Part shown: positions 1 to 64,000 of the stretch, in pieces
Position numbering within the stretch: the first letter of the stretch is position 1
Layout of the letters: each line of letters begins with the position of its first letter
Assembly: GCF_013033965.1 (NCBI RefSeq)
Contig: NZ_WQFE01000008.1
Coordinates: 62,001 to 126,000 of the forward strand
Direction: 5' to 3'
DNA length: 64,000 bases
Source: Ruegeria atlantica
GTDB taxonomy: Bacteria > Pseudomonadota > Alphaproteobacteria > Rhodobacterales > Rhodobacteraceae
Program-made: the position numbers and the translations under genes
The notes under the pieces: generated by a model
The model's database searches: none
Told to the model about the DNA's origin: nothing
What the model saw: only the letters and a program-made list of their open reading frames with translations

Positions 1-330
1 AAGGCACTGGAAGAGTCCGGCACCAATCTGGGCACAGCCACCGGACTGGGCGACCGAGGTGCAGTACGTGCGTTTGAGCCACCCCATACTGGCACCAACT
101 ACCTGCTGCGCGAATTCGTTCACGTCGTTGGCCGCAAACATGCCGAAAAGCTGCGCATCATCTCGTTTGTGTTGGCTTTTGTCCTGCCTGTTATCCTGTT
201 GCTACTGCCGTTCGGCCACTTCTTTGCGCTATTGGCCGTGGCGTCGCACCTTGCCGGCGTTGCCACTTCGCGCTGGCTGTTCTTCGCGCAGGCCGAGCAC
301 GTCGTCGGGCTGTATTACGGAAAACGGTAG
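1..330 (+). CDS. dmsC: DmsC-like anaerobic DMSO reductase membrane anchor, C-terminal part
   Basis: Reading frame 1 is open from the first base to a TAG at 328-330 and gives the last 109 residues of a polytopic membrane protein; the start lies outside the window. Visible are a hydrophobic segment rich in Leu, Val and Phe, then a second segment ending in SRWLFFAQAEHVVGLYYG, a typical C-terminus of the DmsC/NrfD-like anchor family. DmsC anchors DmsAB and passes quinol electrons to the reductase. The family assignment rests on this C-terminal pattern only. The molybdoenzyme and iron-sulfur subunits would be expected immediately upstream. Confidence 0.75.
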   Translation, partial: KALEESGTNLGTATGLGDRGAVRAFEPPHTGTNYLLREFVHVVGRKHAEKLRIISFVLAFVLPVILLLLPFGHFFALLAVASHLAGVATSRWLFFAQAEHVVGLYYGKR

Positions 331-405
331 GGGGCTCTGCCCCCGTCGCGGCAAGCCGCGACTCCCCCGAGATATTTTCAGCCAGATGAAGTCTGGATCC
401 GGAAC

Positions 406-445
406 AAAAAGGGCGGCGCTCGAAGTTCGAGGCCGCCTTTTTCTT
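406..445. terminator. Bidirectional intrinsic terminator between dmsC and dapA
   Basis: An inverted repeat with outer arms GGCGGC (412-417) and GCCGCC (432-437) and an inner CTCGAA/TTCGAG pairing is flanked by an A run on the left and TTTTTCTTTTTC on the right. It lies between two convergent genes and can terminate both. Confidence 0.85.
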
Positions 446-457
446 TTTCAAACCTGT

Positions 458-1330
458 TTAGATCAGGCCTGCATGTTCCATCGCCGCATCAATCGCGGAT
501 TTGGTGCTGTTGTCCAACCCGGACAGGGGCAAGCGAACTTCTTCGCTGCACAGACCAAGTTTGCTGAGCGCGTATTTGGCACCCACGAGGCCAGGCTCGA
601 TAAAAATCGCTTCGTGCAGTGGCATCAGGCGATCCTGGTACTCCAGAGCTTTGGCGAAATCGCCGTCGAGTGTCGCCTGCTGGAATTCGGCACACAGCTT
701 GGGTGCGACGTTAGCTGTCACGGAGATGCAGCCAACACCGCCATGGGCATTGAACCCCAGCGCAGTGGCATCCTCGCCGGACAGCTGGCAGAAATCGGCA
801 CCACAACTGGCCCGCTGCTGGCTGACGCGCGCTAGATCACCGGTGGCATCCTTCACACCGACAATGCGCGGCAGTTTTGCCAGCTCACCCATGGTTTCAG
901 GGGTCATGTCGATAATCGAGCGACCGGGAATATTATAGATGATGATCGGGATATCCGCGCAGTCGTGTAGCGCGCGGAAATGCATCAAAAGACCTTTTTG
1001 CGTGGGCTTGTTGTAATAGGGCGTCACCACCAATGCAGCATCGGCGCCCACTTTTTCGGCGAATCGCACGAAGCGGATCGCCTCGACGGTATTGTTCGAA
1101 CCGGCGCCCGCGATCACAGGAACGCGACCGGCCGAGGCTTTGACAACCTCTTCCACGACGGTCTCGTGTTCTTCGTGGCTGAGCGTCGGGCTTTCTCCGG
1201 TGGTGCCAACAGGAACCAGACCGGTCGAGCCTTCCTGAATCTGCCATTGCACCAAACGTTTGAGCGTATCCAAGTCCAACTCGCCGTTGCTGAACGGGGT
1301 GACGAGGGCTGGCATAGAGCCTTTGAACAT
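458..1330 (-). CDS. dapA: 4-hydroxy-tetrahydrodipicolinate synthase
   Basis: This 290-residue protein condenses pyruvate with aspartate semialdehyde in the first committed step of diaminopimelate and lysine synthesis. It has full family length. The GTTGES pyruvate-binding motif is at about 42-47, the Tyr of IYNIPGR at about 132, and the Schiff-base Lys of GVKDATGD at about 160. The start at 1330 was chosen because AGGAG sits just upstream and the family N-terminus ([13 protein letters not shown]) begins there; a longer in-frame extension to 1516 has no family character. It diverges from the transglycosylase gene, with about 130 bp between them that should hold both promoters. Confidence 0.95.
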
Positions 1331-1464
1331 GACACGCTCCTTAGAGTGCAGTTTGTATTTTTTGCGTCTCGGTTTGTCAGGAAAGTGACTTTCTTGAGTT
1401 GAACCCGACGGCGCAAGCTTTATCCTGAATGGCTGTATCCTTGGTTGGTTGGGAAATGCAAGGG

Positions 1465-3429
1465 ATGACACGCTTTCTGGCGTTTTTGACGGTCGTGATT
1501 CTGATTTCGGGCACACATGTGCGAGCCGACGCGGCAGGTGATCTGCGGGCCGGTATGAACGAAATGCGCAAGGGGGACTGGAATGAAGCCCTACGTGTTT
1601 CAGGTCCGCGGGGGTCGGTATCCCGGGACATCATCGTCTGGCACTGGCTGCGCGAAGGGTTTGGAAGCTCGGGCGACGTTCTGGTGTTTTTGGACCGCCG
1701 TCCTGACTGGCCTGGGCTGGCCTGGCTCAGGCGTAAGAGTGAGCCCGCGTTCACTGGTACGGATCCGGATCGCGTCCTTAAATTCTATGCCGAACAGCCG
1801 CCGCAATCCGCCGAAGGTGCTTTGAATTATGCGGTCGCATTAAAAGCAAAGGGACGACCCGGCGATGCCGAGGCCGATATCGTCACGGCATGGCGGACGA
1901 TGCCCATGGGTGCAGGTCTGCAAAAGGACTATCTTGAGAACTTTGGCAAACTGCTCAAACCCCATCACGCTGCACGCCTGGACCGGATGCTGTGGGACAA
2001 TCACCTGGTCAGCGCAGGCCAAATGCTGCCGCTGGTCAGTGCTGATCAGCGCAAACTGGCAGAGGCGCGGATCGGTCTTCAAAAACGGCAATCCGGCGTC
2101 GACAGCAAGGTGGCGGCGGTTCCAAAGTCGCTGATGGATACTCCGGGGCTGGCCTTTGACAGGTTTGTCTGGCGAGACAAGAAGGAACTGGATGACAGCG
2201 CGATTGACCTGATGCTGACGCGCTCCACCGGCCCGGATACGTTAGGTGAGCCCGACAAATGGGCCGAGGGCCGCCGCCGTCTGGCCCGGCTTGAGATGCG
2301 CAACGGGGATCAAGGCCGGGCCTATCAGATTGCCGCCAATCACCATATGACGCCTGAAATGGGCTATGGCTATGCGGATCTCGAGTGGCTTTCGGGGTTT
2401 CTGGCTTTGCGTAAACTGAATGATCCGGCCACCGCGGTTCGACATTTCCAGAACTTCTCGGAAGCGGTGAAATCACCGATTTCGAAAGGGCGTGCCGGGT
2501 ACTGGCTGGGACGTGCCTATGCGGCACAAGGAGATGCTGACAAGGCCTATGAAGCCTATGCCATGGGCGCGGATCATCAGACATCTTTCTATGGTTTGTT
2601 GGCCGCGGAACGGATCGGGCGTCCATTCGATAGTGAACTGGCCAACCCCCGCCGCGCGCCGCATTGGAAGCAGGCCGAGTTTTCCAAGTCCAGCGTGCTG
2701 GAGGCCGGGCTTTTGCTTTTGAAGGCTGACGAAGACAATCTGGCTGAGCGCTTCCTGACCCACTTGGTCGAGGGGCTGGACCCGGTTCAGGCCAATCAAC
2801 TGGGCGACCTGGTGATCGAGTTGAGGCAACCACATCTGGCCGTGATGATTGCCAAACGGGCTGCGACCGTCGGTTTGGTTCTGCCGGCTGCCTACTATCC
2901 GGTGCACCCGGTCGCCGACATAGGCCTGCCCATGGCCAAGGAAATGACGCTAGCCATTGCCCGACGGGAAAGCGAGTTTGACCCCGTTGTGATCAGCGGC
3001 GCAGGTGCGCGCGGGCTGATGCAGGTCATGCCCGCCACGGCAAAACTAGTGGCCAAGGAACTGGGCATTCTAAGTGGTCACAAGACGATCAAGCTGACAT
3101 CTGATTGGCAGTACAACGCTAAGCTGGGTGCGAACTACCTGTCCAGCCTGGCGGCTGATTTCAATGGAAATGTCGTGATGATGGCTGCCGGGTACAACGC
3201 AGGCCCGCGCCGACCGATTTCGTGGATGGAGCGCTATGGCGATCCACGCGCGGGTGAAATCGACGTGGTCGACTGGATCGAGACAATCCCGTTCAGCGAG
3301 ACTCGCAACTACGTGATGCGGGTCGCGGAAAGCCTGCCCGTCTATCGCGCCCGTCTTGGCGAACCAGCTCTGCCGATTCCGTTTTCGCAGGAATTGGTTG
3401 GCTCAACTCTGGCGTCTTTCGCGCCATAG
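1465..3429 (+). CDS. Soluble lytic murein transglycosylase, Slt70-like
   Basis: This periplasmic enzyme cleaves peptidoglycan to 1,6-anhydromuramyl products. It begins with an N-terminal signal peptide ([23 protein letters not shown]). A long alpha-helical superhelical U/L domain with TPR-like patterns follows. The C-terminal SLT catalytic domain starts near residue 500: the catalytic Glu is in ARRESEFDP, followed by [14 protein letters not shown] and YNAGPRR. The length of about 654 residues fits Slt70. The start is uncertain. ATGs at 1456 and 1465 both fit, and the later one puts the signal peptide at the very N-terminus. The 3' end overlaps the convergent transporter gene by 27 bp. Confidence 0.9.
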
Positions 3430-4272
3430 AGTGAACAACCCGGCCGCAACAACCAGAGCTGCGCCTATGACCACTTCGGGGCGCAGAGTTTCACCAAAGA
3501 TCGAGATCCCCAGGATCGCGCTCCAGACCAGATGGAAATAGGCGAAAGGCTGCACCGCGCTGGCCTCGGCCATTTCATAGCACTTGATCAGCAACCAGTG
3601 TCCAAGAACACCGCTTACGCACAGCAGCGCCATCCAGGCCCAATCTGTCTGGGCCATCGGCTCCCAGAACCACATCCCAACAAGCGTCATGGCAACAGCG
3701 CCACTGACGCCTGTCCAGAAGAAGCTGGTGGCAGAGTTGTCGCGGCGGGACACGTACCGGGTCAGCAATCCATAAACTGCAAACATGAAAGCCGAGATCA
3801 GCGGGACAATGGCCCATGGGTTAAACACACCCACACCGGGTTGCAGAATGATCAGAACGCCAATGCATCCGACGCCGATCGCAGCCCAGCGGCGCCAACC
3901 GACCTGTTCGCCCAATACCGGTCCGCTGAGAGCGGCGACCAACAACGGGTAGCAGATGAAGACGGCCATGGCGTCGATCAGGCCCAGAACAGTAAAACTG
4001 AACACCGCGACACAGATTTCGGCTGCCAGCAGCAGGCCGCGAAAAATCTGCAGCTTCAATTGGCTTGTCTGAGTGGTGGCCTTCAACCCGCCCGGCGCAC
4101 GTGCGGCCAAAGTGATAACAAAGGCCGCAAAGAACCAATACCGGATCATCACCACCATGTAGGTGTTATAGGTTCCCGCCAGATGGCGCGAGATACCGTC
4201 CTGCAACGCAAAGACGATGGTCGCCCCGATCATCAACGCAATCCCGGCGCGCGTGTTGTTTTGTTGTGTCAC
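3403..4272 (-). CDS. EamA/DMT-family transporter
   Basis: The 289-residue product has about ten predicted transmembrane segments arranged as two EamA repeats, the classical drug/metabolite transporter layout. It starts with MTQQNNTRAGIALMIGATIV and ends in a basic cytoplasmic tail (WRERRQS). Its first codon overlaps the stop of mnmD by four bases (ATGA, 4269-4272), so the two are probably co-transcribed and translationally coupled. The substrate cannot be told from sequence. Members export amino acids, nucleosides or other small metabolites. Confidence 0.85.
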   Translation of the reverse strand: MTQQNNTRAGIALMIGATIVFALQDGISRHLAGTYNTYMVVMIRYWFFAAFVITLAARAPGGLKATTQTSQLKLQIFRGLLLAAEICVAVFSFTVLGLIDAMAVFICYPLLVAALSGPVLGEQVGWRRWAAIGVGCIGVLIILQPGVGVFNPWAIVPLISAFMFAVYGLLTRYVSRRDNSATSFFWTGVSGAVAMTLVGMWFWEPMAQTDWAWMALLCVSGVLGHWLLIKCYEMAEASAVQPFAYFHLVWSAILGISIFGETLRPEVVIGAALVVAAGLFTLWRERRQS

Positions 4273-4934
4273 CGTTTGACCGCCTGCGTCATGTGGCGCT
4301 TTCGGCCATAACCCGGTGTGCGGGTGACGGTGAAACCTGCATCCTCAAGCCCCCGCCGCACGAACCCGGCGGCGGTGTATGTCGCTGCCGTCCCCCCGGT
4401 TGCCGTGTGGTCGGCCACCTGCTGCATCAGCTCAGCGCCCCACAATTCGGGGTTCTTGGCCGGAGAGAACCCATCCAAAAACCAAGCATCGGCGACCCCT
4501 TTCCATGCTTGCAGCGTTTGGCGCGCATCGCCTTCGACGACTTCAAGCCGCAAGGTTCCCAGATCACATGCGTCGCCTTTCCAGTGCGCAAGAAATCGCG
4601 TGCTCCACGGCGCGAGTTCGGGAAAGGCCGCCAGCGCACGCTCCATGTCTTCAACTTCCATCGGGAAAGCCTCGAAACTGGTGAAAGCCAGGGATGCCGT
4701 CTGGCCCGATTTCTCCCACTCTGACCAGACGGTCAGCATATTCAGGCCGGTGCCGAAGCCGAGTTCCGCAATGTGAAATCCCGGTGCGAAGCGCGCAGGC
4801 AGATCATTGCCAGCCAGAAACACGTGACGCGTCTCTTCCAACCCGTTTTGCAACGAATAATACGGATCGTCGAAACGATCCGAGACGGGGATCTGATCCT
4901 CGGTCCATGTCAGTTCGGCGCGCTGGTGTGCCAT
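4269..4934 (-). CDS. mnmD: tRNA (mnm5s2U34) methyltransferase MnmD, free-standing
   Basis: This 221-residue SAM-dependent methyltransferase corresponds to the N-terminal half of E. coli MnmC. It starts AELTWTEDQIPVSDRFDDPYYS, then has the SAM-binding AELGFGTGLN motif near residue 60 and the WFLDGFSPAKNPELW motif typical of this family near 150. It should methylate nm5s2U at the wobble position of tRNAs for Lys, Glu and Gln. The C-terminal FAD domain of bifunctional MnmC is absent here and is supplied by the divergent gene at 4990. The gap between the two starts is 55 bp. Confidence 0.9.
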   Translation of the reverse strand: MAHQRAELTWTEDQIPVSDRFDDPYYSLQNGLEETRHVFLAGNDLPARFAPGFHIAELGFGTGLNMLTVWSEWEKSGQTASLAFTSFEAFPMEVEDMERALAAFPELAPWSTRFLAHWKGDACDLGTLRLEVVEGDARQTLQAWKGVADAWFLDGFSPAKNPELWGAELMQQVADHTATGGTAATYTAAGFVRRGLEDAGFTVTRTPGYGRKRHMTQAVKR

Positions 4935-4989
4935 CGGGGAATCCTGTAGCTAAGCGGCGCGACACTGAACAAGGTAAAGGGGAATGGCA

Positions 4990-6024
4990 ATGGTCGATGT
5001 GACGGTGCGAGGTGCAGGGATTTTCGGCCTGTCCATCGCCTGGACCTGTGCCCGACGCGGCGCAAAGGTGCAGATCGTCGACCCCCTTGGTCCCGGTGCG
5101 GGTTCAAGCGGCGGTTTGGTCGGTGCGCTGGCTCCGCATGTACCCGAGAACTGGAATGCCAAGAAGGCGTTTCAGTTCGACAGCCTGATCATGGCAGAAC
5201 CCTTCTGGAAACAGGTCGAGGCGACAGGCGGCGTTTCACCCGGTTATGCCCGGCTGGGGCGCCTGCAACCCATCACTGACACCCGAACGCTGGACCTTGC
5301 GCATGCTCGTGCTGGTACGGCGGCCGAACTGTGGCAAGCCCGCGCCGAATGGCGCGTTGTTGAAACAGCCGCAATCGGTGCATGGTGCCCACCCAGCTCC
5401 ACGGGCTTTGTCATCCATGACACGCTGAGTGCCCGCATGCATCCCCGCCGCGCCTGTGCGGCCTTGGTTGCGGCGTTGGGGGTCATGGGGGTCGAGGTCG
5501 TAGCGGATGCACCAGACCGCGGGCAGGTTGTTCATGCAACGGGACTTGCCGGACTTCAGGAACTGAACAAGGCGTTTGGCAAGACAGTCGGCAACGGCGT
5601 CAAAGGACAGGCGGCTCTGTTGCGGTTTGACGCGGGCGACGTACCGCAACTGTTTGCGGATGCGATCCATTTCATACCACATGCGGATGGCACGTTGGCA
5701 ATCGGATCAACTTCGGAACGAGACTATGATGATCCGGCCAGCACGGATTCCACCCTGGATGACGTTCTGGACCGGGCGATGCGAGCGGTTCCCGTGTTAC
5801 ACGGGGCGGAGGTCATCGAACGATGGGCGGGCGTGCGGCCCAGAAGCAAAAGCCGCGCTCCGATGCTGGGCGCGCACCCGCTGCACAAGGGTCAGTTTAT
5901 CGCCAATGGTGGCTTCAAGATCGGATTTGGTATGGCCCCGAAAGTGGCCGAGGTTATGGCAGATCTTGTTCTTGAAGATAAGGATGCGATCCCGGAAGAT
6001 TTCAGGCCCGAAGCGTCACTCTGA
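4990..6024 (+). CDS. FAD-dependent oxidoreductase, detached MnmC C-terminal-like domain
   Basis: The product is a DAO-family flavoprotein of about 344 residues. It has an N-terminal FAD-binding motif (RGAGIFGLSIAWTCARRGA), an SSGGLVGALAPHVPENWN segment and a C-terminal GGFKIGFGMAPKVAE. The SSGGLVGALAPH segment resembles the MnmC FAD domain (cmnm5 to nm5 oxidation). Lying back to back with mnmD supports that role. A glycine-oxidase-like (ThiO) activity is the alternative. ATG 4990 was preferred over 4984 because AAGGGG is seven bases upstream of it. The 3' end overlaps the next, convergent gene by nine bases. Confidence 0.8.
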   Translation: MVDVTVRGAGIFGLSIAWTCARRGAKVQIVDPLGPGAGSSGGLVGALAPHVPENWNAKKAFQFDSLIMAEPFWKQVEATGGVSPGYARLGRLQPITDTRTLDLAHARAGTAAELWQARAEWRVVETAAIGAWCPPSSTGFVIHDTLSARMHPRRACAALVAALGVMGVEVVADAPDRGQVVHATGLAGLQELNKAFGKTVGNGVKGQAALLRFDAGDVPQLFADAIHFIPHADGTLAIGSTSERDYDDPASTDSTLDDVLDRAMRAVPVLHGAEVIERWAGVRPRSKSRAPMLGAHPLHKGQFIANGGFKIGFGMAPKVAEVMADLVLEDKDAIPEDFRPEASL

Positions 6025-6816
6025 TCGCGGGACGGCCTCGGCGGACATACATTGCCGCCCGTCGGGTCCGCGCACCCACATCGATTGGCCATTCCGGCAC
6101 AGGGTTGCCGTCTCACAATCCATCAACGGCGATGACGCGCGAAACGAGAATTGAGCCAATGGACCTACAAGATCCTCGGCAAATAGCAACAAAAGTTGCG
6201 CCAATAGCGGGCCGTGAACGACCAAACCGTCATAGCCTTCGACCCCACGTGCATAGTCCAGATCATAGTGGATACGATGCCCATTAAAGGTCAGCGCCGA
6301 GTATCGAAAAAGCAATGTGCTGTCGAAGGTCACATCTCGCCTGTCGGTTTCATCGGTGCGTGCCACAGGCGGTTTGGCTTGGATATCCGTGTCCGACGGG
6401 TCCTGCCGGTAAACCAGATCCTGCCATTCGCTCAGACACAATTGACCGTCCTGAGAAATGTCGTGCCGCAAGGTTACAAACCCCAACGGACCGGTCCGGC
6501 CGGCTTTTGTCGTCGCGCTTTCGCACACAGACCGGCGCAGGGCTTTTGAAGCCGCGACCAACGGCGTGTGAAATTGCAGGCGGCCCCCAGCCCACATTCT
6601 GCGCGGCAAGCCCATATCGGGGATCAGACCGCCACCAACCTTTGGATGCCCGTCCCGACCTAAGGCAGCAGGCGGTTGCGGCGACCAGAAATACAGCTGG
6701 TGAAAGAACGGCGGCAGGTGATCGCCCGCACCGAATTTCTTACGGGAACCAAGCGCCGCCAATAGCGCAGAGGCGCGGGCCGGGTCCATCACATCGGTCT
6801 GTATTTCGTCAGTCAT
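6016..6816 (-). CDS. Mesaconyl-C4-CoA hydratase-like MaoC/hot-dog protein
   Basis: The 266-residue product has the two-part layout of an N-terminal FAS1-type dehydratase half (HLPPFFHQLYFWSPQPPAALGRDGHPKVGG) and a C-terminal MaoC hot-dog half (FRYSALTFNGHRIHYDLDYARGVEGYDGLVVHGPL). The Asn-His-His residues of RYSALTFNGHRIHYD are the usual MaoC catalytic region. The family includes mesaconyl-C4-CoA and itaconyl-CoA hydratases. In Rhodobacteraceae that points to the glyoxylate-assimilation and mesaconate pathways. The gene stands alone here, so the substrate is inferred from family resemblance only. Confidence 0.75.
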   Translation of the reverse strand: MTDEIQTDVMDPARASALLAALGSRKKFGAGDHLPPFFHQLYFWSPQPPAALGRDGHPKVGGGLIPDMGLPRRMWAGGRLQFHTPLVAASKALRRSVCESATTKAGRTGPLGFVTLRHDISQDGQLCLSEWQDLVYRQDPSDTDIQAKPPVARTDETDRRDVTFDSTLLFRYSALTFNGHRIHYDLDYARGVEGYDGLVVHGPLLAQLLLLFAEDLVGPLAQFSFRASSPLMDCETATLCRNGQSMWVRGPDGRQCMSAEAVPRSE

Positions 6817-6865
6817 AGCGGCAGATTATGCAGACGGACCTGACCCGGCAAGCAGCCTCTCGATC

Positions 6866-7408
6866 TTAGAACCCAGCCTCGGCACGCAGTTTCTGCATGA
6901 GTGTCCGCAGAGAACTTTCGTAACGGTCGCTCAGCAATTTGCCCTGCTCGTCAAACTCGTTCGAACTGCTTGCGAGATGAATCTCCGGGCCCTGCAGGAT
7001 GCGCGGTTGGAAAGGAACCATATAGCCGCGCAGAACCATCTGCGCCCGCTCGCCGCCTGCGCGTCCTGCGGCGGCTGACATCACGGCAACCGGTTTGTCG
7101 GCCCATGGGCGACCGTCGGTTCGACTGACCCAGTCCAAAGCGTTTTTTAGAACACCCGACGGACCTTTGTTGTATTCCGGGGTCGAAATGATCACGGCAT
7201 GGGCTTGGGCGATTTGATCGGAAAGGGTTTGCACGGCTTCAGGGATGCCCTTGCCGTCCTCAAGGTCCCCATCATAGAGTGGAAGGTTCAGATCAGCTTC
7301 GATATGCGTTCCCGGCTCGAACAGCCGGGCTGCTTCGCGCAGCAATTTGCGGTTGGTCGCGCTCTGGCGCAATGAGCCGGACAGGCTCAGGAGGATTGGG
7401 TCAGACAT
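6866..7408 (-). CDS. NADPH-dependent FMN reductase / quinone reductase-like flavoprotein
   Basis: This 180-residue flavodoxin-like protein has the FMN phosphate-binding GSLRQSATNRKLL near its N-terminus, the ISTPEYNKGPSGVLKNALDW motif near residue 80 and AAAGRAGGERAQ near 115. These are hallmarks of the ArsH/ChrR/YLL-type FMN_red family. Start 7408 was chosen because a GGAG lies just upstream and the Rossmann beta strand begins immediately. A further 19 in-frame upstream residues look like untranslated leader. Physiological substrates (quinones, chromate, flavin) cannot be resolved from sequence. Confidence 0.85.
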   Translation of the reverse strand: MSDPILLSLSGSLRQSATNRKLLREAARLFEPGTHIEADLNLPLYDGDLEDGKGIPEAVQTLSDQIAQAHAVIISTPEYNKGPSGVLKNALDWVSRTDGRPWADKPVAVMSAAAGRAGGERAQMVLRGYMVPFQPRILQGPEIHLASSSNEFDEQGKLLSDRYESSLRTLMQKLRAEAGF

Positions 7409-7492
7409 TGGGAAACTCCGGTTCAGGTGTTTCCCAATAGCTAACTTAACTTTCACGCACACCAAAGCCCGGATGACGCGCAGTCAATGTGC

Positions 7493-7519
7493 AAAAAATG
7501 GGCACGTAAAAGCGCCCAT
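7493..7519 (-). terminator. Intrinsic terminator of the OmpA-family gene
   Basis: On the minus strand the ATGGGC/GCCCAT stem (7519-7514 with 7503-7498) is followed by TTTTTT, five bases beyond the stop of the OmpA-family gene. Confidence 0.7.
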
Positions 7520-7523
7520 GTCG

Positions 7524-8195
7524 TTATGTGTTTCCGTTGGGGATGATCTCGATGTCGACCCGGCGGTTCTGCGCCTTCCCCTCGGGCGTCAGGTTTGACG
7601 CAATCGGGCGGCTTTCGCCCTGACCGATGGTTGAGATGCGTGCACCGCTTACGCCATTTGCTTGAAGAATATCCGCGACAGACCGCGCACGGCGTTCGGA
7701 CAGGCCCTGATTATACGCGGCGTCACCGTCACTGTCGGTATTGCCGATGACCTGCACGTTCGAGTTGGGGTAGTTCACCAGATTCTGCCCCACCCGAACC
7801 AGATCGGCCCTTAGAGCCGGGCGCACGGTCGCGCTGTCGGTGTCGAAGGTGATGTCATTCGGAACGGTGACGATCAGCCGGTCGCCCGCGTTGGTAACGA
7901 TGATGCCTTGGTTGGCCAGTTGCTGACGCAATTCCGCTGCTTGCCGATCCAGTTGATTGCCGATCAGGCCGCCTCCGGCTGCACCGATCGCACCGCCGGC
8001 CACTGCACCCAGCAGAGGGTCCGAATCATTGGCAATCGCGCCGACACCTGCGCCGATCAGACCCCCAAGGATTGCGCCCTGTTTGGCGTTCTGGTTCGGG
8101 TCCGAGGGCAGGTTCAGCGTACCGGGGTCTGTACAGGCCCCCAAAAACAGGGCCGAACACAGTCCGGCGGCAAGAACACTTTTGGAAATCGTCAT
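7524..8195 (-). CDS. OmpA-family outer-membrane lipoprotein, YiaD-like
   Basis: The 223-residue product has a lipoprotein signal peptide with lipobox LGAC (Cys at about 21). A glycine-zipper segment (GAILGGLIGAGVGAI, then GAVAGGAIGAAGGGLIG) that may insert into membrane follows. The C-terminal OmpA-like peptidoglycan-binding domain runs from about 110 to 220, with GNTDSDGDAAYNQGLSERRA. It probably tethers the outer membrane to peptidoglycan. It is monocistronic, with its own terminator, and about 110 bp from the start of the WYL regulator gene's 3' end. Confidence 0.9.
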   Translation of the reverse strand: MTISKSVLAAGLCSALFLGACTDPGTLNLPSDPNQNAKQGAILGGLIGAGVGAIANDSDPLLGAVAGGAIGAAGGGLIGNQLDRQAAELRQQLANQGIIVTNAGDRLIVTVPNDITFDTDSATVRPALRADLVRVGQNLVNYPNSNVQVIGNTDSDGDAAYNQGLSERRARSVADILQANGVSGARISTIGQGESRPIASNLTPEGKAQNRRVDIEIIPNGNT

Positions 8196-8303
8196 GAAAT
8201 CACCTTCTGCTCTGGGGCCCGTTCACCGGACCCGCATTGTTTGGCGCAGTATATCGCGTTCCCTCAACATAGGCTCAAGCAACAATCGGGTGAAGTCGGC
8301 AAT

Positions 8304-8993
8304 TTACCGCCGTTCTGCGGGATCCCATTGGTTCTGGTCTTGCCAGATCGCCCGCAACGGCTCCCCCTGCCCGCAGAAATGATCGTTTGTCAGGTCACAG
8401 GCCCAAATACGATCCGTGCGAAAATGGCGGAATGCATTTCTCAGTTCGCACCACGCTGCAAGCATCGTGCATTCGATGTGATAGATCAGGGCGACGGGTC
8501 TGACGACTCGCTCGGTCCGTTCGCCTTCGGCGTTCACGTAGGTGATGCGAATTTTGCGCTCAGAGCGGATGGCCTCACGATAGTTCACGACGGGCACGCA
8601 CCCCTTGGCCGGGTCATCCATCGGTGCGCCCCATGGGGCGACCTGCAGCCAATCCGCAGGCGCGCGCAAAGCGTCGATCTTGCGACACACCCGGTCCGCC
8701 GCCTGTTGCAGGGTACTGTCCCCTGTGCGCGCCAGCATGGACAGCCCAACCCACAGCGCCTCGACCTCTTCCGCGTCAAAGTTTAACGGCGGCAGATCAT
8801 ACCCGCGGCGCATCAGGTATCCCACGCCAGCTTCACCCTCGATCGGAGTTCGTTGCGCCTGCAATGCTGCAATGTCGCGATAAACGGTGCGGGACGATAC
8901 TTCGAGCTTTTCTGCCAGCGCTTCTGCCGTCACCGGTGCCTCGGCAGAGCGCAGAATCTGGATGATTTCAAACAGGCGGGTCGAGCGGCGCAT
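8304..8993 (-). CDS. YafY-type transcriptional regulator with HTH_11 and WYL domains
   Basis: The 229-residue product has an N-terminal DeoR-like winged HTH (residues 1-60: STRLFEIIQILRSAEAPVTA, VSSRTVYRDIAAL). A C-terminal WYL ligand-sensing domain follows (IRITYVNAEGERTERVVRP, then WCELRNAFRHFRTDRI). Such proteins usually control the adjacent divergent gene. Here that is a 61-codon ORF, with a perfect 7-bp palindrome in the 102-bp gap. The ligand is unknown. Confidence 0.9.
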   Translation of the reverse strand: MRRSTRLFEIIQILRSAEAPVTAEALAEKLEVSSRTVYRDIAALQAQRTPIEGEAGVGYLMRRGYDLPPLNFDAEEVEALWVGLSMLARTGDSTLQQAADRVCRKIDALRAPADWLQVAPWGAPMDDPAKGCVPVVNYREAIRSERKIRITYVNAEGERTERVVRPVALIYHIECTMLAAWCELRNAFRHFRTDRIWACDLTNDHFCGQGEPLRAIWQDQNQWDPAERR

Positions 8994-9032
8994 TGGGTTC
9001 TCCGGGTATCTGCTGACACTCTAGCACACCCC

Positions 9033-9052
9033 CCTGACAGGGTGGTGTCAGG
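9033..9052. promoter_or_regulatory. Palindromic operator for the WYL regulator
   Basis: CCTGACA, six bases, TGTCAGG is a perfect 7-bp inverted repeat in the gap between the WYL regulator (start 8993) and the divergent small gene (start 9096). Its place suggests autoregulation and control of the small gene. The binding is inferred, not shown. Confidence 0.65.
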
Positions 9053-9095
9053 AGTGATCGGCGATCTTGGGGAAACAAATCAAAGGAGGTCGATC

Positions 9096-9281
9096 ATGCC
9101 ATATCTCGACAATCACGTGATGATGACATTGAAACTGGACCGCTGGGCTCAGGATCACACCTTGCGCGCGTTCGAGATTGAACGCGAAATCATGGCAGCC
9201 CGTCAGCCCTGCGCGCCGCGCAAGCGGACCAAGCGGTTCTCATTGGGCAACCTCAAGATTCTGTGGTCGAGCACGGCCTGA
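9096..9281 (+). CDS. Small basic protein divergent from a WYL regulator, unknown function
   Basis: This 61-codon ORF is preceded by a near-consensus Shine-Dalgarno AAGGAGGT, six bases before the ATG, which is the main reason to call it. The product starts MPYLDNHVMMTLKLDRWAQD and has a basic C-terminal half (CAPRKRTKRFSLGNLK). There is no signal peptide or membrane segment. I do not recognise the family. It is transcribed away from the WYL regulator across a perfect palindrome, so it may be that regulator's target. It ends two bases before the convergent pseudouridine synthase stop. Confidence 0.6.
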   Translation: MPYLDNHVMMTLKLDRWAQDHTLRAFEIEREIMAARQPCAPRKRTKRFSLGNLKILWSSTA

Positions 9282-9283
9282 GG

Positions 9284-9931
9284 TCAGAAATCAGCCGGGG
9301 CGCGGAATTTCATTGAAACTCCGCCCTCAGGGCTCTTCAGGCGCAATTCCTCAGAGTGCAGCATCAGACGCGGGAATTCGCGCGCAGGTCCTTCTGCGTA
9401 GAACGGATCGCCCAGAATGGGATGACCCAGCGCTTGCATATGGACGCGCAGCTGATGCGATCTGCCCGTTTTGGGGGACAATCGGACGCGCGTTGTCTCG
9501 CCCTCGTATTTGACAAACCGCCAGTCGGTGACGGCGGGCTTACCAGTCTCATGACAGACCATCTGGCGCGGGCGGTTGGGCCAATCCACGATCAATGGCA
9601 GATCGACGGTTCCGGTCTTTTGCTCGATACGCCCCCAAACGCGCGCAACATAGGTCTTGCGGGTCTGGCGTTTTTCGAACTGCATGCTCAGATGCCGCTG
9701 TGCGTGCGGTGACTGGGCGAACACCATGACACCTGACGTATCCCGATCCAGCCGGTGCACCAGCAAAGCCTGCGGAAATGCCGCCTGCACGCGGGTCAAC
9801 AGGCAATCGGCCAGATGCTCCCCCCTCCCCGGCACAGACAATAGACCCGAGGGTTTGTTGACCACGATTAGCTGCGCATCTTCATGCAGCACGTCCAACG
9901 GTGTTTTCGGGGGATCATAGGTCTCGCTCAT
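9284..9931 (-). CDS. RluA-family pseudouridine synthase
   Basis: The 215-residue enzyme isomerises uridine to pseudouridine in rRNA or tRNA. The catalytic-Asp motif HRLDRDTSG is near residue 60, preceded by the N-terminal motif VNKPSGLLSVPGRG. It is followed by KTYVARVWG and, near 160, SPKTGRSHQLRVHM. There is no S4 domain, which fits RluA/RluC-like short members (RluA acts on 23S U746 and tRNA U32). The exact target is not resolvable by eye. Start 9931 begins the family-like sequence; the 12 residues upstream look like leader. Confidence 0.9.
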   Translation of the reverse strand: MSETYDPPKTPLDVLHEDAQLIVVNKPSGLLSVPGRGEHLADCLLTRVQAAFPQALLVHRLDRDTSGVMVFAQSPHAQRHLSMQFEKRQTRKTYVARVWGRIEQKTGTVDLPLIVDWPNRPRQMVCHETGKPAVTDWRFVKYEGETTRVRLSPKTGRSHQLRVHMQALGHPILGDPFYAEGPAREFPRLMLHSEELRLKSPEGGVSMKFRAPADF

Positions 9932-10027
9932 GCGCGCCTGCCTATCGCACGGCGTTGCTTCCCGCAACGTCGGCCTTGCCTGAACGGATCAGTTCAGCAA
10001 CTCTCGGAACAAAGCGGAGGAGAACCC

Positions 10028-10438
10028 ATGCATCCCATGATCGCGCACATGAAAGACGTCGTTGCCAAGGGCGACGAAAGCCTGATCCACGAATTGCTGG
10101 CCGAGGACGTGCGGTTTTCACCACCGACCTACTACAGCACGTGGACCGGTCGTGAACCTGTGGCGGCCGTTTTGGGCCATGTGGGACAGGTGTTTTCCGA
10201 TTTTCGCTATCGCCGGATCATGGGTGAAGGCAAAGACTGGGCGCTGGAGTTTCAGTGCAAGGTCGGAGATTTGGATGCGGTAGGCGTCGACCTGATCACT
10301 CTGAATGACGACGGTTTGATTCAGAACTTCGAAGTTGTCATGCGTCCCTACAAAACCATTGGTGCCCTGCGTGAGGCCATGATGGCCCGGGTTATGACAG
10401 ACCCCAGATTCCTCGAGTACAAAAACGCGCTCAGTTGA
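10028..10438 (+). CDS. SnoaL/NTF2-like fold protein
   Basis: The 136-residue product has a SnoaL-like cone fold pattern: N-terminal helices, AEDVRFSPPTYYSTWTGREPV, then VDLITLNDDGLIQNFEVVMRP near 95-115. The ribosome site GGAGG is seven to eight bases upstream of ATG 10028. It is followed after two bases by a GDSL hydrolase gene, so the two probably form an operon. NTF2-like proteins include isomerases and small binding proteins; no specific activity can be assigned. Confidence 0.8.
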   Translation: MHPMIAHMKDVVAKGDESLIHELLAEDVRFSPPTYYSTWTGREPVAAVLGHVGQVFSDFRYRRIMGEGKDWALEFQCKVGDLDAVGVDLITLNDDGLIQNFEVVMRPYKTIGALREAMMARVMTDPRFLEYKNALS

Positions 10439-10440
10439 AC

Positions 10441-11151
10441 ATGCCCAGCCTGATTGCCGCAGATCAGATCTTGCGCGTGCCGCTGCTGCCGGTTCTGGCA
10501 GCCCAGGCGGTTTCCGTGCGCCGAAACGCGCAACAACTTCCAGAACCCTCGGGCCCTCGACAGGGGCGCGAAGGGCGCGGCCCCCGGTTGCGGTTGCTGA
10601 TCGCAGGCGATAGCTCGGCAGCCGGCGTTGGTGCTGGCCGACAACAACAGGCGCTTTCGGGGTTTCTGGTGGCACGATTGGCCCGCCACTACAGCGTGGA
10701 ATGGCGACTTGAGGCAACGACAGGCCACACGACGCAGGATACGCTGGACCGGCTGGAACGCCTTGAAGGCACGTTTGATGCGGCCGTGACCGCCCTGGGT
10801 GTCAACGACGTCACACGTGCTGTTTCTCAGCAAAGGTTCACAGCCTTGCAGACCCAACTGCTGAATCATCTTACGAACAATCTGGGTGTTCGCCATATCG
10901 TCGTAACTGCCGTGCCACAAATGGAGCGATTTCCAGCGCTACCGCAGCCACTTGCGTGGGTGCTGGGACGTCAGGCCGCGCGGCTGGATCAGGGTTTACA
11001 AAAGGCTGCCGCGGCATTCCCGCAGGCCCGCCACCTGCCCTTGGAGCTTCCCGATGACCCGGCGCTGGCTGCTCCGGACGGATATCACCCAAGCCCAAAG
11101 GCCTATCGCTTGTGGGCAGAGGCCGCCGCTGACATGTTGCGTCAGGTCTGA
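10441..11151 (+). CDS. SGNH/GDSL-family hydrolase
   Basis: The 236-residue product carries the SGNH blocks. Block I is LIAGDSSAAGVGAG with the nucleophile Ser near 58. Block III is ALGVNDVTRA. Block V is DGYHPSPKAYRLWAE near the C-terminus, supplying the catalytic Asp and His. Esterases and lipases of this family act on lipids, acylated sugars or peptidoglycan substituents. No classical signal peptide is seen, so it may be cytoplasmic. An upstream TTG (10435) is in frame, but ATG 10441 directly follows the preceding stop and is preferred. Its last ten bases overlap the convergent rarD. Confidence 0.85.
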   Translation: MPSLIAADQILRVPLLPVLAAQAVSVRRNAQQLPEPSGPRQGREGRGPRLRLLIAGDSSAAGVGAGRQQQALSGFLVARLARHYSVEWRLEATTGHTTQDTLDRLERLEGTFDAAVTALGVNDVTRAVSQQRFTALQTQLLNHLTNNLGVRHIVVTAVPQMERFPALPQPLAWVLGRQAARLDQGLQKAAAAFPQARHLPLELPDDPALAAPDGYHPSPKAYRLWAEAAADMLRQV

Positions 11152-12047
11152 GACCGCATCTGACGGATCATTGGGATCGTGTAGACCACCAGCGCCGCCC
11201 AAATCAGCGGAAAGGCGATCATGCGCCCTCGGTCGATCTGTTCCCCAAATACGGTGATTGCAGTGATAAAGATCATCGTCGGTGCGATGTATTGCAGGAT
11301 CCCCATTGTGGACAGCCGAACCAGTTTGGCCCCGTTGGCATAGACCAGCAACGGAACAGCCGTGACAATACCGGCGCAAGCCAGCAGCATGGTGTCCCCA
11401 GCGGCAGCGCCGAAGTGACCGGTTCCTTTAGCCGCTAACCAGGTGATGTAAACCAAGGCGGGGATCAACAGGATCAGAACTTCTAACAAAAAGCCCTGAT
11501 TGGGGCCGATGGGCAACGAGCGTTTGAAGAAGGCATAGAACCCCCAACTGACGGTCAGCGCCAGAGCGGCCCATGGAAGCCGGCCTGCTTCGACAACCAA
11601 CACCAGAACGCCCAATGCGGCCAAACCAACGGCCGCCAGTTGCGTGCGGTTCAAAGGTTCGCGCAACAGTACCGCCCCCAACGCAATGCTGAAAAGCGGA
11701 TTGATGTAGTAACCCAGCGCCGCATCCAGCGCATTGCCGCTGGCTATGGCCCAAACATAAATTGCCCAGTTTACCGAGATCAAAGCTGCGGTCAGACAGG
11801 CCATGCCCAGCATTTTCGGGTTCTGCAGTGCGGCCTTCAGATCCTTGGTTCGCCCCAACGCCACCAGCAATAGCCCGGCTACCGGTACTGACCAAATAAT
11901 CCGATGCGCCACGATCTCAACCGGTCCGATATGCGCCAGCGCCTTCATGTAAAGCGGCAGGAAACCCCAAAGAACGTAAGCGGTCACCGCCAAAGCCAAT
12001 CCCTTTGGCGTGTCCTCATTCTGGGGTGGTGCTGCGACGTCCGCCAT
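11142..12047 (-). CDS. rarD: EamA-family permease RarD
   Basis: The product of about 301 residues has ten predicted transmembrane segments. It carries RarD-specific sequence: KGLALAVTAYVLWGFLPLYMK and EIVAHRIIWSVPVAGLLL near the N-terminus, ALGYYINPLFSIALG near 100, and LQYIAPTMIF near 245. The first of two tandem ATGs (12050) sits only three bases from GGGAGG, so the second (12047) is preferred. The substrate is not firmly known for the family. Confidence 0.9.
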   Translation of the reverse strand: MADVAAPPQNEDTPKGLALAVTAYVLWGFLPLYMKALAHIGPVEIVAHRIIWSVPVAGLLLVALGRTKDLKAALQNPKMLGMACLTAALISVNWAIYVWAIASGNALDAALGYYINPLFSIALGAVLLREPLNRTQLAAVGLAALGVLVLVVEAGRLPWAALALTVSWGFYAFFKRSLPIGPNQGFLLEVLILLIPALVYITWLAAKGTGHFGAAAGDTMLLACAGIVTAVPLLVYANGAKLVRLSTMGILQYIAPTMIFITAITVFGEQIDRGRMIAFPLIWAALVVYTIPMIRQMRSQT

Positions 12048-12150
12048 CATGGGCCTCCCGATAATACCGTTTGTCTATACGGCTGATCCGGATGGTTTGA
12101 AAACTACGAAATCCGTGAACACTCACATCAACAAAATTGATATGCACAAC

Positions 12151-12176
12151 AAAAAAGGGCGCCGAAGCGCCCCGTT
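12151..12176 (-). terminator. Strong UUCG-loop terminator closing the demethylation array
   Basis: On the minus strand the perfect GGGCGC stem with a TTCG tetraloop and GCGCCC is followed at once by TTTTTTG. It lies 16 bases downstream of the 12192 stop and ends the long minus-strand gene array. Confidence 0.9.
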
Positions 12177-12191
12177 TTCGATCATAAGGAT

Positions 12192-14645
12192 TTAGACTTT
12201 TACGCGTTCGGATTTTGGATCGTACATCGGCTTGAGCGACGCTTCGGCTTTGACTTTGACACCGCAAACATCGATCTCGTAGGTCGAGGCCAGAACGTCA
12301 GCGGCCTTTTCGCCTTCGCAGGGCACATAGCCCAGACCGATCGCACCGCCCAGCGTGTGGCCATAGTTGCCCGAGGACAGATAGCCCACATACTCGCCAT
12401 CCCGAATGATCGGTTCGTTATGGAACAACAGCGGTTCCGGGTCGGTCAGTTTGAATTGAACAAGGCGGTTGTGCGGTCCGCTTTCCTTGCGCGCGATCAC
12501 AGCCTCACGACCAATAAAGTCACTGCCCTTGTCGACCTTGACCGCAAAGCCGAGCCCAGCATCGACCACATGGTCCTCGCAGGTGATGTCATGGCCGAAG
12601 TGGCGGAAGCCTTTTTCGATCCGGGCGCTGTCCATCATATGCATACCGCACAGTTTCAGCCCCACGTCCTGTCCTGCCTCGTGTAGTGTTTCGAACACGT
12701 GACCCGCCATGTCGGACGAGACGTAGATTTCCCAACCAAGTTCCCCCACATAGGTCACGCGATGAGCGCGAGCCAGGCCCATGCCGATCTCGATGTCCTG
12801 CGCTGTGCCAAACGGGTTGGTCGCGTTGGTGAAATCGTTGGGTGAGACCTTTTCAAGCAGCGCACGTGCATTCGGCCCCATCACGGCCAGTACGCCCTCA
12901 CCCGCAGTGACATCGGTGATGACAACGTTGAAGTTACCCGCGTGGCGCTGCATCCAGGTCTGGTCCGCCAGACGTGTCGCCGCCGGGGTCACGACCAGAT
13001 AGGCGGTGTCGGCCAGGCGGGTGACCGTCACGTCCGCCTCAATCCCACCTGCGCGGTTGAGGAACTGGGTATAGACGATCTTGCCATTCGGCACCGAGTA
13101 ATCGCCGCCGCCGACATAGTTCATGAACGCCTCGGCATCGGGGCCTTCGACACGGATTTTGCCGAAAGATGACATGTCGTACATACCGACATTTTCGCGA
13201 ACAGCCTTGTGTTCAGCGGCCGAGTTCTCGAACCAGTTCTGGCGCTTCCAGCTGTACTGGTATTCCCGCTCCTGCCCTTCATTCGCAAACCAGTTGGCAC
13301 GTTCCCAGCCTGCCAGTTCGCCCATGACCGCGCCCTGTTCCAGCAGGTGATGATGGAACGGCGTCCGGCGCACCCCGCGTGCGGTGGCTTTTTGGCGATA
13401 GGGAAAGTGATCGGCATAGAGCAGGCCCAGCGTCTCTTTCGAACGCTCAAACAGGTACTGCTTGTTGCCCTGGAACGGCTGCATCCGGCTGATGTCCACG
13501 TCACCCAGATCGAACGGTTTTTCACCGCTGTCCATCCACTCGGCGAGTGCCATGCCCGCACCACCAGCAGATTGGATACCGATTGAGTTGAAGCCTGCCG
13601 CAACCCAGACATTGTCCATCTCGGGCGCAAGCCCCAAATGGTAGGCATCATCAGGGGTAAACGATTCCGGTCCATTGAAGAAGGTATGGATGCCAGCCTC
13701 GGCCAACATAGGCATACGTTCACACGCGGCTTCGAGGATTGGCTCGAAATGGTCGAAATCCTCGGGCAGTTGGTCGAACTCAAACGTGTCGGGGATGCCG
13801 TTCATCGCCCACGGCTTGGCGTTCGGTTCAAATGCACCCAACAGAATCTTGCCAGCATCTTCTTTGTAATACGCACATTCATCCGGAACTCGCAGAACCG
13901 GCAACTGGGTCAAGCCGTCGATGCCTTCGGTGACGATGTAGAAGTGTTCGCACGCGTGCAACGGAACGTTGACGCCAGCCATCTTGCCGACCTCATGCCC
14001 CCACATGCCCGCGCAATTCACGACCATGTCACATTCGATATGGCCCGAGGCGCTGCCGTCATCCGCGACCCAGTCAACGCCGCTCACCTTGCGGCCCTGT
14101 TTGGCGATGTCGGTAACTTTCACGCGTTCCTTGACGATACCGCCACGCTGTCGGGCCCCCTTGGCCAGCGCCAGTGCAATGTTGGCCGGATCACCCTGAC
14201 CGTCCAGCGGCAGGTAAACAGCACCCGTCACACCTTGTAGGTTGATGTGCGGATACAGTTCCTGAATGCGCTCATTTTCGATTTCTTCGACCTCGACACC
14301 AAAGGCCCGTGCCATGGCCGCCTGACGGTAGAGCTCTTCTTTGCGCTCTTCAGTCAACGCAACAGTGATCGACCCACAACGTTTGAATCCCGTGGCCACA
14401 CCGGTTTCTTCCTCAAGCGAGCCATAAAGCTCCTGACTGTACTTCGCCAGTTTGGTCATGTTCGCCGTTGCACGCAGCTGCGCGATCAAGCCCGCCGCGT
14501 GCCAGGTGGTACCGCTGGTCAGTTGCTTACGTTCCAGCAGCACTACGTCTTTCCAGCCCTTTTTGGTCAGGTGGTACGCCACCGAACATCCGATGACTCC
14601 GCCACCGATGATGACAACACGGGCCTTAGTAGGAAGATCAGCCAT
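12192..14645 (-). CDS. Dimethylglycine/sarcosine dehydrogenase-like FAD-GcvT flavoprotein, paralogue 1
   Basis: The 817-residue protein has an N-terminal DAO-type FAD domain (VVIIGGGVIGCSVAYHL, residues 10-26). His49 in SGTTWHAAG matches the covalent FAD-attachment His of mammalian DMGDH. A central FAO_M segment lies near 370-430, and a C-terminal GcvT tetrahydrofolate aminomethyltransferase domain from about 430. The family oxidises N-methyl groups and passes the carbon to THF. The GcvT part is complete, ending KAEASLKPMYDPKSERVKV. It closes the nine-gene minus-strand array, 88 bp after the GlxA-type regulator gene, and its paralogue is in the same array. The natural substrate is unknown. 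Confidence 0.88.
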   Translation of the reverse strand: MADLPTKARVVIIGGGVIGCSVAYHLTKKGWKDVVLLERKQLTSGTTWHAAGLIAQLRATANMTKLAKYSQELYGSLEEETGVATGFKRCGSITVALTEERKEELYRQAAMARAFGVEVEEIENERIQELYPHINLQGVTGAVYLPLDGQGDPANIALALAKGARQRGGIVKERVKVTDIAKQGRKVSGVDWVADDGSASGHIECDMVVNCAGMWGHEVGKMAGVNVPLHACEHFYIVTEGIDGLTQLPVLRVPDECAYYKEDAGKILLGAFEPNAKPWAMNGIPDTFEFDQLPEDFDHFEPILEAACERMPMLAEAGIHTFFNGPESFTPDDAYHLGLAPEMDNVWVAAGFNSIGIQSAGGAGMALAEWMDSGEKPFDLGDVDISRMQPFQGNKQYLFERSKETLGLLYADHFPYRQKATARGVRRTPFHHHLLEQGAVMGELAGWERANWFANEGQEREYQYSWKRQNWFENSAAEHKAVRENVGMYDMSSFGKIRVEGPDAEAFMNYVGGGDYSVPNGKIVYTQFLNRAGGIEADVTVTRLADTAYLVVTPAATRLADQTWMQRHAGNFNVVITDVTAGEGVLAVMGPNARALLEKVSPNDFTNATNPFGTAQDIEIGMGLARAHRVTYVGELGWEIYVSSDMAGHVFETLHEAGQDVGLKLCGMHMMDSARIEKGFRHFGHDITCEDHVVDAGLGFAVKVDKGSDFIGREAVIARKESGPHNRLVQFKLTDPEPLLFHNEPIIRDGEYVGYLSSGNYGHTLGGAIGLGYVPCEGEKAADVLASTYEIDVCGVKVKAEASLKPMYDPKSERVKV

Positions 14646-14733
14646 TCTCATGATTCCGCTTTATGAGTTTCCAGCCAAAATACACGGAAGAGCGACGCAG
14701 AATGCACGAAAAACGTCAGCGCATTTGCAAAAA

Positions 14734-15708
14734 TCAACCATGTTTAACTTGCCGCTTTTCGCGTCTCAACACGAAGGGCGTCACCCCAAAAAAGCTTTTG
14801 TAGACCGACGAAAACCCGTTGGGAAACCCGCAGGCCAGTCCGATTTCGCGCACGCTCATCGTAGTGTTCAGCAGGAGGTTATTGGCCTTGGCCAGCCTCA
14901 TCTCGCGGTAAAAGCCGTTTGGTGTGGTTCCGAAATAGTTCTTGAACTTCCGCTCCAAAGACCGGTTCGAAAGCTTTAGTGCTTCGACGATTTCCCGTAT
15001 TGGCAGCGGGTCTTCGATATTGGCCTGCATCACCTTGATGCACTGATCCAGCTTGGCGTCGCCGGTTGCCGTGGTTTTCGACCCGGAAAAAGGCTGAAGC
15101 GAGGAAAAGTCCCGGATGTTCTCGTGCAGCATAATATCGGCCACGGTCATTCTGGTTGGCCCAGATATGTGGCGCCCGATCACGGCCAGCGCGACATCGG
15201 TTGTCGCCTCCATCCCGGCGCAGGTCACAACGGCGCCCTGTTCTGTTGCAATCGACAGTTTGGCCTCGAATTGAGCGCGGCGTTCGCGCAAAAAGGACGC
15301 GTTTTCCCAATGGGTCGACATCTCCTCGGTCCCCTGCTCGTCAATATAACGGCTTGCCGCCTCGGACAGCAGAAAGACCTGAGCGCCGCGATACGTGTAA
15401 TCAGATACGACGCGCCCCAAGGAAAGGTCGGGATGATCAGGATTGGAATTGCCGATGACAAACAGGTAGTCCGCGTTGGGTTGCGGCGGAATGCGCTCGG
15501 TCTGGATCGTCGCCTCGCTGCTGCTGGCGATCGGACCGCCCCGCAGAGAACGATAAGTGTAGGTAAAAGGCGGGCTAGGGCAAACGCGGTTTGCCAACCG
15601 AAGCACCTCGACCAAGGACGCAAATTCCAACAGCACATAGCCCGGTGCGACGACGATGTCGAAGTGCCGCTGAGCATTGACTGCCGGTTTGTTTGACGTC
15701 GATGGCAT
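14734..15708 (-). CDS. GlxA-family (DJ-1/PfpI plus AraC) transcriptional regulator
   Basis: The 324-residue product has an N-terminal DJ-1/PfpI-like domain (FDIVVAPGYVLLEFASLVEVLRLAN) with VTCAGMEATTDVALAVIGRH near 185. A C-terminal AraC HTH pair follows, with SNRSLERKFKNYFGTTPNGFYREMRLAKANNLL and REIGLACGFPNGFSSVYKSFFGVTP. This layout is that of GbdR and CdhR, the glycine-betaine and carnitine catabolism activators of Pseudomonas. Lying between a methyltransferase gene and a DMGDH-like gene fits such a role, though the ligand is inferred. The start at 15708 follows AGAGGAAA, and the gap to the upstream gene is ten bases. Confidence 0.85.
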   Translation of the reverse strand: MPSTSNKPAVNAQRHFDIVVAPGYVLLEFASLVEVLRLANRVCPSPPFTYTYRSLRGGPIASSSEATIQTERIPPQPNADYLFVIGNSNPDHPDLSLGRVVSDYTYRGAQVFLLSEAASRYIDEQGTEEMSTHWENASFLRERRAQFEAKLSIATEQGAVVTCAGMEATTDVALAVIGRHISGPTRMTVADIMLHENIRDFSSLQPFSGSKTTATGDAKLDQCIKVMQANIEDPLPIREIVEALKLSNRSLERKFKNYFGTTPNGFYREMRLAKANNLLLNTTMSVREIGLACGFPNGFSSVYKSFFGVTPFVLRREKRQVKHG

Positions 15709-15718
15709 CGCTTTCCTC

Positions 15719-16612
15719 TTAGACAATCCGGTGCCCTGCGGCCCGCAGGCGGTCGGCAAGAGCCTCGATATGATCCGGGCCGACTTCGCAGCATCCGCCA
15801 ACAATCGTTGCCCCCTGTGCAACCCAGCGCATTGCATGATCGGCGTAAGCCTCGGGTCCAAGATCGTGGCGCTGTTTCAGGGCATCTACCGTTGGCGCGT
15901 CTTTCAGGAAATCTTGCGTAATCCCGGTAAACCCGTTTGCATAGGCCCCAAACGGCCGCCCCATCGTTGCAATGATCTTAAGCGCAGCAGGAACGGCCTC
16001 GGGGCGCGAACAGTTTATCAGAACCGCGTCAGGGTTGAACCGGTCGACAAGCGGCGCGATGCCACCGAGCGGTTCTCCCGATCGCAGGCGCGTTCCATCG
16101 TCGTCCATGACCGATAGTGCCAGCCAGACCGGTTTACCTGCCTTTGCCGTGCCTAGCAGAGCCCCTTCGCCCTCCTGCACCGATGATACGGTTTCGATCA
16201 GAAACAGATCGACGTTGTCGGCCATCAGTTTGACCAACTCCGAAAATTTCGCGGCAGCGTCTTCCACGTCGGGTTTCAGATCGGGGCGATAAGACGCCAG
16301 CAATGGACCCAGCGCGCCTGCGATACGCCCGGAACCGCCCATTCTCGCACGGTTCGCCTGTGTAACCGCAGCATCAATCAGGTCGGGCAGTTGGGCTTCC
16401 ATACCCAAGCGCTCCAGCCGAGAACGATGGACCGCGTAGGTGTTGGTCGTTGCTACCGTTGCCCCGCGGCGAAAATACTCGGCATGGACCTCATTCACCA
16501 ATTCCGGGTGGTCGATCATAACGCGCGTCGACCATAGTGGCGTCGGCTTATCCCCGCTGCGTTTGACCAACTCCTGACCAATCGACCCATCCAGAAGTGT
16601 GATATCCACCAT
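15719..16612 (-). CDS. Homocysteine S-methyltransferase family protein
   Basis: The 297-residue zinc-dependent methyltransferase has LLDGSIGQEL at the N-terminus and all three zinc-ligand cysteines: Cys201 in LINCSRPEA and Cys274-Cys275 in GGCCEVGPDHI. Members move a methyl group from betaine, dimethylsulfonio compounds or S-methylmethionine to homocysteine. Linkage to two DMGDH-like genes and a GlxA regulator makes a betaine-like methyl donor plausible and suggests this enzyme removes the first methyl. The donor cannot be read from sequence. It lies 12 bases after the MDR gene. Confidence 0.88.
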   Translation of the reverse strand: MVDITLLDGSIGQELVKRSGDKPTPLWSTRVMIDHPELVNEVHAEYFRRGATVATTNTYAVHRSRLERLGMEAQLPDLIDAAVTQANRARMGGSGRIAGALGPLLASYRPDLKPDVEDAAAKFSELVKLMADNVDLFLIETVSSVQEGEGALLGTAKAGKPVWLALSVMDDDGTRLRSGEPLGGIAPLVDRFNPDAVLINCSRPEAVPAALKIIATMGRPFGAYANGFTGITQDFLKDAPTVDALKQRHDLGPEAYADHAMRWVAQGATIVGGCCEVGPDHIEALADRLRAAGHRIV

Positions 16613-16624
16613 TTGCCAATCTCC

Positions 16625-17677
16625 TTAAGGAACCAGAACAAGTTTTCCCGGCAGCGTCTTGGACTGGAAATCCTCCTGCGCCTTGGCGATATCTCTTAGC
16701 GGATAGGTTTTGGAAACCAAAGGTTTGAAACAACCAGCGTTCATCATCTCGACGAGACGCCCGAAGACGTCGAAGGTTTGGTGCGTGCAGCCGTGTATTG
16801 TGATGTCGCGCAGGTAAATCTCCCGCAGGTCAGCTTCAACAATCGGCCCGGCGATTGCGCCAGAAACGGCATAATGCCCTCCGGGCTTCAAAGCCAAAAT
16901 CAGGTTAGGCCAGGCGGGGCCGCCGACAACGTCGATCACGACGTCGAATGTGTCCTTTGGCAGCGGGTCGTCGCGGTCGTACGTGTCGATAGCACCCTGA
17001 GATTTGACCACCTCGGCCTTGGCAGCGCTGGTGATGCCCCAAACCGTCGCCCCACGCAACGCCGCTAACTGCACTGCTGCCAAGCCCACGCCGCCTGACG
17101 CCCCGGTTATCAGAACCTTGTGTCCGGCCGACACACCGGCGCGGGTCAATAGGTTCTCTGCCGTTCCAAAAGCACAGGGGATCGCGGCGATCTCAACGTC
17201 TGAAAGGGGGGATTCTGTGACGTCATACAAATCATCCGCCGCAACCAAGCAGTATTGTGCAAAAGCTCCGTCGATTTCAGACCCCAGCGCAATGAATCCC
17301 GTCGGATTGCCCGGACGAGGCCGCGGCAGGTTGATCGGACAGGTCACACGTTGCCCCGCTGTGAATCTGGAACCGTGACCTGCTACTTCGACATAGCCGC
17401 ACAGATCTCCGCCCTGAATGCGGGGAAATGAAAGCGCCCCACCCCAGCCGCCTGCATCAACCTCCTGATTGACATCATCAGTGGCGCTGGTCACGCCCGA
17501 GGAATACCAACCGACCCGTGTATTGATGTCAGTGTTGTTAACGCCCGCGGCCGCGACCCTAACCAGCACCTGACCTGGGCCGGGTGTTGGGACCAGTATA
17601 TCCTCGCGCCACTCCAGCGCTTCGGGGCCACCATGGCGGGTCAGGTAAACGCCAGACATGGTCGCAGGAACAGCCAT
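16625..17677 (-). CDS. MDR-superfamily NAD(P)H oxidoreductase
   Basis: The 350-residue medium-chain dehydrogenase has a GroES-like N-terminal fold (GPEALEWREDILVPTPGPGQVLVRVAAAGVNN). The Rossmann motif is ITGASGGVGLAAVQLA near 195. It lacks the GHE zinc-binding motif of classical alcohol dehydrogenases, so a quinone-oxidoreductase or enoyl-reductase-like role is more likely. It sits between a cupin gene (ten bases upstream) and the homocysteine methyltransferase gene. Start 17677 keeps that ten-base spacing and is preferred over the in-frame upstream region that overlaps the cupin gene. Confidence 0.82.
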   Translation of the reverse strand: MAVPATMSGVYLTRHGGPEALEWREDILVPTPGPGQVLVRVAAAGVNNTDINTRVGWYSSGVTSATDDVNQEVDAGGWGGALSFPRIQGGDLCGYVEVAGHGSRFTAGQRVTCPINLPRPRPGNPTGFIALGSEIDGAFAQYCLVAADDLYDVTESPLSDVEIAAIPCAFGTAENLLTRAGVSAGHKVLITGASGGVGLAAVQLAALRGATVWGITSAAKAEVVKSQGAIDTYDRDDPLPKDTFDVVIDVVGGPAWPNLILALKPGGHYAVSGAIAGPIVEADLREIYLRDITIHGCTHQTFDVFGRLVEMMNAGCFKPLVSKTYPLRDIAKAQEDFQSKTLPGKLVLVP

Positions 17678-17687
17678 CAGCGCCCTT

Positions 17688-18164
17688 TCACTTCTGATCA
17701 TCCGGATGAGCGGGAACCGGTCCCATCGGTACGATGTCATAGCGCGCATTCAACTCAGCCATCTTCGCATCATCCGCAAAATCAGCCTCATCCATGGTCG
17801 CCAGTTCAGCCAGAAATCCATCGAACCCCGAAGGCTGGAAAATCATCAGCATTCTGGCAGGCGCACCATCGGCCACGCGGCAGGCATGGGGCACACCGGG
17901 CGGCACATGCATGGTTGTACCCGGGGGGCACCGATGCCAGTCACCATCAACATAGAAATCTACTGTACCTTCCAGAAAATAGAAGGTCTCGGCATGGCTA
18001 TCATGGCGATGAAGGCCAAGCGCGAAGCTGGCCTTCAGATTGTCTTCCATGAGCGTGTATGCGCCGTCGGTGTCCTGACCGGAAACCTTCACAAAGGTGT
18101 GGTCATTTTCCCAGTCATAGTTGGGACCCTCACCGGGTCCCAATTTGGCGTATCTCTTGCTCAT
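17688..18164 (-). CDS. Small cupin-domain protein
   Basis: The 158-residue single-domain cupin has motif 1 as LHRHDSHAETFYFLEG near 52-67 and motif 2 as PPGVPHACRV near 88. The metal ligands (His, His, Glu in motif 1 and His in motif 2) are all present, so it probably binds metal. It could be an isomerase, dioxygenase or ligand-binding protein of the demethylation array. Spacing to the DMGDH-like gene upstream is 18 bases and to the MDR gene downstream ten. Confidence 0.85.
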   Translation of the reverse strand: MSKRYAKLGPGEGPNYDWENDHTFVKVSGQDTDGAYTLMEDNLKASFALGLHRHDSHAETFYFLEGTVDFYVDGDWHRCPPGTTMHVPPGVPHACRVADGAPARMLMIFQPSGFDGFLAELATMDEADFADDAKMAELNARYDIVPMGPVPAHPDDQK

Positions 18165-18182
18165 GGCGGTCTCCGTGAGAGG

Positions 18183-20633
18183 TTAAGCGCGCAACCGCTC
18201 GTTCTCGGGATCCCAGAGCGGCTGGTCCTGCTCTACCACAGCGCGGCACTTTTGGCCGTAGATTTCGACCTCAAGCTCGGTGCCGGGGTTGGCAAGCTCG
18301 GCCTTGATCATGCCCAGCGCGATGGATTTACCGACGCGGTAGCCCCAGGCGCCCGAGGTGGTTTCGCCCACGATTTGATCACCCTGCCAGATGCACGACA
18401 TATACGGCGCATCGCAATCGCCGGCATCAACCGTCAGAGTGACAAAGGCTTTTTTCACGCCCTGCTGCTTTTCGTTCAGGATCGCGGCCTTGCCCGGGAA
18501 GTCCTGCGGCTTGTCCAGTTTGACGAACCGCTCCAGACCACCTTCGAGCAGCGAGTAGTCGGTCGACAGGTCGCCCTTCCAGGCACGGTAACCCTTTTCG
18601 ATCCGCAGCGAGTTCAGAGCGTACATCCCGAACGGCGTGGCACCGGCATCGATGATCGCGTCATAGATCGCGGGCATATGCTCGTTCAGAGCGTGGACTT
18701 CCCATCCCAGCTCACCCGCGAAGGAGACGCGGATCAGATAGGCGGGCTGGCCTGCGACGGTCGCAGACTGATGAGTCAGCCACCCCGAGGTCAGATCCGC
18801 ATCCGTCATAGTCGACAGTATCTCGCGCGATTTCGGGCCGGTGACGATCAGTGTATCCCGTGTCGTGGTGACGTCTTCAATCGACACACTCGCAGGCATC
18901 GCGTTCATCAGGATGTCCCGATCATGCCACTGTGCAGTTGCGGCGGTGATCATGACGAATTCATCCTCGCCCAGACGGATACAGGACATCTCGGTCAGAA
19001 TGCGACCACGGTTGTCAGATACGTAGATGAGGTTCATCCGGCCGACCTTTGGCAGCCCTCCGGTTGCGAGGCCGCGCAGCGCCTCAGCGGCGCCCTCTCC
19101 CTTGACCATGAAGCGCGAGAAGCCTGGCAGATCCAGCACTCCACAATCATCCCGCACGGCCTCGCATTCCTCTTGGATCCGCTGCTCCCACGGGCCGGAC
19201 CGGCCCCAGGTATGGGTCGCATCAAGCGACGTGTCGTCGCCCGGCTTTGCGAACCAGTTGGCACGCTCCCACCCGTTATAGGCACCCATCACGCCGCCCA
19301 GCGCTTTGACCTTGTCATGCACCGGCGACAGTTTCTTGTCGCGCGCCGCGGGCCATTCATGATGGGGGAAATGCATGGCGTACTCGTTGCCATAGACTTC
19401 CAGACCTTTCTGGTTGCAGTAGTCCTGATCTGTGTAATCGGTGTAGCGACGTGGATCGACGGCCCACATATCCCACTCGGTCGCGCCATCGACGATCCAT
19501 TCGGCCAGCACCTTGCCTGCACCGCCGCCCTGAGCGATGCCGAAGGTGAATGTGTGTGCCTCGAACGCGTTTTTTACACCGGGCATTGGGCCGATCAGCG
19601 GCAGCCCGTCCGGCGCATAGGGGATCGGGCCGTTGATCACACGGCCAACGCCGGAGGTCGCCATCAAAGGCACCCGCTCCATCGCGTCGGTAACGATGTC
19701 TTCGATGCGGTCCAGGTCGTCGTTCCACAGCTGGAAGCTGAAATCCTCGGGCATCGGGTCGTCCTCGGTCATCCAGTGACCCTTGCAGTTGGGCTCATAC
19801 GGGCCGAGGTTGAAACCGTTCTTCTCCTGCCGCAGGTAGTACGAGATATCCACATCGCGCAGCAACGGCAGCTTCTTGCCTCCGTTCGCTTTGGACCATT
19901 CCTCGACTTCAGGCACTTCGTCTGTCAGCAGGTACTGGTGGCTCATGACCATTGCGGGAACGGTACGACCGCCGAAGGGCTTGAACCACTCCCCCACGCG
20001 CTGTGCGTAGTAGCCGGCCGCGTTCACCACGTAGTCACAATCGATGTCACCCTTATCCGTGTGAACGGTCCAGGTTCCGTCGTCGCGCTGGGTGACGCCG
20101 GTCGCCGGGCAGAAGCGGATGATCTTCTGGCCCATGTCACGGGCACCCTTGGCCAACGCCTGTGTCAGCTGCGCCGGATCAATGTCGCCATCTGTCGGGT
20201 CGTACAGTACGCCTTCAAGATCGTGCGTTTCCAGGAATGGATAGCGCTCTTTAGCTTCTTCAGGCGTCCAAATCTCCATCGGGATGCCTTGATAGCGCCC
20301 CATCGCCATGGCGTGTTCGAACTCCTGCATCCGCTCTTTGCTGTGCGCCAAACGGATCGAGCCCGAAACATGGTAGTTCATCGGGTAGTCGACCTCTTCG
20401 CCCAAACGCGAATACAGCTCGGTCGAGTATCGCTGCATATTCATGATCGCCCATGAATTCGAGAAGGTCGGGACGTTACCCGCCGCGTGCCAGGTCGAGC
20501 CTGCAGTCAGTTCGTTCTTTTCCAGCAGAACACAATCGGTCCAGCCCTTCTTGGCCAGATGGTACAGTGAGGAAGCCCCCACCACACCGCCACCGATAAT
20601 GACCACGCGGGCTTTTGTCGGAAAGTCACTCAT
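18183..20633 (-). CDS. Dimethylglycine/sarcosine dehydrogenase-like FAD-GcvT flavoprotein, paralogue 2
   Basis: The 816-residue paralogue of the protein at 12192 has the same order: FAD domain (VVIIGGGVVGASSLYHL), the covalent-FAD His motif AGSTWHAAG (His49), a central FAO_M segment, and a C-terminal GcvT folate domain. The first 50 residues match paralogue 1 closely but then diverge, so the two probably act on different substrates or successive steps. Both keep the full length of the family. It is followed by the cupin gene (18 bases) and preceded by the GFA gene (14 bases). Confidence 0.88.
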   Translation of the reverse strand: MSDFPTKARVVIIGGGVVGASSLYHLAKKGWTDCVLLEKNELTAGSTWHAAGNVPTFSNSWAIMNMQRYSTELYSRLGEEVDYPMNYHVSGSIRLAHSKERMQEFEHAMAMGRYQGIPMEIWTPEEAKERYPFLETHDLEGVLYDPTDGDIDPAQLTQALAKGARDMGQKIIRFCPATGVTQRDDGTWTVHTDKGDIDCDYVVNAAGYYAQRVGEWFKPFGGRTVPAMVMSHQYLLTDEVPEVEEWSKANGGKKLPLLRDVDISYYLRQEKNGFNLGPYEPNCKGHWMTEDDPMPEDFSFQLWNDDLDRIEDIVTDAMERVPLMATSGVGRVINGPIPYAPDGLPLIGPMPGVKNAFEAHTFTFGIAQGGGAGKVLAEWIVDGATEWDMWAVDPRRYTDYTDQDYCNQKGLEVYGNEYAMHFPHHEWPAARDKKLSPVHDKVKALGGVMGAYNGWERANWFAKPGDDTSLDATHTWGRSGPWEQRIQEECEAVRDDCGVLDLPGFSRFMVKGEGAAEALRGLATGGLPKVGRMNLIYVSDNRGRILTEMSCIRLGEDEFVMITAATAQWHDRDILMNAMPASVSIEDVTTTRDTLIVTGPKSREILSTMTDADLTSGWLTHQSATVAGQPAYLIRVSFAGELGWEVHALNEHMPAIYDAIIDAGATPFGMYALNSLRIEKGYRAWKGDLSTDYSLLEGGLERFVKLDKPQDFPGKAAILNEKQQGVKKAFVTLTVDAGDCDAPYMSCIWQGDQIVGETTSGAWGYRVGKSIALGMIKAELANPGTELEVEIYGQKCRAVVEQDQPLWDPENERLRA

Positions 20634-20647
20634 TTGCTTGATCCCTG

Positions 20648-21028
20648 TTACTGTGCCCGTTGGGGCAGATCGTCCGTGATGTCGTAGTAGTCGCCCTTGT
20701 CGGCCACAAAGATGTGCCGGGCGAGGTGTAATCCGGTAGGCGTATCGAAGGCCCCCATGGAAATCGAAATCGTGTCCTCTTCATTGTGCTGCCAGAAAAG
20801 GAATGAGCCGCATACGCTGCAAAAGCCCCGGCGCGCTGTACCTGATGCGCGAAACCAGGTGAGCGTGTCGCTGGCAGTGAAACTCAGGTTGTCCTGATGG
20901 GTTACTGTTGAAGACCAATAATGTCCTGATTGCTTGCGGCACTGACCGCAATGGCAGGCCGAGGGCGGCGACAGATCTCCGTCAATCGTGAACGCTACCG
21001 CGCCGCAGAGGCAAGAACCGTTGTACAT
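20648..21028 (-). CDS. GFA-family zinc protein (formaldehyde/glutathione-type)
   Basis: The 126-residue protein has the GFA/CENP-V zinc pattern: Cys6 and Cys8 in GSCLCGAV, Cys25, Cys27 and Cys30 in ACHCGQC, and FCSVCG near 80. The founding member, Gfa of Paracoccus, speeds the reaction of formaldehyde with glutathione. That suits an operon whose DMGDH-like enzymes release one-carbon units. Most family members are uncharacterised, so the role is contextual. Start 21028 was chosen for AAGGGGGT upstream and the short gap to LysE. Confidence 0.85.
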   Translation of the reverse strand: MYNGSCLCGAVAFTIDGDLSPPSACHCGQCRKQSGHYWSSTVTHQDNLSFTASDTLTWFRASGTARRGFCSVCGSFLFWQHNEEDTISISMGAFDTPTGLHLARHIFVADKGDYYDITDDLPQRAQ

Positions 21029-21032
21029 GTGA

Positions 21033-21656
21033 CTACCCCCTTGCTGCAGGCGTGGAGCTGGCCCCCAGCAACACGCCATAGATGATGAAACAGGCGGCCA
21101 TCACACGGCGCACCCAGGTGTTGAAAACCGCTCCCAGCGCAGCCTTACCCATCAGCGCGCCCAACACGGTGAACCCGGTATAGCTGAGCGTGGTGATGAT
21201 CAGCGCCGTAGGCATGATGACGACCATCTGCTGCCAGATCGGAACGTCAGGCTGCACAAACTGGGAAAAGGCGGCGAGGTACCCTGCCACGCTTTTAGGA
21301 TTGATCGTAGCGACCGCCAGTGCGTGCAGATACACATGGCGCGCAGGTCGTTCACTTGCCGGGGCCGGACGCGTGGCATTCATCCAGCCGCGAACTCCAA
21401 CCCAGATCAGGAACCCTGCCCCCACCAGTTTGGCGATAAAAAACCCGGTTGGGGATGCTGCGATCAACGCGGTCACACCCAGCGCTGACAGGACAAGAAA
21501 CGTGCTGGCCTGCGTTAGAATCGCCAGGACACCCAGCATCGCTTTGAGAAACGGCAGGCTCATCCCGTTTGAAATGCAATTGACCGCGTTCGGCCCCGGC
21601 GTGGTGACGAACACCACCCAAAACAGCGCGAATATGGTCCAGGCTTCAAAGCTCAT
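21033..21656 (-). CDS. LysE-family amino-acid or metabolite exporter
   Basis: The 207-residue product has about six transmembrane segments and the LysE/RhtB signature TTPGPNAVNCISNGM near residue 18. Its start codon overlaps the stop of the XRE-cupin gene (TGATG), a sign of translational coupling. XRE-cupin regulators next to LysE genes commonly control export or detoxification of an amino-acid-like compound. The substrate is unknown. Confidence 0.9.
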   Translation of the reverse strand: MSFEAWTIFALFWVVFVTTPGPNAVNCISNGMSLPFLKAMLGVLAILTQASTFLVLSALGVTALIAASPTGFFIAKLVGAGFLIWVGVRGWMNATRPAPASERPARHVYLHALAVATINPKSVAGYLAAFSQFVQPDVPIWQQMVVIMPTALIITTLSYTGFTVLGALMGKAALGAVFNTWVRRVMAACFIIYGVLLGASSTPAARG

Positions 21657-22225
21657 CAGTACACCGGCGGAGCGATAACCCAGATGGCCACTGCGGGCTC
21701 ATCATAGGGGTTCGACCATTGATAGGGTTCATGTTTGATCCGAAAGCTGTCGCCGGGGCCGACCAAAAACTGGCGCCCACTGATCGTCAGTTCCAACCGC
21801 CCTGACACCATGTACCCAACCTCCTGCGTTGGTCGGTTGGCCGGGGTTTGCATTTTCGATCGGGGCTTGAACGTGGAATGCACCATTTCGAAATCATCGG
21901 TCAGATCGGGCGACAGCAGTTCTTCGATCAACCCTTCCTCACCGGACCCCATCGGGCGGCGCGTTCCGGCCCGCACCACATACCCCTGCTCATCTGCCGG
22001 CGCGGAGGAATGCGCGAACAGCATCGACATCGGCACGCCCAGACATTCGGCAATCTGGCGCAGGTCGGAAATTGAGGGGTCGGACATGTCACGCTCGACC
22101 TGGCTTAGCCAACCCACCGAACGGCCCAGTCGCGCGGCGATCTCGCTCAACGTCAGCCCGCGCGATTTGCGCAATGCGCGAAGATCGGCTCCGAGTGTGG
22201 CGCTGCGCGGTGCTTGGCTGTTCAC
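21656..22225 (-). CDS. XRE-type regulator with C-terminal cupin domain
   Basis: The 189-residue protein has an N-terminal lambda-repressor-like HTH (ADLRALRKSRGLTLSEIAARLGRSVGWLSQVERD, residues 14-47). A C-terminal cupin_2 sensor follows (EVGYMVSGRLELTISGRQFLVGPGDSFRI, near 135-165). The PuuR/SutR-like family senses amines, amino acids or other small ligands. It is the first gene of the nine-gene minus-strand array. Two GTGAAA/TTTCAC palindromes lie just upstream. Confidence 0.9.
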   Translation of the reverse strand: MNSQAPRSATLGADLRALRKSRGLTLSEIAARLGRSVGWLSQVERDMSDPSISDLRQIAECLGVPMSMLFAHSSAPADEQGYVVRAGTRRPMGSGEEGLIEELLSPDLTDDFEMVHSTFKPRSKMQTPANRPTQEVGYMVSGRLELTISGRQFLVGPGDSFRIKHEPYQWSNPYDEPAVAIWVIAPPVY

Positions 22226-22243
22226 TGAAAGCTCCGGGGTTTG

Positions 22244-22268
22244 GTGAAATTTTCTCTTCGTTTTTCAC
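22244..22268. promoter_or_regulatory. Operator-like site 1 upstream of the XRE-cupin gene
   Basis: GTGAAA and TTTCAC are separated by 13 bases, 19 bp upstream of the regulator start. It resembles site 2 in arm sequence. The binding is inferred. Confidence 0.55.
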
Positions 22269-22282
22269 GATGCGCTGATTCC

Positions 22283-22307
22283 GTGAAAAAACCAAGATAT
22301 TTTTCAC
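22283..22307. promoter_or_regulatory. Operator-like site 2 upstream of the XRE-cupin gene
   Basis: GTGAAAAA and TTTTTCAC form a perfect 8-bp inverted repeat with a nine-base centre, between the divergent XRE-cupin gene and the DUF1294 gene (start 22343). With site 1 it gives two sites sharing the GTGAAA/TTTCAC half-sites, as expected for a dimeric XRE regulator that also senses its own level. Confidence 0.65.
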
Positions 22308-22342
22308 TTGGACCCACAACATTGTTTGGGTATCCGTCCACC

Positions 22343-22624
22343 ATGTGGATTGCGGTGATTTACTTATGGACCATCAACGCCCTGACTTTGCTTGCCTTTG
22401 GCTGGGATAAACTGCAGGCAAGACGGCGGAAAAAGCGTGCTCCTGAACGAAACCTTTTGTGGTTAGCTGCGCTGGGCGGCAGTCCAGGCGCATTGCTGGG
22501 GCGTTGGATATTCAGACACAAAACCCGCAAGCGGCTGTTTTCATATTATATCTTTGGGATATTCGGCGCTCAGGCTGTGCTGGCCTATCTTCTAACGGCC
22601 ATTGAATTACCCAGCCTGGCGTAG
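22343..22624 (+). CDS. DUF1294 small membrane protein
   Basis: The 93-residue product starts MWIAVIYLWTINALTLLAFGWDKLQARR and has ALGGSPGALLGRWIFRHKTRK near residue 45, the characteristic DUF1294 pattern. Two or three transmembrane segments are predicted, with a basic cytoplasmic loop between them. Its function is unknown in general. It is divergent from the XRE-cupin gene and shares the upstream region with the two operator-like sites. Confidence 0.85.
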   Translation: MWIAVIYLWTINALTLLAFGWDKLQARRRKKRAPERNLLWLAALGGSPGALLGRWIFRHKTRKRLFSYYIFGIFGAQAVLAYLLTAIELPSLA

Positions 22625-22735
22625 CGTAGTAAAACCATCAGAGAATTGACACTAACCAACCGGCAAACTGTCTGCTACAGTCCATGCTATCTGAATATGA
22701 ATATTCTTACGCATTCGCAAAGGGTTGAATGACAA

Positions 22736-23125
22736 ATGGACAACGGCATCGGTTTCTTCGACATAGTCTGGTCAATCTTCTGGCTGTTCCTGATGGTGGC
22801 CTGGTTCTGGGTGATGATTTCGGTTGTGGCCGATGTCTTCCGATCCAAGGACTTGAGTGGCGGTGGAAAGGCGGTCTGGATTGCCTTTGTCATCCTGATT
22901 CCATGGATGGGTGTTCTGGCCTACCTGATTGTCCGCGGCGACAAGATGCACCAGCACAATGCCGAAGCCATGAGCCAGATCGAACAGGCGCAAAAGGACT
23001 ATATCCGCTCAGTCGCGACCGTATCCGCCGCGGATGAGCTGGAACGGCTTGCAGCGCTCAAGGAAAAAGGCGTTCTGACGGACGAGGAATTTGCCGCGCA
23101 GAAAGCCAAGCTTCTGAACACCTGA
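22736..23125 (+). CDS. SHOCT-domain membrane protein with PLDc_N-type N-terminus
   Basis: The 129-residue protein has two N-terminal membrane segments of PLDc_N type (WLFLMVAWFWVMISVVADVF and AVWIAFVILIPWMGVLAYLIV). A soluble linker follows, then a C-terminal SHOCT module (ELERLAALKEKGVLTDEEFAAQKAKLL). SHOCT is a short oligomerisation or docking motif found at ends of many bacterial proteins; the function of this combination is unknown. AAAGGG lies upstream of the ATG. Confidence 0.85.
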   Translation: MDNGIGFFDIVWSIFWLFLMVAWFWVMISVVADVFRSKDLSGGGKAVWIAFVILIPWMGVLAYLIVRGDKMHQHNAEAMSQIEQAQKDYIRSVATVSAADELERLAALKEKGVLTDEEFAAQKAKLLNT

Positions 23126-23175
23126 TCGTTGACATCATGAGATAGACGAGGCCGGGGCTACACCCTCGGCCTTGG

Positions 23176-23628
23176 CTATTTGGCGAAAATGCTGGACAGA
23201 ATTTCGCCCAGTTGGCTTGCGTCTTGTTCATTGAACGCATCGGGTTGATCGCTGTCGATATCGAACACAGCAATGACGTCACCGGCGGCATTTAGCACGG
23301 GTAGCACCAATTCGGACCGGGTCGAAGACGCGCAGGCGATATGGCCCGGAAACGCGTCTACATCCGGCACCAACTGTACTTCACCGGTGCGGGCGGCAGC
23401 GCCACAGACGCCGCGGTCGAACGGGATGACCAGACAGCCGTGCCCGCCCTGATAGGGTCCGATTTTCAAAAGCCCCGGCTCGGTAACGCGATAGAAGCCT
23501 GTCCAGTCAAATCGATCATCGGAATGATGCACCTCGCACGCGACCGTGGCCATCAGAGCCACGTCGTCGGTTTCGCCTTCGGTCAGGGCTGCAATGGTTT
23601 TGGCAAGTGTGTTGTAGTCGGCTGTCAT
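23176..23628 (-). CDS. msrC: Free methionine-(R)-sulfoxide reductase, GAF-type
   Basis: This 150-residue GAF-domain enzyme reduces free methionine-(R)-sulfoxide. The three cysteines typical of fRMsr are present: Cys65 in GPYQGGHGC, Cys75 in RGVCGAA and Cys99 in PGHIACAS. The motifs DVDAFPGHIAC and SELVLPV match the family. It should help repair oxidised methionine in the cytosol. It is convergent with the upstream SHOCT gene, and an imperfect GC-rich hairpin lies in the gap. Confidence 0.9.
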   Translation of the reverse strand: MTADYNTLAKTIAALTEGETDDVALMATVACEVHHSDDRFDWTGFYRVTEPGLLKIGPYQGGHGCLVIPFDRGVCGAAARTGEVQLVPDVDAFPGHIACASSTRSELVLPVLNAAGDVIAVFDIDSDQPDAFNEQDASQLGEILSSIFAK

Positions 23629-23681
23629 GTCGGAGCTCGTGGCAGGGGTTTATGCCGGAGTATTTGGAAAAAGGTGAAGCG

Positions 23682-24854
23682 TCAAACGCGTTCGATGGCT
23701 ATCGCCGTACCTTCGCCACCGCCGATGCAGATGGCCGCCACGCCCCGTTTGAGGTTTCGCTTTTCTAGCGCGTTCAGCAGCGTGACCATGATCCGCGCGC
23801 CCGATGCACCGATCGGGTGGCCCAGAGCGCAGGCCCCACCATTCACGTTGACGATATCGCGGGGCAAGCCCATCTCATGCATGAACGCCATCGGCACGAC
23901 GGCAAAGGCTTCGTTGACCTCCCACAGGTCAACATCTTCTTTCGACCAACCGATATTGGTCAGCAATTTTTGCGCGGCCGGAACTGGTGCGGTCGTAAAC
24001 AGCCCTGGTGCCTGCGCGTGGCTGGCGTGGCCGACAATACGGGCACGGACACTCAAGCCCTGCACCTGTGCCGCGTCCTCCGATGCCAGCACCAACGCGG
24101 CAGCACCATCTGAAATCGAAGAAGAGTTTGCAGCCGTGACGGTACCATCCTTTCGAAAGGCTGGCTTGAGCGTTGGGATTTTCTCGGGCCGCGCAGAAAA
24201 CGGCTGCTCATCCGCGGACTGGGTGACTTCGCCCTTGCGAGTGCGGACCGAGACGGGCGTGATTTCATCCGCAAATGCACCATTTTCCTGTGCGGCCAGC
24301 GCATTCGACAAAGAACGCAGCGCGTATTCATCCTGCGCCTCGCGCGTGAACTGATAGGCCTCGGCACAGTCTTCGGCAAACGTGCCCATCAGGCGACCCT
24401 TGTCATAGGCATCCTCGAGCCCGTCCAGAAACATATGATCCATTGCCTGCGCATGACCCAACCGCGCGCCCTCGCGCATTTTGGGCAAAAGATAGGGAGC
24501 ATTCGTCATGCTCTCCATCCCGCCCGCGATCATTGTGTCGGCATGGCCCAAGGCAATCTGATCATAGGCCATCATGGCTGCTTTCATGCCCGATCCGCAC
24601 ATTTTGTTGAGCGTCGTGGCTGGGACCTCTTCACCCAGCCCTGCCGCAAACCCGGCCTGGCGCGCAGGGGCCTGACCCTGTCCAGCTGGCAGAACACATC
24701 CCATAAGAACTTCGTCAACAGATTCTGCGCCCGCCCCCTGCAGCGCGGCCTTGATCGCAACACCGCCCAGATCGGCTGCTGTCACTGTATCGAACATCCC
24801 CTGAAACCCACCCATCGGGGTACGTGCTGCGCCAGCGATAACGACTTGTTTCAT
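23682..24854 (-). CDS. Acetyl-CoA C-acyltransferase (thiolase)
   Basis: The 390-residue enzyme has the nucleophile Cys86 in NKMCGSGMKA, the catalytic His in GGACALGHPIGASGA near 340 and the second catalytic Cys in CIGGGEG near 377. It condenses two acetyl-CoA or cleaves 3-ketoacyl-CoA. Without phaB or beta-oxidation genes beside it the direction is unclear. GGAGGAGC lies eight bases upstream of ATG 24854. An in-frame extension to 25007 has no thiolase character. Confidence 0.92.
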   Translation of the reverse strand: MKQVVIAGAARTPMGGFQGMFDTVTAADLGGVAIKAALQGAGAESVDEVLMGCVLPAGQGQAPARQAGFAAGLGEEVPATTLNKMCGSGMKAAMMAYDQIALGHADTMIAGGMESMTNAPYLLPKMREGARLGHAQAMDHMFLDGLEDAYDKGRLMGTFAEDCAEAYQFTREAQDEYALRSLSNALAAQENGAFADEITPVSVRTRKGEVTQSADEQPFSARPEKIPTLKPAFRKDGTVTAANSSSISDGAAALVLASEDAAQVQGLSVRARIVGHASHAQAPGLFTTAPVPAAQKLLTNIGWSKEDVDLWEVNEAFAVVPMAFMHEMGLPRDIVNVNGGACALGHPIGASGARIMVTLLNALEKRNLKRGVAAICIGGGEGTAIAIERV

Positions 24855-24956
24855 TTGGATGCTCCTCCGTTTTTCTACTGGGATGGATACCGAATGGTAA
24901 GAATTGCCGTCTAGCGTATTTCTACGAGTGATTTTCAGTTTAGAGAACCCGCGCGC

Positions 24957-25295
24957 ATGGCCCTGACCAGTAAGACAACAGACACTACGCAGATCATTAC
25001 AGTGCATTCGGACCGAATTGATGCTGCAATGGCCATTCAGTTCAAGGAAGATATGCGCAATGAGGCCGAAGGCGGCGCGGCGCGTGTGGTCCTGGACCTG
25101 ACGGAGGTGGAATTCATCGACTCAAGCGGTCTTGGGGCCATCGTCGCGTCGATGAAACAACTTGGCAGTGACCGAAGGCTGGACTTGGCTGGTCTGCACC
25201 CTTTCGTCGAAAAGGTGTTTCGCCTGACCCGCATGGATACGGTCTTTCAACTTTATCCGACCTTGGACGACGCTCTGGCACGGTCGGCTGAATGA
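24957..25295 (+). CDS. STAS-domain anti-sigma factor antagonist
   Basis: The 112-residue single STAS domain has VEFIDSSGLGAIVASMKQLG near residues 53-70, the SpoIIAA/RsbV phosphorylation-site motif with the switching Ser in DSSGLG. Proteins of this type release an anti-sigma kinase by partner switching. The next gene, 22 bases downstream, encodes the matching ATP-binding kinase. No sigma factor or PP2C phosphatase is adjacent, so the output is unknown. Confidence 0.9.
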   Translation: MALTSKTTDTTQIITVHSDRIDAAMAIQFKEDMRNEAEGGAARVVLDLTEVEFIDSSGLGAIVASMKQLGSDRRLDLAGLHPFVEKVFRLTRMDTVFQLYPTLDDALARSAE

Positions 25296-25317
25296 ACTTA
25301 AGGATTGAATAGGCGCG

Positions 25318-25767
25318 ATGCCCATGGGGAACGGGGACTTCTTGGATCTGAGCTTTGCTGCAACCGAAGCCGAGGCCAGCGATGGCATAGCCGAGCTAAG
25401 CAAGGGCTTAGAGGCGCATGGTCTGCCGTCACGGAAGGCTGGAGATGTGAAAATCGCGCTGGCTGAAGCGATCAACAACGTCGTTGAGCATGCCTATGCG
25501 GGGATTACGCCAGCCAAGGTCAAAGTGCATTGTCGGCTGCATCAAAACTGGCTGGATATTCTGATCTCTGACACTGGGAACCCACTACCCGGATTTCGTG
25601 TACCGGATGGTGTCCCCGCACCATTGGGATCAACGCGCGATGAATTGCCTGAAGGTGGTTTTGGGTGGTTTCTGATCCATGAACTGACCAGTGATATTCG
25701 CTATGAACGCCGCAATGGCTGCAATCGGCTATCCTTGCGGTTTGACTTTCCAAACCCCGTCACGTGA
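25318..25767 (+). CDS. RsbW-like ATP-binding anti-sigma kinase
   Basis: The 149-residue GHKL kinase has the N box ALAEAINNVVEHAY near 50-63, the G1 box DTGNPLPGF near 86 and the G2 box EGGFGWFLIHELTSDIRYER near 111-130. It should bind ATP and phosphorylate the upstream STAS partner, controlling a sigma factor or other target elsewhere. The gene pair forms a small operon. Confidence 0.88.
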   Translation: MPMGNGDFLDLSFAATEAEASDGIAELSKGLEAHGLPSRKAGDVKIALAEAINNVVEHAYAGITPAKVKVHCRLHQNWLDILISDTGNPLPGFRVPDGVPAPLGSTRDELPEGGFGWFLIHELTSDIRYERRNGCNRLSLRFDFPNPVT

Positions 25768-25854
25768 CCCAAAATGGCCACATAAAGGCCCCGATCGCAC
25801 CATTGGCGCGCCGCAAACAAAGGGCAGAAAGATATTCGTAGCTCAGATAGCTTC

Positions 25855-25901
25855 CCTCGGCGCCTTGTGTCACAGCCCCCACCCAGTGAACGGCGCCGAG
25901 G
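25855..25901. repeat. Perfect 10-bp inverted repeat upstream of ggt
   Basis: CCTCGGCGCC (25855-25864) and GGCGCCGAGG (25892-25901) can form a ten-pair GC-rich stem with a 27-base loop that itself holds a TCAC/GTGA pair. There is no T run, so a simple terminator is unlikely. It lies 80 bp before the ggt start, in a 214-bp gap with no other gene. Confidence 0.7.
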
Positions 25902-25981
25902 ACCTCCCTTCCCGCTGATGTGACTAGACAATCCCTGACCACGCTTTACGTTCGGCGTGTTCAAAAGGGGAAGGCAAGCCT

Positions 25982-27559
25982 ATGCGGGATTTTCACACTC
26001 CGGGTCGGTCCGAAGTTCTGGCAACCGAAGGAATGTGCGCCACATCGCACCCTTTGGCCGCTCAGGTCGCGTTGAATATCCTGCAACAGGGCGGCAATGC
26101 GATGGATGCCGCCATTGCGGGCTCTGTGTTGCTGGGTATTTGCGAACCTCAGATGACGGGGATCGGCGGCGACTGCTTTGTTCTGTATAATCGCGCAGGC
26201 GAAGATCAGATACGCGCCCTGAACGGGTCCGGACGCGCCCCGGCGGCAAGTGACGCGAATAAGTTGCGGGCCAAGGGGCTCGACGCGGTGCCCTTGAGCA
26301 CGCCAGATTCTGTGACCATTCCCGGTGCGATTGACGCGTTTTGCCATCTGGAAGAGACCGAAGGAAGGCTTGGGCTGGACGCAATCTTGCAGCCCGCGAT
26401 TCACTATGCCGAGGTAGGGGTGCCTGTTGCACCCAGGGTGGCTTTAGACTGGGAAATTGGAGCCCCAACGCTACAAGGATCAGCGCGTGCGCATTATCTG
26501 ATCGACGGTCAAGTGCCACAGACAGGACAGGTCTTTCGCGCGCCGGGGCAGGCCGAGGTCCTGCGCCAGATCGCACGCAATGGCCGCAATGCCTTTTATT
26601 CCGGTGAAATTGCACAGGATATGATCGACGCCCTGAAAGAATTGGGTGGTGTTCACACTGCCGAGGATTTTCTGGCCACACAGTGCACCGAAGCCCAGCC
26701 CATCAGCGGAACCTACAATGACATTGATCTGGTCGAACATCCGCCAAACGGCCAAGGTGCGACTGCAATCCTGCTTTTGAACATTCTGAAGAACTTTGAT
26801 CTGGGCAGCCTTGACCCCTTTGGGCCAGAACTCATCCACCTTGAAGCCGAGGCTTCGAAACTCGCCTATGACGCGCGCAATCGGTTCATTGCTGACCCAG
26901 ATTTCACAACCCATGCCGAGCGGTTCCTTGACCAGACGGTGGCCGATAGGCTGGCCGCGTTGATTGACCCCAAGCGCGCCATGCCAGCGGCAGCCCCGCT
27001 AACCGAGTCCATTCACAAAGACACGGTCTATATCACGGTTGTTGACCGGGATCGGATGGCGGTTTCGCTGATCTATTCCATATTTCACAGCTTTGGGTCC
27101 GGTATCGCATCAGAAAAGTACGGGATATTGCTGCAGAACCGAGGCTCTGGTTTCAACCTGCAGGCTGATCATCCAAACGAGTTTGGCCCGGGCAAGCGAC
27201 CGATGCACACAATTATTCCCGGTATGCTCAGACAGGATGGCCGAGTGCTGATGCCATTCGGTGTGATGGGAGGTGCGTTTCAACCTACAGGCCACGCACG
27301 CCTATTGTCCAACCTCACCGATCATGGCTTGGGTTTGCAGGCCGGAATAGACGCCCCGCGCGCCTTTGCGGACGGCGGTGTACTGAAACTTGAGCGCGGA
27401 ATTCCGCCCAGTACGTCTCAACAATTGTGTGAATTAGGACACAACGTTCAGGTTCCAGAAACGCCACTGGGCGGGGCACAAGCAATCCGAATCCGCTCAG
27501 ACGGTGTTCTGGAAGGCGCTAGCGACCCCAGAAAAGATGGTTGTGCGTTAGGTTATTGA
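25982..27559 (+). CDS. Gamma-glutamyltransferase family protein, YwrD-like
   Basis: The 525-residue Ntn-hydrolase has the N-terminal MCATSHPLAAQVALNILQQGGNAMDAAIA and the GIGGDCFVLYN block. The autoprocessing catalytic Thr lies near residue 347, in DTVYITVVD. The C-terminal subunit has GSGIASEKYGILLQNRG. It should cleave gamma-glutamyl bonds, for example in glutathione. No signal peptide is visible, so it may be cytoplasmic like YwrD. The second Thr, in YITVVD, is also conserved-looking. Confidence 0.85.
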   Translation: MRDFHTPGRSEVLATEGMCATSHPLAAQVALNILQQGGNAMDAAIAGSVLLGICEPQMTGIGGDCFVLYNRAGEDQIRALNGSGRAPAASDANKLRAKGLDAVPLSTPDSVTIPGAIDAFCHLEETEGRLGLDAILQPAIHYAEVGVPVAPRVALDWEIGAPTLQGSARAHYLIDGQVPQTGQVFRAPGQAEVLRQIARNGRNAFYSGEIAQDMIDALKELGGVHTAEDFLATQCTEAQPISGTYNDIDLVEHPPNGQGATAILLLNILKNFDLGSLDPFGPELIHLEAEASKLAYDARNRFIADPDFTTHAERFLDQTVADRLAALIDPKRAMPAAAPLTESIHKDTVYITVVDRDRMAVSLIYSIFHSFGSGIASEKYGILLQNRGSGFNLQADHPNEFGPGKRPMHTIIPGMLRQDGRVLMPFGVMGGAFQPTGHARLLSNLTDHGLGLQAGIDAPRAFADGGVLKLERGIPPSTSQQLCELGHNVQVPETPLGGAQAIRIRSDGVLEGASDPRKDGCALGY

Positions 27560-27593
27560 CCACCAGGGCGCGCGATCTGGCGCACCAAATCAC

Positions 27594-27920
27594 TTAGTTC
27601 AAATTAAAGTGCAGCGGGTATGCGCCATTCTCGAAAGGACCGAACATGTCAGGAATATCAGGATGCTCAACCGGTTCTCCGGATTGGTCCGCAACCAGAT
27701 TTTGTTCTGAAACATAAGCCACATAGAAGGATTGGTCGTTTTCTGCGAGCAGATGATAAAACGGCTGATCCTTGATGGGGCGGCTGTCCTCGGGAATGGC
27801 CTGATACCACTCTTCTGTATTGGAAAACTCCGGGTCCACGTCAAAAATCACCCCTCGGAAGGGATGCTTTTTATGGCGGACCACCTGTCCCAGGCGGTAC
27901 TTGGCATTTGTCTTCAGCAT
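27594..27920 (-). CDS. hspQ: Heat-shock protein HspQ
   Basis: The 108-residue product matches the HspQ/YccV family. It has AKYRLGQVVRHKKHPFRGVIFDVDPEF at the N-terminus, PFYHLLAENDQSFYVAYVSEQNL in the centre, and a C-terminal DMFGPFENGAYPLHFNLN. E. coli HspQ modulates Lon specificity and binds hemimethylated DNA. The start at 27920 begins the conserved block; the 18 residues before it in frame are not conserved. The ribosome site is weak (GGGGGCTG). Confidence 0.9.
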   Translation of the reverse strand: MLKTNAKYRLGQVVRHKKHPFRGVIFDVDPEFSNTEEWYQAIPEDSRPIKDQPFYHLLAENDQSFYVAYVSEQNLVADQSGEPVEHPDIPDMFGPFENGAYPLHFNLN

Positions 27921-28000
27921 TTTTTCAGCCCCCAGAGATCTTACTACCTCTTTCCGGGCCGAAATGCCAATCATTGATCGGAAATTAAAGGAAACAGTCT

Positions 28001-28882
28001 GTGAACATCTTACTGACAGTGTTCGAAATTGTGGCGCCGGTCTTCCTGCTTGCGGGCATCGGATTCACTTGGGTCAAACTTGGTTTTGAATATCGTCTGG
28101 AGTTCGTGACACGCCTTGCCGTGACGCTGGCCGTGCCCAGCCTGATCTTTGTGGCGCTGATGCAGACCGAGATTCCGGCAGGAGAGTTGACCCGTTTCAC
28201 GCTGGCCGCAATTGCCGGTCATGTTGGGCTTGCCGTAGCATTTGGCGTTTTTGTTCGGATTTCTAATCTGGACCGCCGAACTTACCTTTCGCCGCTAATT
28301 TTTGGAAACACTGGCAATTTGGGCCTTCCGCTATGCATTTTTGCGTTTGGTCAGGCAGGCCTGGGTTTCGCAGTCATTTTTCTGGCCATAACCGCCTTGT
28401 TTTCCTTCACCTATGGCATCTACCTCGTCGCTGGAAAGGGGGCGTTCGGCAAAGTCGCGCGCGAGCCGATGGTTTGGGCAACTCTGCTTGGGGCCTTGTT
28501 TCTGTGGCAGGATTGGGAAACGCCGCTGTTTCTGACCAACACGCTGGAACTGCTGGGCCAGATGGCTGTCCCGATGATGCTGATTACGGTTGGTGTCGCC
28601 GTCGCAAGGCTGACAACGCGCAAATTGGGTCAGGCGATTTGGCTGTCTGTCCTGAAATTGCTGGTCTGTTTTGCGCTCGGCTGGGCAATCGCGCGTTTCT
28701 TTGATCTGGACTCAGTCGCCTTTGGCGTAATGGTTTTGCAGATGTGCACCCCGGTCGCGGTGACATCATACCTTCTAGCCGAGCGGTTTGACGCGGATGC
28801 GGACGCCGTTGCAGGTATGGTCATGGTGTCAACTGTGCTGTCTGTGGGCGCCTTGCCTATAATTCTAGCTATTGTTCTGTAA
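28001..28882 (+). CDS. AEC-family (auxin efflux carrier) transporter
   Basis: The 293-residue integral membrane protein has about ten transmembrane segments and AEC-type motifs VTLAVPSLIFVALMQTEIP and GNTGNLGLPLCIFAFG. Bacterial members move malonate, malate or similar organic acids. It starts with GTG at 28001, eight bases after AAAGGA, since no better in-frame ATG is present. Its substrate is unknown. Confidence 0.85.
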   Translation: MNILLTVFEIVAPVFLLAGIGFTWVKLGFEYRLEFVTRLAVTLAVPSLIFVALMQTEIPAGELTRFTLAAIAGHVGLAVAFGVFVRISNLDRRTYLSPLIFGNTGNLGLPLCIFAFGQAGLGFAVIFLAITALFSFTYGIYLVAGKGAFGKVAREPMVWATLLGALFLWQDWETPLFLTNTLELLGQMAVPMMLITVGVAVARLTTRKLGQAIWLSVLKLLVCFALGWAIARFFDLDSVAFGVMVLQMCTPVAVTSYLLAERFDADADAVAGMVMVSTVLSVGALPIILAIVL

Positions 28883-28942
28883 CGATTGTCATTTCCTAAA
28901 TGCTCAATCTGCGCTAGAATAAAGAAAAAAGGCACGAGGCAC

Positions 28943-29524
28943 ATGAGCAGAATTTTTTTCGTACTCCTTGGGGTGCTGCTTTTGGCATCCTGTGGTGGCG
29001 GGTCCAAACAGCCACCGAGCAGATTGAATGACGCGTGCAGTATTGCGCGCGAAAAACCCGACTACATCAAGGCCTTCAAGAAGACCGAGCGTAAGTGGGG
29101 GGTTCCCGTTCACGTCCAGATGGCGACAATCTATCAGGAAAGCCGCTACAAGCACGATGCACGCACACCGCACCAATACGTTCTGGGCGTGATTCCGATG
29201 GGCCGTCAAAGCAGCGCCTATGGGTTCAGCCAGGCGTTGGACGGGACATGGGATGAATACCGCAAAGAGACCGGCAAGCGCCGCGCGAAACGAGACCGCA
29301 TTCGCGATGCGTCAGATTTCATCGGCTGGTACATGAACAAAAGTCATCAGCGGAATGGCATTCACCCCAGTGATACACGCAACCAGTATCTGGCCTATCA
29401 CGAGGGGCACACCGGTTTTGCCCGCGGCAGCCACAACAGCAAATCCTGGCTGTTGAACGTCGCCAATGACGTTGATGCCCGCGCCAAGCTTTATCAGGCG
29501 CAGCTGGCCAACTGCCGCTACTGA
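28943..29524 (+). CDS. Lipoprotein with lytic-transglycosylase-like domain
   Basis: The 193-residue product has a lipoprotein signal peptide with lipobox LLASC (Cys near 18). The catalytic fold begins at about 45 with VQMATIYQESRYKHDARTPHQYVLG, the likely catalytic Glu in QESRYK. It continues with AYGFSQALDGTWDEY and ends with YLAYHEGHTGFARGSHNSKSWLL. It probably acts on peptidoglycan at the inner or outer membrane. GAGG lies upstream of ATG 28943. Confidence 0.85.
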   Translation: MSRIFFVLLGVLLLASCGGGSKQPPSRLNDACSIAREKPDYIKAFKKTERKWGVPVHVQMATIYQESRYKHDARTPHQYVLGVIPMGRQSSAYGFSQALDGTWDEYRKETGKRRAKRDRIRDASDFIGWYMNKSHQRNGIHPSDTRNQYLAYHEGHTGFARGSHNSKSWLLNVANDVDARAKLYQAQLANCRY

Positions 29525-29531
29525 CAAGATT

Positions 29532-29562
29532 GCGGGTCAGCGATTGCTTGACCCGCTTCTTT
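29532..29562 (+). terminator. Intrinsic terminator after the transglycosylase-like gene
   Basis: GCGGGTCA (29532-29539) and TGACCCGC (29549-29556) form a perfect 8-bp stem followed by TTCTTTTC. It partly overlaps the last codons of the convergent lolA gene. Confidence 0.75.
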
Positions 29563-30133
29563 TCGACTTTGAAAACAAATCGTTGCTAAGGTTGCCACCA
29601 GTGCTCAATTGACCCAGCAACACGGTCGTTTGACTGCCCGCATTGTCGTGTATGACCCATTTGCGCAACTCGATCGGATCGCCCGTGAACATCAGCTCAA
29701 TCCGCCCGGATTCGGGGTTTTTCGGGTCCTGAGCCGTTACAACTGTAGCTGTTCCGTCAAAGTCGTGGGCGACCACCATATTCGCCTGCCCCAGATTTAC
29801 ATTTCGCGCCAGGACCAGCGACAAGGGTGTACGTTTCAGCGGATACTGTTCGGGGGGCTGGTTCGATTTCGGGTCAAATATCTGCACCGTGCCTGCCCGC
29901 GCCAGAACCACGGCACTGTTGGGCGGATCGTATTCAAACCGCATTTTACCGGGCCGTTCCATCCACAGCTTTCCGGTGCTCAACGAGCCGTCATCGTTGA
30001 CTTGTGTGAAGGTGGTCTCAACGGTTTTGAGGCCGTTCAGGTAGTTTGAGATTTGGGACAACGGCAGCTTATCAGCCGCCCAGGCCGCAGGCGCGGCCAG
30101 TGTCAAAGCAAGGGCAAAGGCAATCTGTTTCAT
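29537..30133 (-). CDS. lolA: Outer-membrane lipoprotein carrier protein LolA
   Basis: The 198-residue periplasmic protein has a signal peptide (LALTLAAPAAWA) and LolA blocks TTFTQVNDDGSLSTGKLWMERPGKMRFEYDPP and KWVIHDNAGSQTTVLL. It takes lipoproteins from LolCDE to the outer membrane. It lies 39 bp downstream of ftsK on the same strand, an arrangement known from other Rhodobacteraceae. The terminator for the opposite gene overlaps its 3' end. Confidence 0.92.
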   Translation of the reverse strand: MKQIAFALALTLAAPAAWAADKLPLSQISNYLNGLKTVETTFTQVNDDGSLSTGKLWMERPGKMRFEYDPPNSAVVLARAGTVQIFDPKSNQPPEQYPLKRTPLSLVLARNVNLGQANMVVAHDFDGTATVVTAQDPKNPESGRIELMFTGDPIELRKWVIHDNAGSQTTVLLGQLSTGGNLSNDLFSKSKRSGSSNR

Positions 30134-30172
30134 GGCTATCAGATATGCGCTCTGCCCTTGTTATTAAATATC

Positions 30173-33070
30173 CTATTGCTCGGGGACGAGGATTTCCCGC
30201 TTACCGACGTGATTTGCCGACGAAACAACGCCTTCATCCTCCATTTGCTCAACAAGCCGCGCAGCTTTGTTATAGCCAATGGCAAGTTTCCGCTGAATGT
30301 ACGAGGTCGAGCATTTGCGATCCTTAATCACAATCGCCACGGCCTGATCGTACAGCGCGTCCTCTCCGTTGGTGTTGCCGCCGGTGTTCAGACCCAGAAC
30401 AGCGTCGATATTGTCTGCCTTTTCCTCGGCCGGTCCATCGACCACTCCGCTCATATAGTCCGGCGGGCCGAATTGCTTCAGGTGGTTGACGATTTCCTCA
30501 ACCTCTTCGTCCGAGACAAACGGGCCGTGGCAGCGGGTGATCTTGGCGCCACCGGCCATGTACAGCATATCGCCCTGCCCCAGCAGTTGTTCGGCACCCA
30601 TCTCGCCAAGAATTGTGCGGCTGTCGACCTTCGATGTCACCTGGAACGAAATCCGGGTTGGGAAGTTCGCCTTGATTGTGCCCGTGATAACGTCGACCGA
30701 GGGCCGCTGTGTCGCCATGATCAGGTGAATGCCCGAGGCTCGCGCCATCTGCGCCAGACGCTGAATGCAAGCCTCGATCTCTTTACCCGCAACCATCATC
30801 AGGTCGGCCATCTCATCGACGATAACAACGATGTAGGGCATCGCTTCGGGTGCGAATTCTTCGGTCTCGAACGTGGGCTCTCCGGTTTCATCGTCGAACC
30901 CGGTCTGAACCGTGCGGCTGAACATCTCGCCCTTGGCCAGCGCGTCCTTCACGCGGCCGTTGTAGCCAGCGATGTTGCGGACGCCCATCTTGGACATTTT
31001 GCGATAACGATCCTCCATCTCGCCCACGACCCATTTCAGAGCGACAACCGCTTTTTTGGGATCGGTTACAACAGGTGAGAGCAGATGCGGAATGCCGTCA
31101 TAGACAGACAGTTCCAGCATCTTGGGGTCGATCATGATCAGGCGGCATTCATCCGGCGTCAGCTTGTACAGAAGCGACAGGATCATTGTGTTGATCGCAA
31201 CCGATTTACCGGAACCGGTCGTACCCGCGATCAGCAGGTGAGGCATCTTGGCGAGGTTCGCCACAACGGATTCACCGCCGATATCCTTGCCCAGAGCCAG
31301 CGGCAGCGCGTGGTTGCCATCGCCAAAATCGCGGCTGGCGAGGATTTCGCGCAGCACCACCATTTCACGGTTCTCATTTGGCAGTTCGATCCCGATGACC
31401 GAACGTCCCGGCAGGGTCGAAACCCGCGCCGAAAGCGCGGACATCGAGCGCGCGATATCGTCGGCCAGACCAATCACACGGCTGGCTTTCAGGCCCGGAG
31501 CGGGCTCCAGTTCGTACATGGTAACGACCGGACCAGGGCGAACACTAACGATCTCGCCCTTCACGCCATAGTCATCCAGCACGTTTTCCAACATGCGTGC
31601 GTTTTCCTCCAACGCCTCATCACTAAGGTGGTGGCGCTGAATGCTGGCCGGATTGGACAGCAGGCTCAACGGAGGCAGTTCAAAGTCCGAATGCCGATCC
31701 TCAAATGACAGTGCGGGCTGCGCTTCGGCCTGCGCCCTGCGCGAGGGCGGCGGTGTTCGGCGCACAGGCTGCGCGACCACCGGTTTGCGCGGCTCGGCCA
31801 CCGGGATTTTCATCGCGGGACGCAGTACCGGTTCGGGTTCGGGCGTATCTTCAAATACAGCCTCATCTTCATATGCAGGCTCAGGCACAAAGTCCTGATG
31901 CAGGGGTTCCTGCTGCCATTCAGGCGCGGGCTCTGCTGTCAGCATCGGCTCGGGCGGCAGACCGTTGGACGTCACCGGCGGCTCGGGCGGCAGTTCGTCG
32001 CCACCTCTGGGGTTCAGGATCAGAGGGTCCGGTCCCCGACCCCGGCCCTTGGTCAGTGGCAGTGTCGGATCGACCTCTGGCGCCATCTCACCTGTGGCCA
32101 CCTTACGGTTGCGCACGGCTGCGGAAATCTTGGACTTGATGCGATCTTCACCGGGCATTTCATCGAATCCAGCAACAGGCTCGCGGTCGACCAATTCCGG
32201 TTCGGGCATCGGATCAGGGCGGCGGATCAGGCTGGGCATCCGTGCCAGCAGGCCAGGTTTTGCGGGCTCAGGCTCATTAAATTCCGGCTCATCGAACACC
32301 GGATCGGCATATGCCATGTCATCGTCAAACATCGCACCAGCTGTCTCTGCGCGGGCGGCTTTACGCTCTTCCCATTGTGCCCGGCGATCCCGCGCGGCCT
32401 GCGCGGTCGCCGTCGCACTGCGGCCCAGAAGGTTCATCAGCATGTCGTAGGCCATCACAAGGCCCAGCAAGAAGGCCCGCATGCCCTTGCGCACGTCGGC
32501 TTTTGTGAACCCAAGGACGAAAATCCCCAACGCTAGCATGCCTGCGGCCATCGCAAACGACATCAGCTTGACCATGAAGTGTGATGAGATCGGCAGCAGC
32601 GTCAGAAGCGCACCCATTACGGTATCGCCAAACAACCCGCCCAGACCAAAGCTGTGGGTTGTGCGCCAGGCCTCTCCGGGTACCAAAGTTGCTGCGTAAA
32701 CCGAAACGATCGCAATCCAGATCGGAGCAAATATCAGACGGGCCACCGCGCGCTCTTCGCCAAAATGCCCGGCAAAGCGTATGCCCCAACCGATCAGCAC
32801 CATCGCGATGCTCCAGCTGCCCCATCCGACGATCATGAACAGCGGCGCGGCAATCGATGCCCCAATCCGCCCCATCCAGTTCTGCACCGGCGCGTCAGTT
32901 GACACCATCCAGTTCGGATCATCCGGCGTGTAGGACCAGATCATCGCGGCCGCAGCCAGCCCCAGCAGGATCAGGGCGATCCCGATCAGTTCCTTGCTGC
33001 GCCGTTCGATGGCGGCCTGAGTCGTGCTGTCCAGCAATGGATCGCGGTTGCGCGCGTTATATGATGCCAT
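30173..33070 (-). CDS. ftsK: DNA translocase FtsK
   Basis: The 965-residue protein has four or more N-terminal membrane segments (residues 20-190), a Pro/Glu-rich linker (about 200-450), then the alpha-beta motor. The Walker A motif [12 protein letters not shown] is near 614, Walker B is [13 protein letters not shown], and the C-terminal gamma domain is a winged helix ([29 protein letters not shown]). It pumps DNA at the septum and activates XerCD at dif. Start 33070 follows GAGGGC; the six residues upstream look like leader. Confidence 0.95.
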
Positions 33071-33084
33071 TTTGCCCTCGTACC

Positions 33085-34266
33085 TCACGAATAGATGCAG
33101 TCACGGAGCGTGATCAGCCCCTGCCGCAACTCTGTTTTTGGGGCCACCATCGCGACCCGGATAAATTGCTCGCCCGGGTTTTGTCCCGGATCACCTTGAG
33201 AAAGATATGCGCCCGGCAGAACCCGCACACCGGTCTCCTGCCACAGCCTCAGTGCGGTTTCCTCGCCGTTTTCGACCGGCAACCACAGGAAAAACCCAGC
33301 TTCGGGCGGCATATAACCCTGCACCCCCGCGAACACCTCATCCGCGATGGTGTATTTTTCCTGATAGAGCGCGCGGTTCTCGACCACATGCGCCTCATCC
33401 GCCCAGACTTTGGCGGCGGCTGCCTGCAAAGGCAGCGGCAATGGGGCACCCGCGTAATTTCGCAGCTGCTTGACCCGCTTGATGGTTTGCGGCCCACCCG
33501 CGATCAGGCCAGAACGCAGCCCGGCCAGATTGGATCGCTTCGAAAGCGAATTGAATAATGTGATCCGCTCGGGATCCGCCCCAAGTTCCTGTGCAACGGT
33601 CAAAACGCCGGTTGGCACAGTGTCACGGTAAATCTCGGAATAACACTCATCCGCAAAGATGCGAAAATCATATGTCTCGGCCAGCTGAATCAGCTCGACC
33701 CAATAGTCGCGCGAGGCGACCGCGCCCTGCGGGTTTGCAGGCGAACAGATATAGGCCGCAACAGTGCGGTTCAGCACGTCCGTTGGCAGCCCGGCATAGT
33801 CCGGCAGGTGACCTGTGGCGGCGGTTGCAGGCACGAAGATCGGATCCGCCCGTACCGACAGCGAGGCCACCATATAGACCTGATAGAACGGGTTCGGGCA
33901 CAGGATGACGGGTTTTTCGCCATTCTTCTGCTCGGGGCACAACGCCATCGCAGCGTTGTACAACCCCTCGCGCGTGCCGTTCAGAGCCATCACATTGGTG
34001 TCGGGATCCATAGACACGCCATAGCGGCGGTCAATCCAGCCTGTGATCGCCGAGCGCAGCTCAGGCGAGCCTTCGTTGGGTGGATAGCCCTGAAACCCGG
34101 CTGCGTTTTCTGTGATCACATCGGTGACCCACGCTGGAAAATCATGCATCGGTGCGCCAATGGTCATGTGAATCACATCACCCCCCGGCTGGTGATGATC
34201 CAACAGGGTGCGCAGACGCGGGAATGCATATTCCGGTAGGTTCGAAAACCGCTCGGGGAAATTCAT
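33085..34266 (-). CDS. PLP-dependent aminotransferase class I/II, possible DapC-like
   Basis: The 393-residue fold-type I aminotransferase has [14 protein letters not shown] near the N-terminus, [16 protein letters not shown] near 113, ADECYSEIY near 218 and the PLP lysine in [17 protein letters not shown] near 252. The layout resembles succinyl-diaminopimelate aminotransferase DapC, but aspartate-type aminotransferases look alike. It ends 14 bases before ftsK starts, so the two, and lolA, may share a transcript. Confidence 0.85.
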
Positions 34267-34374
34267 AACTACTGCCTCAATACCGGGATCATTTCGCCCC
34301 GTTTTTCAAGCAGATTACAGATCGCACCCTGCTTCGTCCAGACAAAGAGACGGCGAATCAGGGGATTGTGGCAT

Positions 34375-35703
34375 TCAGGCCAATGCGGCCTCGGCGGCCG
34401 ATCCAAACCGTAACAGGGCCTCTTCCGAACCCGGATAGCCCATCATCATCAGCCCGCAGCCCGGTGTTCCCGTCGGCAGCGTCAGCGCGGCCAGCCCCAT
34501 CAGGTTGCCAATCCGAGTGTTGCGCAGGGCCAGCAGGTTTTCGGTGACATAGTAGTCGTGGTCATCCATCAGCCGATCCAGATTTGGCGGCAGAATGGGT
34601 GCCGTGGGCGCAAGCACAGCATCGAACCCGGATGTGGCCGCATCCCATGCCGCCCTGCAGGCTTTTAGTCTGGACCAAGCCGCAATGTAATCGGCACCCG
34701 TCGCATTTCGGCCTGCGCGAAAACGTTCGAGAATCTCAGGATACATGGCATCGGGGTTGGCCTCGATCACATCACGCCACAGCCCATACGCTTCGGTCGT
34801 GTAGAGAATACCGGACAGCGCCATAGCTTCGTTCAGCTCAGGAACCTCCAGCGGCACGATCTCAGCTCCTGCCTCGCGCAGCTTGTCCACGGCATTGTCA
34901 AACGCCTTACGCGGCTCATCCCGCAAATCATCTTGCGCCACTGTCTGAAGGTTGGCAAAGCGACGGCCGTTTAGGTTGGCCCCGCGAAGATCCGGCGGAG
35001 TCCGCCCTTCCAGCAAGGCCAGCATTTGGGCTGCGTCCTCGACCGAGCGGGCCAGCGGTCCAACGGTATCAAACCGCAGGCACAAGGGCACTGTGCCCTC
35101 AAGGCTGACCCGTCCGGCAGTGGTTTTTAGCCCGACCAGGTTGTTCCAGGCCGACGGAATGCGCACCGAACCGCCCGTATCTGAACCGATTCCACAGGCG
35201 GCGAGCCCCCAGGCAACCGACGCCGCGGCGCCCGAAGATGACCCTCCAGACACCGCCTCTTCATCGTCGATGCACGGGGGCGTCCCGGTAATCGGGTTCA
35301 GCCCCAGGCCTGAGAACGCAAGCTCGCTCATATGCGTCTTACCCAGACAGACCGTGCCCATTGCTGTGGCGTTTTGTACGACTACCGCATCCGCCTCGGG
35401 TACGCGGCCTTTAAGCAGGGCCGATCCAGCCTCGGTTGCGGTTCCAGCGGTGTCGAACAGGTCTTTCCAGCTGATGGGCACACCGTCCAGCAAGGACCGC
35501 CGCAGGCCCAAATTGGCGCGTTCCTGCGCGGCCTGCGCTTCGGCCCGCGCACGATCATGGGTAACGCGGGCATAGATTCTTTCGACATGCGGATGCGCAT
35601 CGATGGCGGCCAGATAGGTCTCGGTCAGTTCAATCGGATCGATCTGCCCCATACCGATACCTCGGCCCAGATCACACGCCGTCATGGTCAGCCAGTCCTG
35701 CAT
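34375..35703 (-). CDS. Amidase-signature family hydrolase
   Basis: The 442-residue enzyme has the Ser-cisSer-Lys triad: Lys80 in PISWKDLFDTAG, the cis-Ser near 155 in AVSGGSSSGAA and nucleophile Ser179 in GSDTGGSVRIPS. Family members include GatA, indole-acetamide hydrolase and aryl amidases. The protein lacks GatB/C partners here, so a stand-alone amidase is more likely. GGGG lies upstream of ATG 35703. It is divergent from the UbiH-type gene. Confidence 0.88.
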   Translation of the reverse strand: MQDWLTMTACDLGRGIGMGQIDPIELTETYLAAIDAHPHVERIYARVTHDRARAEAQAAQERANLGLRRSLLDGVPISWKDLFDTAGTATEAGSALLKGRVPEADAVVVQNATAMGTVCLGKTHMSELAFSGLGLNPITGTPPCIDDEEAVSGGSSSGAAASVAWGLAACGIGSDTGGSVRIPSAWNNLVGLKTTAGRVSLEGTVPLCLRFDTVGPLARSVEDAAQMLALLEGRTPPDLRGANLNGRRFANLQTVAQDDLRDEPRKAFDNAVDKLREAGAEIVPLEVPELNEAMALSGILYTTEAYGLWRDVIEANPDAMYPEILERFRAGRNATGADYIAAWSRLKACRAAWDAATSGFDAVLAPTAPILPPNLDRLMDDHDYYVTENLLALRNTRIGNLMGLAALTLPTGTPGCGLMMMGYPGSEEALLRFGSAAEAALA

Positions 35704-35757
35704 CCCTGCCCCCTTGCGAAAAAAGCGCTTTGAGGGACGGTAGCGACAGGACCGCAC

Positions 35758-37020
35758 ATGGACAATCCCGAAAGGGCGCGCATATTGCAGGCCATGGAAC
35801 ACAACTCGGATATCCTGATCGTCGGCGGCGGCCTGAACGGCCCGGCCCTGGCCCTGGCACTGGCCCAGACGGGGCATTCTGTCACCGTCATCGACGCCTT
35901 GGCCGAAAAAGCCCGAAAAAACGCAGCCTTTGATGGGCGCGCTTATGCGCTGGCGCTCGCCTCGCAACGGCTATTGGCTGCGGTAAACGTTTGGGACAAG
36001 GTGGCGGAACACGCCCAGCCAATGCTTGAGATCAAGGTCACTGACGGACATGCTGGCGCGGGGCCATCCCCGTTCTTCATGCATTTCGATCATGCCGAGA
36101 TTGAAGAAGGTCCGATGGGCTTTATGGTCGAAGACCGCCACCTGCGCCGCGCATTCCTTGATACAATGGCCGAGGAAAAGGGCATAAATCAGATCAGTGG
36201 GAAAACTGTGATCGCTCAGGACAACGATGCGAACGGGGTCAAGCTGACGCTGGACGACGGTACCCAGGTTACCGGGAGCCTGCTTGTCGGCTGCGATGGG
36301 CGCCGCAGCGGAACCGCGGTACGTGCGGGGATTAAGCGCTCGGGTTGGGATTACGGTCAGACTGCGCTGGTCTGCGCCATCGAGCACGATCTGCCCCACC
36401 ACGGGATCGCACATCAGTTCTTTATGCCGCCCGGTCCTTTGGCAATTCTCCCGCTGACCGGCAACCGCAGCTCGATCGTCTGGAGCGAGCGCACTGAGAT
36501 GGCCCAGCGTATCAATGCCATGCCCGAGGCCGACTACTTGCAGGTCCTACGCCCGCGTTTCGGAGGTTTTCTGGGGGATATCCGCCTGCAGGGCGACCGG
36601 TTCACCTATCCGCTGAACCTGACCATCGCCAACTCTTTCGTCGGTGACCGGATGGCGCTGGTCGGGGACGCCGCCCACGGAATGCACCCTATTGCCGGAC
36701 AAGGGCTGAATGCAGGTCTTCGCGACGTCGGCGCGCTGGCCGAGGTTCTGACACTTGCCGGACGGCGCGGCGAGGATATCGGCTCGGTACTGGTTCTGGA
36801 ACGCTACCAGGAATGGCGGAGGTTCGACACGGCGGCGCTGGCTATGGCGACCGATGTGTTCAACAAGCTGTTTTCCAACGACAACCCGATCCTGCGCTTT
36901 GGCCGCGACATCGGGATGGAAATCGTCGACTCATTGCCCGGATTACGCCGCGGCTTTGTACGTGAGGCCGCCGGGCTAACCGGAGATCTGCCAAAACTGC
37001 TGCAAGGGCGCGCGATTTAG
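35758..37020 (+). CDS. UbiH/UbiF/VisC-type FAD-dependent hydroxylase
   Basis: The 420-residue flavoprotein has the FAD-binding motif [21 protein letters not shown] near 19-39, the DG motif [14 protein letters not shown] near 178 and the UbiH-type [22 protein letters not shown] near 303. Such enzymes add hydroxyl groups to the ubiquinone ring. A second in-frame ATG at 35794 is also possible. Its last four bases overlap the stop of the Trm112-like gene on the other strand. Confidence 0.88.
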
Positions 37021-37202
37021 TCCAGTTCGCGCGCTTCATCCACCAACATGACCGGAATGCCATTGCGGATCGGAAAAGCCAGATTAGCAGCTTTGGACAC
37101 CAGTTCCTGCTTTTTGGCGTCGTAGTGCAATGTGGTGTGGGTCTGCGGACAGATCAGCGCCTCAAGCATATGGCGATCAAAGGGGTGTTCAGCTTCGGTC
37201 AT
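37017..37202 (-). CDS. Trm112-family (UPF0434) protein
   Basis: The 61-residue protein has [18 protein letters not shown] and a C-terminal [19 protein letters not shown], the UPF0434 pattern. Only one cysteine of a zinc-ribbon-like fold is present. Its start overlaps the stop of the Lon-N gene by four bases, indicating coupling. Confidence 0.85.
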
Positions 37203-37840
37203 TGCAGTTTTTCCTCGCTCGATCCGCCGCGCATGGCGAATTCAATCAATGTCACCAATGTCTCGCGGCGCGTGCGAAGGCAAGGCGCTTCAAGCAGCGC
37301 CTGTTTTTCTTCGGGGTCGAAATCCAGCAGCATCGACAGGGAATTCACCAGTAGCTCATCATCGGCGTCCTTCAATGTGTCCCAGTCGGTCGAGAGCTGG
37401 CGTGAAGAAAAAAACCGTTCGAGCAGATCTAAAAAGCGCGAGCGGTCGAACGCATTGTCCGCTTCGGCCTTACCCAGATCACGGTCAAACCCGTCCCACG
37501 AGACGGCACAACGGCGATAAGGCGTAAACGCATCCAATTCGGACTTGATCCGAAACCGCGAAATGCCGGTCAGTGTGATCAGATATCGGCCGTCCTCAGT
37601 CTCGGAAAACTGCGTCACACGCCCGGCGCAGCCGATCTGATGCAGTTTGCTTTCGTTCGACTGACACGGATTCGGCTGGGCCATACCGATCAGACGTTCG
37701 GGCGTTTTCAGTGCGTCGTCCAGCATCTGAAGGTAGCGCGGCTCAAATATATGCAGCGGCAGGCGGGATCGGGGCAGCAGCAGCGCCCCCGGCAATGGAA
37801 AAACGGATACCGTTTCCGGCAGATCAGCGGGATGCATCAT
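37199..37840 (-). CDS. Lon substrate-binding-domain (LON_N) protein
   Basis: The 213-residue protein has an N-terminal LON domain ([30 protein letters not shown]) but no AAA or protease parts, so it resembles the free-standing LON_N family. The function is unknown, with a proteostasis role inferred. It overlaps the Trm112-like gene and starts 27 bp after the thioredoxin-like gene ends. Both are minus-strand genes and may form one operon: thioredoxin co-chaperone, LON_N, Trm112. Confidence 0.88.
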
Positions 37841-37867
37841 GTATCCGAGTGTAGCTCTGATCAGGAT

Positions 37868-38785
37868 TTAGGCAAATATCATCGAGCTGAGCTTGCGCCG
37901 GCCATTCAGAACAATTGGATCATTGGGTTTGAGAGCGTCGAAAATCGTAAACAGCTGCGCCTTTGCGGCACCGTCATTCCACTCGCGATCCCGTCGGAAC
38001 AGTTCCAGCAACTGCGCAACGGCCTCTTCGACCTCACCATTGGCATGCAGCGCCTGCGCAAGATCAAAGCGCGCCTGATGGTTATCGGCATCCGCCTCGA
38101 CCGCTGCTTTCAGTTCGCCTACTGGGCCTGCATCCGCAGCCTGTTTCGCCAGCTCAAGCTGGGCATGGGCGGCTTCGATCTCGGCCGAAGTCGAAATCTC
38201 GGCCGGCGCACCGTTCAGAATCGCCTCGGCCTGCTCCAGATCGCCGGATGCGATATGGGCACGTACCAGACCGCCATAAGCGCCAGCGTGATTTGGATCT
38301 TCTCCAAGGATGGCCGCGAAGGTCTGAGCCGCGTCAACGGCTGCGCCGTCGGCCAGCATCTCTTCGGCGGCCTGAACAGCGTCATCCAGCTGCCCACCGG
38401 GGCTTTCGCCGCCTGCCGCCTCGATCACGCGGTCCACGAATGCCTTGATTTCTGATCCCGGCACGGCACCCTGAAATCCGTCGACCGGCTGGCCCTTGTA
38501 GAATGCATAGACAGTCGGGATCGACTGAACGCGCATTTGCGAGGCGATCATCTGCGCCTCATCTACGTTGATCTTGACCATTTTCACCGCACCTTTGGCG
38601 GCGGTCACAGCCTCTTCCAACAGCGGCCCAAGCGTTTTGCACGGACCGCACCACGGGGCCCAGAAGTCCACGATCACGGGGGTTTCCTGCGAGGCCTCAA
38701 CGACATCGGCCATAAAGGTGGCCTCGGATCCATCCTTGATCAGATCGGTGGCATCAGGTCCGGCTGCGGCGTTCAGAAGGTCCAT
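37868..38785 (-). CDS. Thioredoxin-domain co-chaperone, YbbN/CnoX-like
   Basis: The 305-residue protein has an N-terminal thioredoxin domain with the CGPC active site (Cys46, Cys49 in FWAPWCGPCK) and a C-terminal helical tetratricopeptide-like region (from about 120), the CnoX layout. E. coli CnoX protects proteins from oxidation and hands them to DnaK or GroEL, but its thioredoxin site is altered; this one retains both Cys. ATG 38785 follows AAAGAG; a TTG at 38806 is an alternative. Confidence 0.85.
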   Translation of the reverse strand: MDLLNAAAGPDATDLIKDGSEATFMADVVEASQETPVIVDFWAPWCGPCKTLGPLLEEAVTAAKGAVKMVKINVDEAQMIASQMRVQSIPTVYAFYKGQPVDGFQGAVPGSEIKAFVDRVIEAAGGESPGGQLDDAVQAAEEMLADGAAVDAAQTFAAILGEDPNHAGAYGGLVRAHIASGDLEQAEAILNGAPAEISTSAEIEAAHAQLELAKQAADAGPVGELKAAVEADADNHQARFDLAQALHANGEVEEAVAQLLELFRRDREWNDGAAKAQLFTIFDALKPNDPIVLNGRRKLSSMIFA

Positions 38786-38861
38786 GGCATTCACTCTTTC
38801 GTTCAAATTTGGCCCCTATATGCAACCGGAAAGGGCAGAAACCAAGGGGAGAGTTATAGGG

Positions 38862-39650
38862 TCAAAGATCGAATGTCGCAAATACCGGTGCGTGATCGCT
38901 GGGTTTTTCCCAACCGCGCGCATCGCGCAGGACACGGCTGGAATGGCCCGCGTTGGAAATATCCGGCGTGGCCCAGACGTGGTCCAGCCGCCGCCCCTTG
39001 TCCGCGGCATCCCAATCGCGGGCGCGATAAGACCACCAGCTATAGAGCTGTCCTTCAGGAATATCCTGACGCGTGATATCGACCCAACCGCCTGCATCCT
39101 GCGTTTCGGCAAGCTGTTCGACCTCGATCGGCGTGTGCGAGACGACTTTGAGCAATTGCTTGTGCGACCAGACATCATCTTCGCGCGGGGCGATGTTCAG
39201 ATCCCCGACCAGAATGGATTTCTTGGGCTTTTCGGCATGGAACCAGTCGCGCATATCTGTGAGGTAGTCGAGCTTTTGTCCAAACTTTTCGTTCTTTTCG
39301 CGATCCGGAATGTCGCCACCAGCGGGGACGTAGAAATTGTGGATCGTCACGCCGTTTTCCAGACGCCCTGCAATGTGGCGTGCGTGCCCGAGCCCCGCGA
39401 AATCCTTATCGCCGACCTCTTCCATCGGCAGGCGCGATAGGATGGCGACGCCGTTGTACCCTTTCTGACCCCTTGCAACCATGTGGGTGTATCCCAGTTC
39501 TGCAAACCCCTCGGTCGGGATTTTCTCGACCGGCGACTTGCACTCCTGCAAACACAATACATCCGGAGCCTCTTCCTGCAGCAATTTCAGCACGATAGGC
39601 TCGCGCAGGCGGACCGAGTTGATGTTCCAGGTGGCAAGGGTAAAGGGCAT
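38862..39650 (-). CDS. xthA: Exodeoxyribonuclease III
   Basis: The 262-residue AP endonuclease/exonuclease has TLATWNINSVRLRE at the N-terminus, the metal Glu of CLQECKSP near 35, AILSRLP, VGDLNIAPREDDVW near 155 and a C-terminal SDHAPVFATFDL with the catalytic His. It is active in base excision repair. AGGAG is six bases upstream of ATG 39650. It begins 189 bp away from the LysR stop, on the same strand. Confidence 0.93.
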   Translation of the reverse strand: MPFTLATWNINSVRLREPIVLKLLQEEAPDVLCLQECKSPVEKIPTEGFAELGYTHMVARGQKGYNGVAILSRLPMEEVGDKDFAGLGHARHIAGRLENGVTIHNFYVPAGGDIPDREKNEKFGQKLDYLTDMRDWFHAEKPKKSILVGDLNIAPREDDVWSHKQLLKVVSHTPIEVEQLAETQDAGGWVDITRQDIPEGQLYSWWSYRARDWDAADKGRRLDHVWATPDISNAGHSSRVLRDARGWEKPSDHAPVFATFDL

Positions 39651-39839
39651 AGGGGACTCCTCTGTCGCGGTTGGGCGCGAGGTTAGCGTGGTGAGGGATG
39701 GGGTGCCATAGGAAACGACCCCGAAGAGCAACTGAGCGGACAAACCAGACTTTTGCGATTGGACAAGGCATGTCCGCTCAACGCCTGTCTCCGACATTGG
39801 CGTCAGGATGTCTGACAGCACGCTGAACTTAATTTGAGC

Positions 39840-40751
39840 TCATGTTTCCCAAGGAGGCTTTGCGCCAATTTCTGCAACCAGAAAGTCCATGAACACCCGC
39901 ACTTTGGGGGACAGCACGTTGGACTTGGGGTAGATCAGCCACAAGACATTGTCTTCACTGGCCTCAAAGTTTGGAAGAACCCGTACCAAACGGCCTGACT
40001 TCAGTTGATCATGCACGCTCCATCGAGCGTTCAATGAAATACCGGCTCCGGCTAGTGTGGCGCGGACTTGGCTTTGGCCGTCATCGATGATCAATTGTCC
40101 TTTGGCTGATGCGGGATCGAAAATTGCGTTCTCGCCTGCTGGTCCTATCAGTGGCCGCGGTTGGAGGTTTTGGAAAGCGATCAGACGGTGGTTTGTCAAA
40201 TCGGCTGGTGTAACGGGAACGCCGTGCGTATCGAGGTAGTGTGGCGCCGCACAAAGAATACGCTGGTCATCAGCCAGTTTGCGGCCCTTCAGGCTGGTGT
40301 CGACAAGTGGCGCGTTCCTGAGCGCTAGATCATAGCTTCCTTCGATCAGGTCGAACTGTACATCCGACAGGCGCAGATCGAGAGTGAGGTCGGGATGCTG
40401 TTCAAGGAACTTAGGCAGGATTGGCGCGATGTAGAGCTGTGCAAAACTGCTTGGTGCAGCAAACCGCAATGTACCTTTGATCGTTGTCGTTTGCTTGCCC
40501 AATGCAGCAAGTGCTGCCTCCTCCTGCGCAATGATCTCACGGGCGAAGGGCAGGAAATCTGCTCCTTCCACCGACAGCGACACTTTGCGCGTCGTGCGGT
40601 GCAAAAGCTCGAAACCCAGGTTCTGCTCCAGCTTGGCAAGCCTTGCGCTGGAGACTGCCGGGGCCATGCCCAGGTCACGCCCCGCCGCGCTGATGTTCAG
40701 CATTTCTGCTGCCTTGATAAACAATCGAAGCGCGTCAGTGTCCAAGCCCAT
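39840..40751 (-). CDS. LysR-family transcriptional regulator of the CmcJ operon
   Basis: The 303-residue regulator has an N-terminal winged HTH (LRLFIKAAEMLNISAAGRDLGMAPAVSSARLAKLEQNLG) and a C-terminal LysR substrate-binding domain. It diverges from the five-gene catabolic operon at 40859, and a TTAACAA/TTGCTAA imperfect palindrome lies in the 107-bp gap. Start 40751 was preferred over 40760 and 40775, because the helix-turn-helix then starts close to the N-terminus as in its family. The effector is unknown. Confidence 0.88.
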   Translation of the reverse strand: MGLDTDALRLFIKAAEMLNISAAGRDLGMAPAVSSARLAKLEQNLGFELLHRTTRKVSLSVEGADFLPFAREIIAQEEAALAALGKQTTTIKGTLRFAAPSSFAQLYIAPILPKFLEQHPDLTLDLRLSDVQFDLIEGSYDLALRNAPLVDTSLKGRKLADDQRILCAAPHYLDTHGVPVTPADLTNHRLIAFQNLQPRPLIGPAGENAIFDPASAKGQLIIDDGQSQVRATLAGAGISLNARWSVHDQLKSGRLVRVLPNFEASEDNVLWLIYPKSNVLSPKVRVFMDFLVAEIGAKPPWET

Positions 40752-40768
40752 TATATTCATTATCCGAA

Positions 40769-40786
40769 TTAACAATCCATTGCTAA
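40769..40786. promoter_or_regulatory. Candidate LysR box
   Basis: TTAACAA, four bases, TTGCTAA is an inverted repeat with one mismatch. It lies 18 bp upstream of the LysR start and 73 bp upstream of the CmcJ-like start, the usual place for a divergent LysR operator. Confidence 0.5.
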
Positions 40787-40858
40787 GCAGTTTATCTGCA
40801 ATTTGATCAGTATTAAATCCCTTTCACAGACACAGCAGAGCTTAGGCAGGAGGCGCAA

Positions 40859-41635
40859 ATGACACGGACAGCCATAGTCAACTACCATATTCACAAATCC
40901 TACCGGCAAGCCTTTGAACTTGATGCTGGCGGGGTCGCAGGTAACCTGATTTCCCCTGAACTGGCAGCGACATCCGTTGTGTTAGAAGACAATCGCACAA
41001 CCACCACGCCTGTTTCATTTGCGTGTGATGCCGTTGAAATCACGCCACTGGAAACGCAGGCCTTAGACTTTGCAGGCGACAGCTGGGAACCGATTTATGA
41101 CGCGGAGCTCAAGGCGATACTGCAGGACAGGCTGGGTGCGCGAGAGGTGGTGGTTTTTGATCACACCGTTCGGGTAGATGACCCCGAAGCAATGCGTAAA
41201 CCGGCGCGCAATGTCCATAGCGACTACAGCAAGGACGGAGCCGAACAGCGGCTTATCGACTTACTGGGCGCCGAGGCCGCAGAGGAGTGGGCGCAAGGTC
41301 ACTACGCTTTTATCAATGTGTGGCGCCCTGTGGATCATCCGATCAATTCGGCACCTCTAGGCTTTGTTCGCCCGTCATCGATTGATCCATCTGACTGGAT
41401 TCTGCTGGACCTGATCTATCCCGACCGCAAAGGACAAATCATGGGGCTGGTAGGAAACCTCAAGCATGAATGGATCTATCAATCCAAGATGACGCCGGAT
41501 GAGGTCGCGATCTTCAACATCTATGACAATCAAGGCCTGGCTTCGATTGCTCATAGCGCCCTTGATATGGTCGAGGATCCAAACATCACTACCGTTCGCA
41601 AAAGCATCGAAAGTCGCACTTTGGTGCGCTATTGA
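40859..41635 (+). CDS. CmcJ/NvfI (asaB-like) family oxidoreductase
   Basis: The 258-residue protein matches the CmcJ/NvfI pattern: VHSDYSKDGAEQRL near 120, INVWRPVDHPINSAPLGFV near 151, and EWIYQSKMTPDEVAIFNIYD near 203. Some members are non-heme iron or methyl-transfer partners in fungal and streptomycete biosynthesis. HSD and the Trp-Arg-Pro motif are present. It is the first gene of a plus-strand operon with an LLM flavoenzyme, SDR, crotonase and MDR. Its true reaction is unknown. Confidence 0.72.
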   Translation: MTRTAIVNYHIHKSYRQAFELDAGGVAGNLISPELAATSVVLEDNRTTTTPVSFACDAVEITPLETQALDFAGDSWEPIYDAELKAILQDRLGAREVVVFDHTVRVDDPEAMRKPARNVHSDYSKDGAEQRLIDLLGAEAAEEWAQGHYAFINVWRPVDHPINSAPLGFVRPSSIDPSDWILLDLIYPDRKGQIMGLVGNLKHEWIYQSKMTPDEVAIFNIYDNQGLASIAHSALDMVEDPNITTVRKSIESRTLVRY

Positions 41636-41648
41636 AGGAGGGCTAGAG

Positions 41649-42614
41649 ATGTTGGATAAAACGCAACCGGCTGAGTTTGAGCAAATCAATTTGGCCTACA
41701 ACCAGGTATTCCGTCCCGGGCGATTGAGCGTTGGCCTTGTGTTGCCTCTTGAAGCCTATGCTGTCGGCGCAGAGCCGACGCTACGAGGGCACTTGGAAGC
41801 GGCTCGGAAAGCCGAGGCGCTTGGGTTTGCGGCACTTTGGCTTCGGGACGTGCCCTTCAATGTTACAAGCTTCGGTGATCCCGGGCAAGTTCTTGACCCA
41901 TTTGTCTATCTAGGGGCGTTGGCGACAGCGACGGAACGGATTGCGCTTGGAACGTCGAGCGTGATCCTGCCATTGCGTCACCCCGCTCATGTCGCCAAGG
42001 CCGCAGCAACGGCAGATGTGCTCTCGGGCGGGCGGTTGCTTTTGGGTGTAGCTTCCGGTGACCGGCCCGAGGAGTACCCGGCGATGAACCAGAGCTTTGA
42101 CGACCGGGGGGCACGTTTCCGCGATAGTGTTAACTATATCCGCACGGTTGGATCGGCTTACCCCAAGCATGAAAATGCACAGGGCAAACTGCATGGCGGG
42201 ATTGATCTATTGCCAAAGCCGCACGGGACGCGTCTGCCGATGCTCATTACCGGTGGTAGCCAACAAACACACAATTGGGTCGCGCAGAACGGAGATGGCT
42301 GGATGACCTATCCGCGTACCGCGGCGGCTCAGGGTCAAGTCATCGCAGACTACCGCAGACGTGTGAAGGCGGCGGGTCAACCGGATAAGCCTGTTATGCA
42401 ATCGCTCTATGTCGATGTCGTTGCCGACCCCGCCGCACCACCACGCCCAATCCATCTTGGGTTTCAGTCTGGAACTGATTTCCTGCGCAGCTATCTGCGT
42501 GAGATTGAGACGCTCGGCGTCAATCACGTCGCATTGAACCTAAGGTTCAATCCAGCACCCATCGATACAACCCTCGAACATTTGGCGGACACTGTGCTGC
42601 CTGACTTTTCGTAA
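41649..42614 (+). CDS. LLM-class flavin-dependent oxidoreductase
   Basis: The 321-residue luciferase-like TIM barrel has RPGRLSVGLVLPLEAY, the HPAHVAKAAATADVLSGGRLLLGVASGD block typical of LLM enzymes near 111-138, and NWVAQNGDGWMTYPR near 213. These proteins use FMNH2 and oxygen to oxygenate their substrate and need a partner reductase, not found in this operon. GGAGG lies eight bases upstream of ATG 41649. Confidence 0.88.
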   Translation: MLDKTQPAEFEQINLAYNQVFRPGRLSVGLVLPLEAYAVGAEPTLRGHLEAARKAEALGFAALWLRDVPFNVTSFGDPGQVLDPFVYLGALATATERIALGTSSVILPLRHPAHVAKAAATADVLSGGRLLLGVASGDRPEEYPAMNQSFDDRGARFRDSVNYIRTVGSAYPKHENAQGKLHGGIDLLPKPHGTRLPMLITGGSQQTHNWVAQNGDGWMTYPRTAAAQGQVIADYRRRVKAAGQPDKPVMQSLYVDVVADPAAPPRPIHLGFQSGTDFLRSYLREIETLGVNHVALNLRFNPAPIDTTLEHLADTVLPDFS

Positions 42615-42626
42615 AGGATCACACTT

Positions 42627-43415
42627 ATGACCAAGACTATTCTTATCACAGGTTCAACCGACGGTATTGGCCTGCTGACGGCAAAGAAACTGGCCGCCGA
42701 CGGGCACAAAGTGCTGATGCATGGTCGCAGTGTACCCAAATTGGAGCGCGCGGCTGCCGCCGTCGGAGGCGATGTTGAAACCTATGCCGCTGATCTGAGC
42801 GATCTGTCCGCGGTTCGAAAACTGGCCGAAAACGTTCGGGCCAAGCATCACAAACTGGATGTGTTGATTAACAACGCAGGCGTGCTGAAAGCCCCGCAGA
42901 CCGTGCTTGAAAATGGTCAGGACATCCGCTTTGTCGTGAACACGCTTGCACCGTTTCTGCTAACCGAATTGCTGCTGCTGATCATTCCCGCCGACGGGCG
43001 TGTCGTGAACCTGTCATCGGCAGCGCAGGCCCCGGTGAACATCAAGGCCATGCAGGGCAATGTGCCGCTGGCGGATATGGAAGCCTACGCCCAAAGTAAA
43101 TTGGCGATCACTATCTGGACCCGCGAATGGGCCAAATCGCTGTCCAATGCGCCAGTGATGGTCGCTGTAAATCCCGGATCACTTCTGGCCTCAAAGATGG
43201 TGAAAGAAGGCTTTGGTTTGGCTGGGAACGATATGAACATCGGCGCTGACATCCTGATTGACGCTGCCTTGGGTGCACGGTTCGCTGACGCATCAGGTGC
43301 CTATTTCGACAATGATAGTGGGGCTTTCGCTGATCCGCATGCCGCAGCGCGCGATAAGAACCACGCTGCCGACGTCATGAATACCATCAAAGGCTTGATC
43401 AGCCGGACGGGCTGA
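42627..43415 (+). CDS. Short-chain dehydrogenase/reductase (operon gene 3)
   Basis: The 262-residue SDR has the NAD(P)-binding [12 protein letters not shown] near 8, [10 protein letters not shown] near 84 and the YAQSK catalytic pair near 155. It lies 12 bp after the LLM gene. Oxidation or reduction of a carbonyl intermediate is likely. Confidence 0.88.
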
Positions 43416-43507
43416 CCATCCCGGCGCGAAAGCGCTGCGCACTTCCACCTTTAACACTCCCCTATCCCTCACGCACACCGCGTTGAGGCCCAAGAAAGGA
43501 CTGCCTG

Positions 43508-44353
43508 ATGAAGTATGAGAACTTCCAAACCTTTGACGTAGCCGTCGAAAACGGTATCGCCACGGTCACCTTCAACTTTGGCTCCGTGAACGTGCAGGGC
43601 CAGGAAATGCTGGCCGACCTCAACAGTCTGGCCATGCGGTTAGAGCGGGACCGCGACACCAAGGTCGTGATCTTTCAATCCGCCAATCCGGAAATCTGGG
43701 TCTGCCACTACGACACCGACCTGCTCAAGGACATGTCGACTGAGGCCGTGTCCCGCGAGGACGCCCAGCTTTTGGACCTGCAGTCGGTCTGCGAGCGGAT
43801 CAGCAAGGTGCCACAGGCTACTATCGCAAAGCTGGAAGGGTTCGCGCGCGGTGGCGGGCACGAATTGGCCTTAGCGTTGGATATGCGATTTGCCGCACGG
43901 GGAAAGTACAAGTTCATGCAGATGGAGGTCGGAATGGGCATCCTGCCCTGCGGTGGCGGCGCCTCGCGCATGGCCCGTCAAACCGGCCTTGGCAAAGCGC
44001 TTGAGATCATCCTGAGCGCACAAGATTATGACGCGGATGATGCAGAGCGCCTCGGCACCATCAACAAGGTTTTGGAGCCCAATGAGATCGGCCCCTATGT
44101 GACCGCACTGGCCGAACGGATCGCACAATTCCCTGCGGAGTCGATCAATGCCTGCAAGCAGATGGTCTATGAATCCATCGACAAGCCCATCGATGAGGCG
44201 CTGAAGGCCGAAGCCTATTGGCTATATCAAGCGACTAGCAAAACTCCGGCCGTCAAACGTTTCACGATCGCGGATGAACAAGGTTTGGAACACGACATCG
44301 AGAACCAGCGCAAGTGGGGCGATCTGGTGATGCAGGTGCAGCACATCAACTGA
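43508..44353 (+). CDS. Enoyl-CoA hydratase/isomerase-family protein (crotonase)
   Basis: The 281-residue crotonase keeps both acid/base Glu positions in its motifs: GGHELALALDMRFA near 118 and MQMEVGMGILPCGGGASRMAR near 138. It probably acts on a CoA thioester in the catabolic route. No CoA ligase is in the operon, so the substrate must come from elsewhere. It is preceded by a 92-bp gap that may hold an internal promoter. Confidence 0.85.
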   Translation: MKYENFQTFDVAVENGIATVTFNFGSVNVQGQEMLADLNSLAMRLERDRDTKVVIFQSANPEIWVCHYDTDLLKDMSTEAVSREDAQLLDLQSVCERISKVPQATIAKLEGFARGGGHELALALDMRFAARGKYKFMQMEVGMGILPCGGGASRMARQTGLGKALEIILSAQDYDADDAERLGTINKVLEPNEIGPYVTALAERIAQFPAESINACKQMVYESIDKPIDEALKAEAYWLYQATSKTPAVKRFTIADEQGLEHDIENQRKWGDLVMQVQHIN

Positions 44354-44431
44354 CCACCCCCAAGACAACAAACTCGTCAGGCGGCGTGGTTTCCATGTGG
44401 GCCTGACAACATTTCACAAAGGAAAACCTCA

Positions 44432-45418
44432 ATGAAGGCAATGGTTCTCAACTCTTACGGACCCGATGCGCTATTCGAGCTTGCTGAAACACCCGACCCG
44501 GTCGCGACTTCTGGACATGTGGTTGTCAAAGTGGCCGCGACCAGCGTCAACACCGTCGACACAATGATCCGAAGCATGGGTACGGACCTGCCTCTGTCAC
44601 CCCAATTGCCCGCCGTGCTTGGCATGGATTTCGCTGGCACGGTCGTTGCAATTGGCGAAGGCGTGACAGGCTTCGCCATAGGTGATGATGTATATGGCTG
44701 CGCGGGTGGGTTGATGGAAATCCCGGGCGCTCTGGCAGAGTACATTAATGCCGATGCCCGCCTGATTGCCCACAAACCCAAGACGCTGAGCATGCGGGAA
44801 GCCGCAGCGCTGCCTCTCGTCGGCATCACCGCCTACGAAGGGCTGACCCGCGCTGGTGTTGGCGAAGGGCAGACCGTGCTGGTACAAGGCGGCGCCGGTG
44901 GCGTTGGTCATATTGCTATCCAAATCGCCCGCCACCTTGGTGCCAAAGTGTCCGCAACGGGTCGCGGCGAGGATCAGATGACCCTGATCGAAGAGCTGGG
45001 CGCGCACGCGATAGATTTCACAACGCAAAGGGTCCAGGATTACGTGGCTGAGAACACCGACGGTGTGGGCTTCGATATGGTGTTTGATAGCGTTGGCGGT
45101 CCGAACATGACCAACTCGTTCGAAGCCGCCAGGCTCAATGGCCATGTCGCCTCAACGGTCGCGATGGTCGAGATTGATTTGACGCCTGCGCATTTCAAAG
45201 GTCTGTCTCTGCATGTCGTTTTCATGCTGATCCCGATGATGCACGATGTTGGGCGGCAAACACATGGCGACATCCTGAGGACACTGGCGGAACTGGCGGA
45301 TGACGGAGCGCTCAAACCGATTGTCGACGAACAGAAGTTTGGGTGGTCTGACGTCGGCGCAGCCTATGCGCACCTGACGAATGGGTCTAAGGTCGGAAAA
45401 GTCGTAGTGGAGCTGTGA
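44432..45418 (+). CDS. MDR-family NAD(P)H:quinone oxidoreductase-like protein
   Basis: The 328-residue medium-chain reductase has a GroES-like N-terminus, VQGGAGGVGHIAIQIARHLGAKV near 150 and a C-terminal substrate-binding region. No zinc-binding Cys cluster is seen. It ends the operon and is followed by a strong hairpin at 45429. Probably it reduces an enone or quinone. Confidence 0.85.
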   Translation: MKAMVLNSYGPDALFELAETPDPVATSGHVVVKVAATSVNTVDTMIRSMGTDLPLSPQLPAVLGMDFAGTVVAIGEGVTGFAIGDDVYGCAGGLMEIPGALAEYINADARLIAHKPKTLSMREAAALPLVGITAYEGLTRAGVGEGQTVLVQGGAGGVGHIAIQIARHLGAKVSATGRGEDQMTLIEELGAHAIDFTTQRVQDYVAENTDGVGFDMVFDSVGGPNMTNSFEAARLNGHVASTVAMVEIDLTPAHFKGLSLHVVFMLIPMMHDVGRQTHGDILRTLAELADDGALKPIVDEQKFGWSDVGAAYAHLTNGSKVGKVVVEL

Positions 45419-45428
45419 TAAGTTTCAG

Positions 45429-45470
45429 CTGAGATTGGTGCCCGCAAAACGACCTTGCGCACCAACTCAG
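45429..45470. terminator. Long hairpin after the CmcJ operon, probable terminator
   Basis: CTGAG plus TTGGTG and GCAA pair with TTGC, CACCAA and CTCAG in a nearly perfect 14-16 bp stem, ten bases after the last stop of the operon. Only TTTG follows, so termination strength is uncertain. Confidence 0.6.
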
Positions 45471-45475
45471 TTTGA

Positions 45476-46145
45476 GCTGCAATTTATGACAACTATCAGT
45501 GCTTAGCAGACCTTCGTGCAAAGCGTAGCATCGGTCGATTTGGGCTCACCGTAGACCTCGGTGCAGAAGCAGCACAAGTCCCTGTCCCGTTCTCCACGAC
45601 ATATCCAACGGCCCATACCTGCTTTTCAGATACCGGTCCAGTTGCTGCGTTCGCAGCCCGCTTAGCTACCATTCGCTACAGACGCGAAATCCGATGGTCG
45701 TTGAACTAGCACTTCGTGGACATACACGAGCGGCTCAGGTCAGGTATTGAAAGAGGCCGCACCCTTGAGAACACCAGTATGTCCGGAGTGAAAACCTCCG
45801 TTGTCGTCGCTTCAACCGTTGACGGTTTTCTGTCAAAGACAGTCTTCCTTTCCAAACCTAATAAATGCCGCTTCACGTCAAGATTTTGCATGTTTGTTTG
45901 CCGTCCTAGGGCGACAGGACATCTGGATCAGGACTAGAGATGACAGGTTCAGATCAACGTAGAATGGCGCGCCCACCAGAACGGAGCCTGAGCTGTCGAC
46001 GAAAAACCAGGACCATGCAGCAATCTTTGCGGTCCTGGCCGGGGCAACATAGGTTCCCAGCGCCCATTGTATGACCAGAAATTGAGATAAGCTTGTTTCA
46101 AGTGGACGTCAGAATAGGCATCGAATCCCGGTGTTTTCAGGCAAG
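45476..46145. other. Intergenic stretch with repeat copy D, no confident gene
   Basis: About 670 bp without convincing coding. Short open frames exist, for example a 73-codon one at 45716, but none has a ribosome site or family look. Repeat copy D lies at 45609-45685. The DNA is more AT-rich than the operon to its left, marking the edge of the accessory region. Confidence 0.6.
45609..45685 (+). repeat. Dispersed intergenic repeat, copy D
   Basis: About 77 bp starting with ACGGCCCA (one base upstream of the stated start) and carrying GCTGCGTTCGCAGCCCGC and CATTCGCTAC further in. It aligns with copies at 51010, 57776 and 59563 over its full length, in the same orientation. Confidence 0.6.
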
Positions 46146-46598
46146 TTATAGTTCGAATTCGAGGCGCGGAAGATACCTTCCAGGTATCGAACCTGATGGC
46201 ACATTTCCCGCTTCGCGACAGCCCATTGCTGTGTAGAACGGAACAGCGTCGGGATCAGCTTCAACAACCAAACGCATAGCTTGCCGAAGCCGCGATTTGT
46301 CCCGCGCCCAAGTAAACAGGCACCGCCCAATCCCTTTCCCCATGTACGCAGGATCGACAAAGAGTTTTTCAAGACACACAGTTTTCCTATCGAAAGACAA
46401 TTGAACAACTCCGGTGATCTCTGAACCTTGCACAGACAAGACAATGGCTTCTTCAGACAGATCGCTTTCCGTCACAGTTAGTTCTGTTCGACAAGCGTTC
46501 ATGAAATCCGCATCATAACCCCAGAAGGCCTTGGATCGCATACACAGATCCGTCACCGCTTCGAGCTCACTTCGCCGTGGTGAACGTAATTCAATCAA
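46146..46598 (-). CDS. GNAT-family N-acetyltransferase
   Basis: The 150-residue protein has EAVTDLCMRSKAFWGYDADFM at the N-terminus and acetyl-CoA-binding VDPAYMGKGIGRCLFTWARD (motif A) near 95. It ends AVPFYTAMGCREAG. A TTG at 46598 is taken as start, because AAGGAG is seven bases upstream and the family begins here; an ATG at 46667 adds 23 poorly conserved residues. It stands alone. The acetyl acceptor is not known. Confidence 0.82.
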   Translation of the reverse strand: MIELRSPRRSELEAVTDLCMRSKAFWGYDADFMNACRTELTVTESDLSEEAIVLSVQGSEITGVVQLSFDRKTVCLEKLFVDPAYMGKGIGRCLFTWARDKSRLRQAMRLVVEADPDAVPFYTAMGCREAGNVPSGSIPGRYLPRLEFEL

Positions 46599-46791
46599 TT
46601 TTGGTCTCCTTGGCTTTATTGCGCACTCAGCCGGACGTTGGCCTGTCATCGCAAAATGGACTCTCAATAGATCAGCAGGGGTTGCCCAGCAGTACTAAAA
46701 TTCTGAGCAACCCCTGTCTTCAATAGCTTTGGCTAAGTTGCTATCGGCCTCTTACGGTGATGCAAGGGTTCTTTGGCCGCCTGACGCCCCA

Positions 46792-47451
46792 TCAAGAATC
46801 TTGCCCGACTCCGGATGGGAGAAAGATCACCGTCTGTTGATTGGAACAGGCGAAGTAACCCATAAGCCCATCGTTTCTGGCCGTGTCGGGTACAGAATCT
46901 GACACACTTTCGTCGGTGCACCCCCCTCTGAACGTCGACATCATCTGACGCTCGTAACCCATCTGCATCGGCCCATGGTCGCGCAGTACAAGGTGAATTT
47001 CTGCGCCAGATTGCGCTAGTCCGTTTCCAAACCAGGCATTTGTCAGCTCGCCCAACGGCTGGAATGTCGCAAAATGGGCGGCTCCACTGAGGTCTGCAAT
47101 GGTCCCATCTGCGAAACCCAGATCTGATTTTACCATGGTAGATGAGCCAAGCACGTCAGTGCTTGGACAGGGCGTCGCGCTGCAATTCGATGGATCGTTT
47201 ATTGCGACAAACCACATCGTATAGACGTGCCCCGGTTCAAGTTCCTTGGTCTTCACATCAACAAAGATGCCATCCTCAGACCGAACCATCGTTCCTGTGG
47301 CCCCTTGAACCTCCCGGACTTCGCCCTGAGACCTGTGCGTGTTCACAGAGGCTTGTTGCAGATGTAGGTCCATAGCGTGGGTCTGCGTTGCCATGACTGC
47401 GGCACCAACCACAAGCATTTGGGCTAGAATAGACTTTGACACTTGTCTCAA
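46792..47451 (-). CDS. Secreted protein of unknown function
   Basis: The product of about 219 residues has an N-terminal signal peptide (LAQMLVVGAAVMATQTHA), then a beta-rich body with YTMWFVAINDP near 80 and GAEIHLVLRDHGP near 150. It is predicted periplasmic or extracellular. TTG 47451 is preferred, since AGGAG is seven bases upstream. It lies 32 bp downstream of the peroxiredoxin gene on the same strand, so may be induced with it. I do not recognise the family. Confidence 0.72.
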   Translation of the reverse strand: MRQVSKSILAQMLVVGAAVMATQTHAMDLHLQQASVNTHRSQGEVREVQGATGTMVRSEDGIFVDVKTKELEPGHVYTMWFVAINDPSNCSATPCPSTDVLGSSTMVKSDLGFADGTIADLSGAAHFATFQPLGELTNAWFGNGLAQSGAEIHLVLRDHGPMQMGYERQMMSTFRGGCTDESVSDSVPDTARNDGLMGYFACSNQQTVIFLPSGVGQDS

Positions 47452-47483
47452 CTTAATTCTCCTGTGTTTCAAATCTGGTTTGG

Positions 47484-48137
47484 TTATCGAGGCTGATCAA
47501 CGACACGCATGTAGGGTTTGATCGTTTGCCACCCTTCAGGGTAGCGCTTTCGCGCATCTTCGTCGGTGACCCATGGCAGGATCATCACCGGTTCACCCGG
47601 TTGCCAGCCTGCGGGTGTGCCCACATCATGTCGCGCTGTCAGAAGGATTGCGTCGACGACCCGGAGGACTTCTTCGAAGTTCCGACCTGCCGTCATTGGA
47701 TAGGTCATCGCCATCTGAAGCCGCTTGTCGGGTGAGACAAGAAACGTGCTGCGGATGGTGAACAGGTCCTGCGCAGTCCTGCTTTTGAGATCGAACTCTG
47801 CGGATGCCGGGATCATGTCATAGAGTTTGGCGACTTGCAGATCCGTATCCGCGATAATCGGATATCTTGGGCGGGCGCCTTGAGTTTCTTCGATATCACC
47901 GGACCACCTGATGTGATCCTCTACACTGTCGGTGCCCAGTCCGATGACTTTGACACCACGCTCGGTGAAATCGGCATGGTATCGCGCCATTGATCCGAGT
48001 TCGGTCGTACAGATCGGCGTGAAGTCCTTTGGATGGCTGAACAACAGGCACCAGTCCTGTCCGATCCAATCGTGAAACCGGATTTCACCCGCCGTGCTAT
48101 CGGCCGAGAAATCCGGCACCTTGTCTCCAAGTTTCAT
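47484..48137 (-). CDS. 1-Cys peroxiredoxin (Prx6 type)
   Basis: The 217-residue Prx6-type enzyme has the peroxidatic Cys43 in HPKDFTPICTTELG and the Prx6 C-terminal WQPGEPVMILPWVTDEDARKRYPEG. It reduces hydrogen peroxide and alkyl hydroperoxides. It is divergent from the AraC-family gene across 130 bp and precedes the secreted-protein gene. Confidence 0.92.
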   Translation of the reverse strand: MKLGDKVPDFSADSTAGEIRFHDWIGQDWCLLFSHPKDFTPICTTELGSMARYHADFTERGVKVIGLGTDSVEDHIRWSGDIEETQGARPRYPIIADTDLQVAKLYDMIPASAEFDLKSRTAQDLFTIRSTFLVSPDKRLQMAMTYPMTAGRNFEEVLRVVDAILLTARHDVGTPAGWQPGEPVMILPWVTDEDARKRYPEGWQTIKPYMRVVDQPR

Positions 48138-48267
48138 TGTGCTTCCTTTCAGTATCCGGGGTCTTAGTAGGCCCGGATACGAGGTAGACCTTTTGGAATT
48201 TCTGCTGAATGATCGTCTGACCGGAATTCATTGCCGATTTGCCGGAAGTCAGATCGCGAGGACTTTG

Positions 48268-49218
48268 ATGGACGCTTTGTCGGAAATTCTTCGTTCAGCA
48301 CGGCTGACAGGTGGCGTTTTTCTTCATGCGGAGTTTTCCGAACCCTGGTGTGTGTCTTCGGCTCTGAAAGCATCCGATTGCAGCCACTATCTGGGTCCCG
48401 CGGATCAAATGGTTCTTTTTCATTATGTGTTGGAAGGCTGTCTGACCGTGATCGACGCAGAAAAAAACGCCCACATATTCTTGCCCGGGCAAGCGGTTAT
48501 TCTTCCCCGTAATGACCCTCACCTTTTGAAAGGTCAGCAACCGGCTACAACCGTTCCGGCATTGGATGTGACTGACCGAAATGGACCTGAAGAGCTGATG
48601 GTCATCAGACATGGCGGAGGTGGTGAAAAAACCAGAATTGTGTGCGGGTTCCTAGGAGGGCGTGGGCTTCAGCATGATCCGCTTTTGAACGCTTTGCCAC
48701 CCGTGTTTCGATATAATGGACTAGAGTGTCGTTCCGGGTCCTTGGTGAAAACAACCTTAAAGTATGCGGCAACGGAAATGTCCGACGGCCAGCTTGGATC
48801 AGAGGCTACACTCGCAAGGATATCCGAGCTTCTGTTTGTCGAAGCCGTTCGAGACTACATCTCAAATTCCAAGAGCGGTGGGTTGCTTGACGCTCTCAAA
48901 GACCGTGCTGTCAGCAGAGCTATTGGATTGATCCACCGGTATCCGGGGAGGAGATGGGTTGTCGAAACGCTAGCGCAGGAATGCGCGGTTTCGCGTACCG
49001 TGCTGACCGAAAGATTCAATCATCTGCTTGGCTGTTCACCTAGGGAATTTGTACAAAACACCTGTATGCAGCTTGCGGCTCGCGGTCTTGCTGAACAGCA
49101 GTTGAACATCGCAGATGCAGCAGAGCGGGCCGGATATGCATCAGAAGCGGCGTTTAGCCGGGCCTTTAAGCGTCATTTTGGCGTTTCGCCTTCAGAGTGG
49201 AGAAAAGAAAACACTTAG
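48268..49218 (+). CDS. AraC-family regulator with cupin_6 N-terminus
   Basis: The 316-residue regulator has an N-terminal cupin-like sensing domain (VFLHAEFSEPWCVSSAL, VLEGCLTVIDAEKNAHIFLPGQAVILPRNDPH). The C-terminal AraC HTH pair runs from about 212, with LAQECAVSRTVLTERFNHLLGCSPREFVQ and YASEAAFSRAFKRHFGVSPSEWRK. Start 48268 follows GAGGA seven bases upstream. Its orientation suggests it controls the divergent peroxiredoxin gene. Confidence 0.85.
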   Translation: MDALSEILRSARLTGGVFLHAEFSEPWCVSSALKASDCSHYLGPADQMVLFHYVLEGCLTVIDAEKNAHIFLPGQAVILPRNDPHLLKGQQPATTVPALDVTDRNGPEELMVIRHGGGGEKTRIVCGFLGGRGLQHDPLLNALPPVFRYNGLECRSGSLVKTTLKYAATEMSDGQLGSEATLARISELLFVEAVRDYISNSKSGGLLDALKDRAVSRAIGLIHRYPGRRWVVETLAQECAVSRTVLTERFNHLLGCSPREFVQNTCMQLAARGLAEQQLNIADAAERAGYASEAAFSRAFKRHFGVSPSEWRKENT

Positions 49219-49832
49219 GACTTCTTCAAGTGCTGCACTAAGATAGTCACAGCGTAGAAAGGCCAAACTTGCCATGCCCAGAAACGGGGGGTAAGCTTTT
49301 GCACCCGACCATATTTTCCGCAGCATCAGGCAAGTTCGCTTCACTCCTGACATTCTGCGCAACTCGCGTCAGCGACTGGTGGCAGCCCAAAACGGACGTT
49401 CACCACATGGCAACCCAGTGGCAGATTTGTCTGAATAAAATCGATAGAGTGTGCGGGCTGCTACAGGGGAATGGAGTATGGCAGTTTCAGGAATTCTTCC
49501 AGGCGTTCGAATACCAAAATGGCTGGATTGGTATCTCAGCTATGGTTTCGATGGAAATCGCAACGCCGGAAGCGCAGGCAGCTGACCGCAAATTTTTCAG
49601 CCTGTGAGGAACGGTCAATTCGTTTTGTTTATTGGGCTTTATCAATACCACGATGCATCGATGTGGCCCACAAGCACAGCTCTTGCCCCTGAAGAGCGAC
49701 GTGATCGGGCTTTGGTGTATTCAGTATCAAAGGAATGACCACCAGTATTGAATGCACCAATTAGGCGTGGATTGCGCGATACAGGGCGGCCGCGCAATCA
49801 TCATCAATCAGTGGGTTTTTGGGCACCTCTAG
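49219..49832. other. Intergenic stretch without a confident gene
   Basis: About 614 bp. A 112-codon TTG-start open frame at 49269-49607 on the plus strand has no ribosome site, no family match by eye and mixed codon choice, so it was not called. No repeat of the 77-bp family was seen in it. Confidence 0.5.
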
Positions 49833-50258
49833 TCACGACGGTACCGCGTCGGTTGCATATTGAGACAGGAATTCCTCTGAGGGTGGGATCTGGGTGATGA
49901 CATCGATCAGTACCCCGTTTGGATCGCGATAAATCGCATGGCGTTGGCCAAACGGCTCGCTCACAAGTGACTTTGCGACAGGAACTCCTTCCGACCGAAG
50001 TCGTTCGTCCACTTTGTCGACATCCTCGACTTCAAAGTTGAGGATCATACCCTTAGACGCACCGCGGGAAACCTCTGGGATCGTCTCGTGATCCGACTGG
50101 ACGATCGCGAGATTGACCGACGGATCCACTTCACTTTGTAGATGCACATACCAATCCGCCTCGAACGCCGCGCGGAAGCCAAAGTGACGTTTGTAGAACT
50201 CTGCTGTCTCAGAAACCGTTTCAGACTGAATGACCGGGTAATATTGAGTGACACGCAT
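49833..50258 (-). CDS. VOC-superfamily (glyoxalase/bleomycin resistance-like) protein
   Basis: The 141-residue protein has VIQSETVSETAEFYKRHFGFRAAFEADWYVHL at the N-terminus and a paired beta-alpha-beta-beta-beta pattern typical of VOC folds, with MILNFEVEDVDKVDERL and PFGQRHAIYRDPNGVLIDVITQ. Its ligand is unknown. It diverges from a TetR-family gene, with two palindromic sites between them, so its expression is probably TetR-controlled. Confidence 0.88.
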   Translation of the reverse strand: MRVTQYYPVIQSETVSETAEFYKRHFGFRAAFEADWYVHLQSEVDPSVNLAIVQSDHETIPEVSRGASKGMILNFEVEDVDKVDERLRSEGVPVAKSLVSEPFGQRHAIYRDPNGVLIDVITQIPPSEEFLSQYATDAVPS

Positions 50259-50277
50259 ATTCTTGATCTCCCTAACT

Positions 50278-50296
50278 TACATGCAATTTGTATGTA
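50278..50296. promoter_or_regulatory. TetR operator-like palindrome 1
   Basis: TACATGCAATTTGTATGTA is a 19-bp near-perfect palindrome, 20 bp from the VOC start. Confidence 0.75.
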
Positions 50297-50311
50297 TCAT
50301 AAATTTGCAAA

Positions 50312-50330
50312 TACATGCAAGATGTATGTA
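50312..50330. promoter_or_regulatory. TetR operator-like palindrome 2
   Basis: TACATGCAAGATGTATGTA differs from palindrome 1 at two positions in the centre. The two are 34 bp apart, about three helical turns, in the 105-bp gap between the VOC and TetR genes. Confidence 0.78.
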
Positions 50331-50363
50331 AGATGTTTGCAATGATATTCGGAGCCATTAGTC

Positions 50364-50957
50364 TTGACCGCAGAAAAAACCGCCCGCCGCAGCCAGGCAG
50401 ACCGGCGCGCCGAAACGCGCGCTAAACTCATAGAGGCTGCCCGTGAACTGTTTGTGGATTCGGGATTTTCCGATACTGCAACCCCAGACATCGTGCGTAA
50501 GGCCAGCGTAACCCGCGGCGCGCTGTATCATCATTTCAAGGACAAGGCTGACCTTTTCCGCGCCGTCGCAGAAGAGGAGGCCAAAGCAATCTCGCGCCAC
50601 ATTGACCAGGAAACGCGCAATGTTGCCGATCCCGAACAGGCCATGGTGACTGGATCGAATGCCTTTTTCGATGCGATGTTGGTTCCAGGTCGGGTGCGCC
50701 TACTTATGGAAGAGGCCCCAGCGGTATTAGGGCACAGCGCTGCTGTCGCGTTGACCCGGGCCAATGGAACAGAAGAACTTCATGAAGGACTTTCGCGGGC
50801 ACTTCCTGAGCATACATCAAAACACATCGATGCTTTGACCAATCTGTTGTCGGCCGCGTTCGATCGAGCCGCTCTTGAGATCACCTATGGCGGCGATCCA
50901 GAGGTCTACAAAGAGGTTATGCACCATTTGATTGGTGAAGTGCTCAAGGGAAAATAG
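50364..50957 (+). CDS. TetR/AcrR-family transcriptional regulator
   Basis: The 197-residue regulator has an N-terminal HTH (ETRAKLIEAARELFVDSGFSDTATPDIVRKASVTRGALYHHFKDKADLF, residues 18-65) and a C-terminal helical ligand-binding domain. TTG at 50364 is the start, with GGAG about eleven bases upstream and no better ATG in frame. It likely represses itself and the divergent VOC gene through the two palindromes at 50278 and 50312. Confidence 0.9.
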   Translation: MTAEKTARRSQADRRAETRAKLIEAARELFVDSGFSDTATPDIVRKASVTRGALYHHFKDKADLFRAVAEEEAKAISRHIDQETRNVADPEQAMVTGSNAFFDAMLVPGRVRLLMEEAPAVLGHSAAVALTRANGTEELHEGLSRALPEHTSKHIDALTNLLSAAFDRAALEITYGGDPEVYKEVMHHLIGEVLKGK

Positions 50958-51009
50958 CAGACCTCGGATGCCGCGCAGTAAGGATCCCTGCCCTTCATTC
51001 CGTGAACTA

Positions 51010-51084
51010 CGGCCCAAACGGTCATTCGATCGTGCTCCTGGTTTCTGCGGTCGCGGCCTGCGTAGCGGTCGTTCGCTGCAATTG
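51010..51084 (+). repeat. Dispersed intergenic repeat, copy C
   Basis: About 75 bp, starting CGGCCCAAACGGTCATTCGA and ending GGTCGTTCGCTGCAATTGC. It lies 52 bp downstream of the TetR gene in a 376-bp gap (50958-51333), which otherwise has no gene. Confidence 0.6.
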
Positions 51085-51333
51085 CAAAATTGGAGACCGA
51101 GTGGACTCACAGATCCTGGGCAAAGCTGAAATTCAACTTCAGGCGCCGAACGACTGCAATCTAGAAATTGACGAACTTCCAGAGCGTGGTTTCGATTGTC
51201 AGGCAGCTCGAACGAAAGCAGCAGCAGCAAGCTCTATTTCGTAAGGCAAATGGAATAACTGGCTGCGCCGTCAATCTAAATCAGAAGTTTGAATCATAAC
51301 CGCCAAACGGAGAACTTACATGACGACACCGTT

Positions 51334-52146
51334 TCATAACTGGCTGAGCTCACGACTGGCGGACATGATCTGAGCTTGTTTCAACGCCGTTTGTGGAACG
51401 TGGTCGTGAGAAAAGTGCCAGAATTGCTTCTTTCTCATTCCCTCCAAAACGCACTCGGCAACAGTTTCAGGATCCATACCGTTAGCCACAACCTCGGCTG
51501 CCTCTTTCTTAATTGCCTTAGTTTTCTCTGCTACCGCGACTTCTCTTCGAGCTGCCACGGGACGTTCCCCCTCGACAAGATGAGTGCGCGTAGCGCCTGG
51601 GCAAAGAACTGAAGAAGTGACACTGGAACCAGATGCCCGCAAATCTCGTTCAAGCGATTGCATCAATCCGACAACTGCAAATTTCGATGTGTTGTATGCG
51701 GCAAGAAAGGGCACCCCGTAGAGGCCCGCCTCTGATGCAGTCGCATAGATATGACCTTCTTTCTGAGCCTCAAACAACGGTAGAAAAACATGTACACCGT
51801 GAATAACACCCCACAGGTTGACGGACAGGACCCATTCCCATTCCTCAATAGTCGTCTCTTGCGTCGCGGCAAACGGACCCACCCCGGCGTTGTTGCACAG
51901 CAAATGGGCCGCACCAAAAGCACGTATCGTCTCGTCTGCCACATGCTGAACGTCTTCAAGGTTCGAGACATCCGCTTCTACTATGATTGAATTGCCAATC
52001 AATGAGGACGCCGTTTCTTCCAGCGGAGGTTCGTGGTGTCCTACCAAAACTAGGTTCATACCCGCGTTAGAAAGAACCCGAGCAAGACCGCGTCCGATAC
52101 CGCTGCCAGCTCCTGTAACAACCGCCGTTTTCTCTATGGTGTCCAT
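51334..52146 (-). CDS. Short-chain dehydrogenase/reductase, accessory region
   Basis: The 270-residue SDR has TGAGSGIGRGLARVL near 11, NNAGVGPFAAT near 88 and the YNTSK catalytic pair near 160. The C-terminus (FWHFSHDHVPQTALKQAQIM) is like a large SDR subfamily often annotated as hypothetical dehydrogenases. It stands alone, with the small DUF3303-like gene upstream on the same strand. Confidence 0.85.
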   Translation of the reverse strand: MDTIEKTAVVTGAGSGIGRGLARVLSNAGMNLVLVGHHEPPLEETASSLIGNSIIVEADVSNLEDVQHVADETIRAFGAAHLLCNNAGVGPFAATQETTIEEWEWVLSVNLWGVIHGVHVFLPLFEAQKEGHIYATASEAGLYGVPFLAAYNTSKFAVVGLMQSLERDLRASGSSVTSSVLCPGATRTHLVEGERPVAARREVAVAEKTKAIKKEAAEVVANGMDPETVAECVLEGMRKKQFWHFSHDHVPQTALKQAQIMSASRELSQL

Positions 52147-52254
52147 CTAATCTGCTTTCACTGAATTGTAGCTGCTTCCAACAATATATGGCGCAAAACA
52201 CCTTCACCAAGCAGCATTCCGATTGAATTCGTATCAGAGCCCATAGCATCGAAG

Positions 52255-52542
52255 TCAGTCGTTGGGATTAGGTTTCAATGGGAGAAGTTTGAGGACGTCC
52301 TCACCACTCAAAACCGGTGCGATGTGGTCAACGGCCAAGTCAGTCCAGCCGCTTAGCAGCTTCGCCAGCACTGATGCGTCGTCCGCCTCAACAATACCCC
52401 ACCCTTCCAAAAGAGTGGTCGAGAACCATGGACCGGATACGGACTGCACTCCGTCGGGGATACCGTCACCGGCATTCATGAACCGCTTTAGCGCAGTGTC
52501 GCGGGTTTCTGGAGTGAACTCAAAATGAATGTGAAAATACAC
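52255..52542 (-). CDS. DUF3303-like small protein
   Basis: The 95-residue product starts MYFHIHFEFTPETRDTALKRF and has GPWFSTTLLEGWGIVEADDASVLAKLLSGWTDL near 40-70, the DUF3303 (dimeric alpha-beta barrel-like) pattern. Function unknown. It lies 108 bp upstream of the SDR gene and may be co-transcribed. Confidence 0.78.
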   Translation of the reverse strand: MYFHIHFEFTPETRDTALKRFMNAGDGIPDGVQSVSGPWFSTTLLEGWGIVEADDASVLAKLLSGWTDLAVDHIAPVLSGEDVLKLLPLKPNPND

Positions 52543-53047
52543 AGTTTGATCCTCGGTTTTATAAGGGTTTGGAGTAGCTTTGCATCAAGACAATTTGGAG
52601 ATGATTTTGTAGCTCAACCGCCCTGTTTTGTCATCATTCAGCTTACAGGTGGTTTGTTCCGAATTTTCAGCCAGAGGGGCGTACGATTGCAAAAGACATT
52701 AACACCGTTCTCGAAAAACCTACTTGTTTGAACCTAGAGTAGGATTGTTAGGATTGCCCGACAGATTTCGGCCGAAGGCCATGATGGTTAGCACAGCGGC
52801 TAACATTAGAGCCTATAGCACCACTCTGGTGGATCAACTACTCTGCATGGATCTTCTTCACAGGAACGACCTAATTACCGAAGTCCTGAGCCTAAACATT
52901 GTCGCAGCAACACCAACAATTGAATCAAACAATGTCAGACTTCAACATACCCGTCAGAATTTGACGGCATGTTTTCTGGCTTTCAGGTTTTGGTTTTTTG
53001 TCACTAACTTAGGTGATAGAATGTAGATGCACACTGAGGGGCTTCAG
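52543..53047. other. Intergenic stretch upstream of the nitrile hydratase operon
   Basis: About 505 bp, AT-rich, no confident gene. A 100-codon frame at 52724 looks non-coding. It holds a palindrome at 52944-52973 and a T-rich tract near 52988 (TTTTGGTTTTTTG), so the operon promoter is expected here. Confidence 0.6.
52944..52973. promoter_or_regulatory. Palindrome upstream of nthA
   Basis: AACAT, two bases, CCGTCA, five bases, TGACGG, one base, ATGTT forms a near-perfect extended inverted repeat about 75 bp before nthA. It may be an operator for the nitrile hydratase operon, or a terminator, since TTTTC partly follows. Confidence 0.55.
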
Positions 53048-53695
53048 ATGAAAGTACCCAAGGAGACCAAAAAGATCATGGAACTTGAGAAGGAACTGCA
53101 TTCGCATCTTCCTTCCGATCCGGCTCTGCGGGTCAAAGCGCTTGAGAGCCTGTTGGTCGAAAAGGGTCTGCTTAACAGCGCAACAATCGACCGTTGGATT
53201 GAAGTATTCAGCGACGAGGTAGGCCCAAAGAATGGGGCACGCGTCGTTGCCAAAGCCTGGTCCGATGAAGCCTTCAAGAAACACCTCATGGCTGACGCCA
53301 GAAAGGCAGTCGATGAATTGGGTTTTCCAAGACTCGAAGCCAACAATTTGGTGGTCGTTGAGAACACGCCCAAGCGGCATAACGTTGTCGTTTGTACCCT
53401 GTGTTCGTGCTATCCGTGGGCAATAATGGGATTACCGCCGACTTGGTACCGGTCCTTTGAATATCGCTCGCGCGTGGTGCGTGATCCGCGCGGCGTGCTT
53501 AGGGAGTTCGGCTTAGAACTGGACGATGATGTTGAGGTCAGGGTGTGGGACAGCAACGCGGATGTTCGCTACATGGTGTTGCCCGAGCGCCCCCCCGATT
53601 CCGAGGGACTAAATGAAGCTGAGCTTGCGGCCCTCGTGTCGCGCGATGCAATGGTCGGTACCGCCAAAGTAACCACCACAGAGCAAGGGAACTGA
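53048..53695 (+). CDS. nthA: Nitrile hydratase alpha subunit, cobalt type
   Basis: The 215-residue subunit has the metal-binding VVCTLCSCYPW: Cys116, Cys119, Ser120 and Cys121, with Thr117 (CTLCSC), which marks cobalt-type enzymes; iron types have CSLCSC. It hydrates nitriles to amides together with NthB. GAGGGG lies upstream of ATG 53048; another ATG at 53027 is weaker. The 3' end is three bases before nthB. Confidence 0.95.
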   Translation: MKVPKETKKIMELEKELHSHLPSDPALRVKALESLLVEKGLLNSATIDRWIEVFSDEVGPKNGARVVAKAWSDEAFKKHLMADARKAVDELGFPRLEANNLVVVENTPKRHNVVVCTLCSCYPWAIMGLPPTWYRSFEYRSRVVRDPRGVLREFGLELDDDVEVRVWDSNADVRYMVLPERPPDSEGLNEAELAALVSRDAMVGTAKVTTTEQGN

Positions 53696-53698
53696 GCT

Positions 53699-54355
53699 AT
53701 GGATGGCATCCACGACATGGGTGGTATGCACGGTTTCGGGCCAGTTGATCCATCGCGTGAGCAGCCATTTTCAAAGACCGAGTGGCGCGCCCGTATGTTT
53801 TGTCTTGAGTTGTCTTATACACAACCTGGCGGATTCAACGTCGACTGGTTGCGCCATGTTCTGGAATGCATACCGCCCGATGTTTACCTGACAAGCGATT
53901 ATTTTGATCGTTGGTATTGGCGCGATGTTGGCGTTCTGGCCAACGTGGGCTGGGTAAGCATCGACGAATTGGCCAGCGGTGTGGCAACTAGTCGGCCGCA
54001 GGACGTAGGTGATCCACTGCCACCCGAGGCGGTTTCAGTAATGCTCGAACAGGGTCTCGACAGCCGTCGCGATGTCGCGGACCCACCGGCTTTCAAGCCA
54101 GGTGACCGGGTCCGCGCTAAATTTCATTCGCCACTCGGAGCAACGCGTCTGCCTCGCTACGTGCGTGGGCATGTCGGTGTGATTGAGCAATACCACGGCT
54201 GGCACGTTTTGCCCGACGCCAACGCCGTTGGCGACGAAAGACCTGAACCGCTGTATAGTGTCGGCTTTCTCGCTCAAGATCTGTGGAGCGATGCTGCGGC
54301 TCCTGGGGACAAGGTCTTTCCTTGCTTGTGGGAGAGCTACCTTGAACGAGAATAA
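53699..54355 (+). CDS. nthB: Nitrile hydratase beta subunit
   Basis: The 218-residue subunit starts MDGIHDMGGMHGFGPV, a hallmark of NthB, and has the C-terminal SH3-like domain (FKPGDRVRAKFHSPLGATRLPRYVRGHVGVIE). It completes the active-site pocket. Its 3' end overlaps the TTG-start accessory gene by 14 bases. Confidence 0.95.
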   Translation: MDGIHDMGGMHGFGPVDPSREQPFSKTEWRARMFCLELSYTQPGGFNVDWLRHVLECIPPDVYLTSDYFDRWYWRDVGVLANVGWVSIDELASGVATSRPQDVGDPLPPEAVSVMLEQGLDSRRDVADPPAFKPGDRVRAKFHSPLGATRLPRYVRGHVGVIEQYHGWHVLPDANAVGDERPEPLYSVGFLAQDLWSDAAAPGDKVFPCLWESYLERE

Positions 54356-54689
54356 GACATTGCGGCCCGTGAGCCCGAAACTAACCGAACCTTGGCAGGC
54401 TGAGGTGCTTGCCCTTTCAATTGCGCTTCAAGAAATGGGACATTATTCACCCGCCGAGTGGGCGACTATCCTGGCCGCTGAGATCGAAAAAGCACGCGTT
54501 GCTGGCGATCCGGCCGATGGCAGCACTTACTACAGTCACGTCCTTGCGGCACTGGAGCGTATTGTTGCTGAAAACGCGCTCGTTCCTAGTGAAGCACTTC
54601 AGCAAAGACGCACCGACTGGGAAGACGCCTATAGGCGGACACCCCATGGCCAGCCAGTCACTCTACCAGAGGACCCTGCTACGGGTTAG
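54342..54689 (+). CDS. Nitrile hydratase accessory protein
   Basis: The 115-residue protein is similar to the N-terminal part of NthB and to NhlE-like activators (PKLTEPWQAEVLALSIALQEMGHYSPAEWATILAAEI). In cobalt nitrile hydratases such proteins load cobalt into the alpha subunit and exchange it with the beta subunit by self-subunit swapping. TTG 54342 is the start; GGAGAG is seven bases upstream. The overlap with nthB indicates coupling. Confidence 0.85.
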   Translation: MNENKTLRPVSPKLTEPWQAEVLALSIALQEMGHYSPAEWATILAAEIEKARVAGDPADGSTYYSHVLAALERIVAENALVPSEALQQRRTDWEDAYRRTPHGQPVTLPEDPATG

Positions 54690-54972
54690 ATACTCGTATT
54701 CCCGTCGCAAAAAGGGGTTTAGTTGTCTGGAATGGTGCCAACTTCTTCTGGGTTGGCTCTTTGCGACGGGCATAGTGCACGCACTAATTGAACGTCCGAT
54801 CCAACCACGTCCCTGGCAAAGAGCGCGAAGATCAATAGCGTCACTTGTGGCCCAAAACTGCTGGTCCGAGTGTCACGACAATTCTGCTATATTAGCCGAA
54901 GAACCAAGGGCATTTTTATTATCGGTACCTTCACACCAAATCTAAGACGTGTATCCACAGCGAGGTATGCTC

Positions 54973-56526
54973 ATGCCAATTTCCGGTCCAGAGTTAGAGG
55001 GACCAGCTCCGCTTCATGATCTGCTGGGGCACGCTGCGTCTGATATGCACGACGATACGGCGTTAGTGTCGGGGATCAGCGTCTGGACTTGGCAGCCGTT
55101 GAAGCAACAAATCGAAACGCTTGCCGCGCATATGCTCGCATTGGGCCTGCAACCAGGGGATCGCGTCGCGTCGCTCGTGCCCAATTGCGGTGAATTGCTC
55201 GTGCACTATTTGGCATGCCTAAAGGCTGGACTAGTCGTGGTTCCCCTAAACTATCGATACACAGCAACAAACATCGACTACGCACTGAAGGTGAGTGAAG
55301 CGCAAATCATGTTGTTTCATGCCGAGAGGTTCGAGGACCTCGAGGCCAGCGAACAAGCGCATCAGCTTTCATTGGGGCGGAATTCAGTTGGTGGCCCGGT
55401 GCAAGGTGCGCGATCATTTGAGGAACTGATGCATCTTGATCCTCCAGCTGCCATGATGCCAGAGCCCGATTTGAATGCGTTGGCTTTCATATTTTTTACA
55501 TCCGGCAGCACCGGCACCCCAAAGGGTGTGATGCACAGCATCCGCAGCTTTGGCGCAATCACAGCAAGTTTCGCGCAAGCAATGTGTCTGACCAATGAGG
55601 ATGTCGTGTTCCCGGGTGGTTCGATTTCTCATGTCGGCGGTTTGTCGACGGCGTTCGCAGGGCTGTTGGTCCGCGCACCCGTGATACTTGATCGTCGATT
55701 TGATGGAGATGTGGTGTTGCCCCTATTGCGCAAATGGCGCCCCACCGTCTTGGTTGCTCTACCCGCCGCGTTGATTGCACTCCAGCAAGATCACAATGCG
55801 AAACGCGCCGATTTCAGTTCGCTTCGGTTATGCATCACCGGCGGAGACAAATTTCCTGTCAATTTGGAGAAGGGGTTTAGCAGTCTTACGGGATTAGAAA
55901 TCAAAGAGACCTATGGGCTGACAGAAGCCGCCGACTGTTTATTTGACCCTCCCAACAAGGAAACCAAACCAGGATCGGTCGGGATCGTCTGCCCGGGCTT
56001 TTCAATGTCCGTGCGAGACTCAGACGGGAATGAAGTCGAAGAAGGTGACCTGTGGCTGTCTGGTGATCCGATGTTCCTGGGATACTGGAAAGATCCCAAG
56101 GCAACCGCAGAAGCTGTCCAGGACGGATGCTTTAACACAGAAGACATCATGCGAGTCGATGCTGACGGGTATTTCTGGTTTGTTGGACGGACAAAACAGA
56201 TCATTGTGCATGATGGCTCGAACATTGCGCCGCAGGAAGTTGAAGAGGCGGTCATGGCGCACCCGGCGATCGAATTAGCCGGTGTGGTTGGTGTGCATGA
56301 TACTGTGCACGGCGAAAACGTATGGGCTTATGCCTCAGTGAAAGACGGTGTTGCTACACCACGTAGCAAGGACGTTGTGGATTTAGCCCGAAAAAAAATT
56401 GGCTACAAAGCACCGGAAGTCGTAATTTTTCTCGACAGGATACCACTAAACGCCACCGGGAAAGTGGACCGACTTGCCTTGAAAAAACTAGCGGCTGAGC
56501 GGCTCTCAGCCGCATGCGCAGATTAA
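54973..56526 (+). CDS. AMP-dependent acyl-CoA synthetase/ligase
   Basis: The 517-residue ANL enzyme has the P-loop FFTSGSTGTPKG near 174-185, ETYGLTEAADC near 310 and the C-terminal VGRTKQIIVHDGSNIAPQEVEE near 402 and GYKAPEVVIFLDRIPLNATGKVDR near 486, where Lys of the last motif is the catalytic adenylation lysine. It would activate a carboxylic acid as CoA ester. It lies 283 bp after the accessory gene and may use acid made from nitrile via amide. GAGG lies seven bases upstream of ATG 54973. Confidence 0.88.
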   Translation: MPISGPELEGPAPLHDLLGHAASDMHDDTALVSGISVWTWQPLKQQIETLAAHMLALGLQPGDRVASLVPNCGELLVHYLACLKAGLVVVPLNYRYTATNIDYALKVSEAQIMLFHAERFEDLEASEQAHQLSLGRNSVGGPVQGARSFEELMHLDPPAAMMPEPDLNALAFIFFTSGSTGTPKGVMHSIRSFGAITASFAQAMCLTNEDVVFPGGSISHVGGLSTAFAGLLVRAPVILDRRFDGDVVLPLLRKWRPTVLVALPAALIALQQDHNAKRADFSSLRLCITGGDKFPVNLEKGFSSLTGLEIKETYGLTEAADCLFDPPNKETKPGSVGIVCPGFSMSVRDSDGNEVEEGDLWLSGDPMFLGYWKDPKATAEAVQDGCFNTEDIMRVDADGYFWFVGRTKQIIVHDGSNIAPQEVEEAVMAHPAIELAGVVGVHDTVHGENVWAYASVKDGVATPRSKDVVDLARKKIGYKAPEVVIFLDRIPLNATGKVDRLALKKLAAERLSAACAD

Positions 56527-56549
56527 TTGGGCACGAAGAGGTAATTAAA

Positions 56550-56945
56550 ATGGCCGACATGTCCTTACCGCAAAGCGATCTGCTTGAAATAGAGCAGGTG
56601 CTCAGGCAAGCACTCGCGAATATTTCCAACCGCGATTTTGAGTCCTGGCTTAAGCACTGGACGCACGACGCCGTGATTATGCCGCCCGAAATGGACGACA
56701 TCAAAGGTCTTGCTGAACTCAGAGCTTGGATCAGGGAATGGCCTGCAATACGGCGTTTTGAGATCGAGTCAATTGAGATCGAAGGCGCTGGTGACTTAGC
56801 AGTGGTGATATGCCACTTTGCAAGAGTTCTCGAAATGCCCGATGGTGGTGAGACCCGTCGACCCGCGCGACAGATGCTAAAATTTCGCAGGCAAGAGGGC
56901 AAAGTGTGGCAGATCGCAGCCGCGCTTTTTAACGGAATGGAATGA
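56550..56945 (+). CDS. SnoaL/NTF2-like small protein
   Basis: The 131-residue protein has LEIEQVLRQALANISNRDFESWLKHWTHDAVIMPPEM and the C-terminal ARQMLKFRRQEGKVWQIAAALFN, the DUF4440/SnoaL pattern. It follows the acyl-CoA ligase by 23 bp, so probably belongs to its operon. GAAGAGG lies about eight bases before ATG 56550. The role is unknown. Confidence 0.82.
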   Translation: MADMSLPQSDLLEIEQVLRQALANISNRDFESWLKHWTHDAVIMPPEMDDIKGLAELRAWIREWPAIRRFEIESIEIEGAGDLAVVICHFARVLEMPDGGETRRPARQMLKFRRQEGKVWQIAAALFNGME

Positions 56946-57022
56946 CGCATCAAAAGGCACGGTCGTGATCTTCACACACTATATGTAAGTGGCTTGATCG
57001 TCCAACAAGCGCTGAGTTGCAA

Positions 57023-57670
57023 TCAATTTGGCAAAGTTAGCGTTTTAACGAACTCTTCAACACCAGAAAGCATCAATTCGACAGACACAGCCGCCAACAT
57101 TATGCCCAGTATGCTGGTACCGATTTGGACTGTTGTTTCATTCAGATATCGCGCGCTGAGGCTCGCAAAAACCATAGAAATCCAGTATTGAGCAGCGATC
57201 ACAACGGCGACCGCCAGTATCGCAGTTAGGTCAGCAAGGGTTTTTAACCGACTGCTAAAAATGATTGCTGTCGTGAACATACCCGGACCCGCAAGAAGCG
57301 GGATCGTCAAAGGATAGACACCGATATTCTTCTGCTTTGAAGCGGCGATAGCCTTAGCTGACGACACATCTTTTTCAACTTTGTCCTTAACAACAAAGAG
57401 CATCTTAAACGCGAGAGCTAGGATTATCAGGCCGCCGGCAATTTTGAATGATGGCAGGTGGATGCCCAGAAGCGTCAGGAGCTGATCGCCGACAATCACA
57501 GTGACAATAAGCGCGCAGAACATTGTCGCAGCGGCTGCGACAGATGTTTGTCGACGCTCAACATTGGTGAAATCCTTAGTCATACTAACAAAGACGGGCA
57601 CCGTGTAGAGCGGATTTACGAATGCAAGAAGAGCAAGCAGAAAATCGATAAACAAGTCATGGTTGAACAT
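57023..57670 (-). CDS. MarC-family integral membrane protein
   Basis: The 215-residue protein has six predicted membrane segments. FVNPLYTVPVFVSMTKDFT near residue 18 and PLTIPLLAGPGMFTTAIIF near 121 are MarC/UPF0056 marks. Its function is unknown. GAGGG lies upstream of ATG 57670; a start at 57682 adds four residues. It is convergent with the NTF2-like gene. Confidence 0.9.
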   Translation of the reverse strand: MFNHDLFIDFLLALLAFVNPLYTVPVFVSMTKDFTNVERRQTSVAAAATMFCALIVTVIVGDQLLTLLGIHLPSFKIAGGLIILALAFKMLFVVKDKVEKDVSSAKAIAASKQKNIGVYPLTIPLLAGPGMFTTAIIFSSRLKTLADLTAILAVAVVIAAQYWISMVFASLSARYLNETTVQIGTSILGIMLAAVSVELMLSGVEEFVKTLTLPN

Positions 57671-57775
57671 GCAATCCCTCACGAGATTGGGGTGGTCGTT
57701 TCAAGCCCAGTCTAGATTAAAATAGCTTATGTCAAAGGGATACTCTAGCTCGTTTAACGCAAATTGATCCGCGTA

Positions 57776-57852
57776 CGGCCCATTCCCGACATTGGGCATA
57801 GTACCCGAATGCTGCGTCTGCAGCCCACATTGCCGACCTTCGCTGCGGGTGC
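57776..57852 (+). repeat. Dispersed intergenic repeat, copy A
   Basis: About 77 bp starting CGGCCCATTCCCGACATTGG and ending GACCTTCGCTGCGGGTGC, with GCTGCGTCTGCAGCCCAC in the middle. It lies in the 309-bp gap between marC and the small membrane protein gene, which has no other gene. Confidence 0.65.
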
Positions 57853-57979
57853 CAGACTCGGTGTCAGTCAAGCGCATGCTCGGGACAAAACGGCCATTGA
57901 CAGATCGCAAGAGTTAGAAGATCGGGCTGTTTGCGAACCTCCAATCAGCCCGCAAACCCACCCTATATTCTTCAACAGT

Positions 57980-58378
57980 TCAGTCACCGTCATTTGACAA
58001 AGCAGATTTCATGAAGTCCTCTTTCATCATGTGAGCTTTCATGGCCGGTAGGCCAATGGCTTTCAATCCGATGATTGCTGCATAGATCAAAGTTGCTGAG
58101 GCAAGGGCGTCCAAAAACCACCCGATAGGTGTCGCAGTAACACCAAGATGCCCTGGCAGTGTTGCGAGTGCCGGTATCGTCCAAAACCCGGTCAAGCCAT
58201 GTAGAACCAGCGCGATCCAAAACCCGGCACAGTACGGGCAACGCCATTGTTCATAAAGTGAACTTAACGGCCGAGGCAGCGCCGCAATGAAGCGGTTGAA
58301 CCACGTCCCCCATTCAGGGAGTTTCTCCCAGATCAAGATGTGGATGGCCGTCGCCATTAGGACTAGTTCGAACGTCAT
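57980..58378 (-). CDS. Small membrane protein, DUF1360-like
   Basis: The 132-residue protein has about three membrane segments, with a CPYCAGFWIALVLHG motif near 48 that resembles the CxxCxGFW of DUF1360-like families; the assignment is tentative. It lies 58 bp downstream of the MarR gene on the same strand, and a copy of the MarR-like site is just upstream. So it may be a MarR target. Confidence 0.7.
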   Translation of the reverse strand: MTFELVLMATAIHILIWEKLPEWGTWFNRFIAALPRPLSSLYEQWRCPYCAGFWIALVLHGLTGFWTIPALATLPGHLGVTATPIGWFLDALASATLIYAAIIGLKAIGLPAMKAHMMKEDFMKSALSNDGD

Positions 58379-58397
58379 TTTTGAGTTTCCTTATTAT

Positions 58398-58420
58398 GTT
58401 AGTTTGTCTGACTTACTTTA
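58398..58420. promoter_or_regulatory. MarR-like operator upstream of the membrane-protein gene
   Basis: A 23-bp site with GTTAGTT, TGACT and ACT segments matching the site before marR at 16 of 23 positions when that one is read on the other strand. Confidence 0.5.
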
Positions 58421-58436
58421 ATTTCCAAAATACTTG

Positions 58437-58868
58437 TCAGACCGGTTTCCGATGCTGCCCTACTGCGATTTCAATCGCTCTGGCGTCATCTCCGGACAGT
58501 TCCTCAAGCAACGCCTTCGCTGCTGCTTCATAGATCTGCTCGCCAGAAGACAGCAGGTTTTGACCCTGTTCAGTTAGCATTATGTGTTGAGCGCGGGCGT
58601 CGTACTGACAAGGGAAACGCACGACTAACCCACGTTCCTCAAGTTTCAAGACCATCGCACTGGCTGATGCTTTTCTCACACCCATTTCATCAACTACATC
58701 TTGAAGATGTTGCCCATGATAATCTCTGTCCGTTTTTTTGGCTTCCTGATCCTTTATCGCGCGAAGATACTCGAATTCGCTATGGGTCATCCCCAGATGC
58801 CCCCCTGCTTTCGCCCACTGTCTGTGGCCTTGTCTGTGCGCTAGTTCGATCAGCCTTGCCAACTTCAT
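58437..58868 (-). CDS. MarR-family transcriptional regulator
   Basis: The 143-residue regulator has a winged HTH near 50-95 (LQDVVDEMGVRKASASAMVLKLEERGLVVRFPCQYDARAQHIMLTEQG). It starts MKLARLIELAHRQGHRQW. A site with TTAGTCAGTC and AACTAAC lies 12 bp upstream, and a similar site lies before the next gene. Autoregulation is likely. Confidence 0.88.
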   Translation of the reverse strand: MKLARLIELAHRQGHRQWAKAGGHLGMTHSEFEYLRAIKDQEAKKTDRDYHGQHLQDVVDEMGVRKASASAMVLKLEERGLVVRFPCQYDARAQHIMLTEQGQNLLSSGEQIYEAAAKALLEELSGDDARAIEIAVGQHRKPV

Positions 58869-58880
58869 GCTACTACCCCA

Positions 58881-58903
58881 TTTAGTCAGTCACTCTAACT
58901 AAC
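58881..58903. promoter_or_regulatory. MarR-like operator upstream of marR
   Basis: TTTAGTCAGTC followed by ACTCTAACTAAC, in the promoter region of the MarR gene. It shares GTTAGTT and TGACT, on the other strand, with the site at 58398. Confidence 0.55.
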
Positions 58904-58976
58904 CTACATGCACGCGAAGTCAATGGTGCTTCCGCAACTTTGTACACAATCAAATCGAAGCAAAAGCTACGCCCAT

Positions 58977-59439
58977 ATGATCCAAGGCTATCAGAAGCCT
59001 TTCGCGTCTCCCCCCAACCATCTTTAGCGTTTCCCTGATTGTAGGCCTATTTGTCGGTTTTCTTTTGCAATGGTCCGCGCTGCCATGGGGTGTTCAACTC
59101 GTTCTTGGTCTCTTGATCATTCTAGCAGGCGTTCTTACGATCCACAGCTCCATTAGGGAATTTGAAGCTGGCAATACAACATATGATCCGTATAACGTTT
59201 CAACTGAACTCGTCACCTCTGGTGCTTATCAGTATTCGAGAAACCCGGATTATCTTGGCCTCGCGGTCATTCAATGCGGAATCGCCGTTCTGCTCGATAA
59301 TGTTTGGATCGCTATCGCTGGTTTTATCGCAGGTACTGTCACGACGGTATTTGCCATCCGCCTTGAAGAACGCAAGCTAACTGCTCCCTTTGGCAAATCC
59401 TATACTGATTATCGGAAGCGCGTTCGGCGCTGGGTCTGA
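58977..59439 (+). pseudogene. Frameshifted ICMT-like membrane methyltransferase
   Basis: The intact-looking part (from about 59016) gives PPTIFSVSLIVGLF and continues to SGAYQYSRNPDYLGL and LEERKLTAPFGKSYTDYRKRV, the isoprenylcysteine carboxyl methyltransferase / phosphatidylethanolamine methyltransferase-like pattern. Its own frame has no ATG and a TGA at 58978. The ATG at 58977 runs in another frame (MIQGYQKPFASPP) and hits a stop soon after. The two frames join perfectly if one C is removed from the C6 run at 59010-59015. So this is a one-base frameshift, a sequencing error, or a slipped-strand switch. TTG 59065 could still give a shorter product. Confidence 0.7.
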
Positions 59440-59562
59440 AGGTTAGCCACAGACGTTTCGAATTGAAGAGATTAGGCGATCAATTGGGTCCGCTCAGGGT
59501 TCACAGCAGACCTCAGAGCAAGCACCGCAATGCCCCTACCTCGTCATATCTGACCACGCCGA

Positions 59563-59640
59563 CGGCCCAATCCCGACCTTCGCCGAGCATTCAAGATGCC
59601 GCAGTCACCAGCCCGCGAAGCAGTCATTCGCTGCGGCTGC
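59563..59640 (+). repeat. Dispersed intergenic repeat, copy B
   Basis: About 78 bp starting CGGCCCAATCCCGACCTTCG and ending GCAGTCATTCGCTGCGGCTGC, in the 363-bp gap (59440-59802) before the lipoprotein gene. No gene is seen in the rest of that gap. Confidence 0.65.
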
Positions 59641-59802
59641 GCCAAAAGCGGATCTTGGATGGCAGGGCAACAAAAATACAGTTGTTTTCATGTGTGTTAA
59701 AGACCTATGAGTTTTGGCACAGACGAAAACTCTTCGACTTTTGAGTGGTCAGTAGACACGGCAATTGGTAGCCTTTTCAGTATTTGAGGAAAGGCCTGTG
59801 TT

Positions 59803-60798
59803 GTGAAAGCGTTGTATTCTTTAAAACTTGCTCTGTTCTCGGTAGTCCTGTCTGGGTGCTATTTTGTGGCGGAAAACGACCTGTTTGGTTCGAGGTTGCT
59901 GGATCACGGCTTCCCAAAAGAAGCTGTAATAGTGTCAAAGAAGAACGAACTTATTCCTGTAAGCCAGTCTTTTCACGTATTCGAAATCGAACCCGGCACG
60001 TTTTCAATGAAGGTGTCAGAAGAAGAATTGAGGTTCAGCGTTGTCGATCGACACAATGGTGGCTTTTTTGTTCAGGTATCTTCACCGGACGATCCGAGTG
60101 GCCTATTTTATCTTTGGGTCTCGGAATTCCAGGAGGATGCGTTGACAGTCGGGTACCCTGACCCGTCAACCGCGAGGGGTTTTCTTTCAACGCTTCAGTC
60201 CGATGGCTACACAGTATTGGAAAATACTGTTCTGGCACAAACATCCGATGAACTGAAAGAAATTTATGACTTCTTTGTAACGAATGATGCAATTGGGCGG
60301 GTAGTCTGGACAGTGTACGATCTTGATAGCCCGCATGATAAGAATGAATTCCGGAAACTTGCCGAACAAGGCGTGGTCGCGTTCTCCGTTGCGAAGGAAA
60401 TCTTTCCAGACTTCAAGCAACCTAAGCAAAATTCGGACGTATCTGGCAACGAAAATGAGAACATCAACAACTCGCTAGCTACTTCCAGTGAACCGGCAAA
60501 TCACTGCATGAAGGTGACTTATGAAGCTAAATTTTTTCGAGTGCGCGTAAGGAATTCCTGTGAGTTCAGCGTAAGGATCAATCATTGCGAAAGAACGAAG
60601 ACCGCGGCGGCAGAAAGCCTGTGGTCAAACATGCTCGGTTGGAGCCGCCCAATTCACGAAACTTGCCGCAGTTACGTACTAGCACCCGAGAACAGCAACA
60701 CTTTCACTTTTGTAAGAAACCTGGATGACCCAACTGTGCCGGGGATTTACAAATTAAATTCGCCGCTCAGTTACAGGCTTAACGCATTCAAGAAGTGA
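59803..60798 (+). CDS. Putative lipoprotein of unknown function
   Basis: The 331-residue product has a lipoprotein signal peptide with lipobox VLSGC (Cys near 19). The body is mixed alpha-beta with several Cys near the C-terminus (NSCEFSVRINHCERTKT, IHETCRSY). GTG 59803 is the start, with GAGGAAAGG about nine bases upstream. Codon use and AT content are unlike the core genes, suggesting recent transfer. No family recognised. Confidence 0.75.
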   Translation: MKALYSLKLALFSVVLSGCYFVAENDLFGSRLLDHGFPKEAVIVSKKNELIPVSQSFHVFEIEPGTFSMKVSEEELRFSVVDRHNGGFFVQVSSPDDPSGLFYLWVSEFQEDALTVGYPDPSTARGFLSTLQSDGYTVLENTVLAQTSDELKEIYDFFVTNDAIGRVVWTVYDLDSPHDKNEFRKLAEQGVVAFSVAKEIFPDFKQPKQNSDVSGNENENINNSLATSSEPANHCMKVTYEAKFFRVRVRNSCEFSVRINHCERTKTAAAESLWSNMLGWSRPIHETCRSYVLAPENSNTFTFVRNLDDPTVPGIYKLNSPLSYRLNAFKK

Positions 60799-61579
60799 CG
60801 TGGGCTTCTAGGTCGTAAATCTTTAAATACACTAGTGTTTTTGTCGCTGCCAATTCCTCGAATCTGGAAGAATCCACCATAGCACCGGTCGGAAGTAATT
60901 AAGTTTCTTTGCATACTACGACACTATGGTTCGCGGCTATGCAACCTGTGTTGAACTTGCCATTCAATCTCAACTTTGGATTTTCAGAATTGGTTTTTTT
61001 GTCACTGTCTGCACACTTCCCTAATTCGTTTAAAATCTTGGGCCACAAACACTTGGCAAAAGCTCGCGTTGATTTAGCTCATCTTAGGCCGTGGCCCAAC
61101 TACGCGACGCTCGTGTGGGGTGTAGCATCAGGTAAAATGGGCTCACATCTGCCCTTCGCTACGATAAGTCCCAATTGGTAAGAAGAGCCCATACCGACCA
61201 TTGATCGTGCTTTGGGATTTTGCTCATATAGCAGGTTGCTAAACGCGTAAACCAGACATCGCCTGTGTTGCTAGCAACTGGCTTTGATGCGGACAAAGCG
61301 GGCATTCGACCAATGTCGGCTCTGCGGAAAGCATGTGATGGACCGCTGCCTCCAGAAGGCGACGTCATAGGTCTTTTCAGTCTCAAGCCCATAATTTGTT
61401 GAGCCTGGGTTTCGGCAACTTCTTTTGTAGAGTGTTTTTTCTTACAGTTTTGTTGCGGACTACGTGCCTGCACGAATTCTGCACAAAAGAGCCCCTGAGT
61501 CTGCACAACCTACCACGAAGAAGTTCAAAGAAGCCGCCCATAATCCTTCCTAAGATATTTGATTTCCAAGGAGGAAAAG
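60799..61579. other. Long AT-rich intergenic stretch without a confident gene
   Basis: About 780 bp. Frames of 90 codons at 60909 and 115 codons at 61159 (minus) lack ribosome sites and family look. A segment near 61088-61160, starting TGGCCCAACTACGCGAC and containing CCCTTCGCTACG, may be a fifth, decayed copy of the 77-bp repeat. It closes the accessory region. Confidence 0.5.
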
Positions 61580-63145
61580 ATGAGCGGAACATTGGTGATC
61601 AATGGTGTACCGGACAGTATTCGCCATGATGGTTGGTGGCTTGCATGCAGCCATGCTGACGCGCCGGGTGTTAGCGGCACCCAGGAGAAAATTCGACCAA
61701 AGAAGGTCGGCCGTCGTCACTCAATTGCCATCATAGTTTTGCTTTTAATGGTTATTCTCGCCGATTGGCTTTTTTGGGGTCACAGCCTTGGCATCTCGGT
61801 CGCCCTGTTTGCTCTGGCTCTATCAGTCGCCATACTTGCGATGAAGCCAAGCGGAGCGACACCTCGTGAATGGGTGATCGCACTGGCCTTTGCAACCACC
61901 TGCAACCTTCCGGTTGTAGAGCAGTTTCAAATGTTGTCGCTGTTTTTCGCGGGGATCGGGATCGTCGTCCTGGTTGTTTGGGTAAGTTACGGGCGGATCG
62001 TCAAGTGGTGGCAAGCACTGTGGACCATCACCCGAGTATCAACCGTCGGTGCCACCCTTTTGCCCATTGGTTTAGTCGATGACGTGAAGGAGGTTCAGGC
62101 TACGGCTAGACTAAAGCAACACCTAAAGGCGTTGATCCTTCCGTTAGCGGTCGGGTTGATGTTCCTGTTACTGTTGGCCTTGGCCAATCCCATCCTGGAA
62201 CGGTTCCTGGATCAACTTGCCAGACTTGAATTTCTGACTACTGAGCACGCCCTTAGAATCTTCTTTTGGGTGGTCGTGGCGTCGGTCGTGTGGCCCTACC
62301 TGAACTTGAGTGAATCTTGGCTTGGTCCGGTTGCCAGCACGCCCAAGTTCAAGTCGATCCACTTGCCCCGACTGGCATCGTTAGTGAGTGCCGAGTCGGT
62401 TCGCAACTCGCTCTTCCTTTTCAACATCCTTTTCTTCGTTCAAACCGTTATGGATATCGGTGTGCTCACGGGTGGTATGTCGCTGCCCGACGGGATGACT
62501 TACGCCCGCTATGCTCATCGAGGGGCCTATCCTCTGCTGGCAACTGCGCTTCTTGCCGGAGTGTTTGCAATCACTACGCACCAGATGATCGGAGAGAGCC
62601 GGTTTCTGAAGAGCTTGTTACTCCTGTGGCTCGGTCAGAACCTTTTTCTGGTTTTCACTGCTGCATTCCGGCTCAACCTCTATGTGGAAGCCTACAATCT
62701 CACCTACTTACGGGTAGGCGCCTTCGTTTGGATGGGGCTGGTTTTTGTTGGGCTGATCCTGACCGTCGCTCAGATCACCAGAGCTTACAGTGTTGGATGG
62801 TTGGTGAGATCAAACTTGGCTGTATTGATGGGCACACTCTATCTGTGCAGTTTCGTCAACTTTGCCTGGGTGATCGCCGACTACAATTTGCACCACTCAA
62901 ACACCATCGGTCGGCTCGATACTCGTTATGTCTGCGGGTTGGGTGAACTGGCGCTGCCCGCGATCCTAGAACATCACAGGGCGACCGGGGAGTCCGTGTG
63001 CAATGGATACCAGCGTCAGATGCCAGTACATTCCCCCATAAATAACTGGCGAGATTGGGGCTTTCGCGAATGGCGGCTTCAAGTCTATCTTGCCGCAGAA
63101 TTGCAGGAACAGGTGATTGATGCCCGGCCATATTCTCATCGCTGA
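61580..63145 (+). CDS. DUF4173-like polytopic membrane protein
   Basis: The 521-residue protein has about twelve membrane segments, a DUF4173/DUF4153 pattern with YLNLSESWLG, TGGMSLPDGMTYARYAHRGAYPLLATALLAG and LRLNLYVEAYNLTYLR-like segments. It ends in a cytoplasmic tail that overlaps the response-regulator gene by 26 bases. AAGGAGG sits five bases before ATG 61580, a strong ribosome site. It may sense or transmit an envelope signal to the two-component system, by analogy with CreD. Confidence 0.82.
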   Translation: MSGTLVINGVPDSIRHDGWWLACSHADAPGVSGTQEKIRPKKVGRRHSIAIIVLLLMVILADWLFWGHSLGISVALFALALSVAILAMKPSGATPREWVIALAFATTCNLPVVEQFQMLSLFFAGIGIVVLVVWVSYGRIVKWWQALWTITRVSTVGATLLPIGLVDDVKEVQATARLKQHLKALILPLAVGLMFLLLLALANPILERFLDQLARLEFLTTEHALRIFFWVVVASVVWPYLNLSESWLGPVASTPKFKSIHLPRLASLVSAESVRNSLFLFNILFFVQTVMDIGVLTGGMSLPDGMTYARYAHRGAYPLLATALLAGVFAITTHQMIGESRFLKSLLLLWLGQNLFLVFTAAFRLNLYVEAYNLTYLRVGAFVWMGLVFVGLILTVAQITRAYSVGWLVRSNLAVLMGTLYLCSFVNFAWVIADYNLHHSNTIGRLDTRYVCGLGELALPAILEHHRATGESVCNGYQRQMPVHSPINNWRDWGFREWRLQVYLAAELQEQVIDARPYSHR

Positions 63146-63812
63146 TGACGATCCGAACATCCGTGAGGTGATTGGGTTTGCAGTGGAGAAGTCCGGGTTC
63201 ACTGCTTCCTTTGCCGAGCATGGACTGGCCGCTCTGGAACAAGTTCAGACCGGCAATCCCGATCTTTTGGTGCTGGACATTGGATTGCCCGAGATGGACG
63301 GGCTTGAGGTTTGCCGTGAATTGCGAAAGACCTCGGACCTGCCCGTTCTGTTCCTCACCGCTCGGGATGAGGAGATCGACCGTATCATAGGGCTGGAGAT
63401 TGGCGGGGACGACTACGTGACCAAGCCGTTTTCACCCCGTGAACTGGTTGCCCGGATCAAGGTAATCTTAAAACGCACACAAATAAATAAAATGTCTTTG
63501 GCTCCGGCCTTTTCCCACGGTGACCTCCGGATCGACACTGACCGGCATCTCTGCCTTGTCGCAGGGAGGGAGGTTGCGCTGACCGCCTCAGAGTTCTCCC
63601 TACTAAGAGCCTTGATGTCAAAACCAATGAAGGTCGTGTCCCGGCAAAGCCTCGTTGATGTCGTCTACGGTCACAACATTCACGTCTCGGATCGCACAAT
63701 TGATAGCCACATTCGTAACATTCGGAGCAAACTGGCACTGGCGGGTTGTGTTGAGAGCATTGTGACGGTTCACGGCGTAGGTCTGAGGATGGGATCGTGC
63801 AACACAGCATGA
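63120..63812 (+). CDS. OmpR-family response regulator, CreB-like
   Basis: The 230-residue regulator has a receiver domain with acidic residues ADDDP near 9-12, phospho-Asp in LLVLDIGLPEMDG near 52 and Lys in YVTKPFSPRELVARI near 101. The C-terminal winged helix is OmpR-type (REVALTASEFSLLRALMSKP, DRTIDSHIRNIRSKL). The LPVLFLTARDEEIDRIIGLEIGGDDYV stretch is very like CreB. ATG 63120 overlaps the upstream gene; TTG 63117 is an alternative. Confidence 0.88.
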   Translation: MPGHILIADDDPNIREVIGFAVEKSGFTASFAEHGLAALEQVQTGNPDLLVLDIGLPEMDGLEVCRELRKTSDLPVLFLTARDEEIDRIIGLEIGGDDYVTKPFSPRELVARIKVILKRTQINKMSLAPAFSHGDLRIDTDRHLCLVAGREVALTASEFSLLRALMSKPMKVVSRQSLVDVVYGHNIHVSDRTIDSHIRNIRSKLALAGCVESIVTVHGVGLRMGSCNTA

Positions 63813-64000
63813 CTCGAAAATGGCGTCCTCGGCTTTGGGCCGTAGTGCTGCTTGTACTCGGACTCGTCCTGTGCCTGCCCTTCGCTGGTTTGTTTTTGTT
63901 CAAGTTCTATGCCAACCAGCTTGTACAGCAGACCGAGGAAAGCCTGCTAACACAGGCGTCGGTCCTGGCGGCGGTATATGCTGAACTCTATCAGGCTGAA
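63809..64000 (+). CDS. Sensor histidine kinase, N-terminal part (CreC-like)
   Basis: The window shows only the first 64 residues: a basic start (MTRKWRPRL), one membrane segment (WAVVLLVLGLVLCLPFAGLFLF) and the start of a periplasmic sensor (LTQASVLAAVYAELYQAE). Its ATG overlaps the stop of the response regulator (ATGA), so the pair is translationally coupled. A GTG at 63797 is also possible. The catalytic core lies outside the window. Confidence 0.8.
   Translation, partial: MTRKWRPRLWAVVLLVLGLVLCLPFAGLFLFKFYANQLVQQTEESLLTQASVLAAVYAELYQAE

Follow-up and report, generated by a model that had tools for sequence, protein, structure and literature searches.

The window, that is, the whole stretch of 64,000 nucleotides of Ruegeria atlantica that was analyzed, contains nine contiguous genes on the minus strand. 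Their coordinates and intergenic gaps (-1, 4, 14, 18, 10, 12, 10 and 88 bases in 5' to 3' order, the last between the GlxA/AraC gene and DMG1) are exactly as given in the first-pass annotation, whose domain calls were also upheld by Pfam. First, the array opens with an XRE-cupin regulator (22225-21656, GTG start; HTH_31/HTH_3 and Cupin_2), a LysE/RhtB-type exporter (21656-21033; PF01810) and a GFA-domain protein (21028-20648; PF04828, 77.6 bits). Second, two DMGDH-like FAD/folate enzymes are encoded, namely, DMG2 (20633-18183), which matches mammalian DMGDH over its full length with 578 bits, and DMG1 (14645 or 14651 to 12192; DAO, FAO_M and GCV_T), with a DMGDH match of 482 bits. Third, between them lie a small cupin (18164-17688; Cupin_2), an MDR protein of the zinc-binding-dehydrogenase family (17677-16625; ADH_N/ADH_zinc_N), a homocysteine S-methyltransferase, termed HMT (16612-15719; PF02574), and a GlxA/AraC-family regulator (15708-14734). 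The latter is nearest to GbdR among curated families, with 122.2 bits against a cut-off of 480 (NF052371), which leaves its earlier GbdR-type label weak. Similarly, the formaldehyde role once suggested for the GFA gene was not borne out, since its product reaches only 23-24 bits against two formaldehyde-activating-enzyme models with cut-offs of 234.55 and 249 (23.4 bits for the S-(hydroxymethyl)glutathione synthase model TIGR02820, cut-off 234.55) and matches only the broad GFA domain.

The array is presumably transcribed as one unit. At its end, 3' of the last stop codon, the predicted UUCG terminator was recovered as an intrinsic hairpin on the minus strand (12173-12156; GGGCGC-UUCG-GCGCCC-U6), which folds at -18.7 kcal/mol (z -2.15; 6 of 200 shuffles equally good). 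This is the only notable hairpin, because a general terminator scan was not enriched (9 found versus 10.5 expected) and a single promoter-like site was detected against an expectation of 4.2. At the other end, two candidate operators match the palindrome GTGAAA-N13-TTTCAC exactly, an upstream copy at 22283..22307 and a downstream copy at 22244..22268, 39 bp apart, the second 18 bp before the GTG codon. Position 22307, at which the first-pass annotation had ended the array, is the edge of this palindrome, which was found independently in the present analysis.

Conservation was evaluated in the best 80 of 410 loci, using named records. Gene order agrees in 79 of these 80, which places it beyond chance, and 21 contain the full set of nine genes. 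Among the same best 80 of 410, DMG1 is found in 76, the GFA-domain gene in 71, the GlxA/AraC regulator in 64, the LysE exporter and MDR in 47 each, and the small cupin in 23. The LysE, GFA-domain, cupin and MDR genes are accessory.

The DMG2/DMG1 pair and its methyltransferase partner

We surveyed 120 genomes of the family, 73 with DMG2 and 47 without. Orthologues of both DMG2 and DMG1 were found in 70 of the 120. In 64 of these 70, hereafter the linked genomes, the two genes share a strand and are at most 10 kb apart, with DMG2 on the upstream side, as in the single cluster of the window. Both enzymes keep the FAD-linking His, the His-Tyr dyad (His225/Tyr259, AgDMGO numbering) and the folate domain; the covalent FAD link and the dyad of AgDMGO are described in the part of PMC5082570 available to us, and the residue numbers come from the title of a paper that it cites.

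DMG2 and DMG1 correspond to SPO3400 and SPO3396 of R. pomeroyi, which are named dimethylglycine and sarcosine dehydrogenase, respectively, in the accessible text of PMC4744692. The presence of the cluster in R. pomeroyi is supported by these locus tags and by a locus recorded under that name (L059), where three genes separate the pair, as in SPO3396-SPO3400, in the order DMG2, MDR, HMT, GlxA, DMG1; the window array differs by the extra small cupin between DMG2 and MDR. Likewise, R. litoralis RLO149_c039090-039110 reads DMGDH, homocysteine methyltransferase and SARDH under consecutive locus tags (SARDH, a putative new-class BHMT and DMGDH4), although, unlike in the window, no MDR, cupin or GlxA gene is named between them in the excerpt of PMC3141670. 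The core of the array is the roseobacter DMGDH/SARDH cluster already named in 2011 and 2015 papers. The first-pass remark that the gene mix matches no standard betaine pathway fails for this core, the unusual cupin and MDR genes being accessory.

An MtgB-like methyltransferase of the MttB family is found in 64 of the 73 genomes with DMG2 and in 4 of the 47 without it (Fisher p 5e-19, kinship uncorrected), which ties the pair to a candidate first enzyme across the 120 genomes. Among solved proteins it is closest to glycine betaine methyltransferase, and in 17 of the 64 linked genomes no more than about 7 kb separates its gene from the pair. In R. atlantica it is located outside the array (G000, C34:60259), about 28.6 kb and 26 called ORFs, some probably spurious, from the only B12-binding_2 protein (C34:88902); the ORF two beyond the latter we take to be DUF1638. 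In R. pomeroyi, mtgB2 (SPO2134), mtgC (SPO2160) and the DUF1638 gene (SPO2162) all rise on N-osmolytes, SPO2134 doing so on glycine betaine, according to the available sections of PMC12478193. By position, then, the MttB partner is probably the counterpart of SPO2134. The MtgBCDE system of R. pomeroyi, a glycine betaine demethylase/split methionine synthase in the same source, would supply the step before the array, and its counterparts here stand apart from it, the MtgB-like and corrinoid proteins on C34 and an MtgE-like protein on C23.

Because the pair matches SPO3400/SPO3396 and DMG2 co-occurs with the MtgB-like methyltransferase, the array most likely serves the conversion of dimethylglycine to sarcosine and glycine. 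We thus regard it as probably the lower half of the catabolic route for glycine betaine (choline, carnitine), with a partner MtgB-like step and local XRE-cupin control. The MtgB-like corrinoid methyltransferase would take the first methyl group of glycine betaine, DMG2 would oxidize dimethylglycine to sarcosine, and DMG1 sarcosine to glycine, both using covalent FAD and handing formaldehyde-level carbon to tetrahydrofolate. This is the reaction order of the mammalian BHMT-DMGDH-SARDH pathway. Domains, active-site residues, the conserved pairing and the methyltransferase partner all lend good support to the earlier proposal that methyl groups are stripped from a quaternary-amine-derived compound to folate. 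Glycine betaine ranks among the major osmolytes of the sea, and the published assignment that we found for the last two roseobacter demethylation steps comes from annotation and induction, not enzyme assay; in the main text of PMC12478193, as far as available, growth on glycine betaine raises the proteins for dimethylglycine and sarcosine, given without locus tags.

Three observations count against our glycine betaine scheme. First, R. litoralis and R. denitrificans cannot use dimethylglycine despite several DMGDH genes, as stated in the excerpt of PMC3141670. Second, the MttB partner is missing in 7 of the 70 genomes with both DMG enzymes. Third, the neighbors that the pair or its MttB has in other genomes include genes for aldehyde dehydrogenase, GMC oxidoreductase, aminotransferase and PEP-mutase-family proteins, which are not required to reach glycine. 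Nor is the substrate fixed by similarity alone, because 4 of the 12 other paralogues compared score higher than DMG2 against mammalian DMGDH.

R. atlantica encodes 14 DMGDH-like and 11 MttB-family genes, and the array and MttB could demethylate another trimethylammonium compound, whose product would then be transaminated or oxidized, leaving glycine betaine to other paralogues. Judged by coordinates, four genomes (G001, G054, G093 and G101) have an aminotransferase gene (P0011) between DMG2 and DMG1, and it is within 8 kb of MttB in 27 of the 49 genomes with both; however, as a partner of DMG2 it is weakly tied, being present in 49 of 73 genomes with DMG2 but also in 18 of 47 without. In some loci the pair is followed by choline-dehydrogenase-like and BADH-like aldehyde dehydrogenase genes. 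These fit conversion of choline to glycine betaine, although both score under their curated cut-offs. Given also the closeness of MttB to glycine betaine methyltransferase and its probable identity with the induced SPO2134, we consider this alternative unlikely. Homarine was dropped as a candidate substrate when a literature search gave no gene cluster of such kind, and the SPO3396-SPO3400 match took its place; a betaine-lipid (trimethylhomoserine) substrate was briefly considered, but a literature search gave no support for it.

The XRE-cupin gene and its paired palindromes

The DMGDH/SARDH core being known, the new parts of this locus are the palindrome pair and the question of the HMT donor. 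Of 78 regions in front of the XRE gene, 77 hold the 25-bp palindrome twice (at most 2 mismatches) and the remaining one holds it once; at most 1 mismatch being allowed, 68 successive pairs are spaced by 39 bp in 62 cases, 40 bp in 3 and 12 bp in 3. Genome-wide, 24 exact copies were found in 16 genomes, 21 of them before the XRE gene. The palindrome was also searched for upstream of DMG2 (81 regions) and DMG1 (77 regions) and is absent there. XRE-cupin orthologues (at least 50% identity) are present in 52 of the 73 genomes with DMG2 and in none of the 47 without.

Presumably, the XRE-cupin protein binds the paired palindromes and regulates the array. It would be a dedicated local regulator, and, since the operators stand before its own gene, we propose that it controls the whole transcript. 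A palindrome pair this compact and nearly private makes the regulation easy to test.

The homocysteine S-methyltransferase gene

HMT belongs to the PF02574 superfamily (198.9 bits, cut-off 22), and its C201, C274 and C275, presumably the zinc-binding Cys triad of the family, are invariant in 16 aligned sequences that include the window protein. It falls under the cut-offs of both the betaine-homocysteine methyltransferase model PRK07534 (59.1 bits versus 338) and the MmuM-type model PRK09485 (139.9 bits versus 215). Among solved proteins, E. coli MmuM comes closest to it (133 bits, versus 71 for BHMT), which sets it apart from the methyltransferase of the mammalian pathway. HMT is an optional member of the array, dispensable in the family: in the 64 linked genomes it lies between the pair in 35 and elsewhere in 12, and was not found (E 1e-40) in 17. 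The R. pomeroyi counterpart, SPO3398, appears as a homocysteine S-methyltransferase in the accessible part of PMC4809877.

The first-pass annotation had sent one methyl group to methionine. This claim is unproven, given the patchy presence of HMT and the failure of R. pomeroyi corrinoid mtgC or mtgD mutants to grow on glycine betaine even with methionine, as reported in the available text of PMC12478193. In the preferred scheme, HMT would be a side branch making methionine from a methylated donor. The same data bear on a stronger proposal, that the array is a complete cobalamin-free pathway whose main entry step is removal of the first glycine betaine methyl by HMT as a new BHMT class. Such a class was put forward for the same arrangement in R. 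litoralis, in the passages at hand of PMC3141670; moreover, the R. atlantica genome has only two PF02574 proteins, HMT and L099, the latter seemingly MtgE, a subunit of the split methionine synthase. However, the 29 linked genomes without HMT between the pair, its scores against the curated models and the mutant phenotypes make this improbable, the least favored of our alternatives.

It is less doubtful, though still speculative, that HMT represents a new cobalamin-independent class forming methionine directly from glycine betaine or dimethylglycine, a bypass that the XRE-cupin protein and its operators would switch together with the dimethylglycine and sarcosine steps. If so, methionine synthesis would continue while the shared MtgC/MtgD corrinoid machinery runs in the demethylating direction. 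The methyl donor of SPO3398-type enzymes would reveal if a B12-free path leads from betaine to methionine in roseobacters.

Somewhat better odds, if still short of even, are given to HMT, with the LysE and GFA-domain genes, being a separate unit for the salvage of some other methyl donor, for example S-methylmethionine or DMSP. This reading, drawn from gene position, bears on the side branch and does not conflict with the glycine betaine assignment of the core; interleaving would come from both units settling at the same chromosomal place. Nine of 18 retrieved HMT genes outside a pair adjoin homologues of the ORFs flanking the window array, 6 of these being directly preceded by a homologue of the GFA-domain gene, the LysE gene or both (L130, L133, L134, L136, L138 and L140), and MmuM is the closest solved relative; but the other nine lack such a flank, HMT is under the PRK09485 cut-off, is part of a single closely packed gene row in Ruegeria, and is enriched with DMG2 (50 of 73 genomes versus 9 of 47 without). 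We also considered that HMT replaces MttB beside the pair: among the 64 linked genomes, 31 have only HMT between, 13 only MttB adjacent, 4 both and 16 neither, a negative association (p 0.004, kinship uncontrolled) that is nevertheless not exclusive.

Gene content and order of the proposed demethylation cluster

The nine minus-strand genes of the array (XRE-cupin, LysE, GFA-domain, DMG2, cupin, MDR, HMT, GlxA and DMG1) have the order, starts and gaps described in the first-pass annotation, their domain labels are all backed by Pfam, and the UUCG hairpin with its T run is present 3' of the last gene. Other terminator-like or promoter-like sites were not enriched in a scan of the sequence. DMG2 and DMG1 are FAD/folate dimethylglycine-dehydrogenase-like enzymes, each with DAO, FAO_M, GCV_T and GCV_T_C domains and a near-full-length alignment with mammalian dimethylglycine dehydrogenase, and HMT is a homocysteine S-methyltransferase.

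Searching genome contigs with DMG2 gave 410 relatives, and we retained the 80 best-matching loci. These belong to named isolate and MAG records, chiefly Ruegeria, Shimia, Leisingera and Aliiroseovarius; the top-ranked was R. atlantica (99% identity). The order agrees in 79 of these 80 best loci, the sole exception (L071) lying on a short contig. Counting same-strand matches in an interval that reaches from 3 kb ahead of the DMG2 start to 7.5 kb beyond it (at least 40% identity, or 50% for LysE, and 30% query coverage), DMG2 is found in all 80, XRE in 79, DMG1 in 76, GFA-domain in 71, HMT and GlxA in 64 each, LysE and MDR in 47 each, and cupin in 23, with 21 loci holding the complete nine-gene set. 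Four loci lack DMG1, two of them cut by contig ends (L071 and L087) and two uncut (L054 and L088).

The array corresponds to the roseobacter cluster that was predicted earlier in print to demethylate dimethylglycine and sarcosine, with accessory genes added. In R. pomeroyi, SPO3400 is named dimethylglycine dehydrogenase and SPO3396 sarcosine dehydrogenase (PMC4744692), SPO3398 is a homocysteine S-methyltransferase (PMC4809877), and the R. pomeroyi-named locus among ours (L059) has DMG2, MDR, HMT, GlxA and DMG1 in a row, which fits five consecutive SPO tags. For R. litoralis, a DMGDH4-HMT-SARDH neighbourhood was described and a new BHMT class proposed; dimethylglycine gave no growth of either Roseobacter strain, R. 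litoralis or R. denitrificans (PMC3141670). MtgC and MtgD are required for glycine betaine demethylation in R. pomeroyi, where N-osmolytes raise the predicted dimethylglycine and sarcosine proteins, whose tags are absent from the portion of text consulted (PMC12478193), and phosphatidylcholine is reported to induce a DMGDH of Phaeobacter sp. MED193 (PMC10132767). Apparently new are a paired palindrome, a genome-wide tie of DMG2 to an MtgB-like enzyme, and an HMT that is optional and separable.

The Lentibacter algarum locus has, at the position between DMG2 and DMG1, a 319-aa protein that matches no Pfam family at cut-off (L076:12445-13404). At another locus, a methylenetetrahydrofolate reductase gene (L153:4146-5012, minus strand, above the TIGR00676 cut-off) is found some 1.1 kb upstream of an XRE-DMG2-DMG1 set and is encoded on the strand opposite to it.

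Paired dehydrogenases and a proposed MtgB-like partner

DMG1 and DMG2 fall in separate clades of a 16-row tree, in which 100/99 support divides the side of DMG1 and AgDMGO, a dimethylglycine oxidase, from that of DMG2 and the rat enzyme. Among 120 genomes of the family, own genome included and with up to eight candidates scored per genome, the matches listed give DMG2 orthologues in 73 (full-length ones at least 63% identical, best other listed 43%), DMG1 orthologues in 75 (at least 61%; best other listed 51%) and both in 70. In 64 of these 70 the pair shares one strand within 10 kb, with DMG2 as the upstream member; in the other six the two are on different contigs.

The own genome encodes 14 DMGDH-like proteins. 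DMG2, DMG1 and the 12 other paralogues fetched from it all keep the His that links FAD, as well as the His-Tyr dyad. One gene of each type lies close together at three islands, namely, the array, contig C12 (417500-427500) and contig C46 (140500-149500), and a gene of the corrinoid methyltransferase family MttB is also present in the latter two but not in the array. By analogy, the C12 and C46 islands should each take three methyls off another trimethylammonium compound. The genome also has 11 MttB-family genes. Several of the DMGDH-like and MttB genes lie close together, and two further DMGDH-like genes have a Rieske oxygenase gene no more than 3 kb away; together, the DMGDH-like and MttB genes form a large putative methyl-stripping repertoire.

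An MttB-family gene was present in 15 of 40 DMG stretches fetched from 39 genomes, none having HMT between a linked pair, and mostly directly after DMG1 or DMG2. Some loci continue beyond the MttB gene with a BADH-like aldehyde dehydrogenase, a threonate-dehydrogenase-like gene and a choline-dehydrogenase-like GMC oxidoreductase. In a Pelagimonas contig (L054), an MttB gene likewise comes after DMG2. Orthologues of this MttB are found in 68 of the 120 genomes (at least 63% identity; next 50%), that is, in 64 of 73 with DMG2 versus 4 of 47 without (Fisher p 5e-19, uncorrected for relatedness); the corresponding figures for HMT are 50 of 73 and 9 of 47. Among solved proteins, the best match to the MttB enzyme is glycine betaine methyltransferase (9yce/2qne) with 177 bits, against 170 bits for trimethylamine methyltransferase.

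In the own genome, this MtgB-like gene, the proposed first-step partner of the array, is on contig C34, about 28.6 kb and 26 called ORFs, some probably spurious, from the genome's only B12-binding_2 protein. The ORF two past the latter is one that we take to be DUF1638. Since the tag numbers of SPO2134, SPO2160 and SPO2162 in R. pomeroyi are spaced to match the MtgB-like, B12-binding_2 and DUF1638 genes, we infer that the first is the orthologue of SPO2134 (mtgB2). At L181 and L182 and in genomes G001, G054, G093 and G101, the interval from DMG2 to DMG1 contains a class I/II aminotransferase gene; its own-genome orthologue (P0011, C34:58115-59299) stops about 1 kb short of the MtgB-like gene.

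A paired palindrome upstream of the XRE-cupin gene

Two copies of a 25-bp palindrome, GTGAAA-N13-TTTCAC, lie upstream of XRE at 22244-22268 and 22283-22307. Across 78 XRE upstream regions, from the window and 77 loci, two sites occur in 77 and one in the remaining region when up to two mismatches are allowed, and two in 68 and one in 10 at up to one mismatch, the latter amounting to 146 sites, where mononucleotide shuffles lead one to expect 0.035. Exact sites (n = 96) have the 13-base spacer only, out of spacers of 5 to 21 tried, and are missing from 16 of the 78 regions; the palindrome was found upstream of neither DMG2 (81 regions) nor DMG1 (77 regions). Scanning 16 whole genomes, we found 24 exact palindromes in 14, with none in G031 and G044, and two matches to a reversed control pattern. 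By coordinates, 21 of the 24 are directly before an XRE gene and three elsewhere; the own-genome copy away from XRE lies within a reading frame (L215).

Of the 73 genomes with DMG2, 52 have an XRE orthologue (at least 50% identity); of the 47 without DMG2, none does. Given these XRE-tied palindromes and the confinement of XRE orthologues to DMG2 genomes, XRE-cupin is read as a putative dedicated local regulator. No mention of the palindrome was found in the literature searched, mostly by terms other than the XRE family or cupin, which leaves its absence from print unproven. Further along the array, the 88-bp gap before DMG1 (14646-14733) has recurring T-rich words in relatives, with GACGTTTTT in 33 of 77 regions, and could hold a candidate second promoter.

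A separable homocysteine S-methyltransferase

The array HMT retains the Cys triad, falls below the curated cut-offs of both BHMT and PRK09485, and has MmuM as its nearest solved relative. Its possible methyl donors include glycine betaine, dimethylglycine, DMSP and S-methylmethionine. A single BHMT has been proposed as used by SAR11 bacteria only, and SPO1884 was identified as MtgE (PMC12478193), whose counterpart, we infer, is the second PF02574 gene of the own genome (L099). In vitro, the P. inhibens member of this MtgE/Bmt type is reported to produce methionine with DMSP and with betaine (PMC12366255); it is a different protein from the array HMT.

In the 64 genomes with linked DMG2 and DMG1, HMT is between the pair in 35 and elsewhere in 12, while the remaining 17 give no HMT match at E 1e-40. 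We fetched 18 contexts of HMT genes lying outside such a pair. In nine (L130-L134, L136, L138, L140 and L147), HMT adjoins homologues of the window ORFs that flank the array, six of these having a GFA-domain and/or LysE homologue upstream of HMT; the remaining nine have neither array-flank homologues nor an upstream GFA-domain or LysE homologue. The recurrence of HMT beside array-flank homologues suggests that the array may be two units brought to lie together.
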